Under the pieces are notes generated by a model, which saw only the letters and a program-made list of their open reading frames with translations, did not search any database and was not told the origin of the DNA. From an uncultured Acetatifactor sp. (GTDB lineage: Bacteria > Bacillota > Clostridia > Lachnospirales > Lachnospiraceae): a DNA stretch of 63,847 bases. The translations under genes and the position numbers were made by a program. The stretch is from the NCBI GenBank assembly GCA_947625675.1, contig CANQPH010000013.1, forward strand, positions 1-63,847, in the 5' to 3' direction. Of the stretch, positions 1 to 63,847 are shown in pieces (within the stretch, counting starts at the first letter, position 1; each line of letters opens with the position of its first letter).

Positions 1-195
1 ACGGGCCAGCGTTTTCTCCACGCCGCCGAACAGGCGGAAGGCCCGTTCCAGAATTTCCCGCATTCCCTCCGGGCAGGAAGAGGCGACGGTTTTCCCATTC
101 TCCTCATAGCACCAGATATAGAATTTCTCGTTGGCGGGGATGGCGGCCTCCAGCAGCAGGAGGTTTTGTTCCGCCCGTGTCATTTGTTCGTCCAT
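1..195 (-). CDS. AraC-type regulator, N-terminal fragment (partial)
   Basis: Open frame running off the left edge. It starts at an ATG preceded by AAAGGAGACCGG, and about 65 residues are visible. The segment FYIWCYEENGK followed by a Cys-Pro-rich stretch resembles the N-terminal sensor region of Lachnospiraceae AraC-family regulators (pattern '...WCYD..G....SS.CP'). No DNA-binding domain lies inside the window, so the family call is an inference. The gene is divergent from a sugar symporter/GH2 operon, the usual position of an AraC-type activator of glycoside use. It could instead be another LuxR- or PucR-like sensor regulator. Confidence 0.5.
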   Translation of the reverse strand, partial: MDEQMTRAEQNLLLLEAAIPANEKFYIWCYEENGKTVASSCPEGMREILERAFRLFGGVEKTLAR

Positions 196-253
196 TCCGG
201 TCTCCTTTCTTTAACTATAGAATCAAACGGTGCGACAGGCGCTTCTGAAATTT

Positions 254-282
254 ATTATAACATTCCCTCGTGATAAAAACAA
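254..282 (-). promoter_or_regulatory. Promoter of the divergent regulator gene
   Basis: On the minus strand, TTGTTT and TATAAT are separated by 17 nt, about 60 nt upstream of the regulator start. The arrangement fits a sigma-A promoter. Confidence 0.55.
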
Positions 283-323
283 GAAATAACCCGAATCAGT
301 ATAACTTTTTCCAAATCAGTGAC

Positions 324-352
324 TTTACGCATTTCTGTATAGTTTTTATAAT
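324..352 (+). promoter_or_regulatory. Promoter of the symporter-GH2 operon
   Basis: TTTACG, a 17-nt spacer and a consensus TATAAT lie about 55 nt upstream of the symporter start. The weak -35 box fits activator dependence. The 40-odd AT-rich bases between the two divergent promoters are the likely regulator-binding region, but no clear repeat was seen there. Confidence 0.55.
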
Positions 353-408
353 AAAAGTATCTTGAAACGCCCAAAACTATCAAAATTGCAAAGAAGGAGA
401 AAACCACT

Positions 409-1923
409 ATGGCAAAAACGAATCAATCCCAAAGTGAAATTGACGGCGTGCAGTATCGGCGCGCCAAACTCTGGCAGATCATCCTGATCTCCTGCAACGC
501 TCTGAACGGCATGGCCATTTATACTCTGATCGGCCAGGCCTCCTATGCCGCCAGCATCGGTTTCGGCATTTCCACCCTGGTGGTGGGCGGCCTGCTGACC
601 TTCACCCGGATCTTCGACGCCGTCACGGATCCGCTGTTGGCCTTCCTCTATGACCGGGTCAATACCCCATGGGGCAAGATCCGTCCTCTGATGCTCTTAG
701 GCTGGGCCATCCAGTCCCTGGGCGTCATGGCCATGTTTTCCTGGTGCGCCAGCAAGGGCTTCGGCGTGGCCATGTTCCTGGCTACCTACATGCTCTACGT
801 CATCGGCTACACCATCGTCAATATGACGGCCCAAACCCTGGGGCCCCTGCTCACCAACGATCCCAGGCAGCGTCCCACCGTGGGGGTTTGGGGCACCGTG
901 TTCAACTATATCGTACCCATGGCCTTCACCATCATCCTCAACACCCAGCTTCTGCCCAAGTACGGCCAGATCGTCCAGACGGAGAGCGGCTATTCCGTCA
1001 ACTACAGCCAGGCCTACCTGACCGCTGCCGCCATCGTCACCGTCCTGGTGTCCCTGGTGGGAGTGATCCTGGTCTGCATCGGAATTTCCGCCTACGACAA
1101 GCCTGAGAACTTCCAAGGAACCAGCAAGTCCAACGAAAGATTGAAATGGAAGGACATGCTGGACGTCCTGACCCACAACAAGCCCCTGCAGGCCTATATT
1201 ATCTCCGCCGCTTCCGACAAGATCGCCCAGCAGGCGGGAAGCGCCGCCATCGTGGGAACCATGCTTTCCGGCATCCTGATCGGCAACATGACCATCGCCA
1301 CCTATCTGTCCGTGGGCGGCATGCTGCCCTCCATCATTTTCGCCATCCTGGGGGCCCGTTACTGCGGCAAGCACGGCAATAAGGAATCCATCGTGACCTG
1401 GGCCCGCAACTGCATCTACGCCAACCTCGTCATGATCGTGTTCTTCGCCATCGCCTGGTTCACCGTGGGCACCCAAAGCATTGCCCGTTTCGGCGTCACG
1501 ATGGTGATTTACATCCTGCTGACCCTGGTCTGCAACGGGTTCATGATGGCGGGCACCACCGCTGGGACGGCGTTCATGGCCGATGTCATCGACTATGAGC
1601 TGGATCGGGGAGGCAAATACATCCCCGCCGTGGTTTCCGGCACCTACAGCCTCATCGACAAGATCGTTTCCTCTTTCTCGGCCCTCATCGCCACCGGCTG
1701 CGTGGCCCTCATCGGGTATACCGACGTGCTGCCTCAGCCCGGGGACACTCCCACGAACAGCATTTTCTGGGTCTGTATGTTCCTGCGGTACGGTCTGGCC
1801 ATCCTGGGGTGGATCTGCACGCTGGTGGCCATGCGGGGATGTAAGCTGGACAAGGCCGAAATGGTGGAGGTTCAGAAGCGGATCGCAGAGAAAAAGGCTG
1901 CGGCCCTGACGAAGACGCAATAG
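409..1923 (+). CDS. GPH-family sugar:cation symporter
   Basis: A 504-aa polytopic membrane protein with about 12 hydrophobic segments. The glycoside-pentoside-hexuronide (GPH/MFS) hallmark is visible after the second helix: FDAVTDP at residues 69-75, DR at 82-83, then GK..RP near 89-93. It should import a glycoside or uronide with a cation across the plasma membrane. The start follows AAGGAGAAAACCACT. The GH2 glycosidase gene begins 20 nt downstream, so the likely scheme is uptake of an intact glycoside followed by cytosolic cleavage. The substrate cannot be read from the sequence. Confidence 0.85.
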   Translation: MAKTNQSQSEIDGVQYRRAKLWQIILISCNALNGMAIYTLIGQASYAASIGFGISTLVVGGLLTFTRIFDAVTDPLLAFLYDRVNTPWGKIRPLMLLGWAIQSLGVMAMFSWCASKGFGVAMFLATYMLYVIGYTIVNMTAQTLGPLLTNDPRQRPTVGVWGTVFNYIVPMAFTIILNTQLLPKYGQIVQTESGYSVNYSQAYLTAAAIVTVLVSLVGVILVCIGISAYDKPENFQGTSKSNERLKWKDMLDVLTHNKPLQAYIISAASDKIAQQAGSAAIVGTMLSGILIGNMTIATYLSVGGMLPSIIFAILGARYCGKHGNKESIVTWARNCIYANLVMIVFFAIAWFTVGTQSIARFGVTMVIYILLTLVCNGFMMAGTTAGTAFMADVIDYELDRGGKYIPAVVSGTYSLIDKIVSSFSALIATGCVALIGYTDVLPQPGDTPTNSIFWVCMFLRYGLAILGWICTLVAMRGCKLDKAEMVEVQKRIAEKKAAALTKTQ

Positions 1924-1943
1924 GCAACAGGGAGGAATTCGAC

Positions 1944-4148
1944 ATGCGTAAAATTACGGTTTTAAAAGAGGGATGGTTCTTCGGCAAAAGCCGGGAAGCC
2001 CAGGGGGAAGCGGTGACGCTTCCCCATACCTGGAACGCTGCGGACGGCCAGGACGGGGGCAACGATTACTATCGGGGCACCTGCTGGTACCGCCGCAGGC
2101 TGACGGCGGAGGAAACCGCCGGGGAGCGGGTGTTCCTGGAATTCCAGGGAGCGGCCCACACCTGTGAAGTCTTTTTGAACGGAGAAAAGCTGGCTCATCA
2201 CGAGGGAGGTTATTCCGCTTTCCGGGTGGAACTGAGCGGGAAACTGACGGAGCAGGACGGCGAAACGCCGGTTCAAGGCGATCTCCTGGAGGTCTCCGTC
2301 AGCAACGAGGAAAACGACAGAGTGTATCCCCAGAAGGCGGATTTCACCTTTTACGGAGGCCTGTATCGGGAGGTGCGCCTGATCGCAGTGCCTGCGGAGC
2401 ATTTTGAATTGTTGAAGGACGGCACCCCCGGCATCAAGGTGACGCCCCTGGTGGATCTGGACAAACGTCAGGCCAGGATCACGGTGGAAACCTGGCAGAC
2501 CGGCGCAGGGGAAGTCACCGTGACAGCAGCGGGGCAGACCAAGACCGTTCTTCCTGATGCCTGCGGTCATGCGTCGGCTGAATTTTCCATCGAAAATGTG
2601 CATCTTTGGGAGGGCCTGGAGGATCCGTATCTTTATACCGCCGAAGCGAAGCTGCCCTCCGGAGATCAGGTGTCGGCCCGTTTCGGCTGCCGGGTGTTCG
2701 CCTGCGATCCGAAGAAAGGATTTTTCCTCAACGGGCGCAGCTATCCCCTGCGGGGCGTGAGCCGTCATCAGGATCTGAAGGGAAAGGGCAATGCCCTTTC
2801 TTACGAGGATCATAAGGCGGACATGGAGATTATCCGGGAGTTGGGGGCCAATACCCTGCGGCTGGCCCACTACCAGCACGCTCAGGAATTTTATGACTTG
2901 TGCGATGAAAACGGCATCGTGGTCTGGGCGGAGATCCCCTACATCACCATGCACATGCAAAATGGTCGGGAGAATACCATAAGCCAGATGCGGGAACTGA
3001 TCATCCAGTGCTACAATCATCCCTCCATCGCCGTCTGGGGACTTTCCAACGAGATTACGGCGGCCAGCCCGGTGAACGAGGATCTGCTGGAAAATCATCG
3101 GCTGCTGAACGACTTGTGCCACCGCCTGGATCCCACCCGGCTGACCACCATGGCCAACGTCTTCATGCTGGAGATCGACAGTCCCATTTTGGAAATCCCG
3201 GATATCAACAGCTATAACCTGTATTTCGGCTGGTACCTGGGAGAATTGGAGCAGAATGAGGAATTCTTTGACGAGTATCACGCCAAATATCCTGACCGAG
3301 TGATCGGTTTTTCCGAATACGGTGCGGACGCCAACCCGGCCTATCACAGTTCCCGTCCGGAAAAAGGCGATTACACGGAAGATTATCAGGCTCTTTATCA
3401 TGAGCACATGCTTCAGATGATCGAAGCCAGGCCCTGGCTTTGGGCCACCCACGTCTGGAATCTCTTCGATTTCGCCGCTGACGGCCGGGACGAGGGCGGC
3501 AAGCACGGGGAAAACCAGAAAGGCCTGGTCACCTTCGACCGCAGCCTGCGCAAGGACGCTTTTTATCTCTACAAGGCCGCCTGGAACCACAGCGAGCCCT
3601 TCGTCCATCTCTGCGGCAGACGCTATGCCAATCGCTGCGAGGAGGAGACGGAGATCAAGGTGTATTCCAACCAGGAGGAAGTCAGTCTTTATATGGATGG
3701 AGAACTGGTCGGATGCGAGAAGGGAAAAACCGTATTTCGGTTCCGCATCCCGCTTGTGGGCAGGCATCTGATCCGGGCCGCAGCGGGGCCGGCGGAGGAT
3801 TCCATGGAGATCTGCAGGGTCAGCCAGCCGGAGGAAAGTTATATTTTCAACAAAACGGCCTCCGGCGTGACCAACTGGTTCGATGCGGAAGAGCCGGATC
3901 CCGCCTGCTTCTCCGTCTATGACACGTTGGGAGAGATCCGTCAGAATCCCAGGGCAGGAGCCATCGTGGACCAGATGATGGCCAAAGGCGCCTCCGAACG
4001 GGGAGACGTGGCCAATGCGGTGAAGGACAATCCGGCGCTGCAGCGCATGATGGGTCGCATGACCATGCTGAGCCTCCTGAAACAGGCCGGTGCGGACGAG
4101 GAGAGCGTAAGACAGCTGAACCGTATTCTGCAAGGCATCAAAAAATGA
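1944..4148 (+). CDS. GH2 glycosidase (beta-glucuronidase/beta-galactosidase type)
   Basis: A 734-aa cytosolic protein without a signal peptide, preceded by AGGGAGGAATTCGAC. It has the GH2 order: N-terminal jelly roll, Ig-like domain from about residue 180, and a TIM barrel from about 270. The acid/base Glu lies in GLSNE (about E370) and the nucleophile Glu in GFSEYG (about E458). A Trp-rich ATHVWNLFDF segment closes the barrel. A domain beyond the barrel extends the C-terminus, ending in a charged helical tail. Both beta-glucuronidase and beta-galactosidase fit; the shared operon with a GPH transporter fits either. Confidence 0.85.
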   Translation: MRKITVLKEGWFFGKSREAQGEAVTLPHTWNAADGQDGGNDYYRGTCWYRRRLTAEETAGERVFLEFQGAAHTCEVFLNGEKLAHHEGGYSAFRVELSGKLTEQDGETPVQGDLLEVSVSNEENDRVYPQKADFTFYGGLYREVRLIAVPAEHFELLKDGTPGIKVTPLVDLDKRQARITVETWQTGAGEVTVTAAGQTKTVLPDACGHASAEFSIENVHLWEGLEDPYLYTAEAKLPSGDQVSARFGCRVFACDPKKGFFLNGRSYPLRGVSRHQDLKGKGNALSYEDHKADMEIIRELGANTLRLAHYQHAQEFYDLCDENGIVVWAEIPYITMHMQNGRENTISQMRELIIQCYNHPSIAVWGLSNEITAASPVNEDLLENHRLLNDLCHRLDPTRLTTMANVFMLEIDSPILEIPDINSYNLYFGWYLGELEQNEEFFDEYHAKYPDRVIGFSEYGADANPAYHSSRPEKGDYTEDYQALYHEHMLQMIEARPWLWATHVWNLFDFAADGRDEGGKHGENQKGLVTFDRSLRKDAFYLYKAAWNHSEPFVHLCGRRYANRCEEETEIKVYSNQEEVSLYMDGELVGCEKGKTVFRFRIPLVGRHLIRAAAGPAEDSMEICRVSQPEESYIFNKTASGVTNWFDAEEPDPACFSVYDTLGEIRQNPRAGAIVDQMMAKGASERGDVANAVKDNPALQRMMGRMTMLSLLKQAGADEESVRQLNRILQGIKK

Positions 4149-4204
4149 GGCACAAATCCCTTTGAGTCAAAGACCGCCGGTCAGACGGCAGAATGCGAGG
4201 AAAT

Positions 4205-5323
4205 ATGAAAACTTATGTACAACAGATCATGCTTGGCACGGTGACGGGCAGTCCCTCCCGGGCCGCTGAAACATTAAAAAGGATCAAGGCCGCCGGATAT
4301 GACGGCCTTGAACTCAATCAATTTATGATTCATCCCAGTTCGTTGATGGTGCGTATGATGACCCGGGCCGCCGGAATGCCCACCGGAAACGGCGGAAAGC
4401 TGGACTGGCACGGCCTTCTGGCGGAAAGCGGGTTGTCCGTGGTCAGTCTTCATACCGATCTGGGCAGCCTGGAGCGGGAGCCGGAGGCCGTGATGGAAGA
4501 GGCGGGGAGCTTCGGCACGGACAAAATCGTCATCACGGGCATGTATCGTTTTGATTATGGGAACGAGGCGGAAGTGCGGAAGCTGGCCGAACGATTGAAC
4601 AAGGCGGGAGAGGGCCTGCGGAAGGCCGGATTCTCCCTGCTTTATCACAATCATAACGTGGAGCTTCTGCCGGTAGGCTCTGGGGATCATGGAGGCCTCG
4701 AAAAACCTGGAGTGGCCGGAATCCCAGAGAGATCTGGAGGAGATGAAACCGCTGGGAAACCTGGAGAGATTGGAACCGCCGGGAAATCTGGAAAAGCTGG
4801 AAGCGTAATGGGATCTGGAGAGACCGGAACCACTGGAAAGCATGAAGAAACCGGGATCGTTGGAAAGTTTGGAACCGCTGGAACTCCTGGGGAAGCCGGA
4901 ACCGCTGAGAAACCTGGGAAAGCCGGAATTGCCGGAGAAGCCGGAACCGCCGAACCCCTCCGTGCCTACGATATTCTCCTGCAGGAGACGGAAGAGGACA
5001 AGGTGGGTTTTGAGTTCGACAGCTATTGGTTCACTGACGGGGGAGCCGATGCGGGAGCGTGGATGAGGAAACTGGGGAGACGGATGAAGCTCTGGCACAT
5101 CAATGACCGGGGCAGCCGTCAGAGCGGTCCCGCCATGACGCCCATCCTGAAGGCCGACAGCATGGAGCTGGGCACGGGCAACATGGATTTGGAGGGACTG
5201 TGGCGGATCGCCTTGGCAAACGGCGTGGAAGAGGTGGTGCTGGAAAGCCACAAAAACTGGATTGAAAAGGATCCGGTGAAGAGCCTGGAACTGAGCGCCA
5301 GGTGGCTGGAAAGAAACGAATAA
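4205..5323 (+). CDS. Sugar phosphate isomerase/epimerase-like TIM barrel with collagen-like insert
   Basis: A 372-aa protein of the xylose-isomerase-like AP-endonuclease-2 family. The N-terminal signature AAGYDGLELNQF, the HNHN motif near residue 148, a Glu-containing FEFDSYW strand, HINDRG and VLESHKNW are the expected metal-binding and barrel strands. The ATG at 4205 is chosen because GAGGAAAT precedes it; an ATG 12 nt upstream is also in frame but lacks a ribosome-binding site. Residues about 160-253 are a Gly-X-Y-rich low-complexity insert, unexpected in this family. Without it the protein would have the usual length of about 280. It likely serves in sugar catabolism with the upstream operon. 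Whether the insert is tolerated or inactivating is unknown. Confidence 0.75.
   Translation: MKTYVQQIMLGTVTGSPSRAAETLKRIKAAGYDGLELNQFMIHPSSLMVRMMTRAAGMPTGNGGKLDWHGLLAESGLSVVSLHTDLGSLEREPEAVMEEAGSFGTDKIVITGMYRFDYGNEAEVRKLAERLNKAGEGLRKAGFSLLYHNHNVELLPVGSGDHGGLEKPGVAGIPERSGGDETAGKPGEIGTAGKSGKAGSVMGSGETGTTGKHEETGIVGKFGTAGTPGEAGTAEKPGKAGIAGEAGTAEPLRAYDILLQETEEDKVGFEFDSYWFTDGGADAGAWMRKLGRRMKLWHINDRGSRQSGPAMTPILKADSMELGTGNMDLEGLWRIALANGVEEVVLESHKNWIEKDPVKSLELSARWLERNE
4685..4965 (+). repeat. Collagen-like Gly-X-Y coding repeat inside a TIM barrel
   Basis: Degenerate 9-bp units coding triplets such as GKP-GEI-GTA-GKS-GKA, GTA-GTP-GEA and GKA-GIA-GEA. The same GGAA.CC/GGAAA words recur along about 280 bp. 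The flanking sequence reads straight through as a TIM barrel, so the tract looks like an in-frame expansion. Confidence 0.75.
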
Positions 5324-5399
5324 CCTTGCGCAGCGGTGAAGTTTGTGTTATTGTAAACATAGCGGAAAAAGATTTGTCCGCTATGGAGGTGTTGCTTTT

Positions 5400-7073
5400 A
5401 TGGGAGTGTATTTGAACGGCAAAAGCGCATACAGGTTGTTCCAGGAGGATTATTCCCTTGATTACTATATTGACAAGAGCGGCATGCTGAGAGAATTGGT
5501 TCCCTTGCTGGAGATGAAAAAAAGCATGGAGGGGCGGGATAGCTCCGAAAAGGGAAGGGGCCCGAAATATGTGGCCATCACCAGGCCCAGAAGGTTCGGC
5601 AAGACGGTCATGGCCAACATGATCGCCGCCTATTTTGGAAAAGGGGTGGACAGTCATGGGGAGTTCGATACTTTGCGGGTATCTGAGTATCCCTGGTATC
5701 GGAAGCATTTGAACCAGCATAACGTGATTCATATCGTGTTCAATGAAATGCCTTGGGATTGTACTTCCTATGCGCAATATATCGGCCGTATCCAAATGAC
5801 CTTGCTGGATGATTTGATCATGGCTTATCCCAATGCGAGAATCCGGGAGACGGATGCGGTCTGGGACGCCCTGACGAAGGTATATGAATATTGCGATGAG
5901 GAAAAATTCATTTTTGTGCTGGATGAGTGGGATTACATTTATCATCAGGGCTTTGTCACGGAGGGAGAAAAAGCGGGCTTTACCCGATTTTTAAACAATC
6001 TTCTGAAGGACAAGGCCTATGTGGAGCTGGCCTACATGACCGGCATTCTGCCCATCGCCAAATATTCCAGCGGCTCGGAGTTGAACATGTTCTTGGAATA
6101 TTCTATGGCGACCCGGACGAAATACAATGAATATTTCGGGTTCTCCGAGGAAGAGGTGGATGACCTGTATCAGAGGTATTTGAAGAAGGAACCTCATCCC
6201 CGGGTCACCCGTCAGGGACTGGAGGACTGGTATGACGGTTATCAGACGGCGGACGGCCGGAGGCTGTACAATCCCCGGTCCGTGGTGGGAGCCCTTAATG
6301 ACAATCAGTTGGGCAATTATTGGACCAGTTCCGGGCCCTATGATGAAGTCTTCTATTATATCAGCGCCAACGTGGATGCGGTGAAGGATGACGTGGCGCT
6401 GCTGGTGGCGGGGAATCCGGTACCTGCCAGAGTGCAGGAATACGCTTCCGTGTCCACGGAACTGAAGACCAGAGACGAGATTTTTTCCGCCATGGTGGTA
6501 TATGGTTTCCTGAATTACGCCAACGGCTATGTTTCCATTCCCAACAAGGAGTTGATGGACAAGTTTGCGGAGGTGGTGCAGAGAGAGCCTTCCTTGGGAA
6601 ACGTGTACAAGCTTGCGAAGGAGTCGGGGCGGATGTTGGCGGCGACGAAGGCCGGGGACGTGGAGACCATGACGGAGCTGATGGAGTATGCCCACAATAC
6701 TCACAGTCCCTTGTTGGTTTACAACGATGAGGCGGAACTGGCATCCATCATAAGGTGGGTGTATCTGAAGGCCTTGGATTATTACCGGATCGAGCGGGAG
6801 GACAAGGCCGGGGTGGGATACGTGGATTTCATTTTTTACCCTTTTGCCAAAAATGACGATGCCATCATCCTGGAGCTGAAGGTGAACCATACGGCCCAGG
6901 AAGCCATCCAACAGATCAAGGAACGTCAGTATGCCCTGCGCTTCGAAGGGAAATTCGGGGAGAATCCGGAGTATACGGGGCGTATCTTGGCGGTGGGTAT
7001 CGCTTATCATAAGTCGGACGAAAAAAAGCGGCACGAGTGCCGGGTGGAGGTGCTGCGGGAAAGCCTGGAATGA
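5400..7073 (+). CDS. AAA-ATPase-like / PD-(D/E)XK nuclease protein (DUF1703 type)
   Basis: A 557-aa protein typical of Clostridia and Bacteroidales, of unknown function. The N-terminal part carries PRRFGKT (about residues 62-68), a P-loop variant, and a Walker B-like FIFVLDEWD. The C-terminal part has the nuclease-like pair VDFIFYP (about 475) and ILELKVN (about 492), matching the PF09820 plus PF08011 domain pair. The ATG at 5400 is chosen because GGAGG precedes it; the open frame extends 57 nt further upstream without a ribosome-binding site. A terminator follows, so it is probably monocistronic. A role in mobile-element or defence processes is often suspected but is not shown here. Confidence 0.8.
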   Translation: MGVYLNGKSAYRLFQEDYSLDYYIDKSGMLRELVPLLEMKKSMEGRDSSEKGRGPKYVAITRPRRFGKTVMANMIAAYFGKGVDSHGEFDTLRVSEYPWYRKHLNQHNVIHIVFNEMPWDCTSYAQYIGRIQMTLLDDLIMAYPNARIRETDAVWDALTKVYEYCDEEKFIFVLDEWDYIYHQGFVTEGEKAGFTRFLNNLLKDKAYVELAYMTGILPIAKYSSGSELNMFLEYSMATRTKYNEYFGFSEEEVDDLYQRYLKKEPHPRVTRQGLEDWYDGYQTADGRRLYNPRSVVGALNDNQLGNYWTSSGPYDEVFYYISANVDAVKDDVALLVAGNPVPARVQEYASVSTELKTRDEIFSAMVVYGFLNYANGYVSIPNKELMDKFAEVVQREPSLGNVYKLAKESGRMLAATKAGDVETMTELMEYAHNTHSPLLVYNDEAELASIIRWVYLKALDYYRIEREDKAGVGYVDFIFYPFAKNDDAIILELKVNHTAQEAIQQIKERQYALRFEGKFGENPEYTGRILAVGIAYHKSDEKKRHECRVEVLRESLE

Positions 7074-7112
7074 GGGACTGTCCCGGCAAACTTTGATCTC
7101 ACAAAGTATAAT

Positions 7113-7144
7113 TCCCTGCGGCTCTGCGGGGAGAGTTTTATTTC
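7113..7144 (+). terminator. Intrinsic terminator after the DUF1703-type gene
   Basis: TCCCTGC and GCGGGGA form a 7-bp stem with a 6-nt loop, followed by GAGTTTTATTT. Confidence 0.6.
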
Positions 7145-7157
7145 GCAAGAAAGGCGG

Positions 7158-7201
7158 TTGACAAACCGCTTTTCTTGTGCTATAACAGTTGCGAACGCAA
7201 C
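7158..7201 (+). promoter_or_regulatory. MarR-ABC operon promoter with palindromic operator
   Basis: A consensus TTGACA at 7158-7163, a 17-nt spacer and TATAAC at 7181-7186. Immediately after the -10 box lies GTTGCG-AA-CGCAAC (7188-7201), a near-perfect palindrome covering the transcription start, the expected place for MarR autorepression. About 145 nt of very purine-rich leader with degenerate AAGAA/GGAA repeats separates it from the MarR start codon. Confidence 0.75.
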
Positions 7202-7351
7202 GAAACGGGCAAATGGAAAAAGCGGAAAGAGTAAGAAGCAGGAAAAAGCAAGGAACAAGCAAGAAAGAATAAGAAGCGGAAAAGAGTAAGGAACAGAGAA
7301 GAATAAAGAACGGAGAAGGTTAAAAACGGAGAGAATCGTGGGAGGCGGAAC

Positions 7352-7786
7352 ATGAACAGGATCACGAGAGACATGCATGACATCGCCCGGTGTCAGATGC
7401 GGTATCGTTCCGATTATATGGAACGGTTTGGTTTGAAAGGATGCCATGCCAATTATCTGTTGGCCCTTTGCGAGGAACCGGGGATTTCCCAGGAGCAGCT
7501 GACCAGGCGTATTTATGCCAACAAAAGCAATATCGCCAGACAGATCGCCGTGCTGGAAGAAGGGGGATACGTCCGGCGGGAGAATGACCCGGAGGACAAA
7601 CGCATTCTGCGGGTTTACCCAACGGAGAAGGCTCTGGCGCTGCTGCCCCTGATCCGGGAAAAACAGGAGGAATGGGATCTGTTTTTGACGGAAGGGCTGT
7701 CGAAAGAGGAACTGGGACTGGCGGAGGAACTGCTCCGGAAGCTAAAGGAGCGGGCGGACGCCTTTGTGGAAGAAAGAGGTTTGTAA
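7352..7786 (+). CDS. MarR-family transcriptional regulator
   Basis: A 144-aa winged-helix protein. The central region CHANYLLALCEEPGISQEQL, the recognition helix NKSNIARQIAVLEEGG and the wing RENDPEDKRILRVYPTEK are the standard MarR elements. GGGAGG precedes the ATG. Directly upstream of an ABC exporter pair and behind an operator-bearing promoter, it most likely represses its own operon until an antimicrobial or other ligand binds. The last 15 codons are repeated twice after the stop codon (see the tandem repeat). Confidence 0.85.
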   Translation: MNRITRDMHDIARCQMRYRSDYMERFGLKGCHANYLLALCEEPGISQEQLTRRIYANKSNIARQIAVLEEGGYVRRENDPEDKRILRVYPTEKALALLPLIREKQEEWDLFLTEGLSKEELGLAEELLRKLKERADAFVEERGL

Positions 7787-7876
7787 AAGCTAAAAGAGCG
7801 TGTGGACGCTCTTGTGGAAAAAGGTTTATAGAAGCCAAAGGAACGGGCGGACGCTTTTGCGGAAAAAGGTTTGTAA
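7739..7876 (+). repeat. Three tandem copies of the MarR 3' end
   Basis: Unit 1 (48 bp) is the true C-terminus (KLKERADAFVEERGL, stop). Units 2 (7787-7831) and 3 (7832-7876), 45 bp each, follow in the same reading frame. They would encode KLKERVDALVEKGL and KPKERADAFAEKGL, each again ending in a stop codon. The copies have diverged but keep the coding pattern. Confidence 0.85.
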
Positions 7877-7960
7877 TGAAAGAGCCAGGAGCGCATTGAA
7901 AATAGATGAAAAGCGCATTGGAACCGGATTGAAAGAATGCATTAGGGAATGGAGATTTAG

Positions 7961-9685
7961 ATGGAAAAGCTGGGACGTTATATCAAGCCCTACGTGGGCT
8001 TTATCATTTTGACCATGGGTATCAAGCTGCTGGGAGCGGTGCTGGAGTTGTTTATCCCTTATTTTATGGAGATCATCCTGGACGACGTGGTGCCGAAGGG
8101 AGAGCTGACGCCTATTTTCCTGTACGGCGGGCTGATGCTTCTGTGCGCCGCCGGGTGTCTGGCCGCCAACGTGGGGGCCAACCGCATGTCGGCGGTGAGC
8201 TCCGGCAAGATCACGAGAAAGCTGCGGTATGATCTTTTTGAAAAATTAGAGCATCTTTCCGCCAGGCAGATGGATCAGCTGACGGTTTCTTCGGCGGAAT
8301 CCCGGCTGACCAGCGATACCTACAACATCAACCAGCTTCTGGCCCGCATGCAGCGGCTGGGAATCCGGGCCCCCATCCTTCTTGCGGGCGGCGTGGTCAT
8401 GATGCTGGGCATGGATCCGGTGCTGGCCCTGGTGCTCATCGCCATGCTCCCCCTCATCGGCCTCATCGTCTACGTGGTGACCAAGAAAAGCGTGCCCCTT
8501 TATAAAGAGGAACAAAGCGTGCTGGACAGCGTGGTGCGGGTGCTTCAGGAAAACATCACCGGCGTGCGGGTGATCAAGGCCCTGAGCAAAACGGAGTATG
8601 AAAAAGAACGGTTCAACAAGGTGAACAGCGAGCTCACCCGGATTGATCAGAAGGCCGGAATGATCACGGCGGCCACCAACCCCTCCACTTCCCTGATCCT
8701 GAATCTGGGCTTGACCCTGGTGGTCCTGGTGGGGGCCTTCCGGGTCAATTCCGGCAACAGTCAGAGCGGCGTGATCATCGCTTTTCTGCAGTATTTCGTC
8801 ATGATCCTGAACGCCATGCTGGGCATCACCCGGATCTTCGTCATGTGGTCCAAGGGCGAGGCCAGTGCCCACAGGGTGGCGGACGTGCTGGCTTTGCCGG
8901 AGGATCTCAAGGTGTTGGATGCGCCGGCTCCTGCCGAGGCCCTTCCCCCTCACATAGAATTTCGCAACGTTACCTTTTCCTATACCGGTATCGGCGCCAA
9001 CCTGGAGCATTTGAGCTTTCAGCTGAAACGGGGGGAGAGCCTGGGCATCCTGGGGGAGACCGGTGCGGGCAAATCCACCATTTTGAATTTGTTGATGCGG
9101 TTTTACGATCCCCAGGAGGGAGAGATCCTGATCGATGGCCGGGACGTGCGCACCATTCCCAAGGAGGAGCTCCGTTCCAAGTTCGGGGTGGCCTTCCAGA
9201 ATGATTTCGTGATGGAGGGCACCATAGAGGATAATATCCGTTTCTTCCGGCCCCTGGAAGAGGGAGCGGTGAAAAAGGCATCCGAAGACGCCCAGGCGGC
9301 GGAGTTCATTGCCGCCAGGAAAGAGGGGATGAAGGCGGAAGTGGTGGTGCGGGGCAACAACCTCTCCGGAGGGCAGAAACAGCGGCTTTTGATTTCCAGG
9401 GCTCTGGCCGGGAATCCGGAGATATTGCTTTTGGATGATGCTTCCTCCGCCCTGGATTACCGAACCGACGCCAGTCTGCGGAAGGCCTTGCACAAAAATT
9501 ACAAGGATACCACCACCCTTCTGGTGGCCCAGCGGATCAGCTCCATCCAAAGCTGCAGCCATATCCTGGTGCTGTCGGATGGCAAGACCATCGGCTACGG
9601 CACTCACCGGGAACTGCTGGAATCCTGCGAAGAGTACTGCGCCATCGCCAGGTCCCAGATGGGAGAGGGGCGGGTGAGCGCATAA
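7961..9685 (+). CDS. ABC exporter subunit 1 (degenerate-site half)
   Basis: A 574-aa half-transporter: six-helix membrane domain, then a nucleotide-binding domain with Walker A GETGAGKST (about residue 365), signature LSGGQKQR (about 467) and Walker B LLLDDASSALD (about 488). The residue after the Walker B Asp is Asp instead of the catalytic Glu, as in the degenerate half of LmrCD/BmrCD/TM287-288-type heterodimers. The partner gene follows after 34 nt. GGAGATTTAG precedes the start. A MarR-regulated multidrug or lipid exporter is the likely role. Confidence 0.85.
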   Translation: MEKLGRYIKPYVGFIILTMGIKLLGAVLELFIPYFMEIILDDVVPKGELTPIFLYGGLMLLCAAGCLAANVGANRMSAVSSGKITRKLRYDLFEKLEHLSARQMDQLTVSSAESRLTSDTYNINQLLARMQRLGIRAPILLAGGVVMMLGMDPVLALVLIAMLPLIGLIVYVVTKKSVPLYKEEQSVLDSVVRVLQENITGVRVIKALSKTEYEKERFNKVNSELTRIDQKAGMITAATNPSTSLILNLGLTLVVLVGAFRVNSGNSQSGVIIAFLQYFVMILNAMLGITRIFVMWSKGEASAHRVADVLALPEDLKVLDAPAPAEALPPHIEFRNVTFSYTGIGANLEHLSFQLKRGESLGILGETGAGKSTILNLLMRFYDPQEGEILIDGRDVRTIPKEELRSKFGVAFQNDFVMEGTIEDNIRFFRPLEEGAVKKASEDAQAAEFIAARKEGMKAEVVVRGNNLSGGQKQRLLISRALAGNPEILLLDDASSALDYRTDASLRKALHKNYKDTTTLLVAQRISSIQSCSHILVLSDGKTIGYGTHRELLESCEEYCAIARSQMGEGRVSA

Positions 9686-9719
9686 CGTTTGAGGAATACG
9701 AGCAAAGGAGAATTTGATC

Positions 9720-11546
9720 ATGCCGAAACAAGGTCCCGCCATGAAGGTGGAGGCCCACATTGGCCCCACGGAAGACAATGAGAAACAGAGCTTTACCGGA
9801 GCGAAGCGTTCCCGGGGGGTGCTGCTTTTGCGCCTGTGGCAGTATCTGGGCCGGAACCGCCTGCTCTTGGTCCTGGCTCTGGTTTTGTCCATATCCAGCA
9901 GCCTTTTTTCCCTGTACGGTCCCAAGCTTTCCGGCCAGGCCATCAACGCCATCGACCTGGGGGAGGGAAAGGTGGATTTTTCCACCGTTTTTTCCTGCGT
10001 GATTTTGATGGCGATCTTTTATCTGTTGTCCGCCATTCTCACCTACCTGCTGAACGCCGTCATGATTCGTCTGTCCAAGAAGATTTCCAAGCAGATGCGG
10101 CACGATATTTTTGAAAACATGTCCAGGCTGCCGGTGAGCTTTTACGATAAATATCAGACCGGCAACATCATCAGCATCGTCACCTATGACGTGGATACGG
10201 TAAATCAGTCCATGTCCTCGGATCTTCTGCAGATCCTGCAGAGCGTCGTCACCGTGGCGGTTTCCTTTATCATGATGCTCACCATTGCGCCGAAGCTGGT
10301 GATCATTTTCCTGTTCACCGTGCCAGCCACCGCCTTCTTCACCAGATGGCTGGCCGGCAGGGTCCGCCCCATGTTCCGGAAGCGCAGCGCCAAGCTGGGG
10401 GAGCTTAACGGTTTCGTGGAGGAAATGATTTCCGGCCAGAAGACAATTCGGGCTTACGGCAGGGAAGGAGAGGTGCTGGAGAAATTCGAAGAAAAAAACA
10501 AGATCGCCGTGGACGCCTATACCGTGGCGGAGGCCAACGGCACCGTCACCGGCCCCGCCGTCACCTGTATCAACAATATTTCCCTGACTCTGGTCTGTGT
10601 GTTCGGGGCCTTATTGTTTTTGAGCGGGGACATTCTGCTGGGGGATCTGTCCAGCTTCGTCCAGTATTCCCGTAAATTCTCCGGCCCCATCAACGAAGTG
10701 GCCAACATCATCGCAGAGCTGCAGAGCGCCTTCGCGGCGGCGGAGCGGGTGTTCGGCCTCATCGATGCGGAACCGGAAAAAGAGGATGCTCCGGACGCCG
10801 TCGTCCTCTCCGACGTGCAGGGAAGGGTGGATCTGGACCACGTGGACTTCTCTTATGTGCCCGGGAATCCCATCATCAAGGATTTCAGCATGACGGCTCA
10901 GCCCGGCTCCCTCACGGCCATCGTGGGACCCACCGGGGCGGGGAAGACCACCATCATCAACCTCCTGATGCGGTTTTACGACGTGGACGGGGGAGCGGTG
11001 CTGGTGGACGGCCGGGACGTCCGGGGGATGACGAGGGATTCCCTGCGCCGGGCCTACACCATGGTGCTGCAGGATACCTGGCTTTTTTACGGCACGATTT
11101 TTGACAACATCGCCTACGGCAAACCCGGGGCTACCATGGAAGAGGTGGTGCGGGCGGCCAAGGCGGCCCGGATCCATTCCTACATTTCCCGGCTGCCGGA
11201 AAGCTATAATACCATACTTTCCGACAACGGAACCAGCATTTCCAAGGGCCAGAAGCAGCTTCTCACCATCGCCCGGGCCATGCTGCTGGATGCCAACATG
11301 CTGATCCTGGATGAGGCCACCTCCAACGTGGATACCCGGACGGAGCAGCAGATTCAGGCCGCCATGCGGGAACTGATGAAGGATAAGACCTGCTTCGTCA
11401 TCGCCCACCGTCTCTCCACCATCCGCTCCGCCAACCACATCCTGGTCATGCGGGACGGCCGGGTGGTGGAACAGGGCACCCATGAAAGCCTGATGGCGGC
11501 GGGAGGCTTCTACCACGAGCTCTACCAGGCCCAGTTCGAGACGTAA
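9720..11546 (+). CDS. ABC exporter subunit 2 (catalytic-site half)
   Basis: A 608-aa half-transporter with Walker A GPTGAGKTT (about residue 403), Walker B MLILDEATSNVD with the catalytic Glu, and an altered signature SKGQKQL in place of SGGQ. Together with subunit 1 this gives one consensus and one degenerate ATP site, typical of heterodimeric exporters. The ATG at 9720 is preceded by AAAGGAG at a 9-nt spacing. An in-frame TTG two codons upstream is less likely. Confidence 0.85.
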   Translation: MPKQGPAMKVEAHIGPTEDNEKQSFTGAKRSRGVLLLRLWQYLGRNRLLLVLALVLSISSSLFSLYGPKLSGQAINAIDLGEGKVDFSTVFSCVILMAIFYLLSAILTYLLNAVMIRLSKKISKQMRHDIFENMSRLPVSFYDKYQTGNIISIVTYDVDTVNQSMSSDLLQILQSVVTVAVSFIMMLTIAPKLVIIFLFTVPATAFFTRWLAGRVRPMFRKRSAKLGELNGFVEEMISGQKTIRAYGREGEVLEKFEEKNKIAVDAYTVAEANGTVTGPAVTCINNISLTLVCVFGALLFLSGDILLGDLSSFVQYSRKFSGPINEVANIIAELQSAFAAAERVFGLIDAEPEKEDAPDAVVLSDVQGRVDLDHVDFSYVPGNPIIKDFSMTAQPGSLTAIVGPTGAGKTTIINLLMRFYDVDGGAVLVDGRDVRGMTRDSLRRAYTMVLQDTWLFYGTIFDNIAYGKPGATMEEVVRAAKAARIHSYISRLPESYNTILSDNGTSISKGQKQLLTIARAMLLDANMLILDEATSNVDTRTEQQIQAAMRELMKDKTCFVIAHRLSTIRSANHILVMRDGRVVEQGTHESLMAAGGFYHELYQAQFET

Positions 11547-11631
11547 TCTATTCCTGATGGAAATTCATTCATGCTTCCTGCTCAGGTCGCAAGCTTGAGC
11601 CACAGTCTGCATCCTATATATGTGGAAAGGA

Positions 11632-11669
11632 TTGCAACTGTTGCAAAAGGAAAGTATTTATGATAAACT
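11632..11669 (+). promoter_or_regulatory. Promoter with overlapping palindrome ahead of the GT-C-like gene
   Basis: The perfect palindrome TTGCAAC-T-GTTGCAA (11632-11646) overlaps a -35 TTGCAA (11641-11646). A 17-nt spacer and TAAACT (11664-11669) follow. The GTTGC half-site is shared with the palindrome at the MarR promoter. The rest of the 170-nt gap shows nothing else recognisable. Confidence 0.5.
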
Positions 11670-11715
11670 GAAAAAGTCCACGTCAGGATTGTAGAAGAAG
11701 GAGGCTTCAGGCAAG

Positions 11716-13442
11716 ATGCATCAGGAAAAAGTGCGGCGGATGTTATATGATGGCGGTACGGAAAAGAGTTTTCGTATTTTTAAAGGATTTCTGATGATTA
11801 CAGCCATTGCACTCGGTTTAAAATATATTTTTGTTGATTTTGGCATAGACGCAGAATTTCAGATTTCCATGTCATACCGGCTGGCAAAAGGGGATGTCAT
11901 GTTCAAAGAGATGTGGGAGCCGGTTCAGACGTCGGCATTCTTATGCGCTTTTTTTATTAAAATCTATCTGACTTTGTTTCATACTACCACAGGCATTGTC
12001 CTATATTTGCAGGTGCTGGGGATTTTGGTGGACGGCACCATATCGTATTTGCTGTACAGAGTGGTCAGCAGGCATCTGCATTGTGACAATGCTGCATGTA
12101 TCATGGCATGGATTTTCTTTGTGGTTTCCCCGAAGGACGTGCCGATACCGGACTATGCAAACATGCAGGTGTGGTTTTCTGTGCTGTTATGTTTGACTTT
12201 GTTTTTATATTATGAGAACAGAAAGCGCAGATGGATTTTCCTTTCAGCCGTGTGTTTGTGGGGGGGGTGGTATCTTACCCGTCTTGCCTGATTCTGTTTT
12301 TGGTTGGAATGATATTTCTGCTTTATTTACATGAAAAAAAAGACTGTCTTCTATTTTTTATTGTTTGTTTCTGCCTGGGGATTGGATATCTGTGTTTTAT
12401 ATTGCGGCGAGTCTCCATTCATGAATTCTTGGCATCTTTGCATGGAATGTTATCATTGGAAACAACTCATTCGATGGGACTGCTGGAAAAAAGTGCGGCA
12501 TATTTGAAAGATGGCTTGATTATTCTGGCTGTTTTTGTGATTTGCTATGTGATTTCTTGCTTGGCGGCGGACGCAATCAGCAGAAAACGCATGTCGGGCA
12601 GATATGGAAAGATACTGACGGATACGTTGTTTTGTGGATTTATATTGTTCATCAGCCTATACACAGTTATCTTTTGGCAGAATTACGTTAGATATAGTTA
12701 TTCTTTGATCTTTCTCGCCTTCATTTTTACGGGAACGCATTATGCCAAAAGGCTGCCGCCGAATCTGCGCTGCCTTTATCTGTTGGGTACGATTATTTCG
12801 CTCTTCCAGTTAGCGGCCACGTTGCTCTTAACCAATTTAACCCTGCTTGCTTCGGTTCCTTATGTGCTGATTGGGTTTGTCATGTCGATGCTGCCTATCT
12901 CTGCGGAGATAAAGACAGTAGACGCAAAAGGATTGCAGCGGAAGCTGAAGACGGTGTTTCTGCTTTGTACGGTGATTTTCTTGGCAGGCAGGAACGCCTA
13001 TATTATCCGGCCAATGAACGGCGATGTTGCGACATTGGGCGAAATTGCGGGGATTGTAAAAAGCGGTCCGGCAATCGGTGTGATTTCGGAATATATGGGG
13101 CCTTATATGCAAAATGAGTCCATGAAAGAATGGAAACAATATATTCATGATGGTGACGCCATTTATCTGATCGGAGGCTCCTTGGATACATTGGGGTACC
13201 TGTACGCCGACACCACGATTGCGGCGCCTTCTCTGGTGCCTACGCCGGGATATAATGAAAATTTATTGAACTATTGGAAAATGAATCCTGAGAAATATCC
13301 GGATGTGATAGTTGCATCCTGTTGGTACGGCAAGGAAAATCCGCTGCTGACAGAGGACAGTTGGATCATGCGGTGGATTGAACAGGAATACATGCCCCAG
13401 TATGTGATTGACGGAAAATATTGGAGATATTATTTCAGGTAG
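11716..13442 (+). pseudogene. GT-C-like polytopic membrane protein, frameshifted at a G8 tract
   Basis: Two overlapping frames form one protein. The first (191 codons) ends in WGGWYLTRLA. The second continues from the G run at 12260-12267 to the stop at 13442. With nine Gs the reading would be continuous (CLWGGVVSYPSC...) and give about 575 aa. The protein has about ten hydrophobic segments and an early periplasmic-loop motif DAEFQISMSYRLAKG, which recalls GT-C glycosyltransferases (PMT/ArnT-like). AAGGAGG precedes the ATG. Base composition is clearly AT-richer than the neighbours, suggesting acquisition. This may be a phase-OFF state, a true pseudogene or a homopolymer sequencing error. Confidence 0.65.
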
Positions 13443-13491
13443 TTTTTGGCTTGGAGGTCAGCAGTTATCCAATCTTAAGAAATATCCTGAG

Positions 13492-13535
13492 AAATATTTT
13501 GAAAAAACAAGTCCGGGAAATATTTTGAAAAAACA
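13492..13535 (+). repeat. 18-bp direct repeat upstream of tRNA-Leu
   Basis: AAATATTTTGAAAAAACA occurs at 13492-13509 and again at 13518-13535, just before the tRNA promoter. Confidence 0.8.
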
Positions 13536-13536
13536 G

Positions 13537-13565
13537 TTGACATTTTCTTTAAATAATGGTACTAT
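13537..13565 (+). promoter_or_regulatory. tRNA-Leu(AAG) promoter
   Basis: TTGACA, 17 nt, TACTAT, about 39 nt ahead of the tRNA 5' end. Confidence 0.75.
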
Positions 13566-13603
13566 CAATTTTGCGCACGGAAAGAGTGAAGTGCGTGGAG
13601 TTT

Positions 13604-13687
13604 GCGGAAGTGTCGGAACTGGCAGACGAGCAAGACTAAGGATCTTGTGGTGGTTACACCGTGTGGGTTCAAGTCCCATCTTCCGCA
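13604..13687 (+). tRNA. tRNA-Leu (anticodon AAG)
   Basis: An 84-nt class II tRNA with acceptor GCGGAAG/CTTCCGC, a long variable arm and the T-loop GGTTCAAGTCC. The anticodon stem CAAGA/TCTTG encloses the loop CTAAGGA, giving AAG, which reads CUU. The 3' CCA is not encoded. Confidence 0.92.
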
Positions 13688-13702
13688 GGAAAAAGGAAAA
13701 GT

Positions 13703-13739
13703 GATAGACATGGCGAAGCGCTGTGCCTATCCTTTTTTA
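13703..13739 (+). terminator. Terminator after tRNA-Leu(AAG)
   Basis: GATAGACATGGCG pairs imperfectly with CGCTGTGCCTATC, followed by CTTTTTTAT. Confidence 0.6.
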
Positions 13740-13781
13740 TAATTTCATCAGATAATGAAACGCAAATCACGGATTACAAGG

Positions 13782-13828
13782 AAAGAGTCAGGATTTGGGT
13801 AATTCCCATTTTCCTGGCTCTTTTTTTG
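13782..13828 (+). terminator. Second stem-loop with T run
   Basis: AAAGAGTCAGGA and TCCTGGCTCTTT form a stem followed by seven Ts. It may act in both directions, ending the leftward integrase transcript as well. The rest of 13829-13909 holds nothing recognisable except a weak look-alike (GAGAGGAGAACCGC) of the inverted-repeat sequence. Confidence 0.6.
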
Positions 13829-13909
13829 TTTCAAATCACAGTTCTGCCCGGAGAGGAGAACCGCACTTAATATGTACTTTGCTATCGGATGGACTTGTTT
13901 AAGTTATTT

Positions 13910-13930
13910 GGTCGCAGAGTTCTCCCCTCT
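13910..13930 (+). repeat. Left arm of a 21-bp perfect inverted repeat (IR-L)
   Basis: The sequence begins GGTCGCAGAG and ends CTCCCCTCT. It is the exact reverse complement of 15409-15429; the identity stops at both edges. The pair encloses 1,478 bp containing only the tyrosine recombinase gene and its flanks. Confidence 0.9.
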
Positions 13931-14045
13931 ATGATCCGAACGCTTTTCCCATCCAGCGCAGCCCTTTTTTCTCCTTGGATTCAATCCGCCAACAAAAAAT
14001 CAAAGAGTTTTTGGCCGTCCGACTAAAAAGTTTGACTGCGATTGT

Positions 14046-15161
14046 TCACAAGCCCACGGCCGTCAGTTTATCCATGTTTGCTCTCTTCATCTCTATGGAA
14101 GAATGGACATATCGATCAAGGGTGATGGTGGTATTGGCATGGCCCAAAATTTCGCTGAGGCTTTTGATCTCAAAACCAGCTTCTACGCAGCGGGTGGCAA
14201 AAGTGTGGCGGATTGTGTGAAAATGAACGCCCATGAGTCCGCACTCCTTCGTATATTTCGCAAGCTTCTTCTGCACTTGCCGGGGCTCAACAAATTGTTC
14301 CGTGCCGCTCAAGAGAAAAGCCGCAGGACAATGGGGATCAAATCGCTCGCAAAGCCTGACTGCGCTCTCGGTGAGAGGAATCGTCCGAATCGAAGTATCG
14401 CTCTTAGGGCTGCCAATCATCACCTTTGTTTTGCCGGCTCCCGTACATTCATAATCTCTGAGCCTCTGCATGGTGGCGGACACACGAATCGTCCTGTTTT
14501 TCAACGAGACGTCCTCCCACCTTAAGGCACACAACTCTCCAATTCTAAGACCGGTGAACAGTGCCAGAAGAATGCCGAATTTGCATTCGTCCGTATCCGT
14601 TTGCAGATATGACACAAAGCGCCGCTGTTCATCGATGTCGAGGATGCGGGCTTCCTTTTTCTGCCCTTTGGGATAAGTGATTTCAACCCTGGGAAATATG
14701 TCGGGAAACTGTACTGCCGTATATTTCAAAATCGTGTGCAGCACCGTGAGGATATCCTGCACAGTTTTGGCCGCAAGGCCCTCATCCAGCAATTCTTGTT
14801 TGAATTGTTCCACAAGCTGCGTACTGATTCCCAGCGGAAAACAACCTCCCAGCTTGGGTAAAATGTGCTTCTTCAGGATCGTATCATATTTAACGTAGGT
14901 GGATTCTTTCACTTTATACTTCTCCCATTGAAGCCATTCTTCACAGAAAAAAGTAAATCTGTGGCGGTTATTCGTCGCAGGTACGGGCTTGTCAGCCAGC
15001 AGCGCCGCTCTGCATCGTGTCACCTTTTCTTTTGCCTCCGCATAGGTTTTCCCGTAACAAAACCCATACTTAACTTTGCCGGAAAGCTCATATCCCTTGA
15101 TATATCTCGCTTCCCAACGTCCGTCCTTTCGTTTGAAAATATTTTCGCCTTTTCTTGGCAT
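14046..15161 (-). CDS. Tyrosine recombinase (phage-integrase family)
   Basis: A 371-aa recombinase. The N-terminal AP2-like arm-binding segment (GRWEARYIKGY) is followed by a SAM-like core-binding domain (about 65-165) and the catalytic domain. All catalytic residues are visible: R206 (TGLRIGEL), K253, H315 and R318 (HTIRH), H341 (GHAN) and Y351 (DRYVH). AAGGAGG precedes the start on the minus strand. No excisionase, relaxase or phage gene is nearby, and the gene sits alone between two perfect inverted repeats. That suggests inversion of its own segment more than element integration. The protein family itself is usually annotated as an integrase of mobile elements. Confidence 0.9.
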   Translation of the reverse strand: MPRKGENIFKRKDGRWEARYIKGYELSGKVKYGFCYGKTYAEAKEKVTRCRAALLADKPVPATNNRHRFTFFCEEWLQWEKYKVKESTYVKYDTILKKHILPKLGGCFPLGISTQLVEQFKQELLDEGLAAKTVQDILTVLHTILKYTAVQFPDIFPRVEITYPKGQKKEARILDIDEQRRFVSYLQTDTDECKFGILLALFTGLRIGELCALRWEDVSLKNRTIRVSATMQRLRDYECTGAGKTKVMIGSPKSDTSIRTIPLTESAVRLCERFDPHCPAAFLLSGTEQFVEPRQVQKKLAKYTKECGLMGVHFHTIRHTFATRCVEAGFEIKSLSEILGHANTTITLDRYVHSSIEMKRANMDKLTAVGL

Positions 15162-15347
15162 GTCGTTCCCTCCTTGTATTGAAAAAATTTACGACCCATA
15201 ATGTATCAACCGGAAGTCGCCCCTCCTTGACTGCTGTTCTGACTGCGATAAACGCAAATCGAAACCATTCTGAGCAAAAAAAGCTATTTGTAAATGAGGT
15301 GTCAGCCTTTCCAAATATAGTTTTTTCTGTTTTTTTACCCCAAGCAC

Positions 15348-15376
15348 TTGAAAATGAGCGATCAGTGTGTTAAACT
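15348..15376 (+). promoter_or_regulatory. Outward promoter inside the invertible segment, facing the RiPP operon
   Basis: TTGAAA, a 17-nt spacer and TAAACT, with TGT immediately before the -10 box making an extended -10. It lies 33 bp inside the right inverted repeat and reads rightwards towards the kinase gene at 15535. A T-rich stretch lies just upstream. No competing promoter of this quality was seen between the repeat and the operon. Confidence 0.55.
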
Positions 15377-15408
15377 ATACACGTTTTAGGGATTTTGAAT
15401 GCAGACGC

Positions 15409-15429
15409 AGAGGGGAGAACTCTGCGACC
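15409..15429 (+). repeat. Right arm of the 21-bp perfect inverted repeat (IR-R)
   Basis: The sequence begins AGAGGGGAG and ends CTCTGCGACC, the exact reverse complement of 13910-13930. It also contains a local palindrome (CGCAGAG...CTCTGCG with its left neighbour). It lies 106 bp upstream of the first gene of the RiPP operon. Confidence 0.9.
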
Positions 15430-15534
15430 CGGTCTTCCAGGTAAAATTTTACTCGCTTTAGAACATTTTGTTTAGTCGGATAGGAAAAAGCATTCATTCA
15501 CATTATGTATTATTCTCGCAAGGTTAAATGTCAA

Positions 15535-16344
15535 ATGGAAAAAAATGTTTATCGATTTGCGGGACATGCGGTGGAGATATGTTCGCTGTATCCGCAGATA
15601 CAGACAATGTGCAGCGGGTATCGGACGACCGATTGCCCGGAGCTGTCTTTGTCCGTCAGTCAGAGAGACATCGACGATGAGCGCAGAAGGTCTGAGGAAG
15701 AGCGCAGAAGGCCCGATGATGAGATCGAAGGATCTGATGATAAGCGCAGAAGGCCCGACAAAGAGAGAACCGCCTGGGATGGGCAAGGTCGCCGCTCTCA
15801 TGACGCATATCTGGAGACGCTGGCCGTCTACCGTAAGCTCGCGGAGAGTCTGATAGAATACGACACCCTGTTGTTTCACGGATCTGCCGTAGCCGTGGAC
15901 GGCGTATGTTATCTTTTCGCCGCAAAAAGCGGCACGGGAAAGTCCACTCACGTTCGTTTCTGGCGGGAGCTTTTGGGTGGGCGGGCCGTCATGGTGAACG
16001 ATGACAAACCGCTTCTCGCCATTTCCGACAAGGGCGCCATCGTCTGGGGAACGCCGTGGGACGGGAAGCATCGCCTAAGCAGCAATATTTCAGTGCCATT
16101 GCGGGCGATCTGCCTTTTGGAACGAGGGGAGAAAAACAGCATTGAACCTATTTCACAAAAAGAGGCCTGGCCAGCGCTTTGGAGGCAGAGTTATCATCCG
16201 GCCGAGCCGGATAAGCTGAAGCGGACATTGGCTCTGGTGGACGGCCTTTCAAAACACGCCAGGCTATATCGGTTGAATTGCACGCCGGACATTCAGGCGG
16301 CCCGCATGGCCTATGAGGCAATGAGAAAAGGAGAATCACTATGA
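15535..16344 (+). CDS. HPr-kinase-like P-loop protein of a RiPP operon
   Basis: About 269 aa. It has the P-loop AAKSGTGKST (about residues 129-138) followed by VNDDKPLL, the pattern of HPr kinase/phosphorylase-like proteins (HprK C-terminal fold) found in RiPP clusters, for example Firmicutes lasso clusters, where they can phosphorylate the precursor. Residues about 47-78 are an Arg/Glu/Asp-rich insert made of 21-bp repeats. The start is uncertain: ATG 15535 is preferred over ATG 15505 because AAGG precedes it. The gene overlaps the next one by ATGA, so translation is probably coupled. Its target may be the precursor peptide downstream. Confidence 0.7.
   Translation: MEKNVYRFAGHAVEICSLYPQIQTMCSGYRTTDCPELSLSVSQRDIDDERRRSEEERRRPDDEIEGSDDKRRRPDKERTAWDGQGRRSHDAYLETLAVYRKLAESLIEYDTLLFHGSAVAVDGVCYLFAAKSGTGKSTHVRFWRELLGGRAVMVNDDKPLLAISDKGAIVWGTPWDGKHRLSSNISVPLRAICLLERGEKNSIEPISQKEAWPALWRQSYHPAEPDKLKRTLALVDGLSKHARLYRLNCTPDIQAARMAYEAMRKGESL
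15681..15768 (+). repeat. 21-bp-period coding repeat in the kinase-like gene
   Basis: The word GCGCAGAAGG recurs at 15681, 15702 and 15744 (spacings 21 and 42 bp), coding ERRRSEE, ERRRPDD and KRRRPDK. The third unit in phase has diverged. Confidence 0.7.
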
Positions 16345-16595
16345 AACTGAAGGACACATTTATCACCTATTCTCTTGGCGGAGAGCATACCACGGTAGCA
16401 ACGGAGGGTTTTTCCGGCATCGTCCGGAGCAACGGCACTGCCGCATTCATCATCGAATCGTTGAAGACTCCCACCACGCCGGAGCAAATCGTGGACGCCA
16501 TGGCGGCGAAATACGATGCGCCCAAGGAAAGGATCGAGAAGGACGTGGCGGGGGTGCTGGCGCAGCTGCGTTCCATCGGGGCCATTGAGGATTGA
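16341..16595 (+). CDS. PqqD-family protein (RiPP recognition element)
   Basis: An 84-aa small winged-helix protein of the PqqD/RRE type: an N-terminal beta region (TFITYSLGGEHTTVA), GFSGIVRSNGTAAFIIESL, then TPEQIVDAMAAKYDAPKERI and a C-terminal helix. RREs bind the leader of a precursor peptide and present it to modifying enzymes, here presumably the two radical SAM proteins and possibly the kinase. The ATG overlaps the upstream stop codon (ATGA). Confidence 0.85.
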   Translation: MKLKDTFITYSLGGEHTTVATEGFSGIVRSNGTAAFIIESLKTPTTPEQIVDAMAAKYDAPKERIEKDVAGVLAQLRSIGAIED

Positions 16596-17104
16596 GCGCC
16601 GACTTTGAACAGGTGCTGGCCCGGGATGGAAAGCTCGTATATATTGGCGTGGGAACCAGCATGCTGCCCATGCTGCGTCAGCGCCGAGACCTTCTGATCA
16701 TCGAGCGGCCCCGAGGTGTGCTGCGAAAATATGACGTCCCGCTTTTTAAGCGGGGTCCGGGCAAATATGTGCTCCACCGGGTATTAAAGGTGCGCCGGGA
16801 CGGGTACGTCCTCTGCGGCGATCACCAATGGCGGAGGGAATACGGCGTCACCGACCAACAGATCATTGGCGTGCTGACCGCTTTTGTGCGGGATGGAAAA
16901 GAGATTTCGGTGACTGACCGGCGCTATCGGCTGTACGTACATTTGTGGTGCGATCTGTTCTGGCTGCGAGCCGCCATTCTGTGGTGCCTGGCCGCACCCG
17001 GCCGGATCAGGAGGAAGCTGAAAAGACAGCGCAAGAAAACGCCTGAACCAGGCGGGAACATTCTCCCGTCTGTGCAGGATACAAAATCAAAGCAGAGCAG
17101 CTGA
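16592..17104 (+). CDS. S24/S26-type signal-peptidase-like protein
   Basis: About 170 aa. It has the serine motif GVGTSMLPML and the downstream strand VLHRVLKV followed by LCGDHQWRR, as in S24/S26 peptidases. A His stands where type I signal peptidases have the catalytic Lys, recalling SipW/ER-type enzymes. A hydrophobic segment near residues 125-140 and a basic tail suggest membrane association. It could remove the precursor leader. The start is uncertain: TTG 16592 overlaps the PqqD stop (TTGA) and keeps the Ser motif well inside; GTG 16613 is an alternative. Confidence 0.7.
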   Translation: MSADFEQVLARDGKLVYIGVGTSMLPMLRQRRDLLIIERPRGVLRKYDVPLFKRGPGKYVLHRVLKVRRDGYVLCGDHQWRREYGVTDQQIIGVLTAFVRDGKEISVTDRRYRLYVHLWCDLFWLRAAILWCLAAPGRIRRKLKRQRKKTPEPGGNILPSVQDTKSKQSS

Positions 17105-17118
17105 AAGGAGGAAAAATC

Positions 17119-17211
17119 ATGAAGGAAAAATATGAAGCTCCTGTGGTGGAAATCATTGCGATTGACAAGGAGGATATCATTTTTGCCAGCGGCGGAAGCT
17201 GTGGCGAATAA
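17119..17211 (+). CDS. Putative RiPP precursor peptide (30 aa)
   Basis: Thirty codons with a near-perfect ribosome-binding site (AAAGGAGG, 7 nt before ATG). The N-terminal half reads MKEKYEAPVVEI, then an acidic IDKEDII segment, and the C-terminus is ASGGSCGE with a single Cys. Small peptides starting MKxYExPxxE and ending in a Gly/Ser/Cys core look like leader-core precursors of Clostridia. The position between the RRE/peptidase genes and two radical SAM/SPASM genes is that of a RiPP substrate. A stem-loop follows at once, as often seen after precursor genes. The modification cannot be deduced; a Cys- or Gly-centred crosslink in the last eight residues is the simplest guess. Confidence 0.75.
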   Translation: MKEKYEAPVVEIIAIDKEDIIFASGGSCGE

Positions 17212-17219
17212 TGACAATG

Positions 17220-17249
17220 TTTGCCCCTCCGCTCTGCGGCAGGGGCAAA
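17220..17249 (+). promoter_or_regulatory. Stem-loop after the precursor gene (attenuator/stabiliser)
   Basis: TTTGCCCCT pairs perfectly with AGGGGCAAA around a loop that itself can fold (CCGCTCTGCGG). No T run follows, so it is more likely an RNA-stabilising or partial-attenuation element that raises precursor mRNA above that of the enzymes. Confidence 0.6.
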
Positions 17250-17302
17250 ATCCTTCCTGACGGGAAATGCGAAATATAAAGTTTGGATAAGGAGGAAACG
17301 GC

Positions 17303-18661
17303 ATGCGGCAAATTGTCCCCCCGCTCGTTCTGATTCAGAAAATATTGGAACAGCTAAAACCGGAGGAGGGGGCTTCCTATCGGCCGACTACGCACTGCGT
17401 GCAGATCCAGCAGCCGGAGGGAGTTCTGCTGTATCATACACTGACGGGAGAGTTGCTCCTGTTGGAAGGGAAAGAAGCGGAGCAGTTTCAAAAGCTGTCC
17501 GGTTCCGTTCCTGCGGCACTGACAGGCTTGATCCTTTGTCGTTTTTTGGTGCCCCAGGAAACGAACGAGATGGCTCTGGCCGATTTGGTACGGGGTGTTG
17601 CCCAGCGATTTCCGGGAAAAGATAATTTTTTGACGAAGTATGTGATCTTCACGACTACGGCATGCAATGCCAAGTGTTTTTACTGTTTTGAGGCAGGCGC
17701 TGAAACAGTGACCATGACAGAGGAGACTGCCAGGGCGGCGGGAAAGTATATTGCGGAGCACTGCGGCGGGAAGCCGGTTCATATAGAGTGGTTTGGAGGC
17801 GAGCCGCTGATGAATCCCCGTGTCATAAATGTGATTACGGATTATTTGCGGCTCCAGGGAGTGGAATTCCATTCCCGAATCACGAGCAATGGGTATCTTT
17901 TTGATGCATCGACGGTGTTGCGGGCGAAAGAAGCTTGGAACGCAGAGCGGGTTCAAATCACTTTGGACGGTACGGAGGAGGTCTATAACCGGCGCAAGGC
18001 GTATGTTGACCCGGAGGGCAGCCCATTTCAGCGAGTGCTGGGGAACATCGGGCTGCTTCTGGATGCCGGTGTGCAGGTCACGGTCCGTTTGAATATGGAT
18101 GAGAATAACGAGCAAGATCTGTATTTGTTGGTGGATGAGCTGGCGGAGCGTTTTGCGGGGAGAACAGGTTTTGGAATTTATCTGCGTGTGTTGATGGAGA
18201 ACTTGGGCGTGGAACCTCCAAGCTATACGGAGGACGTGCGGTGCGCTCTGGCGGCTAAAGCCCGGGCATTGTGGGAGTATTTTGTCCGAAAGGGCATAGC
18301 TGAAAAGAGAACCTTGCGACAAAGGCCTACTTTCTATTCTTGTGGTGCAGACAATGTGAACGCTGCCACCATTACGCCGGAGGGTCGGCTGGGACGATGC
18401 GAGACCACGTGTGAAAGAGGAATCTGGGGGAGCGTTTTTTCCGATGAACGGGATGATGCGGTGCTCCGGCAGTGGCGGGAGCGTCGCACGCCAGAGGAAC
18501 TCTGCCGTGTTTGTGCTTTTTATCCGCAGTGCGTGCGGCTGAAAGAGTGTGTGGCCCGGTCGGAACATTGCTCTCCCGTTGAGCGGGAGGAACGGAGGCT
18601 CAGACTTCGCCAGGCCATTCTTGGAACCTATGAGGCTTGGAAAACCACCGATCGTGTCTGA
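17303..18661 (+). CDS. Radical SAM/SPASM peptide maturase 1
   Basis: A 452-aa protein with an N-terminal extension of about 110 residues, the radical SAM cluster motif CNAKCFYC (C121, C125, C128), FGGEPL, and a Cys-rich C-terminus (YSCGADN..., GRCETTC, CRVCAFYPQC, EHC) that fits a SPASM domain with auxiliary Fe-S clusters. Such enzymes install thioether, C-C or similar crosslinks on RiPP precursors. AAGGAGG precedes the ATG. It is a close paralogue of the next gene, with the block THCVQIQQPEG...LLYHTLTGEL shared almost unchanged. Whether the two act on different residues or as a pair is unknown. Confidence 0.85.
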   Translation: MRQIVPPLVLIQKILEQLKPEEGASYRPTTHCVQIQQPEGVLLYHTLTGELLLLEGKEAEQFQKLSGSVPAALTGLILCRFLVPQETNEMALADLVRGVAQRFPGKDNFLTKYVIFTTTACNAKCFYCFEAGAETVTMTEETARAAGKYIAEHCGGKPVHIEWFGGEPLMNPRVINVITDYLRLQGVEFHSRITSNGYLFDASTVLRAKEAWNAERVQITLDGTEEVYNRRKAYVDPEGSPFQRVLGNIGLLLDAGVQVTVRLNMDENNEQDLYLLVDELAERFAGRTGFGIYLRVLMENLGVEPPSYTEDVRCALAAKARALWEYFVRKGIAEKRTLRQRPTFYSCGADNVNAATITPEGRLGRCETTCERGIWGSVFSDERDDAVLRQWRERRTPEELCRVCAFYPQCVRLKECVARSEHCSPVEREERRLRLRQAILGTYEAWKTTDRV

Positions 18662-18692
18662 TTGAAGGTACGATATACGAGGAGGAATGAAC

Positions 18693-20066
18693 ATGCGGCA
18701 GATCGTTTCGCCGGTCGTCCTGGTACAAAAGATACTTGGGCAGCAGAAAACAGATGAGGGGACTTCGTACCGGCTGACTACGCACTGCGTGCAGATCCAG
18801 CAGCCGGAAGGGATCCTGCTGTATCATACTCTGACCGGGGAGCTGCTCATGCTGGAACGGGAAGAAGCGGAGCAGCTGCAAAAGCTGTCCGGCTCTGTCC
18901 CCGCAGCACTGACGGATCTGATCCCCCGACGGTTTTTGATACCTTGCGGGACGGACGAAATTTTCCTGGCGGATCAGACACACCGGATCGCCCGTCTTCT
19001 GGGACAAAAAAGCAAAGCCATTACGGAGTATCTGATTTTCACCACCACGGCATGCAATGCCCGGTGTTTTTACTGCTTTGAAGCAGGCATCCAGCGGGCG
19101 ACCATGTCGGAAGAAACCGCCCGGGCGGCGGGGGCATACATGGCGGAGCACTGCGGCAAAGACCCGGTTCGGCTGGTCTGGTTCGGGGGCGAGCCGCTGT
19201 TGAATGGAAAAGCCATCGATACCATTGCAGAGGTTCTGCGGCAGAGGGGCGTGGCGTTCCGTTCCCGGATGGACAGCAATGGCTATCTCTTCGATGAGGC
19301 CTTGACACGGCGGGCGAAGGACGACTGGGGCCTGGAACAAGTGCAGATCACTCTGGACGGCACGGAGGAGGTCTATAACCGGCGCAAGGCGTATGTCGCC
19401 CCCAAGGGCAGCCCCTATCAACTGGTGCTCAAAAATATTGGTCTTTTGCTGGATGCCGGTGTACAGGTGGTGGTACGCATGAACATGGACGAGGACAACG
19501 AGGGGGATCTCTATGCGCTGACGGATGCGCTGACGGAGCGTTTCGGCGGGAGACCCGGCTTCGGCATCACACTGCGCATCATTATAGAGGACAAGGGCAC
19601 GCAGCCCTACAGCTATACCGACGGGGAGCGGCGCTCCCTGGCGGAAAAGGTGCGCAATATGTGGGCGTATCTCGATCAAAAGGGCGTGGCGGTCAAGAGG
19701 ACATTGGATCAGGGTTTTGTGATTTATTCCTGCTGGGCGGACAAAGCGGACGCCGCTACGATCACGCCGGAAGGCGCCCTGGGACGGTGCGAGTCCCATA
19801 TCGATCAGGGGATCTGGGGCAGCGTATTTTCCGGAGAACGAGATGAGACGGTGCTTTGGCAGTGGCGGGAGCGCCGGGATCCAGAGGAGAGATGCCGGAC
19901 ATGTGCGCTCTATCCCCGGTGTGTCCGGCTGAAACAGTGCGTGATTCGTACAAAGCAGTGCTCGGCCATTGAGCGGGAGGAAATGCGGATCTGGCTGGAA
20001 CAGGCGATTTTGGGCACCTACAAGGAATGGAGGGCGGGCCGCAGGGCCCTGACGGAAACGGTATGA
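18693..20066 (+). CDS. Radical SAM/SPASM peptide maturase 2
   Basis: A 457-aa paralogue of the preceding maturase with the same architecture: cluster motif CNARCFYC (C121, C125, C128), WFGGEPL, and C-terminal SPASM cysteines (YSCWADK, GRCESH, CRTCALYPRC, QC). The ATG at 18693 is chosen (GGAGG at 7 nt); the ATG 6 nt upstream lies too close to the site. The pair arose by tandem duplication followed by clear divergence. Its stop overlaps the next start (ATGA). Confidence 0.85.
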   Translation: MRQIVSPVVLVQKILGQQKTDEGTSYRLTTHCVQIQQPEGILLYHTLTGELLMLEREEAEQLQKLSGSVPAALTDLIPRRFLIPCGTDEIFLADQTHRIARLLGQKSKAITEYLIFTTTACNARCFYCFEAGIQRATMSEETARAAGAYMAEHCGKDPVRLVWFGGEPLLNGKAIDTIAEVLRQRGVAFRSRMDSNGYLFDEALTRRAKDDWGLEQVQITLDGTEEVYNRRKAYVAPKGSPYQLVLKNIGLLLDAGVQVVVRMNMDEDNEGDLYALTDALTERFGGRPGFGITLRIIIEDKGTQPYSYTDGERRSLAEKVRNMWAYLDQKGVAVKRTLDQGFVIYSCWADKADAATITPEGALGRCESHIDQGIWGSVFSGERDETVLWQWRERRDPEERCRTCALYPRCVRLKQCVIRTKQCSAIEREEMRIWLEQAILGTYKEWRAGRRALTETV

Positions 20067-21234
20067 TTGCGGAAAATACGGGAAAAACCTTGTGCCGACT
20101 GCTTGCGGCATGGATCCATCACACCCCCTGGAAGGCGGAAGAAACCTTGGACTTTGAGACGCTTTTTCAGGTGGCGGGCAGGCATCTGCTGTCTGCCGCC
20201 GTATGTGCGGCGCTGGAACAGACCGGCTTGATGGAGGACTGTCCTCCTGAGACGGCGAAACGCTTCTGGGAGGCGAAGACGAAATCCGTCCGCAAGACGA
20301 TTCTTATGGATGCGGAGCGGGGAAACTCATCGCCGCTTTGGAAGAACGCAGCATCTGGTATGCGCCCTTAAAAGGCATTGTCATCAACACTGTCTATCCC
20401 CAGTATGGCACACGGCAATTTGCGGACAATGACATTCTTATTGATGCGGAGCGATGGAGCGATGTGCGGGATTTGATGAAGGGCTTCGGCTACAGTGCCA
20501 AGGCCGGTGCCGCAGGCAAGAACGTCCATGACTCCTACTATAAGCGGCCCGTTTACAACTTTGAGATGCACCAGAGTCTGTTCTTGGCGGATGGCGGGAG
20601 TAATTGCATGTCCGTCTGTGCCTCCTACTATGAGAACGTGCGGGAACGGCTGATCAAAGACGGGGATAACGGCTGCGGCTATCATTTCAGCGATGAGGAC
20701 TTTTATATTTATTTTCTCGCCCATGCTTATAAACATTATAGCGCAGGCGGCACGGGGCTGCGCACTCTGCTGGACGTGTATCTCTACCGCATGGCCAGAC
20801 CCGAAATGAACATGGCATATATAAGGGGAGAGCTGCAAAAACTGGGGCTGACGGAGTTTGAGACAGTTTGCCGTTCCCTGACGGGAAAGCTCTTCGGCCC
20901 CGCTCCCTGTCCGGCTCTGACGGAGGAGGAGCGGGACATGCTGGACTGGATGGAAAGTTCCGGTGTATACGGCACGGATTTCCATCGTGTCCGGTCGGGG
21001 CTGCGTAATTTTCAAAGCAATGGCGGAGCGGTGACGGCCTGGTCAAAGGTGAGATATCTGCTTTGGTACATCTTTCCCCCATGGGACTGGTATCAGTCTC
21101 ATGCGCCGTTTGCTTACCGCCACTGGTGGGCTGTGCCGTTTTTCTGGGGATATAGATTGTGCCGGGGAGTGTTCGTCAACGGAAAAAATAATTTTCGCAC
21201 GGCGGGTGCGATATGTTCATATCGAGAGAAATAG
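20063..21234 (+). pseudogene. Nucleotidyltransferase-like protein split by a -1 frameshift
   Basis: Two frames together read as a roughly 390-aa protein of the NTP_transf_5 (PF14907) type often found in RiPP clusters. The first starts at ATG 20063 (overlapping the maturase stop) and reaches DAERG. The second continues IAALEERSIWYAPLKGIV...RQFADNDILID, which has the ADNDILI metal-site pattern. The frames join by a -1 shift at G-GGA-AAC (20320-20326), which has the form of a canonical slippery heptamer (X-XXY-YYZ). A simple one-base deletion or sequencing error explains it equally well. If functional, it might nucleotidylate a peptide or other small substrate. Confidence 0.65.
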
Positions 21235-21255
21235 CGGACGAAAGGACATGGAAGC

Positions 21256-22974
21256 ATGATCAAGACGATCATTACCCTGATCGGACCGAAGCGCAGGAAT
21301 CAGATGTTGGCTCTGATTCCCGCAATGCTGCTGGCCTCCCTTCTGGAAATGGCCGGACTCACAATGGTGGTTTCCATTTGCGCTTCCCTTTTAGACAGTG
21401 CATGGCTGGGAGAAAATCCGGTTACACTCTGGCTGTGCGGCGTCCTGGGGATTCAATCCGAAGTATCTTTGGCGCGGGCGCTTCTTTTTGCGCTGATTAT
21501 GTTGTATGTATTCAAATTACCGTATCTGGCCTGGGAGAACTATGTTGCGGCGAAGTTTGCCCGTATCACGCGGCATGAGGTGTCCGTTCGGCTGTGCGGG
21601 CGCATTATCCGGAGTCCTTATACCTATTTTATACGGCATGGCACGTCGGAGCTGCAGAATCTGTTGGGACAGGATATGTTTCAGTTTTCCGCCGGGCTTG
21701 AAGCATGCATGCAGATCCTGATGGAATCCCTTGCCGTACTGGGAATGGGGATCTGCATGTTATTGATTGATCCGGTCATGACTCTGTTTTTGGTAACAGG
21801 GATTGCGTTTTTGACATTGCTGACCCGAGTGATACTCATTCGGCCGATACGGAACGCTTCCCGGCAACAGCGCGATGCGAACCGCAGATACTGGAAGTGG
21901 CTGCATCACATGGTCGATGGAATCAAGGACATTAAAACCGGACGTCACGAGTCCTTTTATGAATCCCGATTTGCCGAAGCCAGTGCGGAATACTTGCGAT
22001 CCGATTATTTGAGACAGTTCTGGGTTAAACTGCCGACCCTGTGCATGGAGAGCGTCATGGTGCTGACCGTGTTAATTTATCTTCTCTTTTTCGTGCAGTC
22101 TGGAAAAGATCTGATAGATTATCTCCCCAGCCTTTCCGCATTGGCGTGGACGGCGGTGCGCCTTTTACCGGCGTTTAGCCGAATCAATGCCGGATTGACG
22201 CAGATGGGCTATGCAAAGGCCTCCGTAGAGGCGATCCGGTCCGCAATGGAGGAAACATCGCCCAAAGAGAAGGAGCTGCCCATGCGGCTGACGGAAGCGA
22301 ACGGGAACGGGAGCATTGCGCTGGATCATGTGTCCTATGCTTACGAAGGCGAAGGGAAAACCGTGCTGTGGGACGTGGAGATGGAGATCCCCATGGGAAC
22401 GTCGGTCGGCATCATTGGTCCCTCCGGGGCAGGAAAAACCACGCTGCTGGATATTCTTCTGGGATTGCTTGCGCCGGATGAGGGAGAGGTCCTGATCGGC
22501 GGGATCCCCGGCAATAGATACTATGACGTTATGCTGGATAAAATCGCTTATGTGCCCCAGGTCACTTTTCTTTTGGACGATACCATCCGAAATAACGTGG
22601 CGATGGGGTTTGAAAGAGAGCAGATACGGGACGATCAGGTATGGGAGGCGCTGGAGAAGGCCGCACTTGCGGATAAGGTGCGGACCCTCCCCAGGGGGTT
22701 GGACACGCAGATTGGAGAACGGGGGATTCGGCTTTCCGGCGGAGAGAGGCAACGGCTGGGGCTCGCCCGGGCCATATATCGGGATCCGGTACTGATTGTT
22801 TTTGATGAGGCGACCTCGGCGCTGGATCTGAAGACGGAGACCCTTGTCATGGATTCCATCAATCGTTTGAAAGGGCAGAAAACGCTGGTTATCGTTTCCC
22901 ATCGTTTATCCGCCGTATCCGGCTGTGACCGTATCTATCGGGTGGAGGACGGAAAGGTGATAAGGGAAAGATAA
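21256..22974 (+). CDS. ABC exporter of the RiPP operon
   Basis: A 572-aa fused membrane/ATPase half-transporter with Walker A GPSGAGKTT (about residue 388), signature LSGGERQR (about 493) and Walker B LIVFDEATSALD (about 513). There is no N-terminal C39 peptidase domain, so leader removal must come from elsewhere, for example the S24/S26 protein. It starts 21 nt after the nucleotidyltransferase and is probably the last gene of the operon. It should export the mature peptide as a homodimer. Confidence 0.85.
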   Translation: MIKTIITLIGPKRRNQMLALIPAMLLASLLEMAGLTMVVSICASLLDSAWLGENPVTLWLCGVLGIQSEVSLARALLFALIMLYVFKLPYLAWENYVAAKFARITRHEVSVRLCGRIIRSPYTYFIRHGTSELQNLLGQDMFQFSAGLEACMQILMESLAVLGMGICMLLIDPVMTLFLVTGIAFLTLLTRVILIRPIRNASRQQRDANRRYWKWLHHMVDGIKDIKTGRHESFYESRFAEASAEYLRSDYLRQFWVKLPTLCMESVMVLTVLIYLLFFVQSGKDLIDYLPSLSALAWTAVRLLPAFSRINAGLTQMGYAKASVEAIRSAMEETSPKEKELPMRLTEANGNGSIALDHVSYAYEGEGKTVLWDVEMEIPMGTSVGIIGPSGAGKTTLLDILLGLLAPDEGEVLIGGIPGNRYYDVMLDKIAYVPQVTFLLDDTIRNNVAMGFEREQIRDDQVWEALEKAALADKVRTLPRGLDTQIGERGIRLSGGERQRLGLARAIYRDPVLIVFDEATSALDLKTETLVMDSINRLKGQKTLVIVSHRLSAVSGCDRIYRVEDGKVIRER

Positions 22975-23061
22975 CTTTGCACTGACTGCCGGTATATGGG
23001 TTGGGGGTCGGCTGATTTTATTGGTCTGTTGCGGCGGGCAGTAAAAGGTGGAGGCAGCGAT

Positions 23062-24027
23062 ATGGGCAAGGCATCCATGACTTGTCTGGAAACACAGAAT
23101 GGTCAGATAAGATATGAAAGGAAAAATAAGATCGGAATCGGAGTCCGTGTAGGGAGTCTTACGGTTATCTCGGCCACTGAATCGCGGCGGCAAGGTTATA
23201 CGGTCTGGCGCTGCCGCTGCGATTGCGGAGGGGAGATTCTGCTGGATACTCGGTATCTCCAACGGGCAACCGTTACGGACTGCGGCTGCGGCTCAAAGGT
23301 TCGGCCCGGACAGAGGGATTTGACGGGTCTGCGTTTTGGAAAACTGGTGTGCGTGGAACCGACAGATCAGAGAGGCCCAAGTGGAGGGGTCGTGTGGCGC
23401 TGTCACTGCGATTGTGGCAATGATTGTCTGGCGGTAAGCACGCAGCTCACCAGCGGCTATAAGAAAAGCTGCGGCTGCGGACGTAAGCCGTATGGTTCCC
23501 AGTCAACTTTAAAAAGAAAGCAGGGGAAAAACGGCGCATCCCATGGCCGAAACGTGGCAGGGGAATATGTAGGCTGTCGTTTTGGGAGGCTTGTGGTAAC
23601 CGCTTACGATGGAAAACACGATCGACAGCATTACTGGCGCTGTATATGTGACTGCGGCAAGGAAACGGTGGTCAGCCAGACGAACCTGCAGTCCGGTCAT
23701 ACGAGAAGCTGCGGCTGTCTCCGGCAAGAATCTTACCGCAACAATTTAAAGCTGATTGACGGAACAAGCGTAACGATGATAGAGAGCCGGAAGAAAAAGC
23801 CGATCAAATCCAATACAAGCGGATACAACGGTGTATATTGGAACCGGAAGAATGGAACGTGGTCCGCTCAGATTACTTTCAAGGGCAAGACATATTATCT
23901 GGGCACGTATCAAACCATTCAGGAGGCCGTCCAGGCCCGGAAGATCGGAGAAGAGATGTACGATGACTTCCTGGACTGGTATTACAAAGAATATGGGAAG
24001 GCGGATTCACATCATTTTCAGACGTGA
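23062..24027 (+). CDS. AP2-domain protein with three zinc-ribbon-like repeats
   Basis: A 321-aa protein with three repeats of the pattern WRC.CDCG...(20-22 aa)...C.CG (WRCRCDCG/DCGCG, WRCHCDCG/SCGCG, WRCICDCG/SCGCL), each likely binding one zinc. A C-terminal AP2-type DNA-binding domain follows (SGYNGVYWNRKNGTWSAQI, GTYQTIQEAVQARK). Related proteins are common near phage HNH genes and in Clostridia. GGAGG precedes the ATG at 23062. It may be a regulator or a homing-endonuclease relative without a visible nuclease. It sits immediately before tRNA-Leu(CAG). Confidence 0.75.
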   Translation: MGKASMTCLETQNGQIRYERKNKIGIGVRVGSLTVISATESRRQGYTVWRCRCDCGGEILLDTRYLQRATVTDCGCGSKVRPGQRDLTGLRFGKLVCVEPTDQRGPSGGVVWRCHCDCGNDCLAVSTQLTSGYKKSCGCGRKPYGSQSTLKRKQGKNGASHGRNVAGEYVGCRFGRLVVTAYDGKHDRQHYWRCICDCGKETVVSQTNLQSGHTRSCGCLRQESYRNNLKLIDGTSVTMIESRKKKPIKSNTSGYNGVYWNRKNGTWSAQITFKGKTYYLGTYQTIQEAVQARKIGEEMYDDFLDWYYKEYGKADSHHFQT

Positions 24028-24048
24028 AAAAATTTTTAAATTTTTCTC

Positions 24049-24077
24049 TTGACAACCCGGTACGGGTGTGGTAAAGT
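24049..24077 (+). promoter_or_regulatory. tRNA-Leu(CAG) promoter
   Basis: TTGACA, 17 nt, TAAAGT, 12 nt before the tRNA. Confidence 0.75.
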
Positions 24078-24089
24078 AATAGTTGTCTT

Positions 24090-24173
24090 GCAGAGATGGC
24101 GGAATTGGCAGACGCGCACGGTTCAGGTCCGTGTGGTAGCAATACCATGAGGGTTCAAGTCCCTTTCTCTGCA
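24090..24173 (+). tRNA. tRNA-Leu (anticodon CAG)
   Basis: An 84-nt class II tRNA: acceptor GCAGAGA/TCTCTGC, anticodon stem CACGG/CCGTG around TTCAGGT (CAG), long variable arm, T-loop GGTTCAAGTCC. CCA is not encoded. Confidence 0.92.
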
Positions 24174-24181
24174 CGAGCGAT

Positions 24182-24217
24182 GCGGAGCTGGAAAGTTTTC
24201 AGCTCCGCCTTTTTCTC
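24182..24217 (+). terminator. Terminator after tRNA-Leu(CAG)
   Basis: GCGGAGCTG...CAGCTCCGC stem with a short inner AAA/TTT pairing, followed by CTTTTTCTC. Confidence 0.85.
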
Positions 24218-24280
24218 GTTCTGCATTCCCCGATATTTGTAGATGAATTATGGGACTTTTTCTCCAAAAACAAAAGGATT

Positions 24281-24310
24281 TTGAAAGAAAACACAGAATA
24301 TTACTTTATA
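24281..24310 (+). promoter_or_regulatory. Probable promoter of the dGTPase-dnaG-rpoD operon
   Basis: TTGAAA, 18 nt, TTTATA, about 29 nt before the dGTPase start. Confidence 0.4.
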
Positions 24311-24338
24311 GAAACCTATAAGGACGGGATAAAACATT

Positions 24339-25343
24339 ATGACCATCAGAGAAAGAATGGAACAGTGGGAACAGGAGTACTTGAGCCCTTATGCCATGTT
24401 GAGCGTCAATTCCAAGGGGCGTCAGCGGCCGGAAGAGCAGTGTGACATCCGTCCGGTCTTTCAGCGGGACAGGGACAGGATCATTCATTGTAAATCTTTC
24501 CGCAGACTGAAGGACAAGACCCAGGTGTTTCTCACCCCGGAAGGGGATCATTACCGCACCAGGCTGACCCACACCCTGGAGGTTTCCCAGAATGCCAGGA
24601 CCATCGCCAAGGCCCTGAAGCTGAACGAAGAGCTGGTGGAGGCCATCGCCCTGGGCCACGACCTGGGGCACACGCCCTTTGGCCATGCGGGGGAAAGGGC
24701 CCTAAACCGGGTCTGCCCCTACGGCTTTGAACACAGCGCACAGAGCGTCCGGACCGTGGACTTGCTGGAAAAGGACGGGCAGGGCCTGAATCTGACCTAT
24801 GAGGTGCGGGACGGGATCCTGAATCATCAGACGGTGGGAAAGCCCCATACCCTGGAGGGCAAGATCGTCCGGCTTTCGGACAAGATCGCCTACATACACC
24901 ATGACATGGACGATGCGGTGCGGGCCGGGGTGCTGACGGAAGAGGACGTGCCTGCGGATATCCGGGAGCTTCTGGGGAGCACGCCCAACGAGAGACTGAA
25001 CCATTTCATTCACGACATCGTGATGACCAGCATGGACCGGAACGACATTCTGATGTCGGAGCCCATAGATGCGGCCATGAAGAAGCTGCGGGCCTTCATG
25101 TTTGAACGGGTGTACGTGAACCCGGAGGCCAAAAGCGAGGAAAAGAAAGCGGAGGTGCTGATGGAGACCCTGTATCAGCATTTCCTGAAAAATATCGACG
25201 ATCTGCCGGAGGACTTCCTGAAGCTTCTTTCCGAAGGGGAGCCCAGGGAAAAGGTGGTCTGCGATTACGTGGGAGCCATGAGCGACCGTTTTGCCATCGC
25301 CACCTATGAAAAAATATACATTCCAAAGTCATGGCCGGTATAG
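24339..25343 (+). CDS. dgt: Deoxyguanosinetriphosphate triphosphohydrolase (dGTPase)
   Basis: A 334-aa cytosolic HD-superfamily enzyme that splits dNTPs (classically dGTP) into nucleoside and triphosphate. The metal-binding HD signature is clear: H78 (RLTHTLEV), H107-D108 and H111 (HDLGHTPFGH), with a distal Asp in RLSDKIAYIHHD. The early CKSFRRLKDKTQVF block is family-typical. It stands directly upstream of dnaG, as in many Clostridia, and helps balance dNTP pools. Confidence 0.92.
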   Translation: MTIRERMEQWEQEYLSPYAMLSVNSKGRQRPEEQCDIRPVFQRDRDRIIHCKSFRRLKDKTQVFLTPEGDHYRTRLTHTLEVSQNARTIAKALKLNEELVEAIALGHDLGHTPFGHAGERALNRVCPYGFEHSAQSVRTVDLLEKDGQGLNLTYEVRDGILNHQTVGKPHTLEGKIVRLSDKIAYIHHDMDDAVRAGVLTEEDVPADIRELLGSTPNERLNHFIHDIVMTSMDRNDILMSEPIDAAMKKLRAFMFERVYVNPEAKSEEKKAEVLMETLYQHFLKNIDDLPEDFLKLLSEGEPREKVVCDYVGAMSDRFAIATYEKIYIPKSWPV

Positions 25344-25371
25344 AACGCTATAGAGCGTGGGGAGAGGAAAG

Positions 25372-27159
25372 ATGCGGTATTCGGAGGAACTGGTGGAGGA
25401 AGTCCGGAGCAGGAACGATATCGTGGAAGTGATCTCCGGCTACGTCCGTCTGCAGAGAAAGGGGAACAGCTATTGGGGGCTCTGTCCCTTCCACAATGAA
25501 AAGTCCCCTTCCTTTCACGTGATCGGCGACCGCCAGATGTACCATTGCTTCGGCTGCGGGGCCGGGGGCAACGTGTTTACGTTTTTGATGAACTATGAAA
25601 ATTATACCTTCAAGGAGGCGGTGAAGGCGCTGGCTGATCGGGCCGGCGTGCGGCTCCCGGAAGAGGAAGATACAGAGGAGACTCGGCAGAAGGAGAGCCG
25701 GAGGGCCAGGCTTCTGGCTGTCAACAAAGAGGCGGGGAAATATTTTTACTATCAGCTGCGCAATCCCAGGGGACAGATCGGGTATCAATATCTGCGGGGC
25801 AGGGAGCTGTCCGACGAAACCATTCAGAAGTTCGGCCTGGGCTATGCCGGTAAAAACGGGGCGGAGCTGGTGGACTATCTGCGGAGCAAGGGATTTGAGG
25901 ACGAACTGATCAAGGAGGCCGGGCTGGCTTCTTTCTCGGAAAAAAGGGGTCTGCTCAGTCAGTTTTGGAACAGGGTCATGTTCCCCATCATGGATGTCAA
26001 TCACCGCATCATCGGCTTCGGGGGCCGGGTCATGGGCGCCGGAGAGCCCAAGTATTTGAACTCTCCGGAGACGCCGGTTTTCGATAAGCGCCGGAATCTG
26101 TACGGCTTGAATTTCGCCAGGACCGCCAGAAAGGGCAATATCATCCTCTGCGAGGGGTATATGGACGTGATCGCCATGCATCAGGCGGGCTTTGGGCAGG
26201 CGGTGGCGTCTTTGGGCACGGCCTTTACGGCGGAACAGGCGGTTATCCTCAGGCGCTATACGGACAGCGTGCTGCTGGCCTATGACAGCGACGGGCCGGG
26301 GGTGAAGGCCGCCCTGCGTGGAATCGGCATTCTCCGGGAAGCCGGACTTTCCGCCAGGGTCATCAATATGGAGCCCTACAAGGATCCGGACGAGTTTATA
26401 AAGAATCTGGGCCGGGAAGCCTTTCAGGAACGAATCGACAAGGCGGAGAACAGCTTTTTCTTTGAAATACGGATTTTGGAACGAGACTTCAATATGGACG
26501 ATCCGGAATCCAAGACCAGATTCCACCGGGAGCTCGCCAGGAAGCTGTGCGGCTTTGAAGAGGCGGTGGAACGGGAAAACTACCTGGCGGCCATGGCGGA
26601 GAAATATCAGATCGGTTTCGAGAACCTGAGACGGCTGGTGAGCAGCGAGGCGGCCCGGACGGGATTGGCCAAGCCCATAGAGCGTCCTCGTTCCGGGACA
26701 CAGGGCAAGGGCTCTTCCGGGGAGAATTCTCCCCAGGAAAAAGGCAAAAAGGCCCAGCGGCTTCTGCTCACCTGGCTGGTGGACGAGCCCGGGCTCTACG
26801 GCAAGATATCCCGATACATAACCCCGGAGGATTTCACGGAGGAACTGTACCACAGGGTGGCGGAGAGACTGTTGGAGGAATTGTCCCGGGGGGACTGCAA
26901 TCCGGCGGGCATCATCAGCATGTTTGAAGAGGAAGAGCAGCAGAGGGAGGTTTCTTCCATGTTCAACACAAGCCTCCCCCGGCTGAATACGGCGGCGGAA
27001 CGGGAAAAAGCCTTCAAGGACATTCTTCTTTCCGTGAAAAGGAACGGCTATGAATACCGTATTTCCCAGATGGGAAACGACATGAATGCCCTGAAATGGG
27101 CGATTGAGGGCAAGAAAGAGTTGGAAGAGCTTGCCAAAACGCATATTTCCCTGGAATAA
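25372..27159 (+). CDS. dnaG: DNA primase
   Basis: A 595-aa primase making RNA primers at the replication fork. The CHC2 zinc finger (C38, H41, C59, C62), the RNA-polymerase core, the TOPRIM motif LCEGYMDVIAMHQAG and YDSDGPG are all visible, followed by a C-terminal helicase-binding region. The ATG at 25372 with GGAGAGGA upstream is chosen over an in-frame GTG 15 nt earlier. It is the first gene of the dnaG-rpoD macromolecular-synthesis pair. Confidence 0.95.
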   Translation: MRYSEELVEEVRSRNDIVEVISGYVRLQRKGNSYWGLCPFHNEKSPSFHVIGDRQMYHCFGCGAGGNVFTFLMNYENYTFKEAVKALADRAGVRLPEEEDTEETRQKESRRARLLAVNKEAGKYFYYQLRNPRGQIGYQYLRGRELSDETIQKFGLGYAGKNGAELVDYLRSKGFEDELIKEAGLASFSEKRGLLSQFWNRVMFPIMDVNHRIIGFGGRVMGAGEPKYLNSPETPVFDKRRNLYGLNFARTARKGNIILCEGYMDVIAMHQAGFGQAVASLGTAFTAEQAVILRRYTDSVLLAYDSDGPGVKAALRGIGILREAGLSARVINMEPYKDPDEFIKNLGREAFQERIDKAENSFFFEIRILERDFNMDDPESKTRFHRELARKLCGFEEAVERENYLAAMAEKYQIGFENLRRLVSSEAARTGLAKPIERPRSGTQGKGSSGENSPQEKGKKAQRLLLTWLVDEPGLYGKISRYITPEDFTEELYHRVAERLLEELSRGDCNPAGIISMFEEEEQQREVSSMFNTSLPRLNTAAEREKAFKDILLSVKRNGYEYRISQMGNDMNALKWAIEGKKELEELAKTHISLE

Positions 27160-27228
27160 AGGTTAAAATGAAAGCATGCCGACCGCTCTGCGGCGGCTTG
27201 GTACAATCAGGAAGGATGGAACCAGAAT

Positions 27229-28341
27229 ATGGATGAAAACACACAGGCAAAATTTGATCAGAAGCTGAAGGATCTGCTATCCCTGGCGAAGAAAAAGAAA
27301 AACGTGCTGGAGTACCAGGAAATCAGCGATTTCTTTACGGACATGCCCCTGGAAGAGGAGCAGTTCGAACGGATCCTGGACGAGTTGGAAAAGAACAACG
27401 TGGACGTGCTGCGGGTCACGGATTCTGACGACGTGGATGACGACATTCCCCTTCTGTCCGATGAGGACGAGGTGGATATGGAGAATTTGGATCTCACCAT
27501 TCCGGACGGCATCAGCATCGAAGATCCGGTGCGCATGTACCTGAAGGAGATCGGCAAGGTTCCCCTTTTGTCCGCTGACGAGGAAATCGAACTGGCCAAA
27601 AAGATGGAACTGGGGGACCAGGACGCCAAAAAGCGCCTGGCGGAAGCCAACCTGCGTCTGGTGGTCAGCATCGCCAAGCGTTACGTGGGCCGGGGCATGC
27701 TGTTCCTGGATCTGATTCAGGAGGGCAACCTGGGCCTGATCAAGGCTGTGGAAAAATTCGATTACCGCAAGGGATATAAGTTCTCCACCTATGCCACCTG
27801 GTGGATCCGCCAGGCCATCACCAGGGCCATTGCGGACCAGGCCAGAACCATCCGGATTCCCGTTCATATGGTGGAAACCATCAATAAACTGATCCGCATC
27901 CAGAGACAGCTTCTGCAGGAGCTGGGCAGGGAGCCGTCCCCGGAGGAAATTGCGGATGAAATGAACATGCCCGTGGACCGGGTGAGGGATATTTTGAAAA
28001 TCAGCCAGGAGCCGGTCTCCATGGAGACGCCCATCGGAGAGGAAGAGGACAGTCACCTGGGGGATTTCATCCAGGACGACAACGTGCCGGTGCCTGCGGA
28101 TGCGGCGGCCTTTACCCTGCTGAAGGAGCAGCTGGTGGAGGTGCTGGGCACTCTGACGGAGCGGGAACAGAAGGTGCTGCGCCTGCGGTTCGGCCTGGAC
28201 GACGGGAGGGCCCGCACCCTGGAAGAGGTGGGCAAGGAATTCAAGGTCACCAGGGAGCGGATCCGTCAGATTGAAGCCAAGGCCCTGCGGAAACTGCGCC
28301 ATCCCAGCCGCAGCCGGAAGCTGAAGGATTATCTGGATTGA
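27229..28341 (+). CDS. rpoD: RNA polymerase primary sigma factor (sigma-70/SigA)
   Basis: A 370-aa housekeeping sigma factor. It has region 1.1 at the N-terminus, region 1.2 ([16 protein letters not shown]), region 2 ([30 protein letters not shown] and [13 protein letters not shown]), region 3, and region 4 with the HTH ([30 protein letters not shown]). The length is normal for Bacillota. A small hairpin lies in the 70-nt gap after dnaG. The next gene overlaps or nearly abuts its stop. Confidence 0.97.
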
Positions 28342-28355
28342 GCGAGTGCCTGGGA

Positions 28356-29078
28356 ATGAAGGGAGAAGTGGAACTATCGGTCAGGCTGCGGAGCCTGGCG
28401 GAGCTGGTGACGGCGGGAAATTGCGTCTGCGACGTGGGCTGCGACCATGGGTTTTTGTCCATTTATCTGGTGCAGAAAAAAATTGCGCCGAAGGCCATCG
28501 CCATGGATCTGCGGGAGGGCCCCCTGTCCCGGGCCAGGGAGCATATCAGGGATTGGGGCCTGGAGGATTACATAGAGACCCGTCTGTCGGACGGGGTGGA
28601 AGCGTTGGAGCCCGGGGAGGCCCAGTCCCTGGTCTGCGCCGGAATGGGCGGACGGCTGATGAGGAAGATCCTGACGGAAGGCCGGGAAAAATGTGAGAAG
28701 CTGCGGGAGCTGATCTTGCAGCCCCAGTCGGAAGTGAAGGAATTCCGGGCGTTTTTGCGCCGGGAAGGATACCGGATCGCAGAAGAAAAAATGGTGGAAG
28801 AGGATGGGAAGTTTTATTTCCTGATGAAGGCGATTCCCGGAAAGGGACTCGCATCGGAGAGGGCCTTATATGATGCTTTCGGAGAACAGCTGCTCCTGCG
28901 TAAGGATCCGGTGCTCCGCCGCTTCCTTTTTTCCCGAAAAGGGGCCTTGGAGGAGATCCTGGAGCAGCTGGAAGGGCAGGCCGGAGAAAAGGCGCTGCTC
29001 AGAAAGCGGGAGATAGAGCGGGAGCTGGAAGAGATCCGGGAGGCTTTGCGGTATTTCAGGGAGGAGGTATTGACATGA
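28356..29078 (+). CDS. trmK: tRNA (adenine(22)-N1)-methyltransferase
   Basis: A 240-aa SAM-dependent enzyme methylating A22 of tRNA. It has the Rossmann motif VCDVGCDHGFLSIYL, the acidic AMDLREGPL, and MGGRLMRKIL followed by LILQPQSEVKEFRAFL, all typical of TrmK. A coiled-coil-like tail rich in Glu/Arg ends the protein. ATG 28356 is preferred; a TTG overlapping the rpoD stop is in frame 18 nt upstream. The rpoD-trmK order is common in Bacillota. Confidence 0.88.
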   Translation: MKGEVELSVRLRSLAELVTAGNCVCDVGCDHGFLSIYLVQKKIAPKAIAMDLREGPLSRAREHIRDWGLEDYIETRLSDGVEALEPGEAQSLVCAGMGGRLMRKILTEGREKCEKLRELILQPQSEVKEFRAFLRREGYRIAEEKMVEEDGKFYFLMKAIPGKGLASERALYDAFGEQLLLRKDPVLRRFLFSRKGALEEILEQLEGQAGEKALLRKREIERELEEIREALRYFREEVLT

Positions 29079-30730
29079 TTAAAGTGAAAATAGAAGGAGA
29101 GGAACGGGAGTATCTGCAGGGTACAACCTATGAGACCATTGCGGCGGATTATCAGGAGAAGTACGGCGGCCTGATCGGTCTGGTGCTGGTGGACGGCAAG
29201 ATCAGGGAATTGTTCAAAAGGCTGCAGAGACCCTGCGAGATCCGTTTCCTGACCCTGGGGGACGATATCGGCTATAAGACTTACGTCCGCACGGCCACCA
29301 TGCTTTTCTTGAAGGCGGTGTATGATGTGTTCGGACCGGAAGCCGCCCAGGCCGCCCGGGTGGAATACACCATCGGCCAGGGCCATTACATCTGCGCCCA
29401 GGGCCAGGTGCCCCCTACGGAGGAAAGCGCTTCCCTGCTGAAGGAGAAAATGTGGGATCTGGTGGAGCGGCGGGTTCCTTTCTTGAAAAGCTCCTACCCC
29501 CTGGAAGAAGCCATGGAACTATTCCGGCGGCAGGGAATGAAGGACAAGGAGAGGCTGTTCCGGTACCGGCGAAGCTCTGCGGTGAATATCTATGAAATGG
29601 AAGGCTACTATGATTATTACTATGGGTATATGCTGCCCAATGCTGGATATGTGAAGCATTTCGACGTGATCCCCTACGAAGAGGGCTTCCTGCTGCTGCT
29701 CCCGGACAAGAAGGCTCCCACGGTGGTGGAAGAGTTTCAGGAGAGGAAGAAGCTGTTCCACACCCTGCAGGAATCGGATCTGTGGGGCAGAAGGGTGGGA
29801 CTGGAGACCGTGGGCGAAATGAACGACCGGATCTGCCAGGGAGGCCTGAGCGACCTGATCCTGGTGCAGGAGGCGGAGCAGGAGCGGCGGATCGGGGAGA
29901 TCGCCAAGGAAATCGCCAACCGGGAGGGCGTGAAGTTCGTCATGATCGCCGGGCCTTCTTCTTCCGGCAAGACCACCTTTTCCCACAGACTATCCATCCA
30001 GCTTCGGACCCTGGGGCTGACCCCTCACCCCATCGCCCTGGACGATTATTTCGTCAATCGGGAGGATACCCCTCTGGATGAAAACGGCGACTACAATTTC
30101 GAGTGCCTGGAAGCCATCGACGTGAAAAAATTCAACGACGACATGAGCAGGCTCTTGCGGGGCGAGCGGGTGGAGCTGCCCACCTTCAATTTCAAGATCG
30201 GCAGGCGGGAATATCACGGGAATTACAAGAAACTGGAGCCCGGGGACGTGCTGGTGATCGAGGGGATTCATGGATTGAATGAAAAAATGTCCTATTCCCT
30301 GCCGGAGGAAAGCAAATATAAGATTTACATCAGCGCCCTGACCAGCATCAACGTGGACGGCCACAACCGGATCCCTACCACTGACGGACGGCTCCTGCGC
30401 AGGATGGTCCGGGACGCCAGGACCCGGGGCACCAGCGCCAGGAGGACCATTGAAATGTGGCCTTCCGTGCGCCGGGGGGAGGAGGAGAACATCTTCCCGT
30501 ATCAGGAAGAAGCGGACGCCATGTTCAATTCCGCCTTGATCTACGAGCTGGCGGTGCTGAAGCAATATGCGGAGCCTCTGCTTTTCGGCATCGGGAAGGA
30601 CGTGCCGGAATATTATGAGGCCAAGCGGCTGTTGAAGTTCCTGGATTATTTCCTGGGGGTCAGCAGCGAAAGCATCCCCAACAACTCCATCTGCCGGGAA
30701 TTTATCGGGGGAAGCTGTTTTAATGTGTAA
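29075..30730 (+). CDS. Uridine-kinase-like nucleoside kinase with N-terminal TGS-type region
   Basis: A 551-aa protein. The first 60 residues are TGS/ubiquitin-like (IKVKIEGEEREYLQGTTYE). A threonyl-tRNA-synthetase-like second domain follows (EYTIGQGHYI, AMELFRRQGMKDKERLF). A P-loop kinase domain starts near residue 290 (GPSSSGKTTFSHRL) with LDDYFVNREDTP as the substrate lid, as in Udk. Such fusions are common in Bacillota and are annotated as nucleoside kinases; the substrate is not certain. The start overlaps the trmK stop (ATGA). Confidence 0.85.
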   Translation: MIKVKIEGEEREYLQGTTYETIAADYQEKYGGLIGLVLVDGKIRELFKRLQRPCEIRFLTLGDDIGYKTYVRTATMLFLKAVYDVFGPEAAQAARVEYTIGQGHYICAQGQVPPTEESASLLKEKMWDLVERRVPFLKSSYPLEEAMELFRRQGMKDKERLFRYRRSSAVNIYEMEGYYDYYYGYMLPNAGYVKHFDVIPYEEGFLLLLPDKKAPTVVEEFQERKKLFHTLQESDLWGRRVGLETVGEMNDRICQGGLSDLILVQEAEQERRIGEIAKEIANREGVKFVMIAGPSSSGKTTFSHRLSIQLRTLGLTPHPIALDDYFVNREDTPLDENGDYNFECLEAIDVKKFNDDMSRLLRGERVELPTFNFKIGRREYHGNYKKLEPGDVLVIEGIHGLNEKMSYSLPEESKYKIYISALTSINVDGHNRIPTTDGRLLRRMVRDARTRGTSARRTIEMWPSVRRGEEENIFPYQEEADAMFNSALIYELAVLKQYAEPLLFGIGKDVPEYYEAKRLLKFLDYFLGVSSESIPNNSICREFIGGSCFNV

Positions 30731-30754
30731 AATACATGAAGAATGATTTTATAG

Positions 30755-30798
30755 GAAGCCTTGGGAAAACGGTATCCGTTTTCCGGGGCTTTCTTTTT
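30755..30798 (+). terminator. Terminator of the housekeeping operon
   Basis: GAAGCC..GGGAAAACGG pairs with CCGTTTTCC..GGCTTTC, followed by TTTTT. The AT-rich 180 nt that follow contain nothing recognisable before the next promoter. Confidence 0.85.
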
Positions 30799-30978
30799 GC
30801 GTGATTTTTGTCTGATATTTGTCCGGCATCTGCATGACTTTTGCCCGACATTTCTTTCCCTTTTCCTTTCTTTGTGCGCATCGTCAAAAATATATCAATT
30901 TATGCATGAAACGAATCGATTAATTATTTTTTAAAATATATACAAAATGACGAATATATTAAAAACATGAAAAAAATA

Positions 30979-31024
30979 TTGACAATATATGAGATAAATG
31001 TTATTCTATGATTAGAAACGTTTC
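30979..31024 (+). promoter_or_regulatory. Promoter and LacI-type operator of the glycan locus
   Basis: TTGACA (30979-30984), 17 nt, TATTCT (31002-31007). The palindrome GAAACGTTTC (31015-31024) covers the expected transcription start. This is the canonical LacI/GalR-type operator core. The likely repressor is the LacI protein encoded at 51357. Confidence 0.8.
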
Positions 31025-31075
31025 AAGTATTTTTATCCTATGGCTTCGTTAGGAGAACGCATGAAGGAGAACATC

Positions 31076-34000
31076 ATGTTTGAGACCAGACAATCTAGCA
31101 TCCCCCTCCTGCATTTTGGAGAAGAAGCCTCCTATTCCTTTTTGGAAACGGGGGATATTTACGAATTCAGAAGAACCCATTTCCTGATCAATCAGCTCCA
31201 GACGGGACTGACGGAAGAATCTGTTCAAAATATTTATCTGAGAATCTATGAAGAAGGAAACCCCATCCGCCTTTATCCCTTGACGGGGTCGGCCGCTTTC
31301 GCCGCACCGGAGGTGCGGAAGGGGAAATTGTACTGCGGCGACCACCTGCTTCGGTTTGAAACGGAAGCGGAGGGAATCCGCTGCAGGGTGGATTTCCTGC
31401 CAGGAGAGGTGAACCGGCAAAGCGGGGATCGGGAGAACATCTGGTTCTGGCAGGTGAGCCTGGAGGGAAAGGGGAAGCTCTGTGACCTGGTGTACCTGCA
31501 GGATCTGGGAGTGGCGGACGAAGGCGCCCTGCGGTCCAACATCCTGTATCAGAGTCAGTATCTGGGCCACCATATCCAGGAAGGAAAATGTGGGTACCGC
31601 ATGGCTTCCCGGCAGAACATGGAGCAGGGAGGCTCCTACCCTATGGTGCAGCAAGGGTGCCTGGATGCCAGGATCGTCTCCTACGCCACGGACGCCTTTC
31701 AGATTTTCGGCAGGGCCAACAGGAAGGAGCGCTGTCCCAGGGCTTTGTACAGGGAGATGCTCCCGGGAGAAGTGTATCAGTACGAGCTTGCCTGTGCCGC
31801 CCTGCAGACCGAGAAATTCCGGCTGGAGGGGGAGAAGCAAGTCACCTTTTATGGCTATTTCTGCACGGACTGCCAGGATCCGGACGATCAGGAAGTCAGG
31901 GAAGAGCGGGCGGCGAAGGCTCTTGCCCTTCTTGCCCGTACCGAAGAAGGCCTTCGTCCGGTGAAGGTTGTGAGGAGAAGCGTCGCTTTCGGGGTTCCCT
32001 ATGCGTCCCCGGCCTTCACCCCGGACGAGGTGGAACGGCTTTTCCCGGAGCGCAGGCTGGAGGAAAAGGAAGGGGAAGAACTGCTCAGTTTCTTTGCAGG
32101 AGAGCACAGGCACGTGGTGCTTCAGGAGAAGGATGTGCGGACGGAGCGGTTTCACGGGCATATCCTGGTGACCCTTCCGAACAGTGAAAAAGTGGACAAG
32201 GAACTGCTTGCGGCCACGAATTACATGCACGGAATCTTCGCCAGCCAGTTGGTGGTGGGCAACGTGGACAGCAATCCCCTTCTGGACGGAGTCAGGGATT
32301 CCCTGAATCTCCACACGAAGCAGGGACTGCGGATTTTCCTGCGGCAGTCTTCTTCGGAAGGAAGCTATCATCTGCTGACCATGCCGGCGGCCTATGAGAT
32401 GGGTCTGGATTATTCCCGATGGTATTACAAGCTGCCGGAGGATCTGTTGACCGTGACGTCCTTCGTGGCGGCCGGGGAAAATGCCTTTACCCTGCAGATT
32501 GCCAGTGAAGGCAGCAGAGAATATGAATATTTGATCCGGATGTCCCTGGCCCTTGGCGGTTCCGGGGCGGAAGGAGGGGTTCAGTCCCGGGAGACGGGAG
32601 AGGGACTGGTGCTCCGCCCGGGCAGCGGGAAGCCTTCCTGCCAGTATTATCCGGAATTGGAATATACCCTGAGCCTTATGGAGGGCGAGGGGGAATTTCT
32701 GACCGACAGCTGCTTCTATGAGGATGGAGAGGATCGGGACGCCTCCCTTCTGGCCCTGCGGGCGACCGGGGAGCGGGTGAATCTTCTGATCCGGGGTACC
32801 TTGGGAGAAAAAGAGGCGGCGCCTCGGAAAATATACGATCTCGGGGAAGAGGAGAAGAAGTTTTTATCTTTTTATAAAGAATTCCTGGGGAATCTGTTCC
32901 TGGAAGGCGGTCCCGGGGAGGAGGGAACGGAGCGGCTGAACGAACTGGCGGCCTGGTTCCTGCATGACGCCCTGATTCATTTCGCAGCGCCTCACGGTCT
33001 GGAACAGTCCGGCGGGGCGGCCTGGGGAACCAGGGACGTGTGTCAGGGGCCCATGGAGCTGTTCTTGACCACGGGACATTTCGCCCTGGCCAGGCACACC
33101 CTGCTGGAGATCTTTGCCCACCAGAACCGCAGTTCCGGAGAATGGCCTCAGTATTTTATGTTTGACCGTTACCCTTATGCGGCGGGGGACTGCCATGGAG
33201 ACGTGGTCTTCTGGCCCCTGAAGAGTTTGGGGGATTATCTGGAGGCCACGGGAGATTATGAGATTCTGGCCTGTCAGGCGCCTTATCGGGAGGATGCAGG
33301 CTGCGAAAGTCTGCTGGAGCATGTGGGCAGGGCGGTGGAGAACGTGGAAAGCCGTTTCCTCCAGGGCACCTTCCTGGTGAATTATGCGGGGGGCGACTGG
33401 GATGACACCCTCCAGCCTTCCCGGCCGGAATGGAAGGAGAAGCTGTGCAGCGCCTGGACCCAGGCTCTGGCCTGTCAGGTGATGGAGCTTCTGGGCGAAC
33501 AGCTTGCAACGGTGGAGAAAGAGGAAGCCCGCAGGCTAAAGGAGCTGGCGGAGAACATGAGGAAGGATTTCCGGCGCTATTTGGTGAAGGACGGAGTGAT
33601 CGCCGGTTTTATCTTGATGGACGGCCCGGAAGAAATCCAATATCTTCTGCATCCCCTGGATGAGATCACCGGCGTCACCCTGAGACTCCTGCCTCTGACC
33701 CGGAGCGTCATCGCCGGAATCGCCGATCCCGACCTGGCTAAGAGCAATCTGCAGCTGATCGAGAAGGAGTTGGATTTTCCGGACGGCGTGAGACTGATGA
33801 ACCGTCCCACGGAATACAGGGGAGGAATCTCCGTTTATTTCAAACGGGCGGAGCAGGCGGCCAACGTGGGCCGGGAAGTGGGGCTTTTGTATGTGCACGC
33901 CCACATCCGTTATTTGGAAGCCCTGGCCAAAATGGGAGAGGGAGAGAAGCTTTGGAAAGGCCTGCTGAAGGTGAATCCGATCCTGATCCGGGAAAGCGTT

Positions 34001-34456
34001 CCCTGTGCCGGGCTCAGGCAGTCCAACGCTTATTTCAGCAGTTCGGATGCGGACTTTAAGGACAGATATGAATTCAGCGCTCGTTTTGAAGAGCTTCGGA
34101 CCGGAACGGTGACGTTGAAGGGAGGCTGGAAAGTCTATTCCAGCGGCCCGGGCATTTATCTCACCCGCCTGATTCGGGATCTGTTGGGCATCCGGCTCCG
34201 CAGGGATCGGGTGATTCTGGATCCGGTGTTGCCCAAGGCCGCTTCGGGCTGGAAGGTGCATGTCACTTTGTGGAACAAACCCTGCGTCCTTTGCCTTCAG
34301 ACAGGGCGGAAGGGATATGGAGCCAGGAGACTGCTGGCCGGGGGCCGGGAACTGGAGGCCCTTAGGCAGGAGGATCTTTACCGGGAGGGCGGAATCGTCC
34401 TGACGAGGGAGGAATGGGAAAGTCTCCCGGAGGAAATTCTGGTGGAAACCTTTTAA
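31076..34456 (+). CDS. GH94-type phosphorylase, 1,2-beta-oligoglucan phosphorylase-like
   Basis: About 1,126 aa, cytosolic, no signal peptide. The C-terminal half is an (alpha/alpha)6 barrel with GGDWDDTLQPSRP around residue 773; its Asp matches the general acid of GH94. The unusual length, against about 800 for cellobiose phosphorylase, and the architecture match 1,2-beta-oligoglucan phosphorylases (about 1,100 aa; Listeria innocua and Lachnoclostridium types), which convert sophoro-oligosaccharides and phosphate to alpha-glucose 1-phosphate. ATG 31076 has AAGGAG at the best spacing; in-frame ATGs at 31040 and 31061 exist. It is the first gene after the LacI operator. Linkage specificity is inferred from length and neighbours. 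Confidence 0.75.
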   Translation: MFETRQSSIPLLHFGEEASYSFLETGDIYEFRRTHFLINQLQTGLTEESVQNIYLRIYEEGNPIRLYPLTGSAAFAAPEVRKGKLYCGDHLLRFETEAEGIRCRVDFLPGEVNRQSGDRENIWFWQVSLEGKGKLCDLVYLQDLGVADEGALRSNILYQSQYLGHHIQEGKCGYRMASRQNMEQGGSYPMVQQGCLDARIVSYATDAFQIFGRANRKERCPRALYREMLPGEVYQYELACAALQTEKFRLEGEKQVTFYGYFCTDCQDPDDQEVREERAAKALALLARTEEGLRPVKVVRRSVAFGVPYASPAFTPDEVERLFPERRLEEKEGEELLSFFAGEHRHVVLQEKDVRTERFHGHILVTLPNSEKVDKELLAATNYMHGIFASQLVVGNVDSNPLLDGVRDSLNLHTKQGLRIFLRQSSSEGSYHLLTMPAAYEMGLDYSRWYYKLPEDLLTVTSFVAAGENAFTLQIASEGSREYEYLIRMSLALGGSGAEGGVQSRETGEGLVLRPGSGKPSCQYYPELEYTLSLMEGEGEFLTDSCFYEDGEDRDASLLALRATGERVNLLIRGTLGEKEAAPRKIYDLGEEEKKFLSFYKEFLGNLFLEGGPGEEGTERLNELAAWFLHDALIHFAAPHGLEQSGGAAWGTRDVCQGPMELFLTTGHFALARHTLLEIFAHQNRSSGEWPQYFMFDRYPYAAGDCHGDVVFWPLKSLGDYLEATGDYEILACQAPYREDAGCESLLEHVGRAVENVESRFLQGTFLVNYAGGDWDDTLQPSRPEWKEKLCSAWTQALACQVMELLGEQLATVEKEEARRLKELAENMRKDFRRYLVKDGVIAGFILMDGPEEIQYLLHPLDEITGVTLRLLPLTRSVIAGIADPDLAKSNLQLIEKELDFPDGVRLMNRPTEYRGGISVYFKRAEQAANVGREVGLLYVHAHIRYLEALAKMGEGEKLWKGLLKVNPILIRESVPCAGLRQSNAYFSSSDADFKDRYEFSARFEELRTGTVTLKGGWKVYSSGPGIYLTRLIRDLLGIRLRRDRVILDPVLPKAASGWKVHVTLWNKPCVLCLQTGRKGYGARRLLAGGRELEALRQEDLYREGGIVLTREEWESLPEEILVETF

Positions 34457-34505
34457 AACGGAGGGCGGGGGAAGCCGCCGGGTCGGGCTCCGCAGCTGTA
34501 TCGCA

Positions 34506-34575
34506 AAACGTCGTATTTTAAAGAGTAAGCCGGAATTTGTTGTATAGAAACGTACAGCAAATAAACGTCGTATTT
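34506..34575 (+). repeat. 13-bp direct repeat in the gap before the GH144-type gene
   Basis: AAACGTCGTATTT occurs at 34506-34518 and 34563-34575, 57 bp apart. A short GCCGC hairpin lies just before the next start codon. The function is unknown; it could be a regulator site. Confidence 0.6.
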
Positions 34576-34600
34576 CGAAAAGTCCGCCGCAGGCGGCAGA

Positions 34601-36091
34601 ATGAGTGAATTTGTGAATCAAAAATCTTTTATATTGAAGGCTTTGTGCCTCCTGTTGTGCGTCTCTCTCCTGTTGCCCTTAGTGGGCTGCGGAAAAACGG
34701 CTCAGGAGGGCACGGGCCGGGAAACCGTTGTCCAGGGCGGAGCGGATGACCTGGGAAGCGGAGAAACGAATGCGGATGTCCCTGGAAGCAAGGAACCGGG
34801 AACAGACGCTTTGGGAACTGGGGAAACAGGTGTCCTGGAGAACTCGGAAACGGTATTCCTCCCCAGAGCGAAAAAGGAATCCCACGTCCTGGAAGAAGAG
34901 GTGCTGGAGGAGGCGGAAGGGTGCTTCCGTTACTTCTGGGATCTGGTTCAGACGGAGGAAGACAGCGGAGCTTACGGGCTGATCCGGGATCGTTATCCCG
35001 GTTCCCGCAACGTGGCCAGCATCGCCTCCACCGGTTTCGGTCTGGCGGCCATCCCTTACGGCATTGAGAAGGGCTGGATCACCTTTGAGGAAGGGGAGGA
35101 AAGGGCGGACAAGACACTGGACACCCTGCTTTCCCTGGAGAATTACAGCGGTTTCCTGTATCACTTCATCAACATGCTGAACGGAAACCGGGGAACCGGA
35201 AGCGAGGTTTCCATCATCGATACGGGCCTGCTGTTGTGCGGGGCCCTTACGGCGGGGGAATACTTCGGCGGCTCCGTGAAGGAAAAGGCCCAGGAGCTCT
35301 ATGACCGGGTGGATTGGAGCTTCTATCTGGATGGGTCCAACAATCTGTTTTACATGAGTTATTCTCCGGAGGACGGCTTCGCCGGACACTGGGATGTCTA
35401 TGGGGAGCAGCTGCTTCTCTATGTGCTGGGAGCGGGGTCATCCACCCATCCCATGGAGAAAAGCACCTATTACGCTTTCCGGCGGCTCCAGGGAAGCTAT
35501 CAGGATTATACCTTCGTGCATTCCTGGTTCGGTTCCATTTTCACCTATCAATATTCTCATGCCTTCGTGGACTTTGAAGGGCTTCGGGATGAAAGAGGGA
35601 CGGACTGGTACGAGAATTCCGTTGCCGCCTCCCTGGCGGCCAGGCAGTACTGCATGGATCAGCAGGAGGAATTCGCCGGTTACGGCCCGGATTCCTGGGG
35701 GCTGACGGCCTGTGACACGCCGGACGGTTACAACGGTTTGCTGGGGGCGCCGCCCTCCGGAACGGACAACCGGGCCCATCAGTCAGAAGGGACCATAGCC
35801 CCGGCGGGGGCCATCGGTTCCATGCCCTTCACTCCCCAGGAGAGCATTGCGGCCCTGAAGCATTATCAAAGCTTCCCCGATCTGGTGGGAGAATACGGTT
35901 TGAAGGATTCCTACAACTTGGACCGGAACTGGTATGATTCGGACTACATCGGCATTGACAAGGGGATTTCCCTTTTGATGATCGCCAATTACGAGAACGG
36001 CTTCATCTGGGATCTTTTCATGCAGAATGCAAACGTGCAGAACGGTCTGGTTCGGCTGGGCTTTACGGCCGGGGCGGAAGAAGCGGAATAA
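34601..36091 (+). CDS. Lipoprotein GH144/PF10091-type glucanase
   Basis: A 496-aa surface lipoprotein. The lipobox is LLPLVGC, followed by a Gly/Glu/Thr-rich linker of about 80 residues. The (alpha/alpha)6 barrel domain has FRYFWDLVQ, SIASTGFGLAAI, EVSIIDTGLLLCGAL, HSWFGSIFTYQYSHAFVDF and GTIAPAGAIGSMPFTP, the PF10091 'glycoamylase' signatures that include GH144 beta-1,2-glucanases and sophorohydrolases. It should cut glucan outside the cell for the binding proteins encoded downstream. No strong ribosome-binding site precedes the ATG. A cytosolic paralogue lies at 52381. Confidence 0.8.
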   Translation: MSEFVNQKSFILKALCLLLCVSLLLPLVGCGKTAQEGTGRETVVQGGADDLGSGETNADVPGSKEPGTDALGTGETGVLENSETVFLPRAKKESHVLEEEVLEEAEGCFRYFWDLVQTEEDSGAYGLIRDRYPGSRNVASIASTGFGLAAIPYGIEKGWITFEEGEERADKTLDTLLSLENYSGFLYHFINMLNGNRGTGSEVSIIDTGLLLCGALTAGEYFGGSVKEKAQELYDRVDWSFYLDGSNNLFYMSYSPEDGFAGHWDVYGEQLLLYVLGAGSSTHPMEKSTYYAFRRLQGSYQDYTFVHSWFGSIFTYQYSHAFVDFEGLRDERGTDWYENSVAASLAARQYCMDQQEEFAGYGPDSWGLTACDTPDGYNGLLGAPPSGTDNRAHQSEGTIAPAGAIGSMPFTPQESIAALKHYQSFPDLVGEYGLKDSYNLDRNWYDSDYIGIDKGISLLMIANYENGFIWDLFMQNANVQNGLVRLGFTAGAEEAE

Positions 36092-36153
36092 ATGCCGCAA
36101 AAAGGCCGGAACAGGTCTGAAAAATGGATTGAAATGCCCGAAAAGGGCTTTTC

Positions 36154-36178
36154 ATTATAAACTTTATAATTAAGGAGG
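36154..36178 (+). promoter_or_regulatory. AT-rich palindrome abutting the binding-protein ribosome site
   Basis: ATTATAAA-C-TTTATAAT is a perfect 8-1-8 palindrome followed by TAAGGAGG, the ribosome-binding site of the next gene. A small GCCC/GGGC-TTTT stem-loop lies just upstream (36136-36152). Either a regulator site or an RNA hairpin controlling translation is possible. Confidence 0.45.
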
Positions 36179-36185
36179 AAACACA

Positions 36186-37670
36186 ATGAAAAAGAAAGTA
36201 TTGGCTTTCGTGTTGACGGCGGCTATGGTCCTCGGTTTGGCGGCCTGCGGCGGCAACGGGGGAAATGGAGGGGGCTCTTCTTCTGTGGGAGGGGCGTCCG
36301 AGAACAAGGTTGAGAGCGAGGCTCCTGCGGGCAATGAGGGAGAATCTAAGGCTCCGGAACAGTCTGCGGCAGGCGGGGAAGAGGCTTCCGGTGACACGGT
36401 CACCCTTCGGTTCGCCAGCTGGGCCCTGGGCACTGCGGAAGAAAACAACCTGGATCGTCAGATGATCGCCGCTTTTGAGGATTCCCATCCCAACATCAAG
36501 ATTGAGATCGCGGAAGACATCACCGGCGACTGGAACGAAGCCCTGAACACTGCGGCAGCGGGCGGCAACCTGCCTGACGTGTCTCTGATCGCAGAGCTGC
36601 CTACGGCGGTGGCCAACGGCTGGGCTCTGAACCTGAATGACCTGATCGCAGAGGATCCCGACTGGAACGGCATTCCGGATTCCCTGAGGGAATCCGGCAC
36701 CTACAACGGCAAGACCTACGGCATTCCCAGCGCCATGCACCTGGCGGGCATCTTCATGAACCTGGATCTCTTTGAAGAGATGAATGCCACGCCCCTGACC
36801 TATGGTTATTCCTGGGACGATTTCATGGCGACAGTGGAAGCCACCCACAATCCTTCCGAAGGAAAGTCGGCCCTCAAGTACGTCAATGACTTCGTGAACT
36901 TCCTGCCCGCTCTTTGGGACGATTCCCAGGGCTGGTATACTTATGACGGAAACCAGATGCATCTGGACAGCGACGTCTTCAAGAGAGCCGTCAAGGAAAC
37001 CAACAACCTGTATTCTTATTCCTGGCCCAGCTTGAGCGAGGAGCAGAAGGCCAAGACCGCCGGTGCGGAAGCCGGAGACTATGACGCCTGGAAGGCGGGC
37101 TATACCGCAATGTGGTATGACGCCACCTACTGCTGCGAAGGTTACGCCAGAGGCGACGTGAACTATGCCGTGGAATTCGTGGCCCTGCCCGGCGGCAAGA
37201 GCGTCATCATTCCCGACTACTGCTTCATCTCCGCCACCACGCAGCATCCCAAGGAAGCCTGGGAGTTCGTGAAGTTCATGTTCTGGGGCGTGGAAGGCAC
37301 CAATGTCCGTATGGACCTGGATGCGGCGGACGACGCTCATTCCTGGACCGCAATGCCCATCACTTCCGACGCAGCTCTGATTACCCGTTATTTTGACGCC
37401 TTCCCCATCGCCGGTGTCAAAGAGGCTTATGAAGGCATGAGCAACGGCACCATCGTGGAAGCCTTCAAGTTCGCCCCTGGATATTCTCTGGCTCGTTGGA
37501 ACGGCACCACCGGCATCACCATCGATGATGCGGAGGCCACCATGGCCACCATCGTGGACAAGTGCATCGCCGGGACCCTGTCTATCGATGACTATGCTTC
37601 TCAGCTGAACACTCTGGCCAACGGATTCATTGCCGCAGAGAGAGAAGCGATCGATGCGAAGACCAAGTAA
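36186..37670 (+). CDS. ABC sugar-binding lipoprotein (SBP 1)
   Basis: A 494-aa extracellular solute-binding protein, family 1. The lipobox VLGLAAC is followed by a Gly/Ser/Glu linker and then the binding domain (TLRFASWALGTAEENNLDRQ, WDDFMATVE, GYTAMWYDATYC). It presumably captures oligosaccharides released by the lipoprotein glucanase and passes them to a CUT1-type permease pair. A strong intercistronic hairpin follows, the usual way to raise binding-protein expression over permease expression. Confidence 0.88.
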   Translation: MKKKVLAFVLTAAMVLGLAACGGNGGNGGGSSSVGGASENKVESEAPAGNEGESKAPEQSAAGGEEASGDTVTLRFASWALGTAEENNLDRQMIAAFEDSHPNIKIEIAEDITGDWNEALNTAAAGGNLPDVSLIAELPTAVANGWALNLNDLIAEDPDWNGIPDSLRESGTYNGKTYGIPSAMHLAGIFMNLDLFEEMNATPLTYGYSWDDFMATVEATHNPSEGKSALKYVNDFVNFLPALWDDSQGWYTYDGNQMHLDSDVFKRAVKETNNLYSYSWPSLSEEQKAKTAGAEAGDYDAWKAGYTAMWYDATYCCEGYARGDVNYAVEFVALPGGKSVIIPDYCFISATTQHPKEAWEFVKFMFWGVEGTNVRMDLDAADDAHSWTAMPITSDAALITRYFDAFPIAGVKEAYEGMSNGTIVEAFKFAPGYSLARWNGTTGITIDDAEATMATIVDKCIAGTLSIDDYASQLNTLANGFIAAEREAIDAKTK

Positions 37671-37704
37671 GGCCTGATCGTAACTTTTTGAAATCATGAT
37701 GCAG

Positions 37705-37747
37705 AAGCTCAAGGGCCAAAAGGCCTGCAACCTTTTGGCCCGAGCTT
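37705..37747 (+). promoter_or_regulatory. Intercistronic stem-loop after SBP 1
   Basis: AAGCTC..GGGCCAAAAGG pairs with CCTTTTGGCCC.GAGCTT: an 11-bp GC-rich stem plus a 6-bp outer stem, without a T run. It is likely an mRNA 3'-end stabiliser. Confidence 0.75.
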
Positions 37748-37834
37748 ATATTAGGGATGATCTGCCTTGGGAGCGCCGCAGTTCATCAAAGTCACCCTGG
37801 GGATTGGCCCCACGCTCCGGATTGGGGATTTAGT

Positions 37835-40753
37835 ATGGCAAACGGAAAAAAGTGGATCAAAAGTCTGATCTTAGCGCTTGCACTGGCCTGGTCTGCAGGA
37901 ACCTGTGCCTTTGCGGCGGAAAATATCGTGGAAGACGCCTATCAGGAGACTTTGACGATCTGGGAAAAAGAAGGCGCAAAGCGGGCGGAGGGGCAATCCC
38001 TGGATTTCCTGCCTGCGGAAGCTTCCTCTGCCAGGCCCGTGTCTGCGGAGGAAGCCTATGGTTATGGAAAGGAGGCCCTGCTGCTGGAGACGGGAGATAC
38101 CGCCGTCTTCACGGTGGATGCGGCGCAGGCGGGCCTCTATGCGATTCAAATGGATTATTATTGTCTGGCCAAACAGGCGGTGTCCCACACCATCGGCCTG
38201 AAGGTGAATGGGGAATATCCTTTTTCGGAAGCCAGGGAGCTGGTGCTGGAACAACTGTATGACACGGAGGAATATCCTTTTCGCCTGGACCGCAACGGCA
38301 ACGAGATCACGCCGGACACCATGCTCCGCTATGAATGGCAGTCGAAGCTCCTGAGGGCCATCGCCCAGGGAGAGACTCAATATCTGCTGTTCTATCTGGA
38401 GCAGGGGAAAAATGAGATTCAAGTCACCATGCAGAAGGCTTCCGTCCTTTTGGGGGACGTGAAGGCGGTCTCCGTGGAAGAACCCATGGATTATGAAGCC
38501 TATCTGGCTTCTCATCCGCAAGCCCCCAGCGCAGGGGCGGTGCTGTCCATAGAGGCGGAACGGATTTCCTATAAAAATACCACCTCCGCCAGACCGGTGG
38601 CGACCAGGGACGTGGAAGTCACCCCTTACGTGCCCAACACCAAACTGATGAGCATCATCGGCGGGGATACCTGGACGGAGAACGGGCAGACCCTCTATTA
38701 CGAAGTGGAGGTGACGGAGCCCGGCTGGTATTATCTGGGCTTGAAATACAAGCAAAATCAAAAAGAAAACACGGTGGTCCGCAGGACCATTACCATAGAC
38801 GGGGCCCTGCCCTTTGCGGAAGCGGCGGGCGTCCCCTTTGACAGCTCTTCGGACTGGACCATCCAGGATGCGGGACGGGACGGAGAAGCCTACCAGTTCT
38901 ATCTGGACAAAGGGACTCACGTGATCGGCCTGGAGGCGGACAGCACGGGCATGGTTCCCATCGAAAACCGGATTTCCAGCGAGCTGGATCTGATTGCGGA
39001 CATCACGGTGGAGATCAAGAAGATCACGGGCGGAAGCGACGACGTGAACCGGGACTGGGAGATCCTGACCTATATCCCCGATTTGACGGAAAAGCTTTAC
39101 GCCATTGCGGGAGAGCTGGAAGAAGTTCGGGGGGAAATGGTTGCCCTCAACCTGGGGGATGAAGGCAACAAGGACATTTCCAACCTGAAGATCATCGTGG
39201 ACAGGCTGCGGGCCTTCGCAGAGGATCCCGACGAGCTGCCCAATCATCTGGCTTCTTTTTCGGAAGGTGCGGGAAGCGTGTCCCAGATGCTGGGCGAGAT
39301 CCTGGACAGCATCCAGAAAAGTCCCCTTACCATGGATGCCATCTATCTGCATCAGGAGGGCGGCGAACTGCCCAAGTTCAAGGCCGGTATTTTCCGGAAA
39401 TTCCTGGAAGAGTTCAATTTCTTCCTGGATGACCTTTTGGGCGGAAGGGAAGAAGAGGAAGAAGAGGACCTCATGACCATAGACATCTGGGTCAACCGGG
39501 CCATCACCTATGTGAACGAGATGCAGACCATGACGGACGCCTATTTCACGCCGGAGACGGGGATCAAGGTGAATTTCTCCGTGATGAAGGATGAGAGCAA
39601 GCTGGTCCTGGCCAACACCACCAACAGCCAGCCGGATGCGGCCCTGGGACTTTCGGCCCATCTGCCCTACGATCTGGCCATCCGCGGGGTGCTGGCGGAC
39701 TTGAGACAATTCGAGGGCTTTGAGGAAACGGCTTCTCAGTTCCTGCCGGGTTCCCTGTTGATTCATACTTACGGGGACGGGATCTACGCCTTGCCGGAAA
39801 CCCAGGATTTCTACGTCCTGTTTTACCGGACGGATCTGTGCGAGGCCCTGAACATCACGCCTCCGGACACCTGGGAGGAAGTGCTGGGCATCCTGCCGGT
39901 GCTGCAGCGCTATGGGATGAATTTCTACATTCCCCTGGCTTCCTCCAGTTCCTTCAAGACCTTTTCCATGACTTTGCCCTTCTTCCTGCAGTATGGAGGC
40001 TCCATTTATCAGGAAGATGGCATGAGCGTGGCGGTGAACGATGAAAACGGCCTTGCCGCCATGAAGTTCATGACGGATCTGTTTACCATTTACGGCCTGC
40101 CCACGGAGGTGGCTGACTTCTATCAGTCCTTCCGGAACGGCGTGATCCCCATGGGGGTTTCCAACTACAGCACGTACCTGAAGCTGAACGCCGCTGCGGC
40201 GGAACTCTCCGGCAAGTGGAAGATCACGGTGATGCCGGGGGTACAGAATGCGGAAGGCCAGGTGGAGAGATGGTCTACCGGCGCCGGGACCGGAGCCGCC
40301 ATTTTCGCCAAATCCGACAAACAGGAGGCGGCCTGGAAATTCCTGAAATGGTGGACCTCGGAAGAGACCCAGAGCCGTTTCGGCACCCAGATCCAGCTTT
40401 TGTACGGCGACACCTATATGTGGAACACCGCCAATGTGAAGGCCTTTTCGGAGCTTCCCATTGCAGAGGCGGACAAGGAAGTGATCATGGATCAGTGGCA
40501 GTGGCTCCAGGAGTTCATCAAGACTCCCGCCAGCTACATGATCGAAAGGGAGCTTTCCAACGTCTGGAACTCCGTGGTGTTCAACGGGGAAAATGTCCGA
40601 AGCGCCCTGGATGACGCTTCCATCCTGATGAACCAGGAGCTCGGCCGCAAGTGGGAGGAATTCGGTTACATGGAAAACGGTAAGGTGGTCAAGCCTTATC
40701 GGATTCCGTCCATTGAGTTGATAGAGGGGTGGGTGAAGGAAGATGAGAAATAA
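37835..40753 (+). CDS. Multidomain secreted ABC binding protein (SBP 2)
   Basis: About 972 aa. It has a Sec signal peptide ending ...CAFA-AEN (no proper lipobox), two beta-rich segments in the first 330 residues that look like carbohydrate-binding modules (repeated [22 protein letters not shown] motifs), and a helical linker with an acidic EEEEED stretch. From about residue 550 it is a complete family 1 solute-binding domain ([17 protein letters not shown]...). The start at 37835 follows GGGGATT and gives the signal peptide. The first permease gene overlaps its end. Fusing glycan-binding modules to a binding protein suggests capture of a polymer at the surface; how it is retained is unclear. 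Confidence 0.75.
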
Positions 40754-41648
40754 ATTTGCGGAATGGAGAAGAAGAGAAGGAGGGGCCTATCTGTTCCTGG
40801 CCCCGTACCTGGTCCTGTTTACCGTATTTATCGTTCTGCCCGTGGGTCTGTCCATGCTCCTGTCCTTCACGGACTTCGACTCTGTGAACTTTCCCCATTG
40901 GGTGGGATTGAAAAACTATATTTCCCTGTTTACCTCGGATGCGGTGTTCATGCAGTACGTGCTGCCCAACACTTTGAAGTTTTCCCTGATCGCAGGGCCC
41001 CTGGGTTATATCCTGTCCTTCTTGATGGCCTGGATGCTGGCCCAGATCCCCAAGAAGCCCAGGACGGTGCTGGCGCTGATCCTGTATTCCCCTTCCATGA
41101 CCAGCGGCGTGGCCATGACGGTCATCTGGAAAGTGCTCTTCAACGGGGATCAGACGGGGTACCTGAACAGCATCCTGCTGAACTGGGGATTTTTGCGGGA
41201 GCCCATCCAGTGGCTCCAGTCCACGGAATGGCTGATGCCGGTGATGATCCTCGTAACCCTCTGGTCCAGTATGGGCGTGGGTTTCCTGGCCATGCTGGCG
41301 GGCATCCTGGACGTGGACCAGGAAATGTACGAGGCCGGTTATATCGACGGGGTGAAAAACCGTTTCCAGGAGATCATCTACATCACCATCCCGTCCCTGA
41401 AGCCCCAGATGCTGTTCGGCGCCGTGATGGCGGTGGTGAACACCTTCCAGGCCGGAGCCATCGGCGTGACCCTGTCCGGTTCCAACCCCACGCCCCAGTA
41501 TGCGGGCCAGCTGGTGCTGAACCATATCGAGGACTACGGGTTCCTGCGGTATGAGATGGGCTATGCCAGCGCCACTTCCGTGGTATTGCTTCTGTTGATC
41601 CTGGTGAGTTCCAAGGCCGTCTTCCGTTTGTTCGGGGACAAAGATTGA
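40743..41648 (+). CDS. CUT1 ABC permease, MalF-like (pair A)
   Basis: A 301-aa permease with six hydrophobic segments and the EAA loop [26 protein letters not shown]. It starts inside the SBP 2 gene (11-nt overlap), so translation is coupled. It partners with the next gene. Confidence 0.9.
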
Positions 41649-41664
41649 GAAGGAGGGAAGAGTT

Positions 41665-42537
41665 ATGGCGTCCATACAAGGAAAAAAGATGAATCCTACC
41701 GGATTCCACAAAAGCCAGATCAAGTTTTATCTGGTGCTGATCCCCATGGCGATTCTCACGGGTCTGCCTATCGTGTTTATTTTCTCCCAGGCCCTGAAGC
41801 CGCTGGATGAGCTGTACCTGTACCCTCCCCGGTTTTTCGTGAGCAATCCTTCCTTTTCCAGTTTTCGGAAATTGTTTGAGGCCATGAATAATTCGGAGGT
41901 GCCCATTTACCGTTACTTTTACAACAGCTTCCTCTCCACCTTCCTGACGGTGGTCTGCACGGTGTTCATCACCGCTTTTGCGGCATATGCCCTGTCCAAA
42001 AAGGATTTTAAGGCCAAGAACCTGATTTTCAGCATCAATACCACCGCTCTGATGTTCGTGGGTGCGGCGGTGCGGATCCCCAGGTACCTGATCACTTATG
42101 AGATCGGCCTGATAGACAATTTCGCCGTGCACATCGTGCCGGCCCTGGCCATGCCCGTGGGGTTGTTCCTGGTGAAGCAGTTCATGGATCAGATTCCCAA
42201 CGAGCTGCTGGAGGCGGCGAAGATCGACGGGGCCACCGACTGGTACACTTTTATCCGGATCGTGGTTCCCCTGTCCCGTTCCTCCCTGGCCACGGTGGTG
42301 ATCCTCACCTTCCAGGCCGCCTGGAACTCCGTGGAAGCCAGCGAACTGTATCTGAATCACGATAACCTGAAAACCTTCGCCTACTACATGTCCACTCTGA
42401 CCACCACGGGCAACGACGTGGCGGGCATCGGCATGGCGGCGGCGGCCACCCTGATCATGTTTATCCCGAACCTGGTGATCTTCATCTTCATGCAGAACAA
42501 CGTGATGAGCACTATGGCCCATTCCGGGATCAAGTAA
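41665..42537 (+). CDS. CUT1 ABC permease, MalG-like (pair A)
   Basis: A 290-aa permease with six hydrophobic segments and the EAA loop LEAAKIDGATDWYTFIRIVVPLS. AAGGAGGGAAGAG precedes the ATG. No ATP-binding subunit gene lies in the locus, so a shared MsmK/UgpC-type ATPase encoded elsewhere probably powers it, as is common for Bacillota CUT1 systems. Confidence 0.9.
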   Translation: MASIQGKKMNPTGFHKSQIKFYLVLIPMAILTGLPIVFIFSQALKPLDELYLYPPRFFVSNPSFSSFRKLFEAMNNSEVPIYRYFYNSFLSTFLTVVCTVFITAFAAYALSKKDFKAKNLIFSINTTALMFVGAAVRIPRYLITYEIGLIDNFAVHIVPALAMPVGLFLVKQFMDQIPNELLEAAKIDGATDWYTFIRIVVPLSRSSLATVVILTFQAAWNSVEASELYLNHDNLKTFAYYMSTLTTTGNDVAGIGMAAAATLIMFIPNLVIFIFMQNNVMSTMAHSGIK

Positions 42538-42620
42538 ACCGGAGCCGCAGGAAAGCAGCGGAAACGGCGGGGTGCAAGGATGGCAAAGAGCGGCGCGGTG
42601 AGGCGCAGATGGGAGCGAGA

Positions 42621-44642
42621 ATGAAGCGCTTTGGAGCAAGATGCGGCATATGCATCATGATGATATTGGGGATGCTCCTGCCCGGGATCCGGGCAGAGGC
42701 CGAGACTCCCTATTATACCTGGACGGAGGGGCCGGGGAATTTCGTGGTTCATACTCAGGACGCCTATCGTCCGGGAGAGATGATGGAACCGGGACTGAAA
42801 AATCCGGAGGATATTTTCCTCAAGGATGGATTGATGTACGTGGCGGATACCGGCAATTCCCGGATCCTGGTGATGCAGGGGGAGGAGATCCTGCGGGAGA
42901 TCACCAGCGAGGAAATGATTTCCCCCACCGGCCTGTCCGTTACGGAGGACGGCATTTACGTGGCCGATTTCGACAAAAAGGAAATTTTGGTGTTTGATCT
43001 GGAAGGGAACCTGCGTCAGCAGATCGGCAGGCCAGACGAGGCCATCTTCGGGAGTAAGACGGATTTCTCCCCGGTGAAGGTCAGCGTGGACAAAAGAGGG
43101 AACCTGTACGTGGTTTCCCAGGGTTCCACCTCCGGCGTGATGCAGATGAGCCTGGAGGGAGATTTCCTGGGGTATTTCGGTTCCAACCGTACCAACACCT
43201 CCCTGACCATGATCCTGCAGAGGACCTTTTTCACCCAGGAGCAGCTGGATCAGTTGTTCAAAAACGTGCCCTCCAGCGTGTACAACATCGACGTAGATGA
43301 TCTGGGACTGATGTACACGGTGACCCAGGGCAGCGGGGCGGACAAGCAGGGACAGAGCATCCGGAAGCTTTCCATTGCGGGAGCGGACCTGATCAGCCCC
43401 TACGTGACCAGCATTTATTTCATGGACGTGGCGGTGGACCGCCGTCTGAACATTTATGCGGTGGATTCCTACGGCACCATTTACGAATATGACAGCTACG
43501 GCAATTTCATCTTCGCCTTCGGCTACGAGGATTCCGGCATGCAGAGAAAGGGCCTGATCGCAGATCCCGTGGCCATCGACGTGTCCGACGAGGGCGTGAT
43601 CTATGTGCTGGACAAGGGTAAAGGCGTGATCCAGACCTACGTGCCGGTGGAATTTGCGGAAATGGTCCACGAAGGCTTGAGCGACTACATGGACGGGCGG
43701 TACCAGGAAGCGGAGGCCACTTGGCTGGAGATCAACCGCCGCAACACTTCCTTTCTGTTCGCCTATGAGGCCCTGGCCAAGGCCAGCTTCAAGCGGCAGG
43801 ATTATGCCCAGGCCATGGATTATTACGAGACGGCGGGCAATGTTTCCGGTTATTCCCAGGCCTTCTGGTATTCCAGAAATGAATGGATCGAGGACAATCT
43901 GACCTGGGTGATCCTGTTGATCGCAGCCCTGGTGCTTTTGTGGATGGTGATCAAGAGGCTGGATCGGAAGAAGGGCTTTTTGAAGCCCCTGCGGGATCTG
44001 GGCGGGAGGATCAAGTCCCTGACCCTGGTGCGGCAGCTGGGCCTGACCGGGCAGATGCTCCGGAATCCTTTTGACGGCTATTATCGGATCCATTACCGGG
44101 AGGAGACGGGCGTCCTGGCCTCCACCCTGTTGTATCTCTGGCTGATCATCCTGCAGATCACGGACCTGTACGTCACCAGTTACCTGTTCAACCAGACCAA
44201 TCCGGTGTACGTGAGCCTGCCCAACCTGATCGGAAGGATTCTGCTGCCGCTTCTGCTGTTCGTGGTCTGCAACTACCTGGTCAGCACGGTGTCCGGAGGA
44301 GAAGGAAAGTTCAAGCATGTGTACTGCGGCGCGATTTACGCCCTTTCCCCTTATCTGCTTTTGATGCTGCCCCTGCAGATCATTTCCAATGTGCTGACGG
44401 AGAATGAGAGCTTTCTTTACTCCTTCGGGCAGACCTTCATTATCTGCTGGTGTGCGGTGCTCCTTTATTTGATGGTGCAGGAGGTTCATGTGTTCACCAT
44501 TTCCCAGACGGTGAAGAATCTCTGCGTGACTTTGGTAACCATGGGATTGTTCTTGCTGGCCGCATTCACGCTCTACCTCCTGGGCACGCAGCTCTGGGAA
44601 TTCCTGGTCAGCATTTATAAGGAGGTGGCGATCCGTGTATAA
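42621..44642 (+). CDS. NHL-repeat/Yip1-type membrane protein
   Basis: About 673 aa. A signal peptide (MILGMLLPGIRAEA) is followed by an extracytoplasmic beta-propeller with NHL-like blades (GLMYVADTGNSRILVM, DGIYVADFDKKEILVFDLEGN, LNIYAVDSYGTIYEYDSYGNF, GVIYVLDKGKGVIQTY). Then come a short TPR-like pair (YQEAEATWLEINRRN, YAQAMDYYETAG), one helix near 430 and a Yip1-type five-helix membrane domain. ATG 42621 is chosen (GGAGCGAGA upstream); an ATG 12 nt earlier is weaker. Such proteins recur beside DUF5696 and sugar permease genes in Clostridia and Paenibacillus. Its role is unknown; a scaffold or sensor for the transporter is a guess. Confidence 0.75.
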   Translation: MKRFGARCGICIMMILGMLLPGIRAEAETPYYTWTEGPGNFVVHTQDAYRPGEMMEPGLKNPEDIFLKDGLMYVADTGNSRILVMQGEEILREITSEEMISPTGLSVTEDGIYVADFDKKEILVFDLEGNLRQQIGRPDEAIFGSKTDFSPVKVSVDKRGNLYVVSQGSTSGVMQMSLEGDFLGYFGSNRTNTSLTMILQRTFFTQEQLDQLFKNVPSSVYNIDVDDLGLMYTVTQGSGADKQGQSIRKLSIAGADLISPYVTSIYFMDVAVDRRLNIYAVDSYGTIYEYDSYGNFIFAFGYEDSGMQRKGLIADPVAIDVSDEGVIYVLDKGKGVIQTYVPVEFAEMVHEGLSDYMDGRYQEAEATWLEINRRNTSFLFAYEALAKASFKRQDYAQAMDYYETAGNVSGYSQAFWYSRNEWIEDNLTWVILLIAALVLLWMVIKRLDRKKGFLKPLRDLGGRIKSLTLVRQLGLTGQMLRNPFDGYYRIHYREETGVLASTLLYLWLIILQITDLYVTSYLFNQTNPVYVSLPNLIGRILLPLLLFVVCNYLVSTVSGGEGKFKHVYCGAIYALSPYLLLMLPLQIISNVLTENESFLYSFGQTFIICWCAVLLYLMVQEVHVFTISQTVKNLCVTLVTMGLFLLAAFTLYLLGTQLWEFLVSIYKEVAIRV

Positions 44643-46803
44643 AAACAAGACATTTTGCAAACTGACCCTCCTGGCGGGCCTTCTGTGCCTGGCTTTCCTG
44701 CTCCCCGCAAGGGTTCATGCCCAGGGAGAATTCGTAAAGGCTGCGGAAAACGAGAGTCTGGCGCTTTATTATAATCCCGCCACCCTGGCCATCCAGGTGG
44801 AAAACAAGGCCACGGGCTTCGTCTATTCCTCCATGGGCCAGACGCCTCCCGGAGAAGGGGAGATGAACAATACCTGGCAGGGGATGATGGATTCCGGCGT
44901 CTCTATCGACATCCGGCAGTCCAACGGCAGCACCAAGACCTGGGCCATTTCCAATCAGGAGGTGCAGCTTTCCACCAGGACGATGGAGAACGGTTTTGAG
45001 AGCGACATCGCCTTCCCGGAAGGGATTTCCCTCACCCTGCGGGTGGAGCTGACGGAGCAGGGCCTGACCGTGTCCGTCCCCGAGGATTCCGTCCGGGAGA
45101 GCGGAGGGGACACCACCCTCCAGGCCATCTATCTGTATCCTTTCCTGGGGGCCACCCATGGAACGGAGAACCAGGGCTATCTGTTCGTGCCGGACGGAAG
45201 CGGGGCCCTGATCCATACGTCCAGGCAGACCCTGAGCACGGAACCCTATGAAAAACAGATCTACGGCAGCGATATCAGCATGGGAACCTTCAAGGGCCGG
45301 ACGGAGGCCAGCTTCCTGAAAGAGGCGGAACGGATCTATGTGCCGGTGTTCGGAAGCGTCATGGACGAAGAAAAGGACGGCGTGGCGGTGATCGTCCACG
45401 AAGGGGCGGAATACTGCAGGATCGTGGCCTATGCCAGCGGCATCCGCACCCCCTATAATTTCATCATGCCGAAGTTCCTGATCCGGGAGACCTATCAGAT
45501 GAAGGTGAGCCAGAGCGGCAGCAGCATGACCGCCAATCAGCCCAGGCCCAACCGGTATGACATTGAACTGCGTTACAGCTTCCTGTCCGGAGAAGAAGCG
45601 GACTACGTGGGGATCGCCAAGGTTTACCAGCAGTATCTTCGCAAAGAAGGTGTTCTGACGGGAACGGAAGAAACGGGAGACGGGGTGCCCATGAAGCTGG
45701 AATTCCTGCTTTCCGAACAGAGGGAAGAGCTTCTGTGGTCCGCCACCGTGCCCATGACCACCGAGAAACAGGCGGAAACCGTGGTTCAGGAACTTTATGA
45801 CCAGGGGATCCGGAACCTGGACGTGGTGCTGCGGGGCTATGGCAAGAACGGCGCCACCGGGGCCGCCCCCACGAAGTTGTCCTTTGCGGGCAAGGTGGGT
45901 TCCAAGGGAGACTGGAAGGATTTCCTGCGGAAATTCGGGGCCCTGGGACTGGATGTTTCCCTGTATGCCGATTTTTCCAGAGGATATGAGGGAATCGGCG
46001 GCTACGGCAATGCCCAGAGGGCCCAGGCCATCGACCAGACCCTGCTGCAGACCTACGACTATGCGCCATTTACCTGGCTGTCCCCGACTTTTGCGGTGAA
46101 GGAATTGGAAAAGTTCGCAAAGGAGGCGGCCGGACTGGATTTCGCCGGAGTGGCGGCAGACGTCTTCGGTTCCAGCCTTTACGCCAACTGGAACAAGAAG
46201 GATCCGCTGACCCGGAAAGAGGCCAGGGAATTGTACCAGGGAGCGGATACGGGGGAAATGAAGCTGTCCCTCTATGCGCCTTCCGCTTTCCTGTTCGGAC
46301 GGGCGGATGCGATCTATGACATGCCGGCCTCTTCCAGCGACTATTATATTTTCACGGAGACCGTTCCCTTCCTGCAGATCGTGCTGAAGGGGTACCTGCC
46401 TTATTATTCCGGGGCCTGGAACTTCCAGGCGGACGTGGGGCAGGAGCTGCTGCGGTGCGTGGATTACGGGATGTATCCCAACTGGTACGTGACCTGGGAG
46501 GATCCCATCGAACTGATCAATACCCCTTCCAGCTGGCTCTACAGTTCTCAGTACGAGGTCTGGAAGGACAGCATCCTTTCCCGCTACCAGCGGCTCAATG
46601 AGGCCCTGGAGGGCGTGGTGGGATGCCAGATCCTGGATCGCACCGTCCTCGCCAAAGACGTGGTGCGGGTGGATTACAGCAACGGCACCAGCATCTATGT
46701 GAATTACGGAACCGCCGCCTGGGAAGGGAGCGGATCCGGACAAGGAGAGAGCGTGTCTGTGGATGGGGAGAGCTTTCTGGTAATGAAAGGAGGGGCGTCA
46801 TGA
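44635..46803 (+). CDS. DUF5696-type secreted protein
   Basis: A 722-aa protein starting with GTG (AAGGAGGTG at 8-nt spacing), overlapping the previous stop. The signal peptide ends VHA-QG. The N-terminal part is beta-rich (LALYYNPATLAIQVENKATGF). The middle resembles a TIM barrel (QGIRNLDVVLRGYGKNG, LDVSLYADFSRGYEGIGGYG, GLDFAGVAADVFGSSLY). The C-terminus has RVDYSNGTSIYVNYG, often seen at the end of this family. By shape it could be a glycoside hydrolase of an undescribed family, but no catalytic residue can be assigned with confidence. Retention at the surface is not obvious. It always appears tied to the permease genes here. Confidence 0.7.
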   Translation: MYKNKTFCKLTLLAGLLCLAFLLPARVHAQGEFVKAAENESLALYYNPATLAIQVENKATGFVYSSMGQTPPGEGEMNNTWQGMMDSGVSIDIRQSNGSTKTWAISNQEVQLSTRTMENGFESDIAFPEGISLTLRVELTEQGLTVSVPEDSVRESGGDTTLQAIYLYPFLGATHGTENQGYLFVPDGSGALIHTSRQTLSTEPYEKQIYGSDISMGTFKGRTEASFLKEAERIYVPVFGSVMDEEKDGVAVIVHEGAEYCRIVAYASGIRTPYNFIMPKFLIRETYQMKVSQSGSSMTANQPRPNRYDIELRYSFLSGEEADYVGIAKVYQQYLRKEGVLTGTEETGDGVPMKLEFLLSEQREELLWSATVPMTTEKQAETVVQELYDQGIRNLDVVLRGYGKNGATGAAPTKLSFAGKVGSKGDWKDFLRKFGALGLDVSLYADFSRGYEGIGGYGNAQRAQAIDQTLLQTYDYAPFTWLSPTFAVKELEKFAKEAAGLDFAGVAADVFGSSLYANWNKKDPLTRKEARELYQGADTGEMKLSLYAPSAFLFGRADAIYDMPASSSDYYIFTETVPFLQIVLKGYLPYYSGAWNFQADVGQELLRCVDYGMYPNWYVTWEDPIELINTPSSWLYSSQYEVWKDSILSRYQRLNEALEGVVGCQILDRTVLAKDVVRVDYSNGTSIYVNYGTAAWEGSGSGQGESVSVDGESFLVMKGGAS

Positions 46804-47777
46804 AAAAGAAAAAGTTGACGAAGCCCGCAAGGGACGCTTTGCGGGGATGGCTCTGTTGTCTGCCCTGGCTGGCAGGGTTTGTGATCTTCACCATGTACCC
46901 CATTTTTTCCACGCTGCGGATGAGCTTTGAATCCGTGGTCATTTCGGCGGAAGGGCTGGTGACCACTCCCGTGGGAGGGGATAATTACAGAAGGGTGTTC
47001 CTGGCGGACGTGACCTTCCCCGGCATCCTCATCGATTACGTGGGAAGCATCGTGCTGGAGGTGCCCATCGTCATCGTCTTTTCCCTGATCATCGCCCTGA
47101 TATTGAGCAAGGAGATCACGGGAAAGGGATTTTTCCGCACCCTGTTCTTCCTGCCGGTCATCATCATCAGCGGCCCCATCATTGAGAAGTTCATCGACAT
47201 GGGGCTCATGACCATCCAGGGGGCTCAGTCCAATCCTATCCTGCTGGGTGTTCTGGAGGTACTGCCCGGCAGCGTGTCGGAGCTATTGCTGAAGCTGATC
47301 GACTCCTTCGTCATGATCCTGTGGTTCTCAGGAGTGCAGATCCTGCTTTTGCTCTCCGCCCTGCAGAAGATCGACGGGGCCATGTACGAGGCGGCCCACA
47401 TCGACGGGGCTTCCGGCTGGGAATGCTTCTGGAAGGTGACCCTGCCCAACGTGCGGAATATGATCGTGATCTGCCTGATTTATACTATTGTCACCATATC
47501 CACCTTTGACACCAATACCGTGATCACCACCATACAGGACAACATGTTCCAGACCTCCCGGGGAATGGGATACGCTTCCGCCCAGGCCTGGGTCTATTTC
47601 CTGGTGCTGGTGCTGGTCATCGGATTCTTCATGCTGCTGTACGGTCCCAGGAACGAAGCCGTCTACGGCACCACCAAGCTGGCCAAGCTGGAACTGAAGC
47701 GGGCGAAAAAGCTGAAGAAGCAGCAGGAGCGGGAGTTGAAGAAGCTCTATCGGGAAAGCAGGAGGTACCAAGTATGA
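46800..47777 (+). CDS. CUT1 ABC permease, MalF-like (pair B)
   Basis: A 325-aa permease with six hydrophobic segments, the EAA-like loop YEAAHIDGASGWECFWKVTLPNVRN and a long, highly basic C-terminal tail (KLELKRAKKLKKQQ...). The ATG overlaps the DUF5696 stop (ATGA) and has AGGAGGGG upstream. Confidence 0.9.
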   Translation: MKKKKLTKPARDALRGWLCCLPWLAGFVIFTMYPIFSTLRMSFESVVISAEGLVTTPVGGDNYRRVFLADVTFPGILIDYVGSIVLEVPIVIVFSLIIALILSKEITGKGFFRTLFFLPVIIISGPIIEKFIDMGLMTIQGAQSNPILLGVLEVLPGSVSELLLKLIDSFVMILWFSGVQILLLLSALQKIDGAMYEAAHIDGASGWECFWKVTLPNVRNMIVICLIYTIVTISTFDTNTVITTIQDNMFQTSRGMGYASAQAWVYFLVLVLVIGFFMLLYGPRNEAVYGTTKLAKLELKRAKKLKKQQERELKKLYRESRRYQV

Positions 47778-47822
47778 AAATAAATTTTCATACTATTGAT
47801 TGGAACGCGTGCCAAAGCACGC
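47774..47822 (+). repeat. Two small inverted repeats at the start of a permease gene
   Basis: ATGAAAA-TAAA-TTTTCAT (47774-47791, containing the upstream start codon) and GCGTGC-CAAA-GCACGC (47807-47822) sit between the perfect ribosome-binding site and the conserved start. They could fold in the mRNA and modulate initiation. Confidence 0.6.
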
Positions 47823-48736
47823 ATGGGGGTATAGAAATGAGAAAGATGAACAAACAAGCTTTCTTCCGGACGGGAGGTCGGGCCCTGATCTATCTGTTTC
47901 TGATCGTGACCGGTTTCGTGTTCCTGTATCCGCTCCTGAAAATGTTGAGCATGAGCATGATGTCCTCCGAGGATCTGACCAATCCCCTGGTCATTTGGAT
48001 CCCTTATCAGGTGAACTGGAGCAACTATAGCCGGGCGATCCTGGTGCTGGGATATTTTGAAACTTTGTGGACCACTATCTATGTCAGCGTCCTGCCGGCC
48101 CTGCTGCAGACCCTGGTGTGCTCCATTACCGGTTACGGCCTGGCCCATTACCGGTTCAAGGGCAAGGGGCTTATCTTCGGCCTGGTGCTGGCCACCTTCA
48201 TCATTCCCACCCAGATCACCATGATCCCTCAGTTTCTCATGTATCGGGATCTGGGGATCCTGTACAGCCTGAAGGCTTATCTGCTTCCCGCCGTGATGGG
48301 GCAGGGGATGAGAAGTTCCATTTTCGTGCTGATTTTCTACCTGTTCTTCCGCCAGGTGCCGGTGTCCCTGACGGAGGCGGCGGAGGTGGACGGCGCCAGA
48401 CAGCTGGTGGTCTTCTTCAAGGTGGCGGTGCCCATCGCCCTGCCGGGATTCCTCATCAGCTTCCTGCTGTCCACGGTCTGGTACTGGAACGAGACTTACC
48501 TGGGCTCCCTGTATTTCGGGGCTGAGATCAAGACCCTGCCCATGAAGCTGGAGAACTTTGTGGATACCTTTAACAAGATGGTCAGCGCTTCCGAGTCTCA
48601 GGCGGGGGCCACGGCCAATGAGTCCGTGCAGATGGCGGGGACTTTCCTGATCATCCTCCCTCTGCTGATCCTGTATTTTATCACCCAGAAGTATTTCATC
48701 GAGGGAATTGAGAAGACGGGTATTACCGGAGAGTGA
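47774..48736 (+). CDS. CUT1 ABC permease, MalG-like (pair B)
   Basis: A 320-aa (or 299-aa) permease with six hydrophobic segments and the EAA loop TEAAEVDGARQLVVFFKVAVPIALPG. Two starts are possible. ATG 47774 overlaps the previous stop and has a perfect AGGAGGT at 7 nt, but adds 21 atypical residues. ATG 47837, with GGGGGT, matches the usual family length. Two hairpins lie between them. Together with pair A the locus holds two complete permease pairs and no ATPase gene. Confidence 0.85.
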   Translation: MKINFHTIDWNACQSTHGGIEMRKMNKQAFFRTGGRALIYLFLIVTGFVFLYPLLKMLSMSMMSSEDLTNPLVIWIPYQVNWSNYSRAILVLGYFETLWTTIYVSVLPALLQTLVCSITGYGLAHYRFKGKGLIFGLVLATFIIPTQITMIPQFLMYRDLGILYSLKAYLLPAVMGQGMRSSIFVLIFYLFFRQVPVSLTEAAEVDGARQLVVFFKVAVPIALPGFLISFLLSTVWYWNETYLGSLYFGAEIKTLPMKLENFVDTFNKMVSASESQAGATANESVQMAGTFLIILPLLILYFITQKYFIEGIEKTGITGE

Positions 48737-48868
48737 TGAAGCGTGCCGGTGGGAAGTAGTGCGGCGCATGTGGGGAGAAAGGAACCGGTGCGAAGTCCGG
48801 AGCAAACGGAGAGAAGCCCATCGGCGGGAAGTCCGGCGCACGGGAAGGAAAAGAAAAGGAGAGTTTCC

Positions 48869-51307
48869 ATGGTCACTTTGGAGAACCGCAGACTTTTGAT
48901 CGACGGCGAACCCAAGATCATCATCGCGGGGGAGATTCATTATTATCGTCTGAGAAAAGAGGAGTGGCAGGATCGCATCGAAAAGCTGGTCCGGGCGGGG
49001 ATGAACGCCGTGGCCACTTATATTCCCTGGCTCTGTCATGAAGAAGCGGAGGGAGAGTTCGATTTCGGGACGGAGCGGGACAACCTGGATATCGAGGGCT
49101 TTATCGAGCTGTGCGCCAGGAACCATCTGTACGTGATCGCCAGGCCCGGGCCTTTTATCATGGCGGAAATGAAAAACGAGGGGATTCCCTATTGGGTGGC
49201 GGAGAAATATCCCCATTTGGTGCCGGAGGGCTGGGGCGGCCGGAAGACGCCTACCAGCACCCTGGACTACCTGGCGAAGGATTTTCTGGACTGCGTGGAA
49301 AAATGGTACGGGCAGATCATGCCCATCCTGGCCAGGCACCTGGAACCGAAGGGCGGCAACGTGATCGCCTGTCAGCTGGACAACGAGATCGGCATGTTGT
49401 CCTGGGTGTCCAACACTCCGGATCTGACGGATACGACCCTGCCGGACTTTGAAAGGTGGCTGGGGGAGCGCTATGAGGAAAGAGTCCTGAAGGGACGGTA
49501 TCCCTTCCTGGAGCTGTCCTATGAGGAACGGAAACAGATCTGGCGGAATCCGGGAGAAGAGATTTCCCTTCCTTATCACAGGGATCTGGGGTATTATATG
49601 CGGGATCGCTTTGCCCGCTATGCCGAAATTTTGAAAGAAATGGCGAAAAAATACGGGGTGAGCCAGGTACCCTTCCTGATCAATGTCCACGGCACCGGCG
49701 GGGGCAGGGGCCACACCTTCCCGGTGGGCATCAGCCAGCTGCTGGATGCGGTGGGAAACGACAGGGAGCTGTGGGCCGGTACGGACATCTATCTTTCCGG
49801 CGTCACCATGGAAAACCTCCAGGATATTTATTTGATCAACTGTTACATGGAAGCGGCCTGCAAGACTGGGAATCCCCTGGCCAGCTTTGAATTCCAGAGC
49901 GGGGAGGCGGATTACGGGGAGAGCGGCAGCGGAAGGCTGGACGTTTCGGATGCGGATTTCACCGCCCGGATCTACATGGCCCAAGGGGCCCGGCTCATCA
50001 ATCATTATCTCTTTGCAGGCGGCTACAACATGCTGTTGAAGCATCCCAGGGAGGACGGCAACAGGCGCATCGCCATTACGGGGGAGCGCCACGGCTTTTC
50101 CGCTCCGGTGAACCCGGAAGGACGTCTGAGCTATACCTATCCCAGGATTGCCAGGAACGCCCGAGTGATGCTGGCCAACGGAGAGAAACTGGGCCGGATG
50201 GAGGAAGAACGGGACGATCTGATGATCGGTTTTATCCCTGACTACTTTATGACGGAATATTGCTATCGGAAGGAAAGCGGTTCGGGCACTTGCCCCGGGA
50301 GCGGGCCATCGCCGGAAGAATCCATGCTGAACAATCTCACCAGATTCCGGATCGGCGGGGGGTGGGACGTGTTCACCAAAGGACTGCTTCTTGACAATTA
50401 TGCCTTCGGCGGGGTGAATCTGCAGGAGGACGGTTCCTGGATGGAAGGAAAAAAGACCCTGTATGTGCTGTCCGCCTCCTACATGGAGGAAGCGGTGCAA
50501 AAGAGACTCTGCGCCTTTCTGGAAAACGGCGGGAAGCTGCTTTTGTACGGCAGACTGCCGGAATGGGACATGGAGGGCAGGGCCTGCAGGGTGCTGACCG
50601 ATTATCTGGGGGTGAAAATCCTGGGAGAGATCGGGCAGGGAGAACTGCCCTGTCTGAGCGCCCAGCCGGAAGGAATCTGGAAAGGATATGCGGAGGTGCG
50701 GATCGGGGACGCTCAGATGTATGATGCGCCGGATGCGGAAAGCTTTTTGCGCATCAGCACGAGAGGAGAGGTCTGCGCCTTCCTGAAAAAGGCCGGGAAG
50801 GGCATGGCCGCAGTGCTGGGCACGGACTATATCTGCAACCGTCCCGCCATCCGAAAGCTGATGGAGGCCCTGGGGGTGCCGGGAAGGCTTTCCCATGACC
50901 ATGTTTATGACGGGATTTTCCTGGACGTCAGCGCAGACGGAGAGGAAAAATATCTTCATATTTTAAATTTAGATTCTTTTGCAAAACAATTTCATGTATG
51001 CTATAATGGGAACCAATTATTGGAAGGAAGGGAACTTTGGCTGGGTTCCAGGGAAGGACTCATGCTCCCCATGAATCTTACGGCGGCCGGAAGAAAAATC
51101 GTCTATTCCACCGCTGAGATCCTGGAGGAAGGCCCTGACAGTCTGAAGTTCCGCCTGTCCCAGAAAGAGGATGTCATCGTCCTGGAGGGAACCGGTTTTC
51201 TCCGAGAGGACGCCTCTTATCGAATGGAAGAAAAGGATGGAAGGACATATTTGTACAGCGCAGCGGATGGCAGGACGGGAGAAGAGGAACTGACGGTGTC
51301 CTGGTAA
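48869..51307 (+). CDS. GH35-like glycosidase (beta-galactosidase family)
   Basis: An 812-aa cytosolic enzyme. The TIM barrel begins IIIAGEIHYYRLRKEEWQDR and MNAVATYIPW, as in GH35. The likely acid/base is E173 in QLDNEIGM and the likely nucleophile E341 in SFEFQSGE. A long beta-rich C-terminal half follows. AAAGGAG precedes the ATG at 48869; the open frame extends 126 nt upstream through repetitive GAAGTCCG-containing sequence without a start signal. Family GH35 is usually beta-galactosidase, but the catalytic Glu context is divergent, so another beta-glycoside may be the substrate. Confidence 0.75.
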   Translation: MVTLENRRLLIDGEPKIIIAGEIHYYRLRKEEWQDRIEKLVRAGMNAVATYIPWLCHEEAEGEFDFGTERDNLDIEGFIELCARNHLYVIARPGPFIMAEMKNEGIPYWVAEKYPHLVPEGWGGRKTPTSTLDYLAKDFLDCVEKWYGQIMPILARHLEPKGGNVIACQLDNEIGMLSWVSNTPDLTDTTLPDFERWLGERYEERVLKGRYPFLELSYEERKQIWRNPGEEISLPYHRDLGYYMRDRFARYAEILKEMAKKYGVSQVPFLINVHGTGGGRGHTFPVGISQLLDAVGNDRELWAGTDIYLSGVTMENLQDIYLINCYMEAACKTGNPLASFEFQSGEADYGESGSGRLDVSDADFTARIYMAQGARLINHYLFAGGYNMLLKHPREDGNRRIAITGERHGFSAPVNPEGRLSYTYPRIARNARVMLANGEKLGRMEEERDDLMIGFIPDYFMTEYCYRKESGSGTCPGSGPSPEESMLNNLTRFRIGGGWDVFTKGLLLDNYAFGGVNLQEDGSWMEGKKTLYVLSASYMEEAVQKRLCAFLENGGKLLLYGRLPEWDMEGRACRVLTDYLGVKILGEIGQGELPCLSAQPEGIWKGYAEVRIGDAQMYDAPDAESFLRISTRGEVCAFLKKAGKGMAAVLGTDYICNRPAIRKLMEALGVPGRLSHDHVYDGIFLDVSADGEEKYLHILNLDSFAKQFHVCYNGNQLLEGRELWLGSREGLMLPMNLTAAGRKIVYSTAEILEEGPDSLKFRLSQKEDVIVLEGTGFLREDASYRMEEKDGRTYLYSAADGRTGEEELTVSW

Positions 51308-51356
51308 ACGTTGGTAGCCCGGGAGACTGTGTCTATAAATATGAAAGGTAGAGAGA

Positions 51357-52352
51357 ATGGCGGTTACGATAAAGCATGTGGCGGAAGCGGCGGGGGTATC
51401 GGTCTCCACGGTTTCCTATGCTTTGAATAATTCGGGGGCGGTCAGTCAGGAGAAACGGCTGCGGGTGCTGGAGGCGGCCAAGATGCTGGGCTATGTGCCC
51501 AACGGCATGGCGAAGAGCCTGAAGACGAAGAAAAATGGGTTCATCGGCTACTTTGCATTTTCCCTTTACGGCGTGGTATACGGCGAAGTGCTGCGGGGAA
51601 TCGAGAACGAGATGGAACGCCAGAATCAGGAGATGATCGCCGCCAAGTGCGGTCCCATGCAGGATATCACCCATATCAGCCGCCTGCTCAGGGAGCGGAT
51701 GGTGGACGGGGCCATTATTTTTTCGGACGCCATACCGGACGAGGTGCTGATCTCCCTGGCGGACGCAAGCTGTCCCGTAGTGGTCATGGACCGGGATCTG
51801 TATACGCCCCATATTTCCGCCGTGCTGGTGGATAATAAGAGCAGCGCTTTTCGGGTGGGAGAGTACATCCGCAACCTGGGATTCCGCAGGGTAGCCTGTC
51901 TGACGGGACCCGGCTTCGATGGAAAACAGCGTATGGCGGGGTTCCGGGAGGCGGTGGAGGCCTTTGATCTGGAACTGCCGGAGGACTGGTGCCTCGTCGG
52001 ACACTGGCAGGAGGATACCGCCTATGAGGAGACCATCAAGTTCATCCGGAAGGGAAACCGGCCGGAGGTGATCTTCGCCCACAATGACGAGATGGCCATG
52101 GGCTGCATCCGGGCTTTGAAGGATATGCTGATCCGGGTGCCGGAGGATGTTTCCGTGATCGGGATGGACGACATCGCCGCCAGCACCATGTTCACCCCTT
52201 CCCTGACCACGGTGCACAGACCTCTGTACGAGATGGGGGAAATGGCGGCCAGAACCTTGCTTGACATGATGCGGGGAGGCCCCAGCAGCAAGTTTATCTT
52301 GCCCACCGCCCTGATCCAGCGGGAAAGCTGCATCAAGCAGTGGGCGGTCTGA
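51357..52352 (+). CDS. LacI/GalR-family regulator
   Basis: A 331-aa repressor: N-terminal HTH (TIKHVAEAAGVSVSTVSYALNN), hinge helix (YVPNGMAKSLKT), and a periplasmic-binding-protein-like effector domain (GFIGYFAFS, VPEDVSVIGMDDIAAS, LTTVHRPLYEMGEMAARTL). The nearest fitting operator is GAAACGTTTC at 31015. It probably senses a sugar derived from the imported glucan. GGTAGAGAG is a modest ribosome-binding site. Confidence 0.9.
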   Translation: MAVTIKHVAEAAGVSVSTVSYALNNSGAVSQEKRLRVLEAAKMLGYVPNGMAKSLKTKKNGFIGYFAFSLYGVVYGEVLRGIENEMERQNQEMIAAKCGPMQDITHISRLLRERMVDGAIIFSDAIPDEVLISLADASCPVVVMDRDLYTPHISAVLVDNKSSAFRVGEYIRNLGFRRVACLTGPGFDGKQRMAGFREAVEAFDLELPEDWCLVGHWQEDTAYEETIKFIRKGNRPEVIFAHNDEMAMGCIRALKDMLIRVPEDVSVIGMDDIAASTMFTPSLTTVHRPLYEMGEMAARTLLDMMRGGPSSKFILPTALIQRESCIKQWAV

Positions 52353-52380
52353 AAGAAGCGCAGGAGGCTGTTCGATCAAT

Positions 52381-53613
52381 ATGGAAAATAAAATGACGCA
52401 GAAAGCCCCTTCCTGGAGCAATGTGATGGAAGCGGAAGAGAGGGGCTGTTTTGAATTCTTCTGGCGGGAGGTCAGCCTGACGCCGGAGGGGCTCGGATTG
52501 ATTCGGGACAACGACGTGAACCGGGAGATGTGCTCCATCGCATCCGTGGGCTATGGCCTGGCCGCCCTTGCCATCGGCGCAGAGCGGGGATACGTGGGGA
52601 GACGGGAAGCGGAGGAACGGGCCGTCGGAACCCTGCGGACTATGAAGGAACGTCCCGTGAGGATCCACGGATTTTATTATCATTTCCTACAGATGGAGGA
52701 CGCTTCCAGGTACGGGCGGAGCGAGGTTTCCATCATCGACACCGCCCTGTTTCTCATGGGGGCCCTGTGTGCGGGGGAATATTTCGGCGGAGAATGCAAG
52801 CTCCTTTGGAAAGAGATCTATGCCGAGGTGGATTGGGAGTGGTATCGGGATCCTGTGAAGAATCAGTTTTACATGGGATATCACGAGGCCCGGAAATCGG
52901 AGGATTCCGATGGACATTTCGGCCACTGGGATCACTATGCGGAGCAGCTTATCATGTATTTCCTGGGTGTGGCGGCGCCGAAGTATCCGGTGCCTCCTTC
53001 CATCCTGTATGACTGTCCCCTGTTCTGCGACGTGTATAGGGACAGCGGCCTGATCTACCACAGCCATTGCGGGGCTCTGTTCGTATATCAGTTTTCCCAT
53101 GCCTTCCTGAACCTGAAGGGAAAAAAGGATCGGAGGGGTATCGACTGGTATGAAAATTCCGTCCGGGCCACTTATGCCAACAGGCAGTACTGCATAGATA
53201 ATCCCCGGGGCAGGAAAACTTATCATGAAAATGCCTGGGGCCTTACCGCCTGTATGACGCCCCGGGGCTATTCCGGCGGCCAGGGGGCCTTGCCCTGTTT
53301 TGGAAATGACCGGAACGAGACGGACGGGACGGTGGCGCCCTGCGGCCCCATCGGCTCCCTGCCTTTTGCCCCCAGGGAAGTGGCGGAGGCCATGGAATTC
53401 TTTGCCGGGATTCCGGAACTCCAGGGAAAATACGGCTTCCTGGACGCCTACAATCTGGACGTGGAGCCGGCCTGGTTCTCAGACCGGTGCATCGGCATCG
53501 ACAAGGGAGTCAGCCTGTTGATGCTGGAAAATTACCGCTCCGGGCTGATCTGGAGGCTGACGGATCAAAACGAGTATATCCGAAAGGCCTTCGAACTGCT
53601 GGAGATCCGATAG
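52381..53613 (+). CDS. Cytosolic GH144/PF10091-type glucan hydrolase
   Basis: A 410-aa paralogue of the lipoprotein encoded at 34601 without signal peptide or linker: FEFFWREV, SIASVGYGLAALAIG, EVSIIDTALFLMGAL, HSHCGALFVYQFSHAFLNL, GTVAPCGPIGSLPFAP. A cytosolic exo-type enzyme trimming imported oligosaccharides to a disaccharide is plausible (sophorohydrolase-like). It follows the LacI gene by 28 nt. AGGAGG lies 13 nt before the ATG, a long spacing. Confidence 0.78.
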   Translation: MENKMTQKAPSWSNVMEAEERGCFEFFWREVSLTPEGLGLIRDNDVNREMCSIASVGYGLAALAIGAERGYVGRREAEERAVGTLRTMKERPVRIHGFYYHFLQMEDASRYGRSEVSIIDTALFLMGALCAGEYFGGECKLLWKEIYAEVDWEWYRDPVKNQFYMGYHEARKSEDSDGHFGHWDHYAEQLIMYFLGVAAPKYPVPPSILYDCPLFCDVYRDSGLIYHSHCGALFVYQFSHAFLNLKGKKDRRGIDWYENSVRATYANRQYCIDNPRGRKTYHENAWGLTACMTPRGYSGGQGALPCFGNDRNETDGTVAPCGPIGSLPFAPREVAEAMEFFAGIPELQGKYGFLDAYNLDVEPAWFSDRCIGIDKGVSLLMLENYRSGLIWRLTDQNEYIRKAFELLEIR

Positions 53614-53620
53614 AATAAGC

Positions 53621-53649
53621 TTGCCAGAATTTCATTCTTATGGTAGAAT
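53621..53649 (+). promoter_or_regulatory. rnpB promoter
   Basis: TTGCCA, 17 nt, TAGAAT, 7 nt before the mature 5' stem. Confidence 0.75.
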
Positions 53650-53656
53650 CGTGCTC

Positions 53657-54001
53657 AAGTGGAACAAATGATCGCGGCTGTCTAAGGACAGGTGAGGAAA
53701 GTCCGGGCTTCACAGGGCAGGATGCCGGATAACGTCCGGTGGAGGCGACTCCAAGGCCAGTGCAACAGAGATATACTGCCAGATGCACCCTACGGGGCTC
53801 TGGTGATGGTGGAAAGGCAGTGTAAGAGACTACCGTCCGTCTGGCAACAGGCGGAGCCATGTAAACCCCATCCGAAGCAAGACCAAATAGAAAGCGACAG
53901 GCTTGCCCGGCCTGCTTTCAGGTAGGTCGCTTGAGGCGTCCGGCGACGGACGTCCTGGATAGATGATCATTCGAGACAGAACCCGGCTTATCGTTCCGCT
54001 T
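53657..54001 (+). ncRNA. rnpB: RNase P RNA
   Basis: About 345 nt. The P1 ends AAGTGGAAC and GTTCCGCTT pair. The universally conserved GAGGAAAGTCCGGGCTTC (P4 side) and the 3' ACAGAACCCGGCTTAT are present, with several internal stems between them (for example GATGCCGGATAACGTCCGGTGG). It is the catalytic RNA for tRNA 5' processing. Confidence 0.95.
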
Positions 54002-54010
54002 ATTGGATGG

Positions 54011-54061
54011 CCTGACCAAGCCGCCGCACCCGGTGCGGACGCCTTGTCAGGTCATTTTTTT
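54011..54061 (+). terminator. rnpB terminator
   Basis: CCTGAC.AAG..CGCACC pairs with GGTGCG..CTTGTCAGG, followed by TCATTTTTTT. Confidence 0.85.
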
Positions 54062-54083
54062 GACTTGTCAATCTCTTTTTCAC

Positions 54084-54113
54084 TGGACGAATGCGCCTCT
54101 CCGGTGTTACACT
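54084..54113 (+). promoter_or_regulatory. Possible GH3 gene promoter
   Basis: TGGACG, 18 nt, TACACT, about 80 nt before the GH3 start. The match is weak. Confidence 0.35.
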
Positions 54114-54191
54114 ATTTATAGAGGGCTCTTTGGAGTATCGATTGGATACTTCTTATGGTCCGGATGGGGAAAAACGAAAGGAGAAGGTATC

Positions 54192-55937
54192 ATGGTCAAT
54201 TTAAGAGAGAAACCCTTTTATCTCACGGAGGAGGAGATCCGTTGGGTGGAGGAAACCATCGCCGGCATGACGCTGGAGGAGAAGCTGGGACAGATGTTCG
54301 TGCTTCTGAAGGCGGTTCCCGGCGTCAATGAGGAGGCGATCAAGGCGGGGCTGGCCGTCTCCCATCAGGGGGGTCTGCGCTGGCAGGGAGGCGACAAGGA
54401 GACGGTTTGGCTGCAGAATACGACCTACCAGAAATACAGTAAAATACCGCTGCTCATTGCCGCTAACTGTGACGATGGCGGAAGCGGCTGCCTGCCTGAC
54501 GGCACCTTTGTCGCAACGGCCGCCCAGTGCGGCGCAGGATCCGGCACGGAGAACGCCTACCATGTGGGTTACGTCTCCGGGCGGGAGGCGTCTTCCATCG
54601 GCTGCAACTGGATGTTCAATCCGGTGTCCGACATTTACATGAACTGGCGCAATACCATTGTCAATACCCGTTCTTTCGGCGAGGATACGGACAACGTGAT
54701 CGCCAACGCCCGGGCTTATATCAAGGGCATCAAGGATGCCAATCCCAATATGGCCTGCACGGCCAAGCACTTCCCTGGGGACGGCGTGGAGGAACTGGAC
54801 CAGCATCTGGCGCTGGGCGTCAACAATTTAAGCGTTGAGGAATGGAACGCCACCTTCCGCAGGGTCTATCAGACGCTGATCGACGAGGGGCTGGAGAGCA
54901 TCATGGTGGGACATATCGCCCTGCCGGAGATGAGCCGCCGCCTGCGTCCCGGCATTGCTGATGCCGATATCATGCCGGCCACCCTCGCACCGGAGCTGCT
55001 CACTGATCTGCTGCGGGGCGAGATGGGCTTTAACGGCATTATCATCACCGACGCATCCCATATGGTGGGAATGTCGGCCACCTCCAGACGCTGCGATGCG
55101 GTGCCGGGAGCCATCGCCGCCGGATGCGATATGTTCCTGTTCGCCAACGATGTGGAAGAGGATATCGGGTTCATGAAGGCCGGTTATGAGAAGGGCATTA
55201 TCACGGAAGAGCGCCTTTCGGATGCGCTCCACCGCATCCTGGGCATGAAGGCTCATCTGCATCTCTATCGGGATGAGGTGCGCTTCCCCGACAAGGCGGG
55301 ACTTGCGGTGGTGGGTTGTGCGGAGCACAGGGCTTACGCCCAGCAGGCAGCCGATACCTGTATTACTCTGGTCAAGGATACCCGAAAGCTTCTGCCCATC
55401 GACCCGGCGCAGAAAAAGCGGGCGTATCTGGTTTATGTCCAGTCTACGCCCACCAGCAAGGGTTATAAGGGAGATCCGGTCCGTGACATCGTCGTCGAGG
55501 AGCTGGAGCGGGCCGGTTTTGAAGTGAACATCTGCCCCAATTTCCATGACCTGGAGGTGGAGAACGGCGTTTCGCCCATGAACATGGTGAAGATGATGGA
55601 ACACGGGTCTCGGAAGGATTTCATCGAGAATCACGACGTGGTGTTCCTGTTCATCAATGTGAAGGGCTATGCCCAGGAAAACGATGTCCGCCTCCGCTGG
55701 AGCTGCAATCACAGCCGCGAGCTGCCCTGGTACAATGAAGAGGTGCCTACCGTGGGCGTCAGCTTAAATTATACGAACCATCTGATCGACGTGCCGCAGC
55801 TGCACACTTTTATCAACGCCTACGGCCCCACACGCACCCATATCCGTGCCGCCGTCGAGAAGATCTGCGGGAAGAGCAAATTCATGGGGAAGGCGGGAGA
55901 GAACGTCTTCTGCGGACGCTGGGATACAAGACGCTAG
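54192..55937 (+). CDS. GH3 glycosidase (NagZ/beta-glucosidase type)
   Basis: A 581-aa cytosolic enzyme. It has the GH3 signature KHFPGDG (about residues 191-197) with the Asp-His pair LDQH just after, and the nucleophile Asp in GIIITDASH (about D287). An alpha/beta second domain from about 370 contains CITLVKDTRKLLPI. ATG 54192 with AGGAGAAGG is chosen; 63 upstream codons overlap the rnpB terminator and are not coding. In Listeria a GH3 beta-glucosidase accompanies the 1,2-beta-oligoglucan phosphorylase, which would fit here. A beta-N-acetylhexosaminidase role is the alternative. Confidence 0.82.
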   Translation: MVNLREKPFYLTEEEIRWVEETIAGMTLEEKLGQMFVLLKAVPGVNEEAIKAGLAVSHQGGLRWQGGDKETVWLQNTTYQKYSKIPLLIAANCDDGGSGCLPDGTFVATAAQCGAGSGTENAYHVGYVSGREASSIGCNWMFNPVSDIYMNWRNTIVNTRSFGEDTDNVIANARAYIKGIKDANPNMACTAKHFPGDGVEELDQHLALGVNNLSVEEWNATFRRVYQTLIDEGLESIMVGHIALPEMSRRLRPGIADADIMPATLAPELLTDLLRGEMGFNGIIITDASHMVGMSATSRRCDAVPGAIAAGCDMFLFANDVEEDIGFMKAGYEKGIITEERLSDALHRILGMKAHLHLYRDEVRFPDKAGLAVVGCAEHRAYAQQAADTCITLVKDTRKLLPIDPAQKKRAYLVYVQSTPTSKGYKGDPVRDIVVEELERAGFEVNICPNFHDLEVENGVSPMNMVKMMEHGSRKDFIENHDVVFLFINVKGYAQENDVRLRWSCNHSRELPWYNEEVPTVGVSLNYTNHLIDVPQLHTFINAYGPTRTHIRAAVEKICGKSKFMGKAGENVFCGRWDTRR

Positions 55938-56047
55938 AGGTTTGATGCTTTTTGCGATTCTCTGTTTTGTCCGGAGACCTCTCGGGTTGCTATTGATCCT
56001 ATTGATCTGGTGGACAGAACTGCCGAAACTCGAGTATATATAGGATA

Positions 56048-56077
56048 TTGACAAAGTAGAGAAAATAGGCATATAAT
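56048..56077 (+). promoter_or_regulatory. Toxin-antitoxin promoter
   Basis: TTGACA, 18 nt, consensus TATAAT, then AAAAAGGAGG as ribosome-binding site 22 nt before the antitoxin start. Confidence 0.8.
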
Positions 56078-56099
56078 GTAAAAAAGGAGGTGTCCATAA

Positions 56100-56372
56100 A
56101 TGGCGGCAGTGAGTACAAATATCAAAATTGATCCGGTATTGAAACGGGAATCTCAGGAGCTTTTTGAAAGTCTTGGTCTTAGTTTGAGTTCTGCTATCAA
56201 TATATTTTTGCGTCAGTCCGTGCGGGAACAGGCAATTCCTTTTCGTATTGGAAACTCCATACCAAATGCGGAAACAATGAAAGCGATAGAAGATGCGAGG
56301 AACGGTATCGGTCTGAGCCGAGGATTTGCGTCTGTGTCTGAACTGATGGAGGACTTGGATGCTGACGATTAA
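56100..56372 (+). CDS. RelB/DinJ-family antitoxin
   Basis: A 90-aa protein with an N-terminal ribbon-helix-helix (STNIKIDPVLKRESQELFESLGLSLSSAINIFLRQSV) and a C-terminal toxin-neutralising tail ending in MEDLDADD. It overlaps the toxin gene by 14 nt, as usual for type II modules. It probably represses its own promoter together with the toxin. Confidence 0.9.
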   Translation: MAAVSTNIKIDPVLKRESQELFESLGLSLSSAINIFLRQSVREQAIPFRIGNSIPNAETMKAIEDARNGIGLSRGFASVSELMEDLDADD

Positions 56373-56631
56373 ATACCAAACGACTTTTAAAAAGGATTAC
56401 AAGCGGATAAAAAAGCGAGGGTATGATATCAAACGACTCGAAATTGTTGTGGCTATGTTGGCATCCGGGCAGGAATTACCATCTGAATATAAAGACCATA
56501 ATCTGCTCGGAGTCTATAAAGGTTGTCGTGAATGTCACATAACTCCTGACTGGTTATTGGTGTATGAGGTCAGAGAAAACGAACTGCTCTTATTATTGAC
56601 TCGAACCGGAACGCACAGCGATATATTTTGA
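56359..56631 (+). CDS. YafQ/RelE-family mRNA interferase toxin
   Basis: A 90-aa RelE-superfamily toxin. The pattern KDYKRIKKRGYD, LPSEYKDHNLLGVYKGCRECHITPDWLLVYEV and TGTHSDIF keeps the His/Asp/Lys residues typical of YafQ, which cleaves ribosome-bound mRNA. The stop codon falls exactly where a remnant of an unrelated gene begins. Confidence 0.9.
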   Translation: MLTIKYQTTFKKDYKRIKKRGYDIKRLEIVVAMLASGQELPSEYKDHNLLGVYKGCRECHITPDWLLVYEVRENELLLLLTRTGTHSDIF

Positions 56632-56776
56632 TAACAACCGCTTGTTCCTGAATTTTGAACCTCCTACAGATACGGCCAGTCGCATTTATGACGGCGTTAC
56701 GGTTCGGGAGTTCGTCGATGCCGTGAATTGCCTGCTGGGAAAGGAAAAGTTCATCGTCAGTTATGCAGTTTATTAA
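56630..56776 (+). pseudogene. 3' remnant of a paralogue of the 200-aa hypothetical protein
   Basis: Directly after the toxin stop the frame reads DNNRLFLNFEPPT...REFVDAVNCLLGKEKFIVSYAVY, matching the C-terminal 50 residues of the protein encoded at 58259. No start or upstream part exists. It marks the left edge of a segmental duplication; the toxin-antitoxin module probably replaced the 5' part. Confidence 0.85.
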
Positions 56777-56778
56777 AG

Positions 56779-56820
56779 AATCCTTTTGAGATCCCGCCCG
56801 GTTTCTCAAAAGGATTTTTT
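56779..56820. terminator. Bidirectional terminator, copy A
   Basis: AATCCTTTTGAGA and TCTCAAAAGGATT form a perfect 13-bp stem flanked by T and A runs, between convergent genes. Confidence 0.85.
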
Positions 56821-56845
56821 ATAGGCCTTGGGTTTTTTATAGGCC

Positions 56846-57211
56846 TTAGGATTTCTTTTTGGAATGTTTGGCCTGGTTCTTCCTCCGGTAACCGACGTAT
56901 TTGCATATTTCACTTTGGGTTTGGAATTCCAGACTCACGAAATCATTGATGAAATCCGAAATGTCGCTGCCGTCCGCCAGGGGTTTGTCCAGAAGCTCCA
57001 GGCTGTGGCGGTATTTTGTCCTGCCCAGGAGATAGTCGATGGACACCTCATAGAAATCCGCAAATCTGCAGAGAGTGACCGGGTCGGGAAAATGAACTCC
57101 TTTCTCATAGTTGGAGATTGTGCTGACGGATACTTTCAGGTGCCTGGCGAGTTCTTTTTGACATAATTCTCTTTCCATGCGAAGTTCACGAAGCCTGTCT
57201 CCGAAATCCAT
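56846..57211 (-). CDS. XRE-family HTH regulator, copy A
   Basis: A 121-aa protein with an N-terminal Cro/CI HTH (LRMERELCQKELARHLKVSVSTISNYEKG), FPDPVTLCRFADFYEVSIDYLLGR, and a variable basic tail ending KKKS. The start is set at MDFG because AGGAGG lies 8 nt upstream; 12 further codons are open but cover that site. It differs from copy B only in a few C-terminal residues. It is convergent with the hypothetical-gene remnant. Its target is unknown. Confidence 0.9.
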   Translation of the reverse strand: MDFGDRLRELRMERELCQKELARHLKVSVSTISNYEKGVHFPDPVTLCRFADFYEVSIDYLLGRTKYRHSLELLDKPLADGSDISDFINDFVSLEFQTQSEICKYVGYRRKNQAKHSKKKS

Positions 57212-57430
57212 TTTTGCAACCTCCTCCCCTGAGGGTATCTTTTTCATGAAATTTAAAATTTATTCTACATTGATTTATAAAAATGAAAATAAGACTTTAG
57301 ATAGTCCATAAAATTTGTAAAAAATGGAATACAAATTTTATGATTCGTAAAATTAGACTTTTGAAAATTGGGCTTTTGAAAAATGTTCCTGGAGCAATAT
57401 TGTATTTTACCCTTTCTCATAGTAGAATAT

Positions 57431-57535
57431 TTTGGTCTTGTAAAAGACAACCTGCTTTCCATTGCGGATGCGGCAAAGCGGGCGAACATAGAGCGTTCCG
57501 TGTTTGAGAAGGAGTATATGGCGTATATGAAGTGA
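57431..57535 (+). pseudogene. C-terminal remnant of an Rpn/PD-(D/E)XK-type nuclease gene (A)
   Basis: The reading FGLVKDNLLSIADAAKRANI...FEKEYMAYMK has no start. It resembles the C-terminal tail of Rpn-like recombination-promoting nuclease/transposase proteins of Lachnospiraceae. The same fragment occurs at the end of the remnant near 59960. The AT-rich 57212-57430 otherwise holds the HTH gene's upstream region. Confidence 0.65.
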
Positions 57536-57585
57536 CAAAGATAGACAGAGAGAACCGCAGACTATTGATAAAGCGATATATTTTG

Positions 57586-57629
57586 AAAATGGACGCAATC
57601 CGTTAGTGTGAATGGATTGCGTCCATTTT
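57586..57629 (+). terminator. Strong stem-loop terminator
   Basis: AAAATGGACGCAATCC pairs perfectly over 16 bp with GGATTGCGTCCATTTT around a 12-nt loop. It isolates the downstream promoter from upstream transcription. Confidence 0.8.
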
Positions 57630-57678
57630 ATGTACTTGCAAGGGGTGCGTTGTTTCGGCGAAAATATCCGCAGACCTA

Positions 57679-57711
57679 TTGACAAAATGTTCCCGGGGGG
57701 GGGGGTAGAAT
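57679..57711 (+). promoter_or_regulatory. Promoter with an 11-G tract between -35 and -10 (likely phase-variable)
   Basis: Consensus TTGACA (57679-57684), then AAATGTTCCC, eleven Gs (57695-57705) and TAGAAT (57706-57711). The spacer is 21 nt; the optimum of 17 would need seven Gs. Slipped-strand changes in the tract would tune the spacing and therefore transcription of the lipoprotein gene. Confidence 0.75.
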
Positions 57712-57790
57712 GGAACCGTAATGGAAAGGTTCCCGTCCGGAAATCCGGAGAAGGGAGCCGGGACAAACGGGAAAGGAGACAAGATCAGAA

Positions 57791-58228
57791 ATGGTCGGGA
57801 ACAAAGGAACGGGAAAAGAATGGGTGAAAAGGGTGTCGGCAGCGCTTCTGGCGGCGCTTTTAGCCATGGGCACGGCAGCCTGCGGCCAGGAGAAAAGTAT
57901 CGAAGGTATGGGGAGCGCAGCCACCCTGGAAAGCGAGAAGGAAACTGGAACGGTAGGAACTGGGATAACGGAGACAGGAACAACGGAGGCGCCTGAGACG
58001 GAGACGGCGAAAGAGTCGGAAGCGGTGGAGAATCCGGAAGGGCAGGCTGTCACGGTGGCTGTAAAGAGGACATCATTTAACCCGGACGGCAGTGTTCGGG
58101 GTAGTCAGGGTAGTTGGACTGAATGGGAATATGACGCAGCCGGCAACATGACGAAAGAAACAGAGTATAACCCGGACGGCAGTATCTATGAAGAGACCGA
58201 GTATACCACCATATACATAAACAAATAA
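57791..58228 (+). CDS. Small lipoprotein with YD-like repeats
   Basis: A 145-aa lipoprotein. The signal peptide ends in the lipobox MGTAAC, followed by a Glu/Thr/Gly-rich linker and two related motifs, FNPDGSVRGSQGSWTEWEYD and AAGNMTKETEYNPDGSIYE, similar to RHS/YD-type or MORN-like surface repeats. Its function is unknown. AAAGGAG lies 12 nt before the ATG. It is the first gene after the poly-G promoter, so surface exposure may be switched. Confidence 0.7.
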   Translation: MVGNKGTGKEWVKRVSAALLAALLAMGTAACGQEKSIEGMGSAATLESEKETGTVGTGITETGTTEAPETETAKESEAVENPEGQAVTVAVKRTSFNPDGSVRGSQGSWTEWEYDAAGNMTKETEYNPDGSIYEETEYTTIYINK

Positions 58229-58258
58229 CCAAAAGAAAGAAAGGAGAATACAAAAGAC

Positions 58259-58861
58259 ATGTACATGGAAAATTTAATCGGAGAAGCCCTTCTTGTCATG
58301 GTGCGCAACGGGCTGACCACGGAGAACCTCAATAAGATCGTGGAGACGCTGGCGGGCTGCGGCCGCAAGATCAGCGAGAAGGTGAAGGAAGCCTGCAAGA
58401 ACCCTCCGGAGAAGGAGGTTCCCCCGGAGGTGCAGGAGGAATTGAAGCTCACGTTCAGGGAAATCCTGGAATCCTCCGCGAGACCCGTCTATATGGGCGG
58501 CATCGCCCTGTTTTTTGACGAAAAGGTCGATGAAGAGATGCAGGAGGATGTTTTAAACATCCTGAACCATTTCGCCGGTGATTCGGAAGACGAGGAGGAG
58601 GTGCCGGAAAGCGAGGAAGAGAAGGAGAGGGTAGCCAGATACCGGAAATGCGTGGACGACTTCATGCTGTATCATTTCACCTGGGATCCGCTGACCCAGG
58701 AGGATTATGAGTTTGAGGACAACTGCCTGTACCTGAATTTTGAATTTCCTACAAATGCGGCCGGTCACATTTATGACAGCGCCATGGTCCGGGAGTTCAT
58801 CGACGCCGTAAATTATCTGTTGGGAATGGAAAAGTTCATCGTCAGTTACGCCGTTTATTAA
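58259..58861 (+). CDS. Hypothetical acidic protein (200 aa)
   Basis: No recognised domain. An N-terminal helical part (IVETLAGCGRKISEKVKEAC), a very acidic middle (GDSEDEEEVPESEEEKE) and a conserved C-terminus (IDAVNYLLGMEKFIVSYAVY) shared with the remnant at 56630. No signal peptide. It lies 30 nt after the lipoprotein gene, so it probably shares the poly-G promoter. It is convergent with an HTH gene. Confidence 0.7.
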   Translation: MYMENLIGEALLVMVRNGLTTENLNKIVETLAGCGRKISEKVKEACKNPPEKEVPPEVQEELKLTFREILESSARPVYMGGIALFFDEKVDEEMQEDVLNILNHFAGDSEDEEEVPESEEEKERVARYRKCVDDFMLYHFTWDPLTQEDYEFEDNCLYLNFEFPTNAAGHIYDSAMVREFIDAVNYLLGMEKFIVSYAVY

Positions 58862-58866
58862 AAAAG

Positions 58867-58908
58867 AATCCTTTTGAGATCCCGCCCGGTTTCTCAAAAG
58901 GATTTTTT
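58867..58908. terminator. Bidirectional terminator, copy B
   Basis: The same 13-bp AATCCTTTTGAGA stem as copy A, between convergent genes. Confidence 0.85.
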
Positions 58909-58934
58909 ATGGGCCTTAGGATTTTGCATAGGTC

Positions 58935-59300
58935 TTAGGATTTCTTCCTGGAATGTTTGGCTTGGATCTTCCTCCGATAATCGACATATTGACATATTTC
59001 TCTTTGGGTTTGGAATTCCAGATTCACGAAGTCGTTGATGAAGTCTGAAATGTCGCTGCCGTCCGCCAGGGGCTTGTCCAGAAGCTCCAGACTGTGGCGG
59101 TATTTTGTCCTGCCCAGGAGATAGTCGATGGACACCTCATAGAAATCCGCAAATCTGCAGAGAGTGACCGGGTCGGGAAAATGAACTCCTTTCTCATAGT
59201 TGGAGATTGTGCTGACGGATACTTTCAGGTGCCTGGCGAGTTCTTTTTGACATAATTCTCTTTCCATGCGAAGTTCACGAAGCCTGTCTCCGAAATCCAT
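58935..59300 (-). CDS. XRE-family HTH regulator, copy B
   Basis: A 121-aa near-identical paralogue of copy A, with the same HTH and AGGAGG-positioned start. The last 33 residues carry the few differences (for example REICQYVDYRRK in place of SEICKYVGYRRK). The identity of the DNA-binding half predicts that both copies bind the same operators. Confidence 0.9.
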   Translation of the reverse strand: MDFGDRLRELRMERELCQKELARHLKVSVSTISNYEKGVHFPDPVTLCRFADFYEVSIDYLLGRTKYRHSLELLDKPLADGSDISDFINDFVNLEFQTQREICQYVDYRRKIQAKHSRKKS

Positions 59301-59641
59301 TTTTGCAACCTCCTCCCCTGAGGGTATCTTTTTCATGAAATTTAAAATTTATTCTACATTGATTTATAAAAATGAAAATAAGACTTTAGATAGTCCATAA
59401 AATTTGTGAAAAATAGAATATAAATTTTACGATTCATAAAATACGAGAAGCCATTTTGGAAGCGGGATTGCTCTGACATTGGATGAACGGACATGGGTGT
59501 CGTCTTTGCCAGCCGAATTTATTCGGCCTAGATGTGGCAGAACTGTTGCCACTATGTTTAGTCTTTTGAAAAATGTTCCTGGGGCGATATTGTATTTTCC
59601 CCTTTCTCATGATAGAATAATAACGAAGGTAACCGGAACGT

Positions 59642-59960
59642 TCGGATGCCATCAACGAGTATCGCTTTGCGGAGAACTGTAAGAGGGGCGAGTATCGGGG
59701 GCCAGAAGAGAACTATGACCTGATAAGAGTGGTGGTGATGCGGCTTGGACAGGAAGGGGAGCAGTCGGGAGGTGAGTCAGGTGTGTAATCTGAGTACGGG
59801 GATTTATGATAAGGGCATTCAAGAGGGTAAGCGTGAAGGGGCATTGGAGATTCTTTTCGGTCTTGTAAAAGACAATCTGCTTTCCATTGCGGATGCGGCA
59901 AAGCGGGCGAACATAGAGCGTTCTGTGTTTGAGAAGGAATATATGGCGTATATGAAGTAA
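59642..59960 (+). pseudogene. Rpn/PD-(D/E)XK-type nuclease remnant (B)
   Basis: Two frames: SDAINEYRFAENCKRGEYRG...YDLIRVVVMRLGQEGEQ stops at 59788, and an overlapping frame continues VSQVCNLSTGIYDKGIQEGKREGALEILFGLVKDNLL...YMAYMK to 59960. Together they give the C-terminal third of an Rpn-like nuclease/transposase protein with deletion and frameshift. The N-terminal catalytic part is missing. Confidence 0.7.
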
Positions 59961-60102
59961 CAAGGGTAGACAGGGAGAACCGCAGACATTGAATAGGGCG
60001 TTTGCGGTTCTTTTAATATGAGAGTATTTGATGGCGTATGTTTTTGAATAGAAAACATTGACCGAGAAGAGAAAGATCTGTTACGGCTGGGGAGAAAGAT
60101 TT

Positions 60103-60984
60103 ATGCAAAGAAGAGCTTGGGAAAAAAGAGCATGGAAAAGAAGAGCATGGAAAAGAAGGGTTTGGGAAAGAGGAATTTGGAAAAGAATAGCCTGGAGAAA
60201 AAGCCTGCTCCCGGGAATCCTGCTGGCCCTCCTGCTGCTTGCGGGCTGTGCCGGAAAAGAATCGGAAGCCACTGGAGATCCGGCGATATCCATAGAGACG
60301 GACAGACTGCGGGGCAGCGGTGTGGTCTGGAGCGTGGACGAGGAAGGGATGACGATTCTGACGGCTGGGCACGTCCTGGAGGGCTGGCAGGAAATGAGCG
60401 TGGTCTTTTTGGATGGGAACACGGTTCGCTGGAGACCGGGAGAGGATGGCTTTGACGTGGAACTGCCCGCCGGATCGGATCTGGCTGTCCTGCGCCTGTC
60501 CGGCGAAGCCCTGGAACGGCGGGTGGAGATGGAAGGAGGAGCTTGGAAGGAGTATGGGGCGGCAGCAGCATCGGCCCTTGTGGACAAGGAATCCTTTGAC
60601 CGCCTGAAGTCCGGCGACGATATCTGGCTGGCTGAAGCCGGAAACAGGCAGAGCGTTGCGGAAGAACCGGGGCCAGGGAGTCAGGGCGAGACGGGAGAAA
60701 ACCAGGAACAGGGCGTTGCGGAAGAACCGGGGGCGGGAAATCAGGACGGAGCGAATGGAAACCAGAAGTCAGGCTTTCTTCCGGCCACGGTGACGGAGCC
60801 CTGGATTTATATGGAAGATTTCGGCCAGAACATGATGTTGGGCAAGGGCAGCGCCCATTCCGGCATGTCCGGCGGAGGGGTTTATGATGGGCAGGGTCAT
60901 TTCATCGGCCTGCTCTGCGGAGGGAACGAAGAAGGGGATTTGGCGATCCTTCCTTTAAACATTATCCTGGCGCAGCTGCAGTGA
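60103..60984 (+). CDS. Trypsin-like serine protease lipoprotein
   Basis: A 293-aa predicted lipoprotein (LLLLAGC) with a chymotrypsin-fold domain. The candidate triad is H90 (LTAGHV), D126 (SDLAVL) and S256 (SGMSGGGV). Before the signal helix lies an odd N-terminus of six five-residue repeats rich in Trp and Arg (RAWKR type). Between Asp and Ser a 40-residue low-complexity repeat (VAEEPG...) is inserted. The start at 60103 follows GGGGAG at 8 nt; an earlier in-frame TTG is unlikely. It may act in surface protein processing; the long basic N-terminus is unusual for a lipoprotein signal. Confidence 0.72.
   Translation: MQRRAWEKRAWKRRAWKRRVWERGIWKRIAWRKSLLPGILLALLLLAGCAGKESEATGDPAISIETDRLRGSGVVWSVDEEGMTILTAGHVLEGWQEMSVVFLDGNTVRWRPGEDGFDVELPAGSDLAVLRLSGEALERRVEMEGGAWKEYGAAAASALVDKESFDRLKSGDDIWLAEAGNRQSVAEEPGPGSQGETGENQEQGVAEEPGAGNQDGANGNQKSGFLPATVTEPWIYMEDFGQNMMLGKGSAHSGMSGGGVYDGQGHFIGLLCGGNEEGDLAILPLNIILAQLQ
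60115..60204 (+). repeat. Six 15-bp tandem coding repeats
   Basis: Units read AWEKR, AWKRR, AWKRR, VWERG, IWKRI and AWRKS; the DNA is a degenerate GCATGGAAAAGAAGA repeat. Confidence 0.85.
60653..60772 (+). repeat. Two 60-bp tandem coding repeats
   Basis: GCGTTGCGGAAGAACCGGGG occurs at 60653 and again exactly 60 bp later. Each unit encodes 20 residues beginning VAEEPG and ending in an Asn/Gln/Gly-rich stretch. Confidence 0.85.
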
Positions 60985-61087
60985 TCTGTTAATAAAACTT
61001 TCATTTTCGGGATATTGACATTGGGGGCGTTTTGGAGGAAAATAAGTCTGGCGGAATTTGCTTGTAAGCCTGAAAGGAAGGGTAAAA

Positions 61088-62242
61088 ATGACAAAGATTG
61101 ACGTGGTATCCGGTTTCTTGGGGGCGGGGAAGACGACCCTGATCAAGAAGCTGTTGAAGGAGGCTTTGGACGGGAGCAAGGTGGTACTGATCGAGAATGA
61201 ATTCGGGGAGATCGGCATTGACGGCGGTTTCCTGCAGGAGTCCGGGATCGAGATCAAGGAGATGAACTCCGGATGCATCTGCTGTTCCCTGGTAGGAGAT
61301 TTTGGAAAATCCCTGAAGGAGGTGTTGACCACCTATGCCCCGGAGCGGGTGCTGATCGAGCCTTCGGGAGTGGGGAAATTATCGGACGTGCTGAAAGCCG
61401 TGGAGGACGTGGCGGAAGACCTGGACGTGGTGGTAAACAGCGCCGTTGCGGTGGTGGACGCCTCCAAGTGCAAGATGTATATTAAGAATTTCGGCGAGTT
61501 CTTCGTGAATCAGATCGCCTATGCGGGAACCATCCTGCTGACCAGGGCGGACAAGGTTTCCCAGGAGAAGATGAACGCCTGCGTGGAGATGATCCGGGAG
61601 CACAATAAGGTGGCGACTATCATTACCACGCCGCTGGACCAGCTGGACGGCGAGGAAGTGCTGAAGACCATCGAAGGCGCTGACAAGCTGGAGGATCTGC
61701 TGGATGAAATGCTGAAAGAGGTGGAAGACGAAGACGAGTGCGAATGCGAGTGCCATGGACATCATCACCATGACCATGATGAGGAGCACGAACACCACCA
61801 TCATGACCACGACCATGAAGACCATGACGAAGATCATGAGGAGCACGAACACCACCACCATCATGACCACGATCATGAGGACCATGATGAAGATCATGAG
61901 GAGCACGAGCACCATCATCATGACCACGAGCATCACCACGACCATGACCATCATCACCATCACCATGCGGACGAAATCTTCACCAGTTGGGGCATGGAGA
62001 CGCCCAATTCCTATACCGCAGAGGAGATGGAGAGCATCCTGACGGCCCTGGACAGCGGGGAATACGGCGTGATCCTGCGGGCCAAGGGAATGGTTCCTGC
62101 AGGAGATGGCACCTGGATTTATTACGATTACGTGCCGGAAGAGCATGACATCCGGGAAGGCAAGCCCATGGTGACCGGCAAGATCTGCGTCATCGGTTCG
62201 GAATTGAAGGAAGAGAAGCTGGCGGAGCTGTTCCGGCAGTGA
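61088..62242 (+). CDS. CobW/G3E-family GTPase with His-rich metal-binding region
   Basis: A 384-aa protein with P-loop GFLGAGKTT (residues 9-17), the CxCC metal motif (C63, C65, C66), and a roughly 70-residue tract of His/Asp/Glu made of tandem repeats (DHDHEDHDEDHEEHEHHHH). A C-terminal CobW domain ends the protein. G3E GTPases insert or deliver metals (zinc, cobalt, nickel). The CxCC motif and His tract favour a zinc chaperone. AAAGGAAGGG precedes ATG 61088. A weak promoter-like TTGACA lies at 61015. It forms an operon with the following paralogue. Confidence 0.88.
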   Translation: MTKIDVVSGFLGAGKTTLIKKLLKEALDGSKVVLIENEFGEIGIDGGFLQESGIEIKEMNSGCICCSLVGDFGKSLKEVLTTYAPERVLIEPSGVGKLSDVLKAVEDVAEDLDVVVNSAVAVVDASKCKMYIKNFGEFFVNQIAYAGTILLTRADKVSQEKMNACVEMIREHNKVATIITTPLDQLDGEEVLKTIEGADKLEDLLDEMLKEVEDEDECECECHGHHHHDHDEEHEHHHHDHDHEDHDEDHEEHEHHHHHDHDHEDHDEDHEEHEHHHHDHEHHHDHDHHHHHHADEIFTSWGMETPNSYTAEEMESILTALDSGEYGVILRAKGMVPAGDGTWIYYDYVPEEHDIREGKPMVTGKICVIGSELKEEKLAELFRQ

Positions 62243-62300
62243 GGAAAAGCGCACCTGTGCGGATAGGATTCGCACAGGTGAAAAATAATGGGAGATTGTT

Positions 62301-63233
62301 ATGAAGCCCGTATATATTATTAACGGTTTTTTGGAAAGCGGCAAGACGGAGTTCATCGCTTTTACGCTGGCCCAGCCCTATTTCCAGATCCGGGGCAAGA
62401 CCTTGATCCTGCTCTGCGAGGAAGGGGAAGTGGAGTACGAGGAAGCGCTGCTTCGGAAGAGCCGCTCCGTGATAGAGGTGATTGACAAGGAGGAGGATTT
62501 CAATCCCTCCCACCTCATCGAACTGGAAAAAAAGCATAAGCCGGAACGTATCATCGTGGAATACAATGGGATGTGGAACTGCAAAAACATGAAGCTTCCC
62601 TGGTACTGGAACGTGGAGCAGCAGATCACGACCATCGATGGCTCCACTTTTCCCATGTATTATACCAACATGCGTTCCCTGCTGGCGGAGATGATCCGCA
62701 AGTCGGAGATGATCATCGTCAACCGCTGCGACAACGTGAGGGAGGATCTGAACAGCTACAAGCGCAACATCAAGGCGGTGAATCCCACGGCGGACGTGAT
62801 CTTCGAGGACGCCAACGGGGAGATCGACGAGATCCTGGAGGAGGATCTGCCCTATGACCTGACCAAGGACCAGCTGGATCTGGACAACACCGGTTATGGC
62901 ATCTGGTATTTGGATTGCATGGATCACCTGGAGCGTTATTTGGGCAAAAAAGTCCGTTTCAAGGCCATGGTGCTGAAGCCGGAGAATTTCCCCAAGGGAT
63001 ATTTCGTGCCGGGGCGCATGGCCATGACTTGTTGTGCGGAGGATATGTCTTTCCTGGGGTATGCCTGCGAGTTCCCGGGAGCGGCGGCACTGAAGCAAAG
63101 GGATTGGGTGGAGGTCATCGCCACCGTGAACAAGGAATATTGGGAAGACTATCAAGGAGAAGGCCCCATGCTCCATGCCATCAGCGTTACGAAGACCAGG
63201 GCCCCCAAGGAAGAGGTCATCAGTTTTTCGTAA
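62301..63233 (+). CDS. CobW-like GTPase fused to a DUF1980-like C-terminal domain
   Basis: A 310-aa protein. The N-terminal P-loop NGFLESGKTEF and RIIVEYNGMW resemble G3E GTPases, but the CxCC metal motif is missing. The C-terminal part (RMAMTCCAEDMSFLGYACEFPG...RDWVEVIATV) resembles the conserved Cys-Cys end of the YcgQ/TIGR03943 (DUF1980) family, often linked to zinc homeostasis. It follows the His-rich paralogue by 58 nt. A paired metal-delivery function is inferred from this context. Confidence 0.7.
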   Translation: MKPVYIINGFLESGKTEFIAFTLAQPYFQIRGKTLILLCEEGEVEYEEALLRKSRSVIEVIDKEEDFNPSHLIELEKKHKPERIIVEYNGMWNCKNMKLPWYWNVEQQITTIDGSTFPMYYTNMRSLLAEMIRKSEMIIVNRCDNVREDLNSYKRNIKAVNPTADVIFEDANGEIDEILEEDLPYDLTKDQLDLDNTGYGIWYLDCMDHLERYLGKKVRFKAMVLKPENFPKGYFVPGRMAMTCCAEDMSFLGYACEFPGAAALKQRDWVEVIATVNKEYWEDYQGEGPMLHAISVTKTRAPKEEVISFS

Positions 63234-63244
63234 AGGTGTGAAAA

Positions 63245-63847
63245 ATGGCTTTGAATTCCGAAAAAGAATTGCAGCAGTGGAAGAATCGATTCCGGGAGCT
63301 GGCGGAGAAGTCCTATCGGCAGAACATGTTCACCTTTACCGGCTTCCTGGGCCTCGCCGAGCAGGATTTGTTCTGGCAGGTGGAAGGGGAGCTTCGCTAT
63401 GTTGCCTACTCCTTCTGGGGCGGAGAGGAAAATGCGGATCGAAAGGTGCTCCGTTTCGGGTCTCCGGAAGATTTGGGATATGAGGAGCCCTATGGGATTG
63501 TCTGCGTCCATATCCGTCCCGCCATGGAGAAGTTTGCAGAGGAATTGTCTCACAGGGATTTTCTGGGAGCTCTGATGAACCTGGGGATTGAACGGAGCAC
63601 CCTGGGAGATATCCGGGTGGGAAAGAAACAGGCCTATTTGTTTTGTCTGGAACAAGTGGCGGATTACATCTGTGAAAATTTGACCCAGGTCAGGCATACC
63701 CAGGTGAAGTGCCGGGTGGTGGAAGAAATGGAGCAGCTGCCCACAGAGGAGCCGGAGCAGGTGGAGGTCCAGGTGCCTTCCGAACGGCTGGATGCCGTGC
63801 TTTCCAAGGTGTACAATCAGTCCAGAAACGAGGTTCAGGAGTTATTT
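63245..63847 (+). CDS. ylmH: YlmH-like S4-domain RNA-binding protein (partial)
   Basis: 201 codons running off the right edge. The N-terminal region (RFRELAEKSYRQNMFTFTGFLGLAEQ), RDFLGALMNLGIERSTLGDI, and the beginning of an S4 domain (PSERLDAVLSKVYNQSRNEV) match YlmH proteins, which bind ribosomal RNA and assist ribosome rescue and division-linked functions in Bacillota. AAAGGTGTG precedes the ATG, 11 nt after the CobW-like gene. Confidence 0.82.
   Translation, partial: MALNSEKELQQWKNRFRELAEKSYRQNMFTFTGFLGLAEQDLFWQVEGELRYVAYSFWGGEENADRKVLRFGSPEDLGYEEPYGIVCVHIRPAMEKFAEELSHRDFLGALMNLGIERSTLGDIRVGKKQAYLFCLEQVADYICENLTQVRHTQVKCRVVEEMEQLPTEEPEQVEVQVPSERLDAVLSKVYNQSRNEVQELF

Follow-up and report, generated by a model that had tools for sequence, protein, structure and literature searches.

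The window analysed here, a stretch of 63,847 nucleotides, contains a segment bounded by two 21-nt arms that are exact reverse complements of one another and are separated by 1,478 nt. A tyrosine recombinase gene lies between the arms, and a RiPP operon begins beyond the right one (Table 1). The 21-mer occurs in the window only as this arm pair, 100 shuffled sequences gave no match with up to three mismatches, and the 3.1-Mb genome assembly likewise holds one single pair when up to three mismatches are allowed. The segment therefore possesses the inverted repeats expected of an inverton, and the largest ORF that it carries outside the recombinase gene encodes 72 amino acids, leaving no cargo gene. 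The perfect arms, the single complete recombinase gene with its catalytic residues, the distance of 106 bp between the right arm and the first operon gene and the outward extended −10 promoter just inside that arm had all been described in the first-pass annotation. Each of these descriptions was borne out: the arms are exact and unique in the genome, the recombinase is supported by a Pfam match and an alignment, the distance applies to the start codon at 15535 (an in-frame ATG at 15505 is the other candidate) and the promoter is supported by its sequence score.

Table 1. Features of the segment and of its neighbourhood, in window positions
Feature	Position	Strand	Basis or remark
tRNA-Leu	13603-13688		left of the segment
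Left core recombination site	13910..13936	+	21-bp arm 13910-13930 (GGTCGCAGAGTTCTCCCCTCT) plus imperfect inner half-site
Putative arm-type sites, 3' side	TGACTGC 14033-14039; degenerate CGACTAA 14020-14026	+	13 bp apart; adjoining the recombinase stop codon
Tyrosine recombinase, 371 aa, complete frame	14046-15161	-	Pfam Phage_integrase, 93.7 bits, and Phage_int_SAM_3
Putative arm-type sites, 5' side	TGACTGC 15228-15234 and 15240-15246	+	12 bp apart; sequence motif
Outward promoter-like sequence, TTGAAA-17-(TGT)TAAACT	15348-15376	+	matrix score; position kept in cassettes
Right core recombination site	15403..15429	-	21-bp arm 15409-15429 plus inner half-site
HprK/ScmC-like P-loop (GTGKS) protein, first operon gene	15505..16344	+	weak ScmC match, far under the cut-off; P-loop evident in the sequence
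PqqD-type RiPP recognition protein	16341..16595	+	Pfam PqqD, 59 bits (cut-off 23.4)
Likely RiPP precursor, 30 aa, MKEKYEAPVVEIIAIDKEDIIFASGGSCGE	17120..17212	+	read from the sequence
Two paralogous radical-SAM proteins, likely RiPP maturases	17303-18661, 18687-20066	+	nearest model TIGR04463, far under the cut-off
NTP_transf_5 protein	20338-21234	+	operon member by strand and short gaps
ABC exporter	21256-22974	+	operon member by strand and short gaps
343-aa protein, sub-threshold AP2 match	22996-24027	+	operon member by strand and short gaps
tRNA-Leu	24090-24174		

On both sides, the arm and its inner neighbour together form a pseudo-palindrome, a feature absent from the first-pass annotation. 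The left site reads TCGCAGAG-TTCTCCC-CTCTATGA, a design common to most of the other cassettes described below, and the right site reads ACGCAGAG-GGGAGAA-CTCTGCGA, or TCGCAGAG-TTCTCCC-CTCTGCGT when inverted. These pseudo-palindromes have the shape of tyrosine-recombinase core sites, wherein two half-sites flank a short spacer. With an asymmetric spacer and sites in opposite orientation, the outcome of recombination between the pair would be inversion of the segment. An inverted match of 19 bp, weaker than that of the arms (79%), connects 14009-14027, inside the segment, with 15471-15489, outside it.

The recombinase is predicted to carry an N-terminal beta-beta-beta-alpha domain (about residues 8-55), followed by a SAM-like core-binding domain and a catalytic domain, and its nearest relative by both sequence and fold is the Tn1549 integrase. 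An alignment of 13 sequences, that of the window counted, shows no variation at R206, K253, H315, R318, H341 and Y351, and the enzyme thus presents the catalytic R-K-H-R-H-Y set together with the fold of integrases of the Tn1549/Tn916 type. Direct repeats of the form TGAC[C/T/G][A/G], also absent from the first-pass annotation, flank the gene, beside its stop codon and 5' of its start. At the position of the window's degenerate copy, the relative L010/L061 has TGACTAA. In combination, these repeats and the predicted N-terminal domain suggest integrase arm sites, and direct repeats separate from the core sites, as in an intasome of the lambda or Tn916 type, are present as a sequence signature. 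The genome of the window has eight Phage_integrase matches, three of which belong to this recombinase family and have spanning repeats, while the other five show neither property. A phage origin was considered and rejected, as the best matches in a phage collection are at most 44% identical and come from unverified faecal scaffolds; two of these scaffolds, fetched from the 12 listed, bear inverted repeats of the same design.

The promoter-like sequence has an extended −10 element (TG before the second hexamer), lies 32 bp inside the right arm and points towards the RiPP operon. It agrees with the consensus at 9 of 12 positions, and its score of 13.3 exceeds those of all 30 shuffled sequences; the best score in the 100 bp beyond the right arm is 6.9. 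These values derive from an approximate sigma-70 matrix, which was identical for all compartments and controls. Judged by sequence, then, an outward promoter inside the arm faces a gene. At the other end of the segment, the stretch after the recombinase does fold; no terminator was scored there, and a terminator-like site at 13709-13725 did not rise above shuffled sequences.

Each of the two radical-SAM proteins of the operon stays below the cut-off in all 25 NCBIfam models shown for it, so that no product name is given to the RiPP. Within the first operon gene, a 21-bp tandem repeat (15672-15776) encodes a charged stretch resembling RRSEE/RRPDD. A close radical-SAM pair is present in only one (G094) of 138 genomes of the genus, where the homologous pair follows a similar precursor ORF on a short contig (C169) with no cassette. 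The RiPP genes and the cassette were therefore likely combined separately. In the same way, the cassette closest to the window's among the genus genomes (82% amino acid identity), on another contig of G094 (C72), adjoins a short UDP-sugar dehydrogenase ORF. To the left of the segment, the four nearest called ORFs, one of 403 aa without a Pfam family, and a tRNA-Leu gene not previously annotated are all directed towards it. This tRNA gene was rejected as an attachment site, since nothing resembling a core site was evident within it by eye or by a search for the arm. Together with the second tRNA-Leu gene, it flanks the RiPP operon and the cassette, and the stretch between the two could be an acquired island.

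Related recombinases were identified in 47 of 138 genomes of the same genus (E value of 1e-30 or better) and, at 1e-60, in 75 of 397 genomes of the family and 31 of 391 of the class, the window's own genome being counted. Inverted repeats with a score of at least 17, a threshold fixed post hoc, bracket 42 of 63 recombinase genes in the genus, that of the window among them (2 with direct and 0 with reversed controls), 20 of 29 in other genera of the family (0 and 0) and 18 of 28 in a class-wide sample (1 and 0). The genus set comprises 60 regions, mostly top-ranked matches rather than all those listed, plus L031 and the window; in its flank comparison, L120 (flank too short) and matches below 700 bp were excluded, and neighbouring matches were merged. 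The family set (29 new loci) and the class set (28) were sampled from longer match lists, and three loci of the class set come from genomes of the same family. In total, 80 distinct cassettes share the layout of a recombinase between repeats, with a median segment length of 1,417 bp (quartiles 1,369-1,474). A recombinase contained in its own segment, which had been called unusual in the first-pass annotation, is thus the common arrangement in this family. A separate short inverton beside the recombinase was found for 0 of 21 genus recombinases that lack spanning repeats and for 1 of 42 that have them.

Most arms read TTTCGCAGA-spacer-TCTGCGAAA or near variants, with a spacer that differs by locus, and there are 77 distinct left arms among the 80 cassettes. 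Inner half-sites are imperfect in many of them. When only mismatches within the repeats are counted, paired arms of 79 of the 80 cassettes (one with 166-bp arms was excluded) differ at 2 of 554 positions in the central 7 bp versus 48 of 1346 in the half-sites (Fisher p 1e-5), a contrast to which repeat selection could contribute in part. So few central mismatches would be expected if strand exchange needs an identical overlap. Whole arms are not shared in any of the 15 cassette pairs offered by the 11 genomes that hold two or three cassettes, the longest common run being 13.

The arm-repeat motif TGAC[CTG][AG] was picked on the genus set and then applied to the other two. Pooled over the three sets, the cassettes contain 233 forward and 17 reverse copies, with ratios of 69:1 in the family and 54:3 in the class, the sets that are independent of the motif choice; in the genus set, the ratio is 110:13 in gaps inside the segment, 34:34 outside and 42:52 in the coding region. 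Spacing between arm repeats is 12 or 13 bp in 34 of 42 intervals, and the exact repeat word depends on the recombinase, being TGACTGC for the window and for L061, TGACGGC for the paralogue on contig C11 of the window's genome and TGACCA for the EPS set. An outward promoter scoring at least 10 within 100 bp of the 5'-side arm, inside the segment, is carried by 68 of 80 cassettes (genus 38/42, family 17/20, class 13/18), and many of these read TTGACA-17-TATAAT. At the same threshold, none of the 80 has one on the 3' side of the recombinase. Since the promoter, where present, is on the recombinase 5' side, the ON state is that in which the operon lies on this side, and the window, by this rule, would represent the ON state.

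Comparison of related loci for both orientations, a check proposed in the first-pass annotation, revealed opposite orientations at two loci of relatives. Three regions (L070, L071 and L072) are versions of a single locus from three genomes. When L070 is compared with L071, the cassette is colinear (1,271 bp, 78%) and the flanks are swapped, with a left-to-right match of 677 bp (78%) and a reciprocal match of 2,602 bp (83%), and the same pattern is obtained with L070 and L072. By the rule above, L071 and L072 are ON, as the flank with the target genes adjoins the 5' side of their cassettes, and L070, with this flank on the 3' side, is OFF. In L072, the flank encodes a BTAD activator and a protein whose AP2 match is sub-threshold. 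At the second locus, where one flank is conserved, L076 and L078 match at 82% in the cassette in one orientation and at 72% in the operon flank in the opposite orientation, with the break at 29-bp repeats. Both inversions are differences between species, not within one population. Both flanks are conserved with the cassette in the same orientation in L071/L072, L100/L111, L102/L112 and L118/L119.

An inverted orientation within a species was not found when the arm and a related locus were sought in viral contigs, one genome-collection scan and plasmid records. The scan gave one relative, L031, with weak repeats (score 11), and the window locus is known from a single copy in one orientation. 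On megaplasmids of Enterococcus raffinosus, four strains (L166-L169) have a related cassette in one orientation between 25-bp repeats (21 in CX012922), and ATCC 49464 is a strain available from a culture collection; in a fifth strain, Er676, only the left flank of the locus matches, and another recombinase of the family is found elsewhere with 25-bp repeats.

Genes adjacent to the arms were classified by scanning 20 proteins in Pfam, 3 of which gave no match. Their products include CpsB/CapC, sugar transferases, aminotransferases, glycosyltransferases, a SpaA/collagen-binding adhesin, an SLH protein, a pilin-like protein with an N-methylation motif, helicases, Hsp70 and a TnpB/Cas12f-like protein. 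The latter falls just below the Pfam cut-off and is backed by PADLOC models; it is the product of the first gene behind the inverted cassette at L076:10534-11922 (scanned) and L078:4545-5894 (its homologue), which would make a TnpB-like gene a switch target. The E. raffinosus cassette stands ahead of an HTH gene and an accessory Sec operon, and that of E. gilvus, with weak repeats (score 12), ahead of a WxL operon.

Two further cassettes reside in the genome of the window (G000). On contig C11 (L066), perfect 24-bp arms (292-315 and 1824-1847) bound a cassette that is OFF with respect to an EPS gene located 3' of its recombinase. Past the 5' arm, at a distance of about 90 bp, an HTH gene is directed outward, so that this cassette may select between two neighbours. 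The EPS gene, cut by the contig end, is provisionally termed CpsB-like from its resemblance to the CpsB_CapC protein of L100. On contig C25 (L096; left arm from 8916, right arm from 10193), the cassette adjoins genes for a HerA-like (DUF87) and a 523-aa protein. The nearest genes directed outward, including that for the HerA-like protein, lie 3' of the recombinase, and its neighbour on the other side is directed inward, which corresponds to OFF by the rule above; the target is possibly a phase-variable defence or DNA-processing operon.

Some loci depart from the typical layout. At L209, inverted arms of 166 bp, far exceeding those of other cassettes, surround a related recombinase. One genome (G085; L077, L080-L089) has 14 recombinases of the family, several as neighbouring pairs and few with spanning repeats at the threshold, and these may reflect another arrangement of recombinases. 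At L062, inverted sites at 2945 and 7428, 4.5 kb apart and with 4 mismatches, enclose the recombinase in what is possibly a larger version of the segment. At L063 (2024, 10026 and 12469), the cassette sits between two divergent adhesin-like genes, and the core site has a third copy at a distance of 8 kb; the locus could be an either/or selector in which a longer segment is the alternative.

With a probability of about 0.87, we judge the segment at 13910-15429 to be a one-gene, self-inverting phase switch for the RiPP operon. The invertible promoter first proposed for this site gains support from the layout shared by 80 cassettes, from the same-side promoters in 68 of them and from the occurrence of both orientations among orthologues. 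Confidence in the switch mechanism is high for the cassette class and good for the window copy. A switch that once worked could have become a locked relic, fixed with its promoter towards the operon and with an inactive recombinase. The imperfect left inner half-site would fit this view, as would the single orientation known both at the window locus and at that of the four E. raffinosus strains. However, imperfect inner half-sites are found in many other cassettes, the 371-aa frame is intact with its catalytic residues, and the 21 bp of the arms, spacer included, remain identical where drift would erode them, which makes such a relic improbable.

The first-pass annotation had offered a small transposable element as its alternative, the arms being terminal repeats, the recombinase moving the segment and any promoter effect being incidental. 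The enzyme is indeed nearest to transposon and phage integrases, and a close cassette (82% amino acid identity, L010/L061) at an unrelated operon indicates that cassettes have moved between loci over evolutionary time. Yet nearly every locus has arms of its own rather than arms shared between copies as in an insertion sequence, with a single pair of the 21-mer in the genome, and no target-site duplication is apparent by eye beside them. Nor does the unit resemble an integrative mobile element with cargo and direct-repeat att ends, as it has one gene, no cargo and inverted ends. Orthologous loci, moreover, keep both flanks around an inverted cassette, and we therefore regard the transposon as very unlikely. 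We give even less credence to a two-way selector, in which the promoter would alternately drive a target on the left. Close outward genes occur on both sides at L063 (adhesin-like), L091, L097 and C11 (EPS gene and HTH gene), but the four nearest called ORFs and the tRNA-Leu gene left of the window's segment all point towards it.

For the self-inverting switch that we favour, the recombinase is predicted to bind both core sites and probably the TGAC arm repeats as well. Strand exchange within the common 7-bp TTCTCCC spacer would then invert the whole segment, and the promoter would come to point at the RiPP operon, as it does in the assembly (ON), or away from it (OFF). Activity of the window copy, transcription of 15505-24027 from its promoter and binding of its arm repeats are inferred. 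Because the inner half-sites and all arm sites are inside the segment, the substrate would be nearly identical in both states, so that no excisionase would be needed and flipping could go both ways. Locus-specific spacers would keep several switches in one cell independent. The unit may be described as an integrase of the Tn1549/Tn916 type pared down to a self-contained invertible-promoter switch with a single gene. Unlike those integrases and lambda Int, it has no transferable cargo, no excisionase gene was found in it, and its two inverted core sites bound one gene with a promoter pointing outward.

The closest parallel in organization is the H segment of Salmonella, where the invertase gene and an outward promoter share one segment between inverted sites, and Hin is thus encoded inside its own invertible promoter segment. 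Hin is named in one account of recombinases that occasionally lie inside the invertible segment (PMC5903667), and it is described as a serine recombinase that acts with Fis at an enhancer (PMC3798978), unlike the integrase-type tyrosine recombinase with arm-type repeats in the window. The first-pass comparison with Clostridioides difficile RecV and Bacteroides Mpi/Tsr holds in that these, like Escherichia coli FimB/FimE, are analogues that invert promoters between short inverted repeats, often with surface or polysaccharide operons downstream; it does not extend to the enzyme, which is closest to the Tn1549 integrase. The invertible parts of the Fim and Tsr systems are not known to contain the recombinase gene, which adjoins them or lies at a distance. 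For RecV and Mpi, this gene is described as adjoining the invertible part or distant from it (PMC5903667), whereas that of the window is inside. In gut Clostridia, invertons of group 139 are reported to be statistically tied to nearby tyrosine recombinases of invertase group 35, and in the two examples for which coordinates are given, the arms are about 205 and 227 nt apart, which leaves no room for a recombinase gene (PMC11892184). The SZO08560 switch of Streptococcus zooepidemicus resembles the window in having a promoter between short inverted repeats (GTAGACTTTA/TAAAGTCTAC); its recombinase gene adjoins, its target is a surface protein, and its invertible part of 115 bp could not accommodate that gene either (PMC2654543). 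For pneumococcal hsdS inversions, the recombinase is reported to be encoded within the locus (PMC11868660).

Our literature search, which covered the titles and abstract beginnings of the matches listed and few subscription journals, returned no description of such a cassette or of RiPP operons preceded by invertible promoters, and the novelty of the cassette is provisional. One inverton survey is described as dropping segments that overlap coding sequences (PMC8748976), and a 1.4-kb segment with its recombinase inside is easily missed by surveys of short intergenic invertons.

It seems fairly probable that autonomous one-gene switches of this type are widespread in Clostridia and enterococci, with Tn916/Tn1549-type integrases domesticated together with their arm sites and private spacers ahead of EPS, adhesin, secretion, pilin-like, TnpB-like and RiPP operons, and with each cell holding an independent bistable set. 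If so, a compact, portable and orthogonal memory switch would join the known repertoire, and the cassettes would show an integrase turning into a regulator while retaining its arm sites. Bistable operons of hard-to-grow gut Clostridia would become predictable from sequence, and the modified peptide of the present operon would be phase-variable, made by only part of the population.
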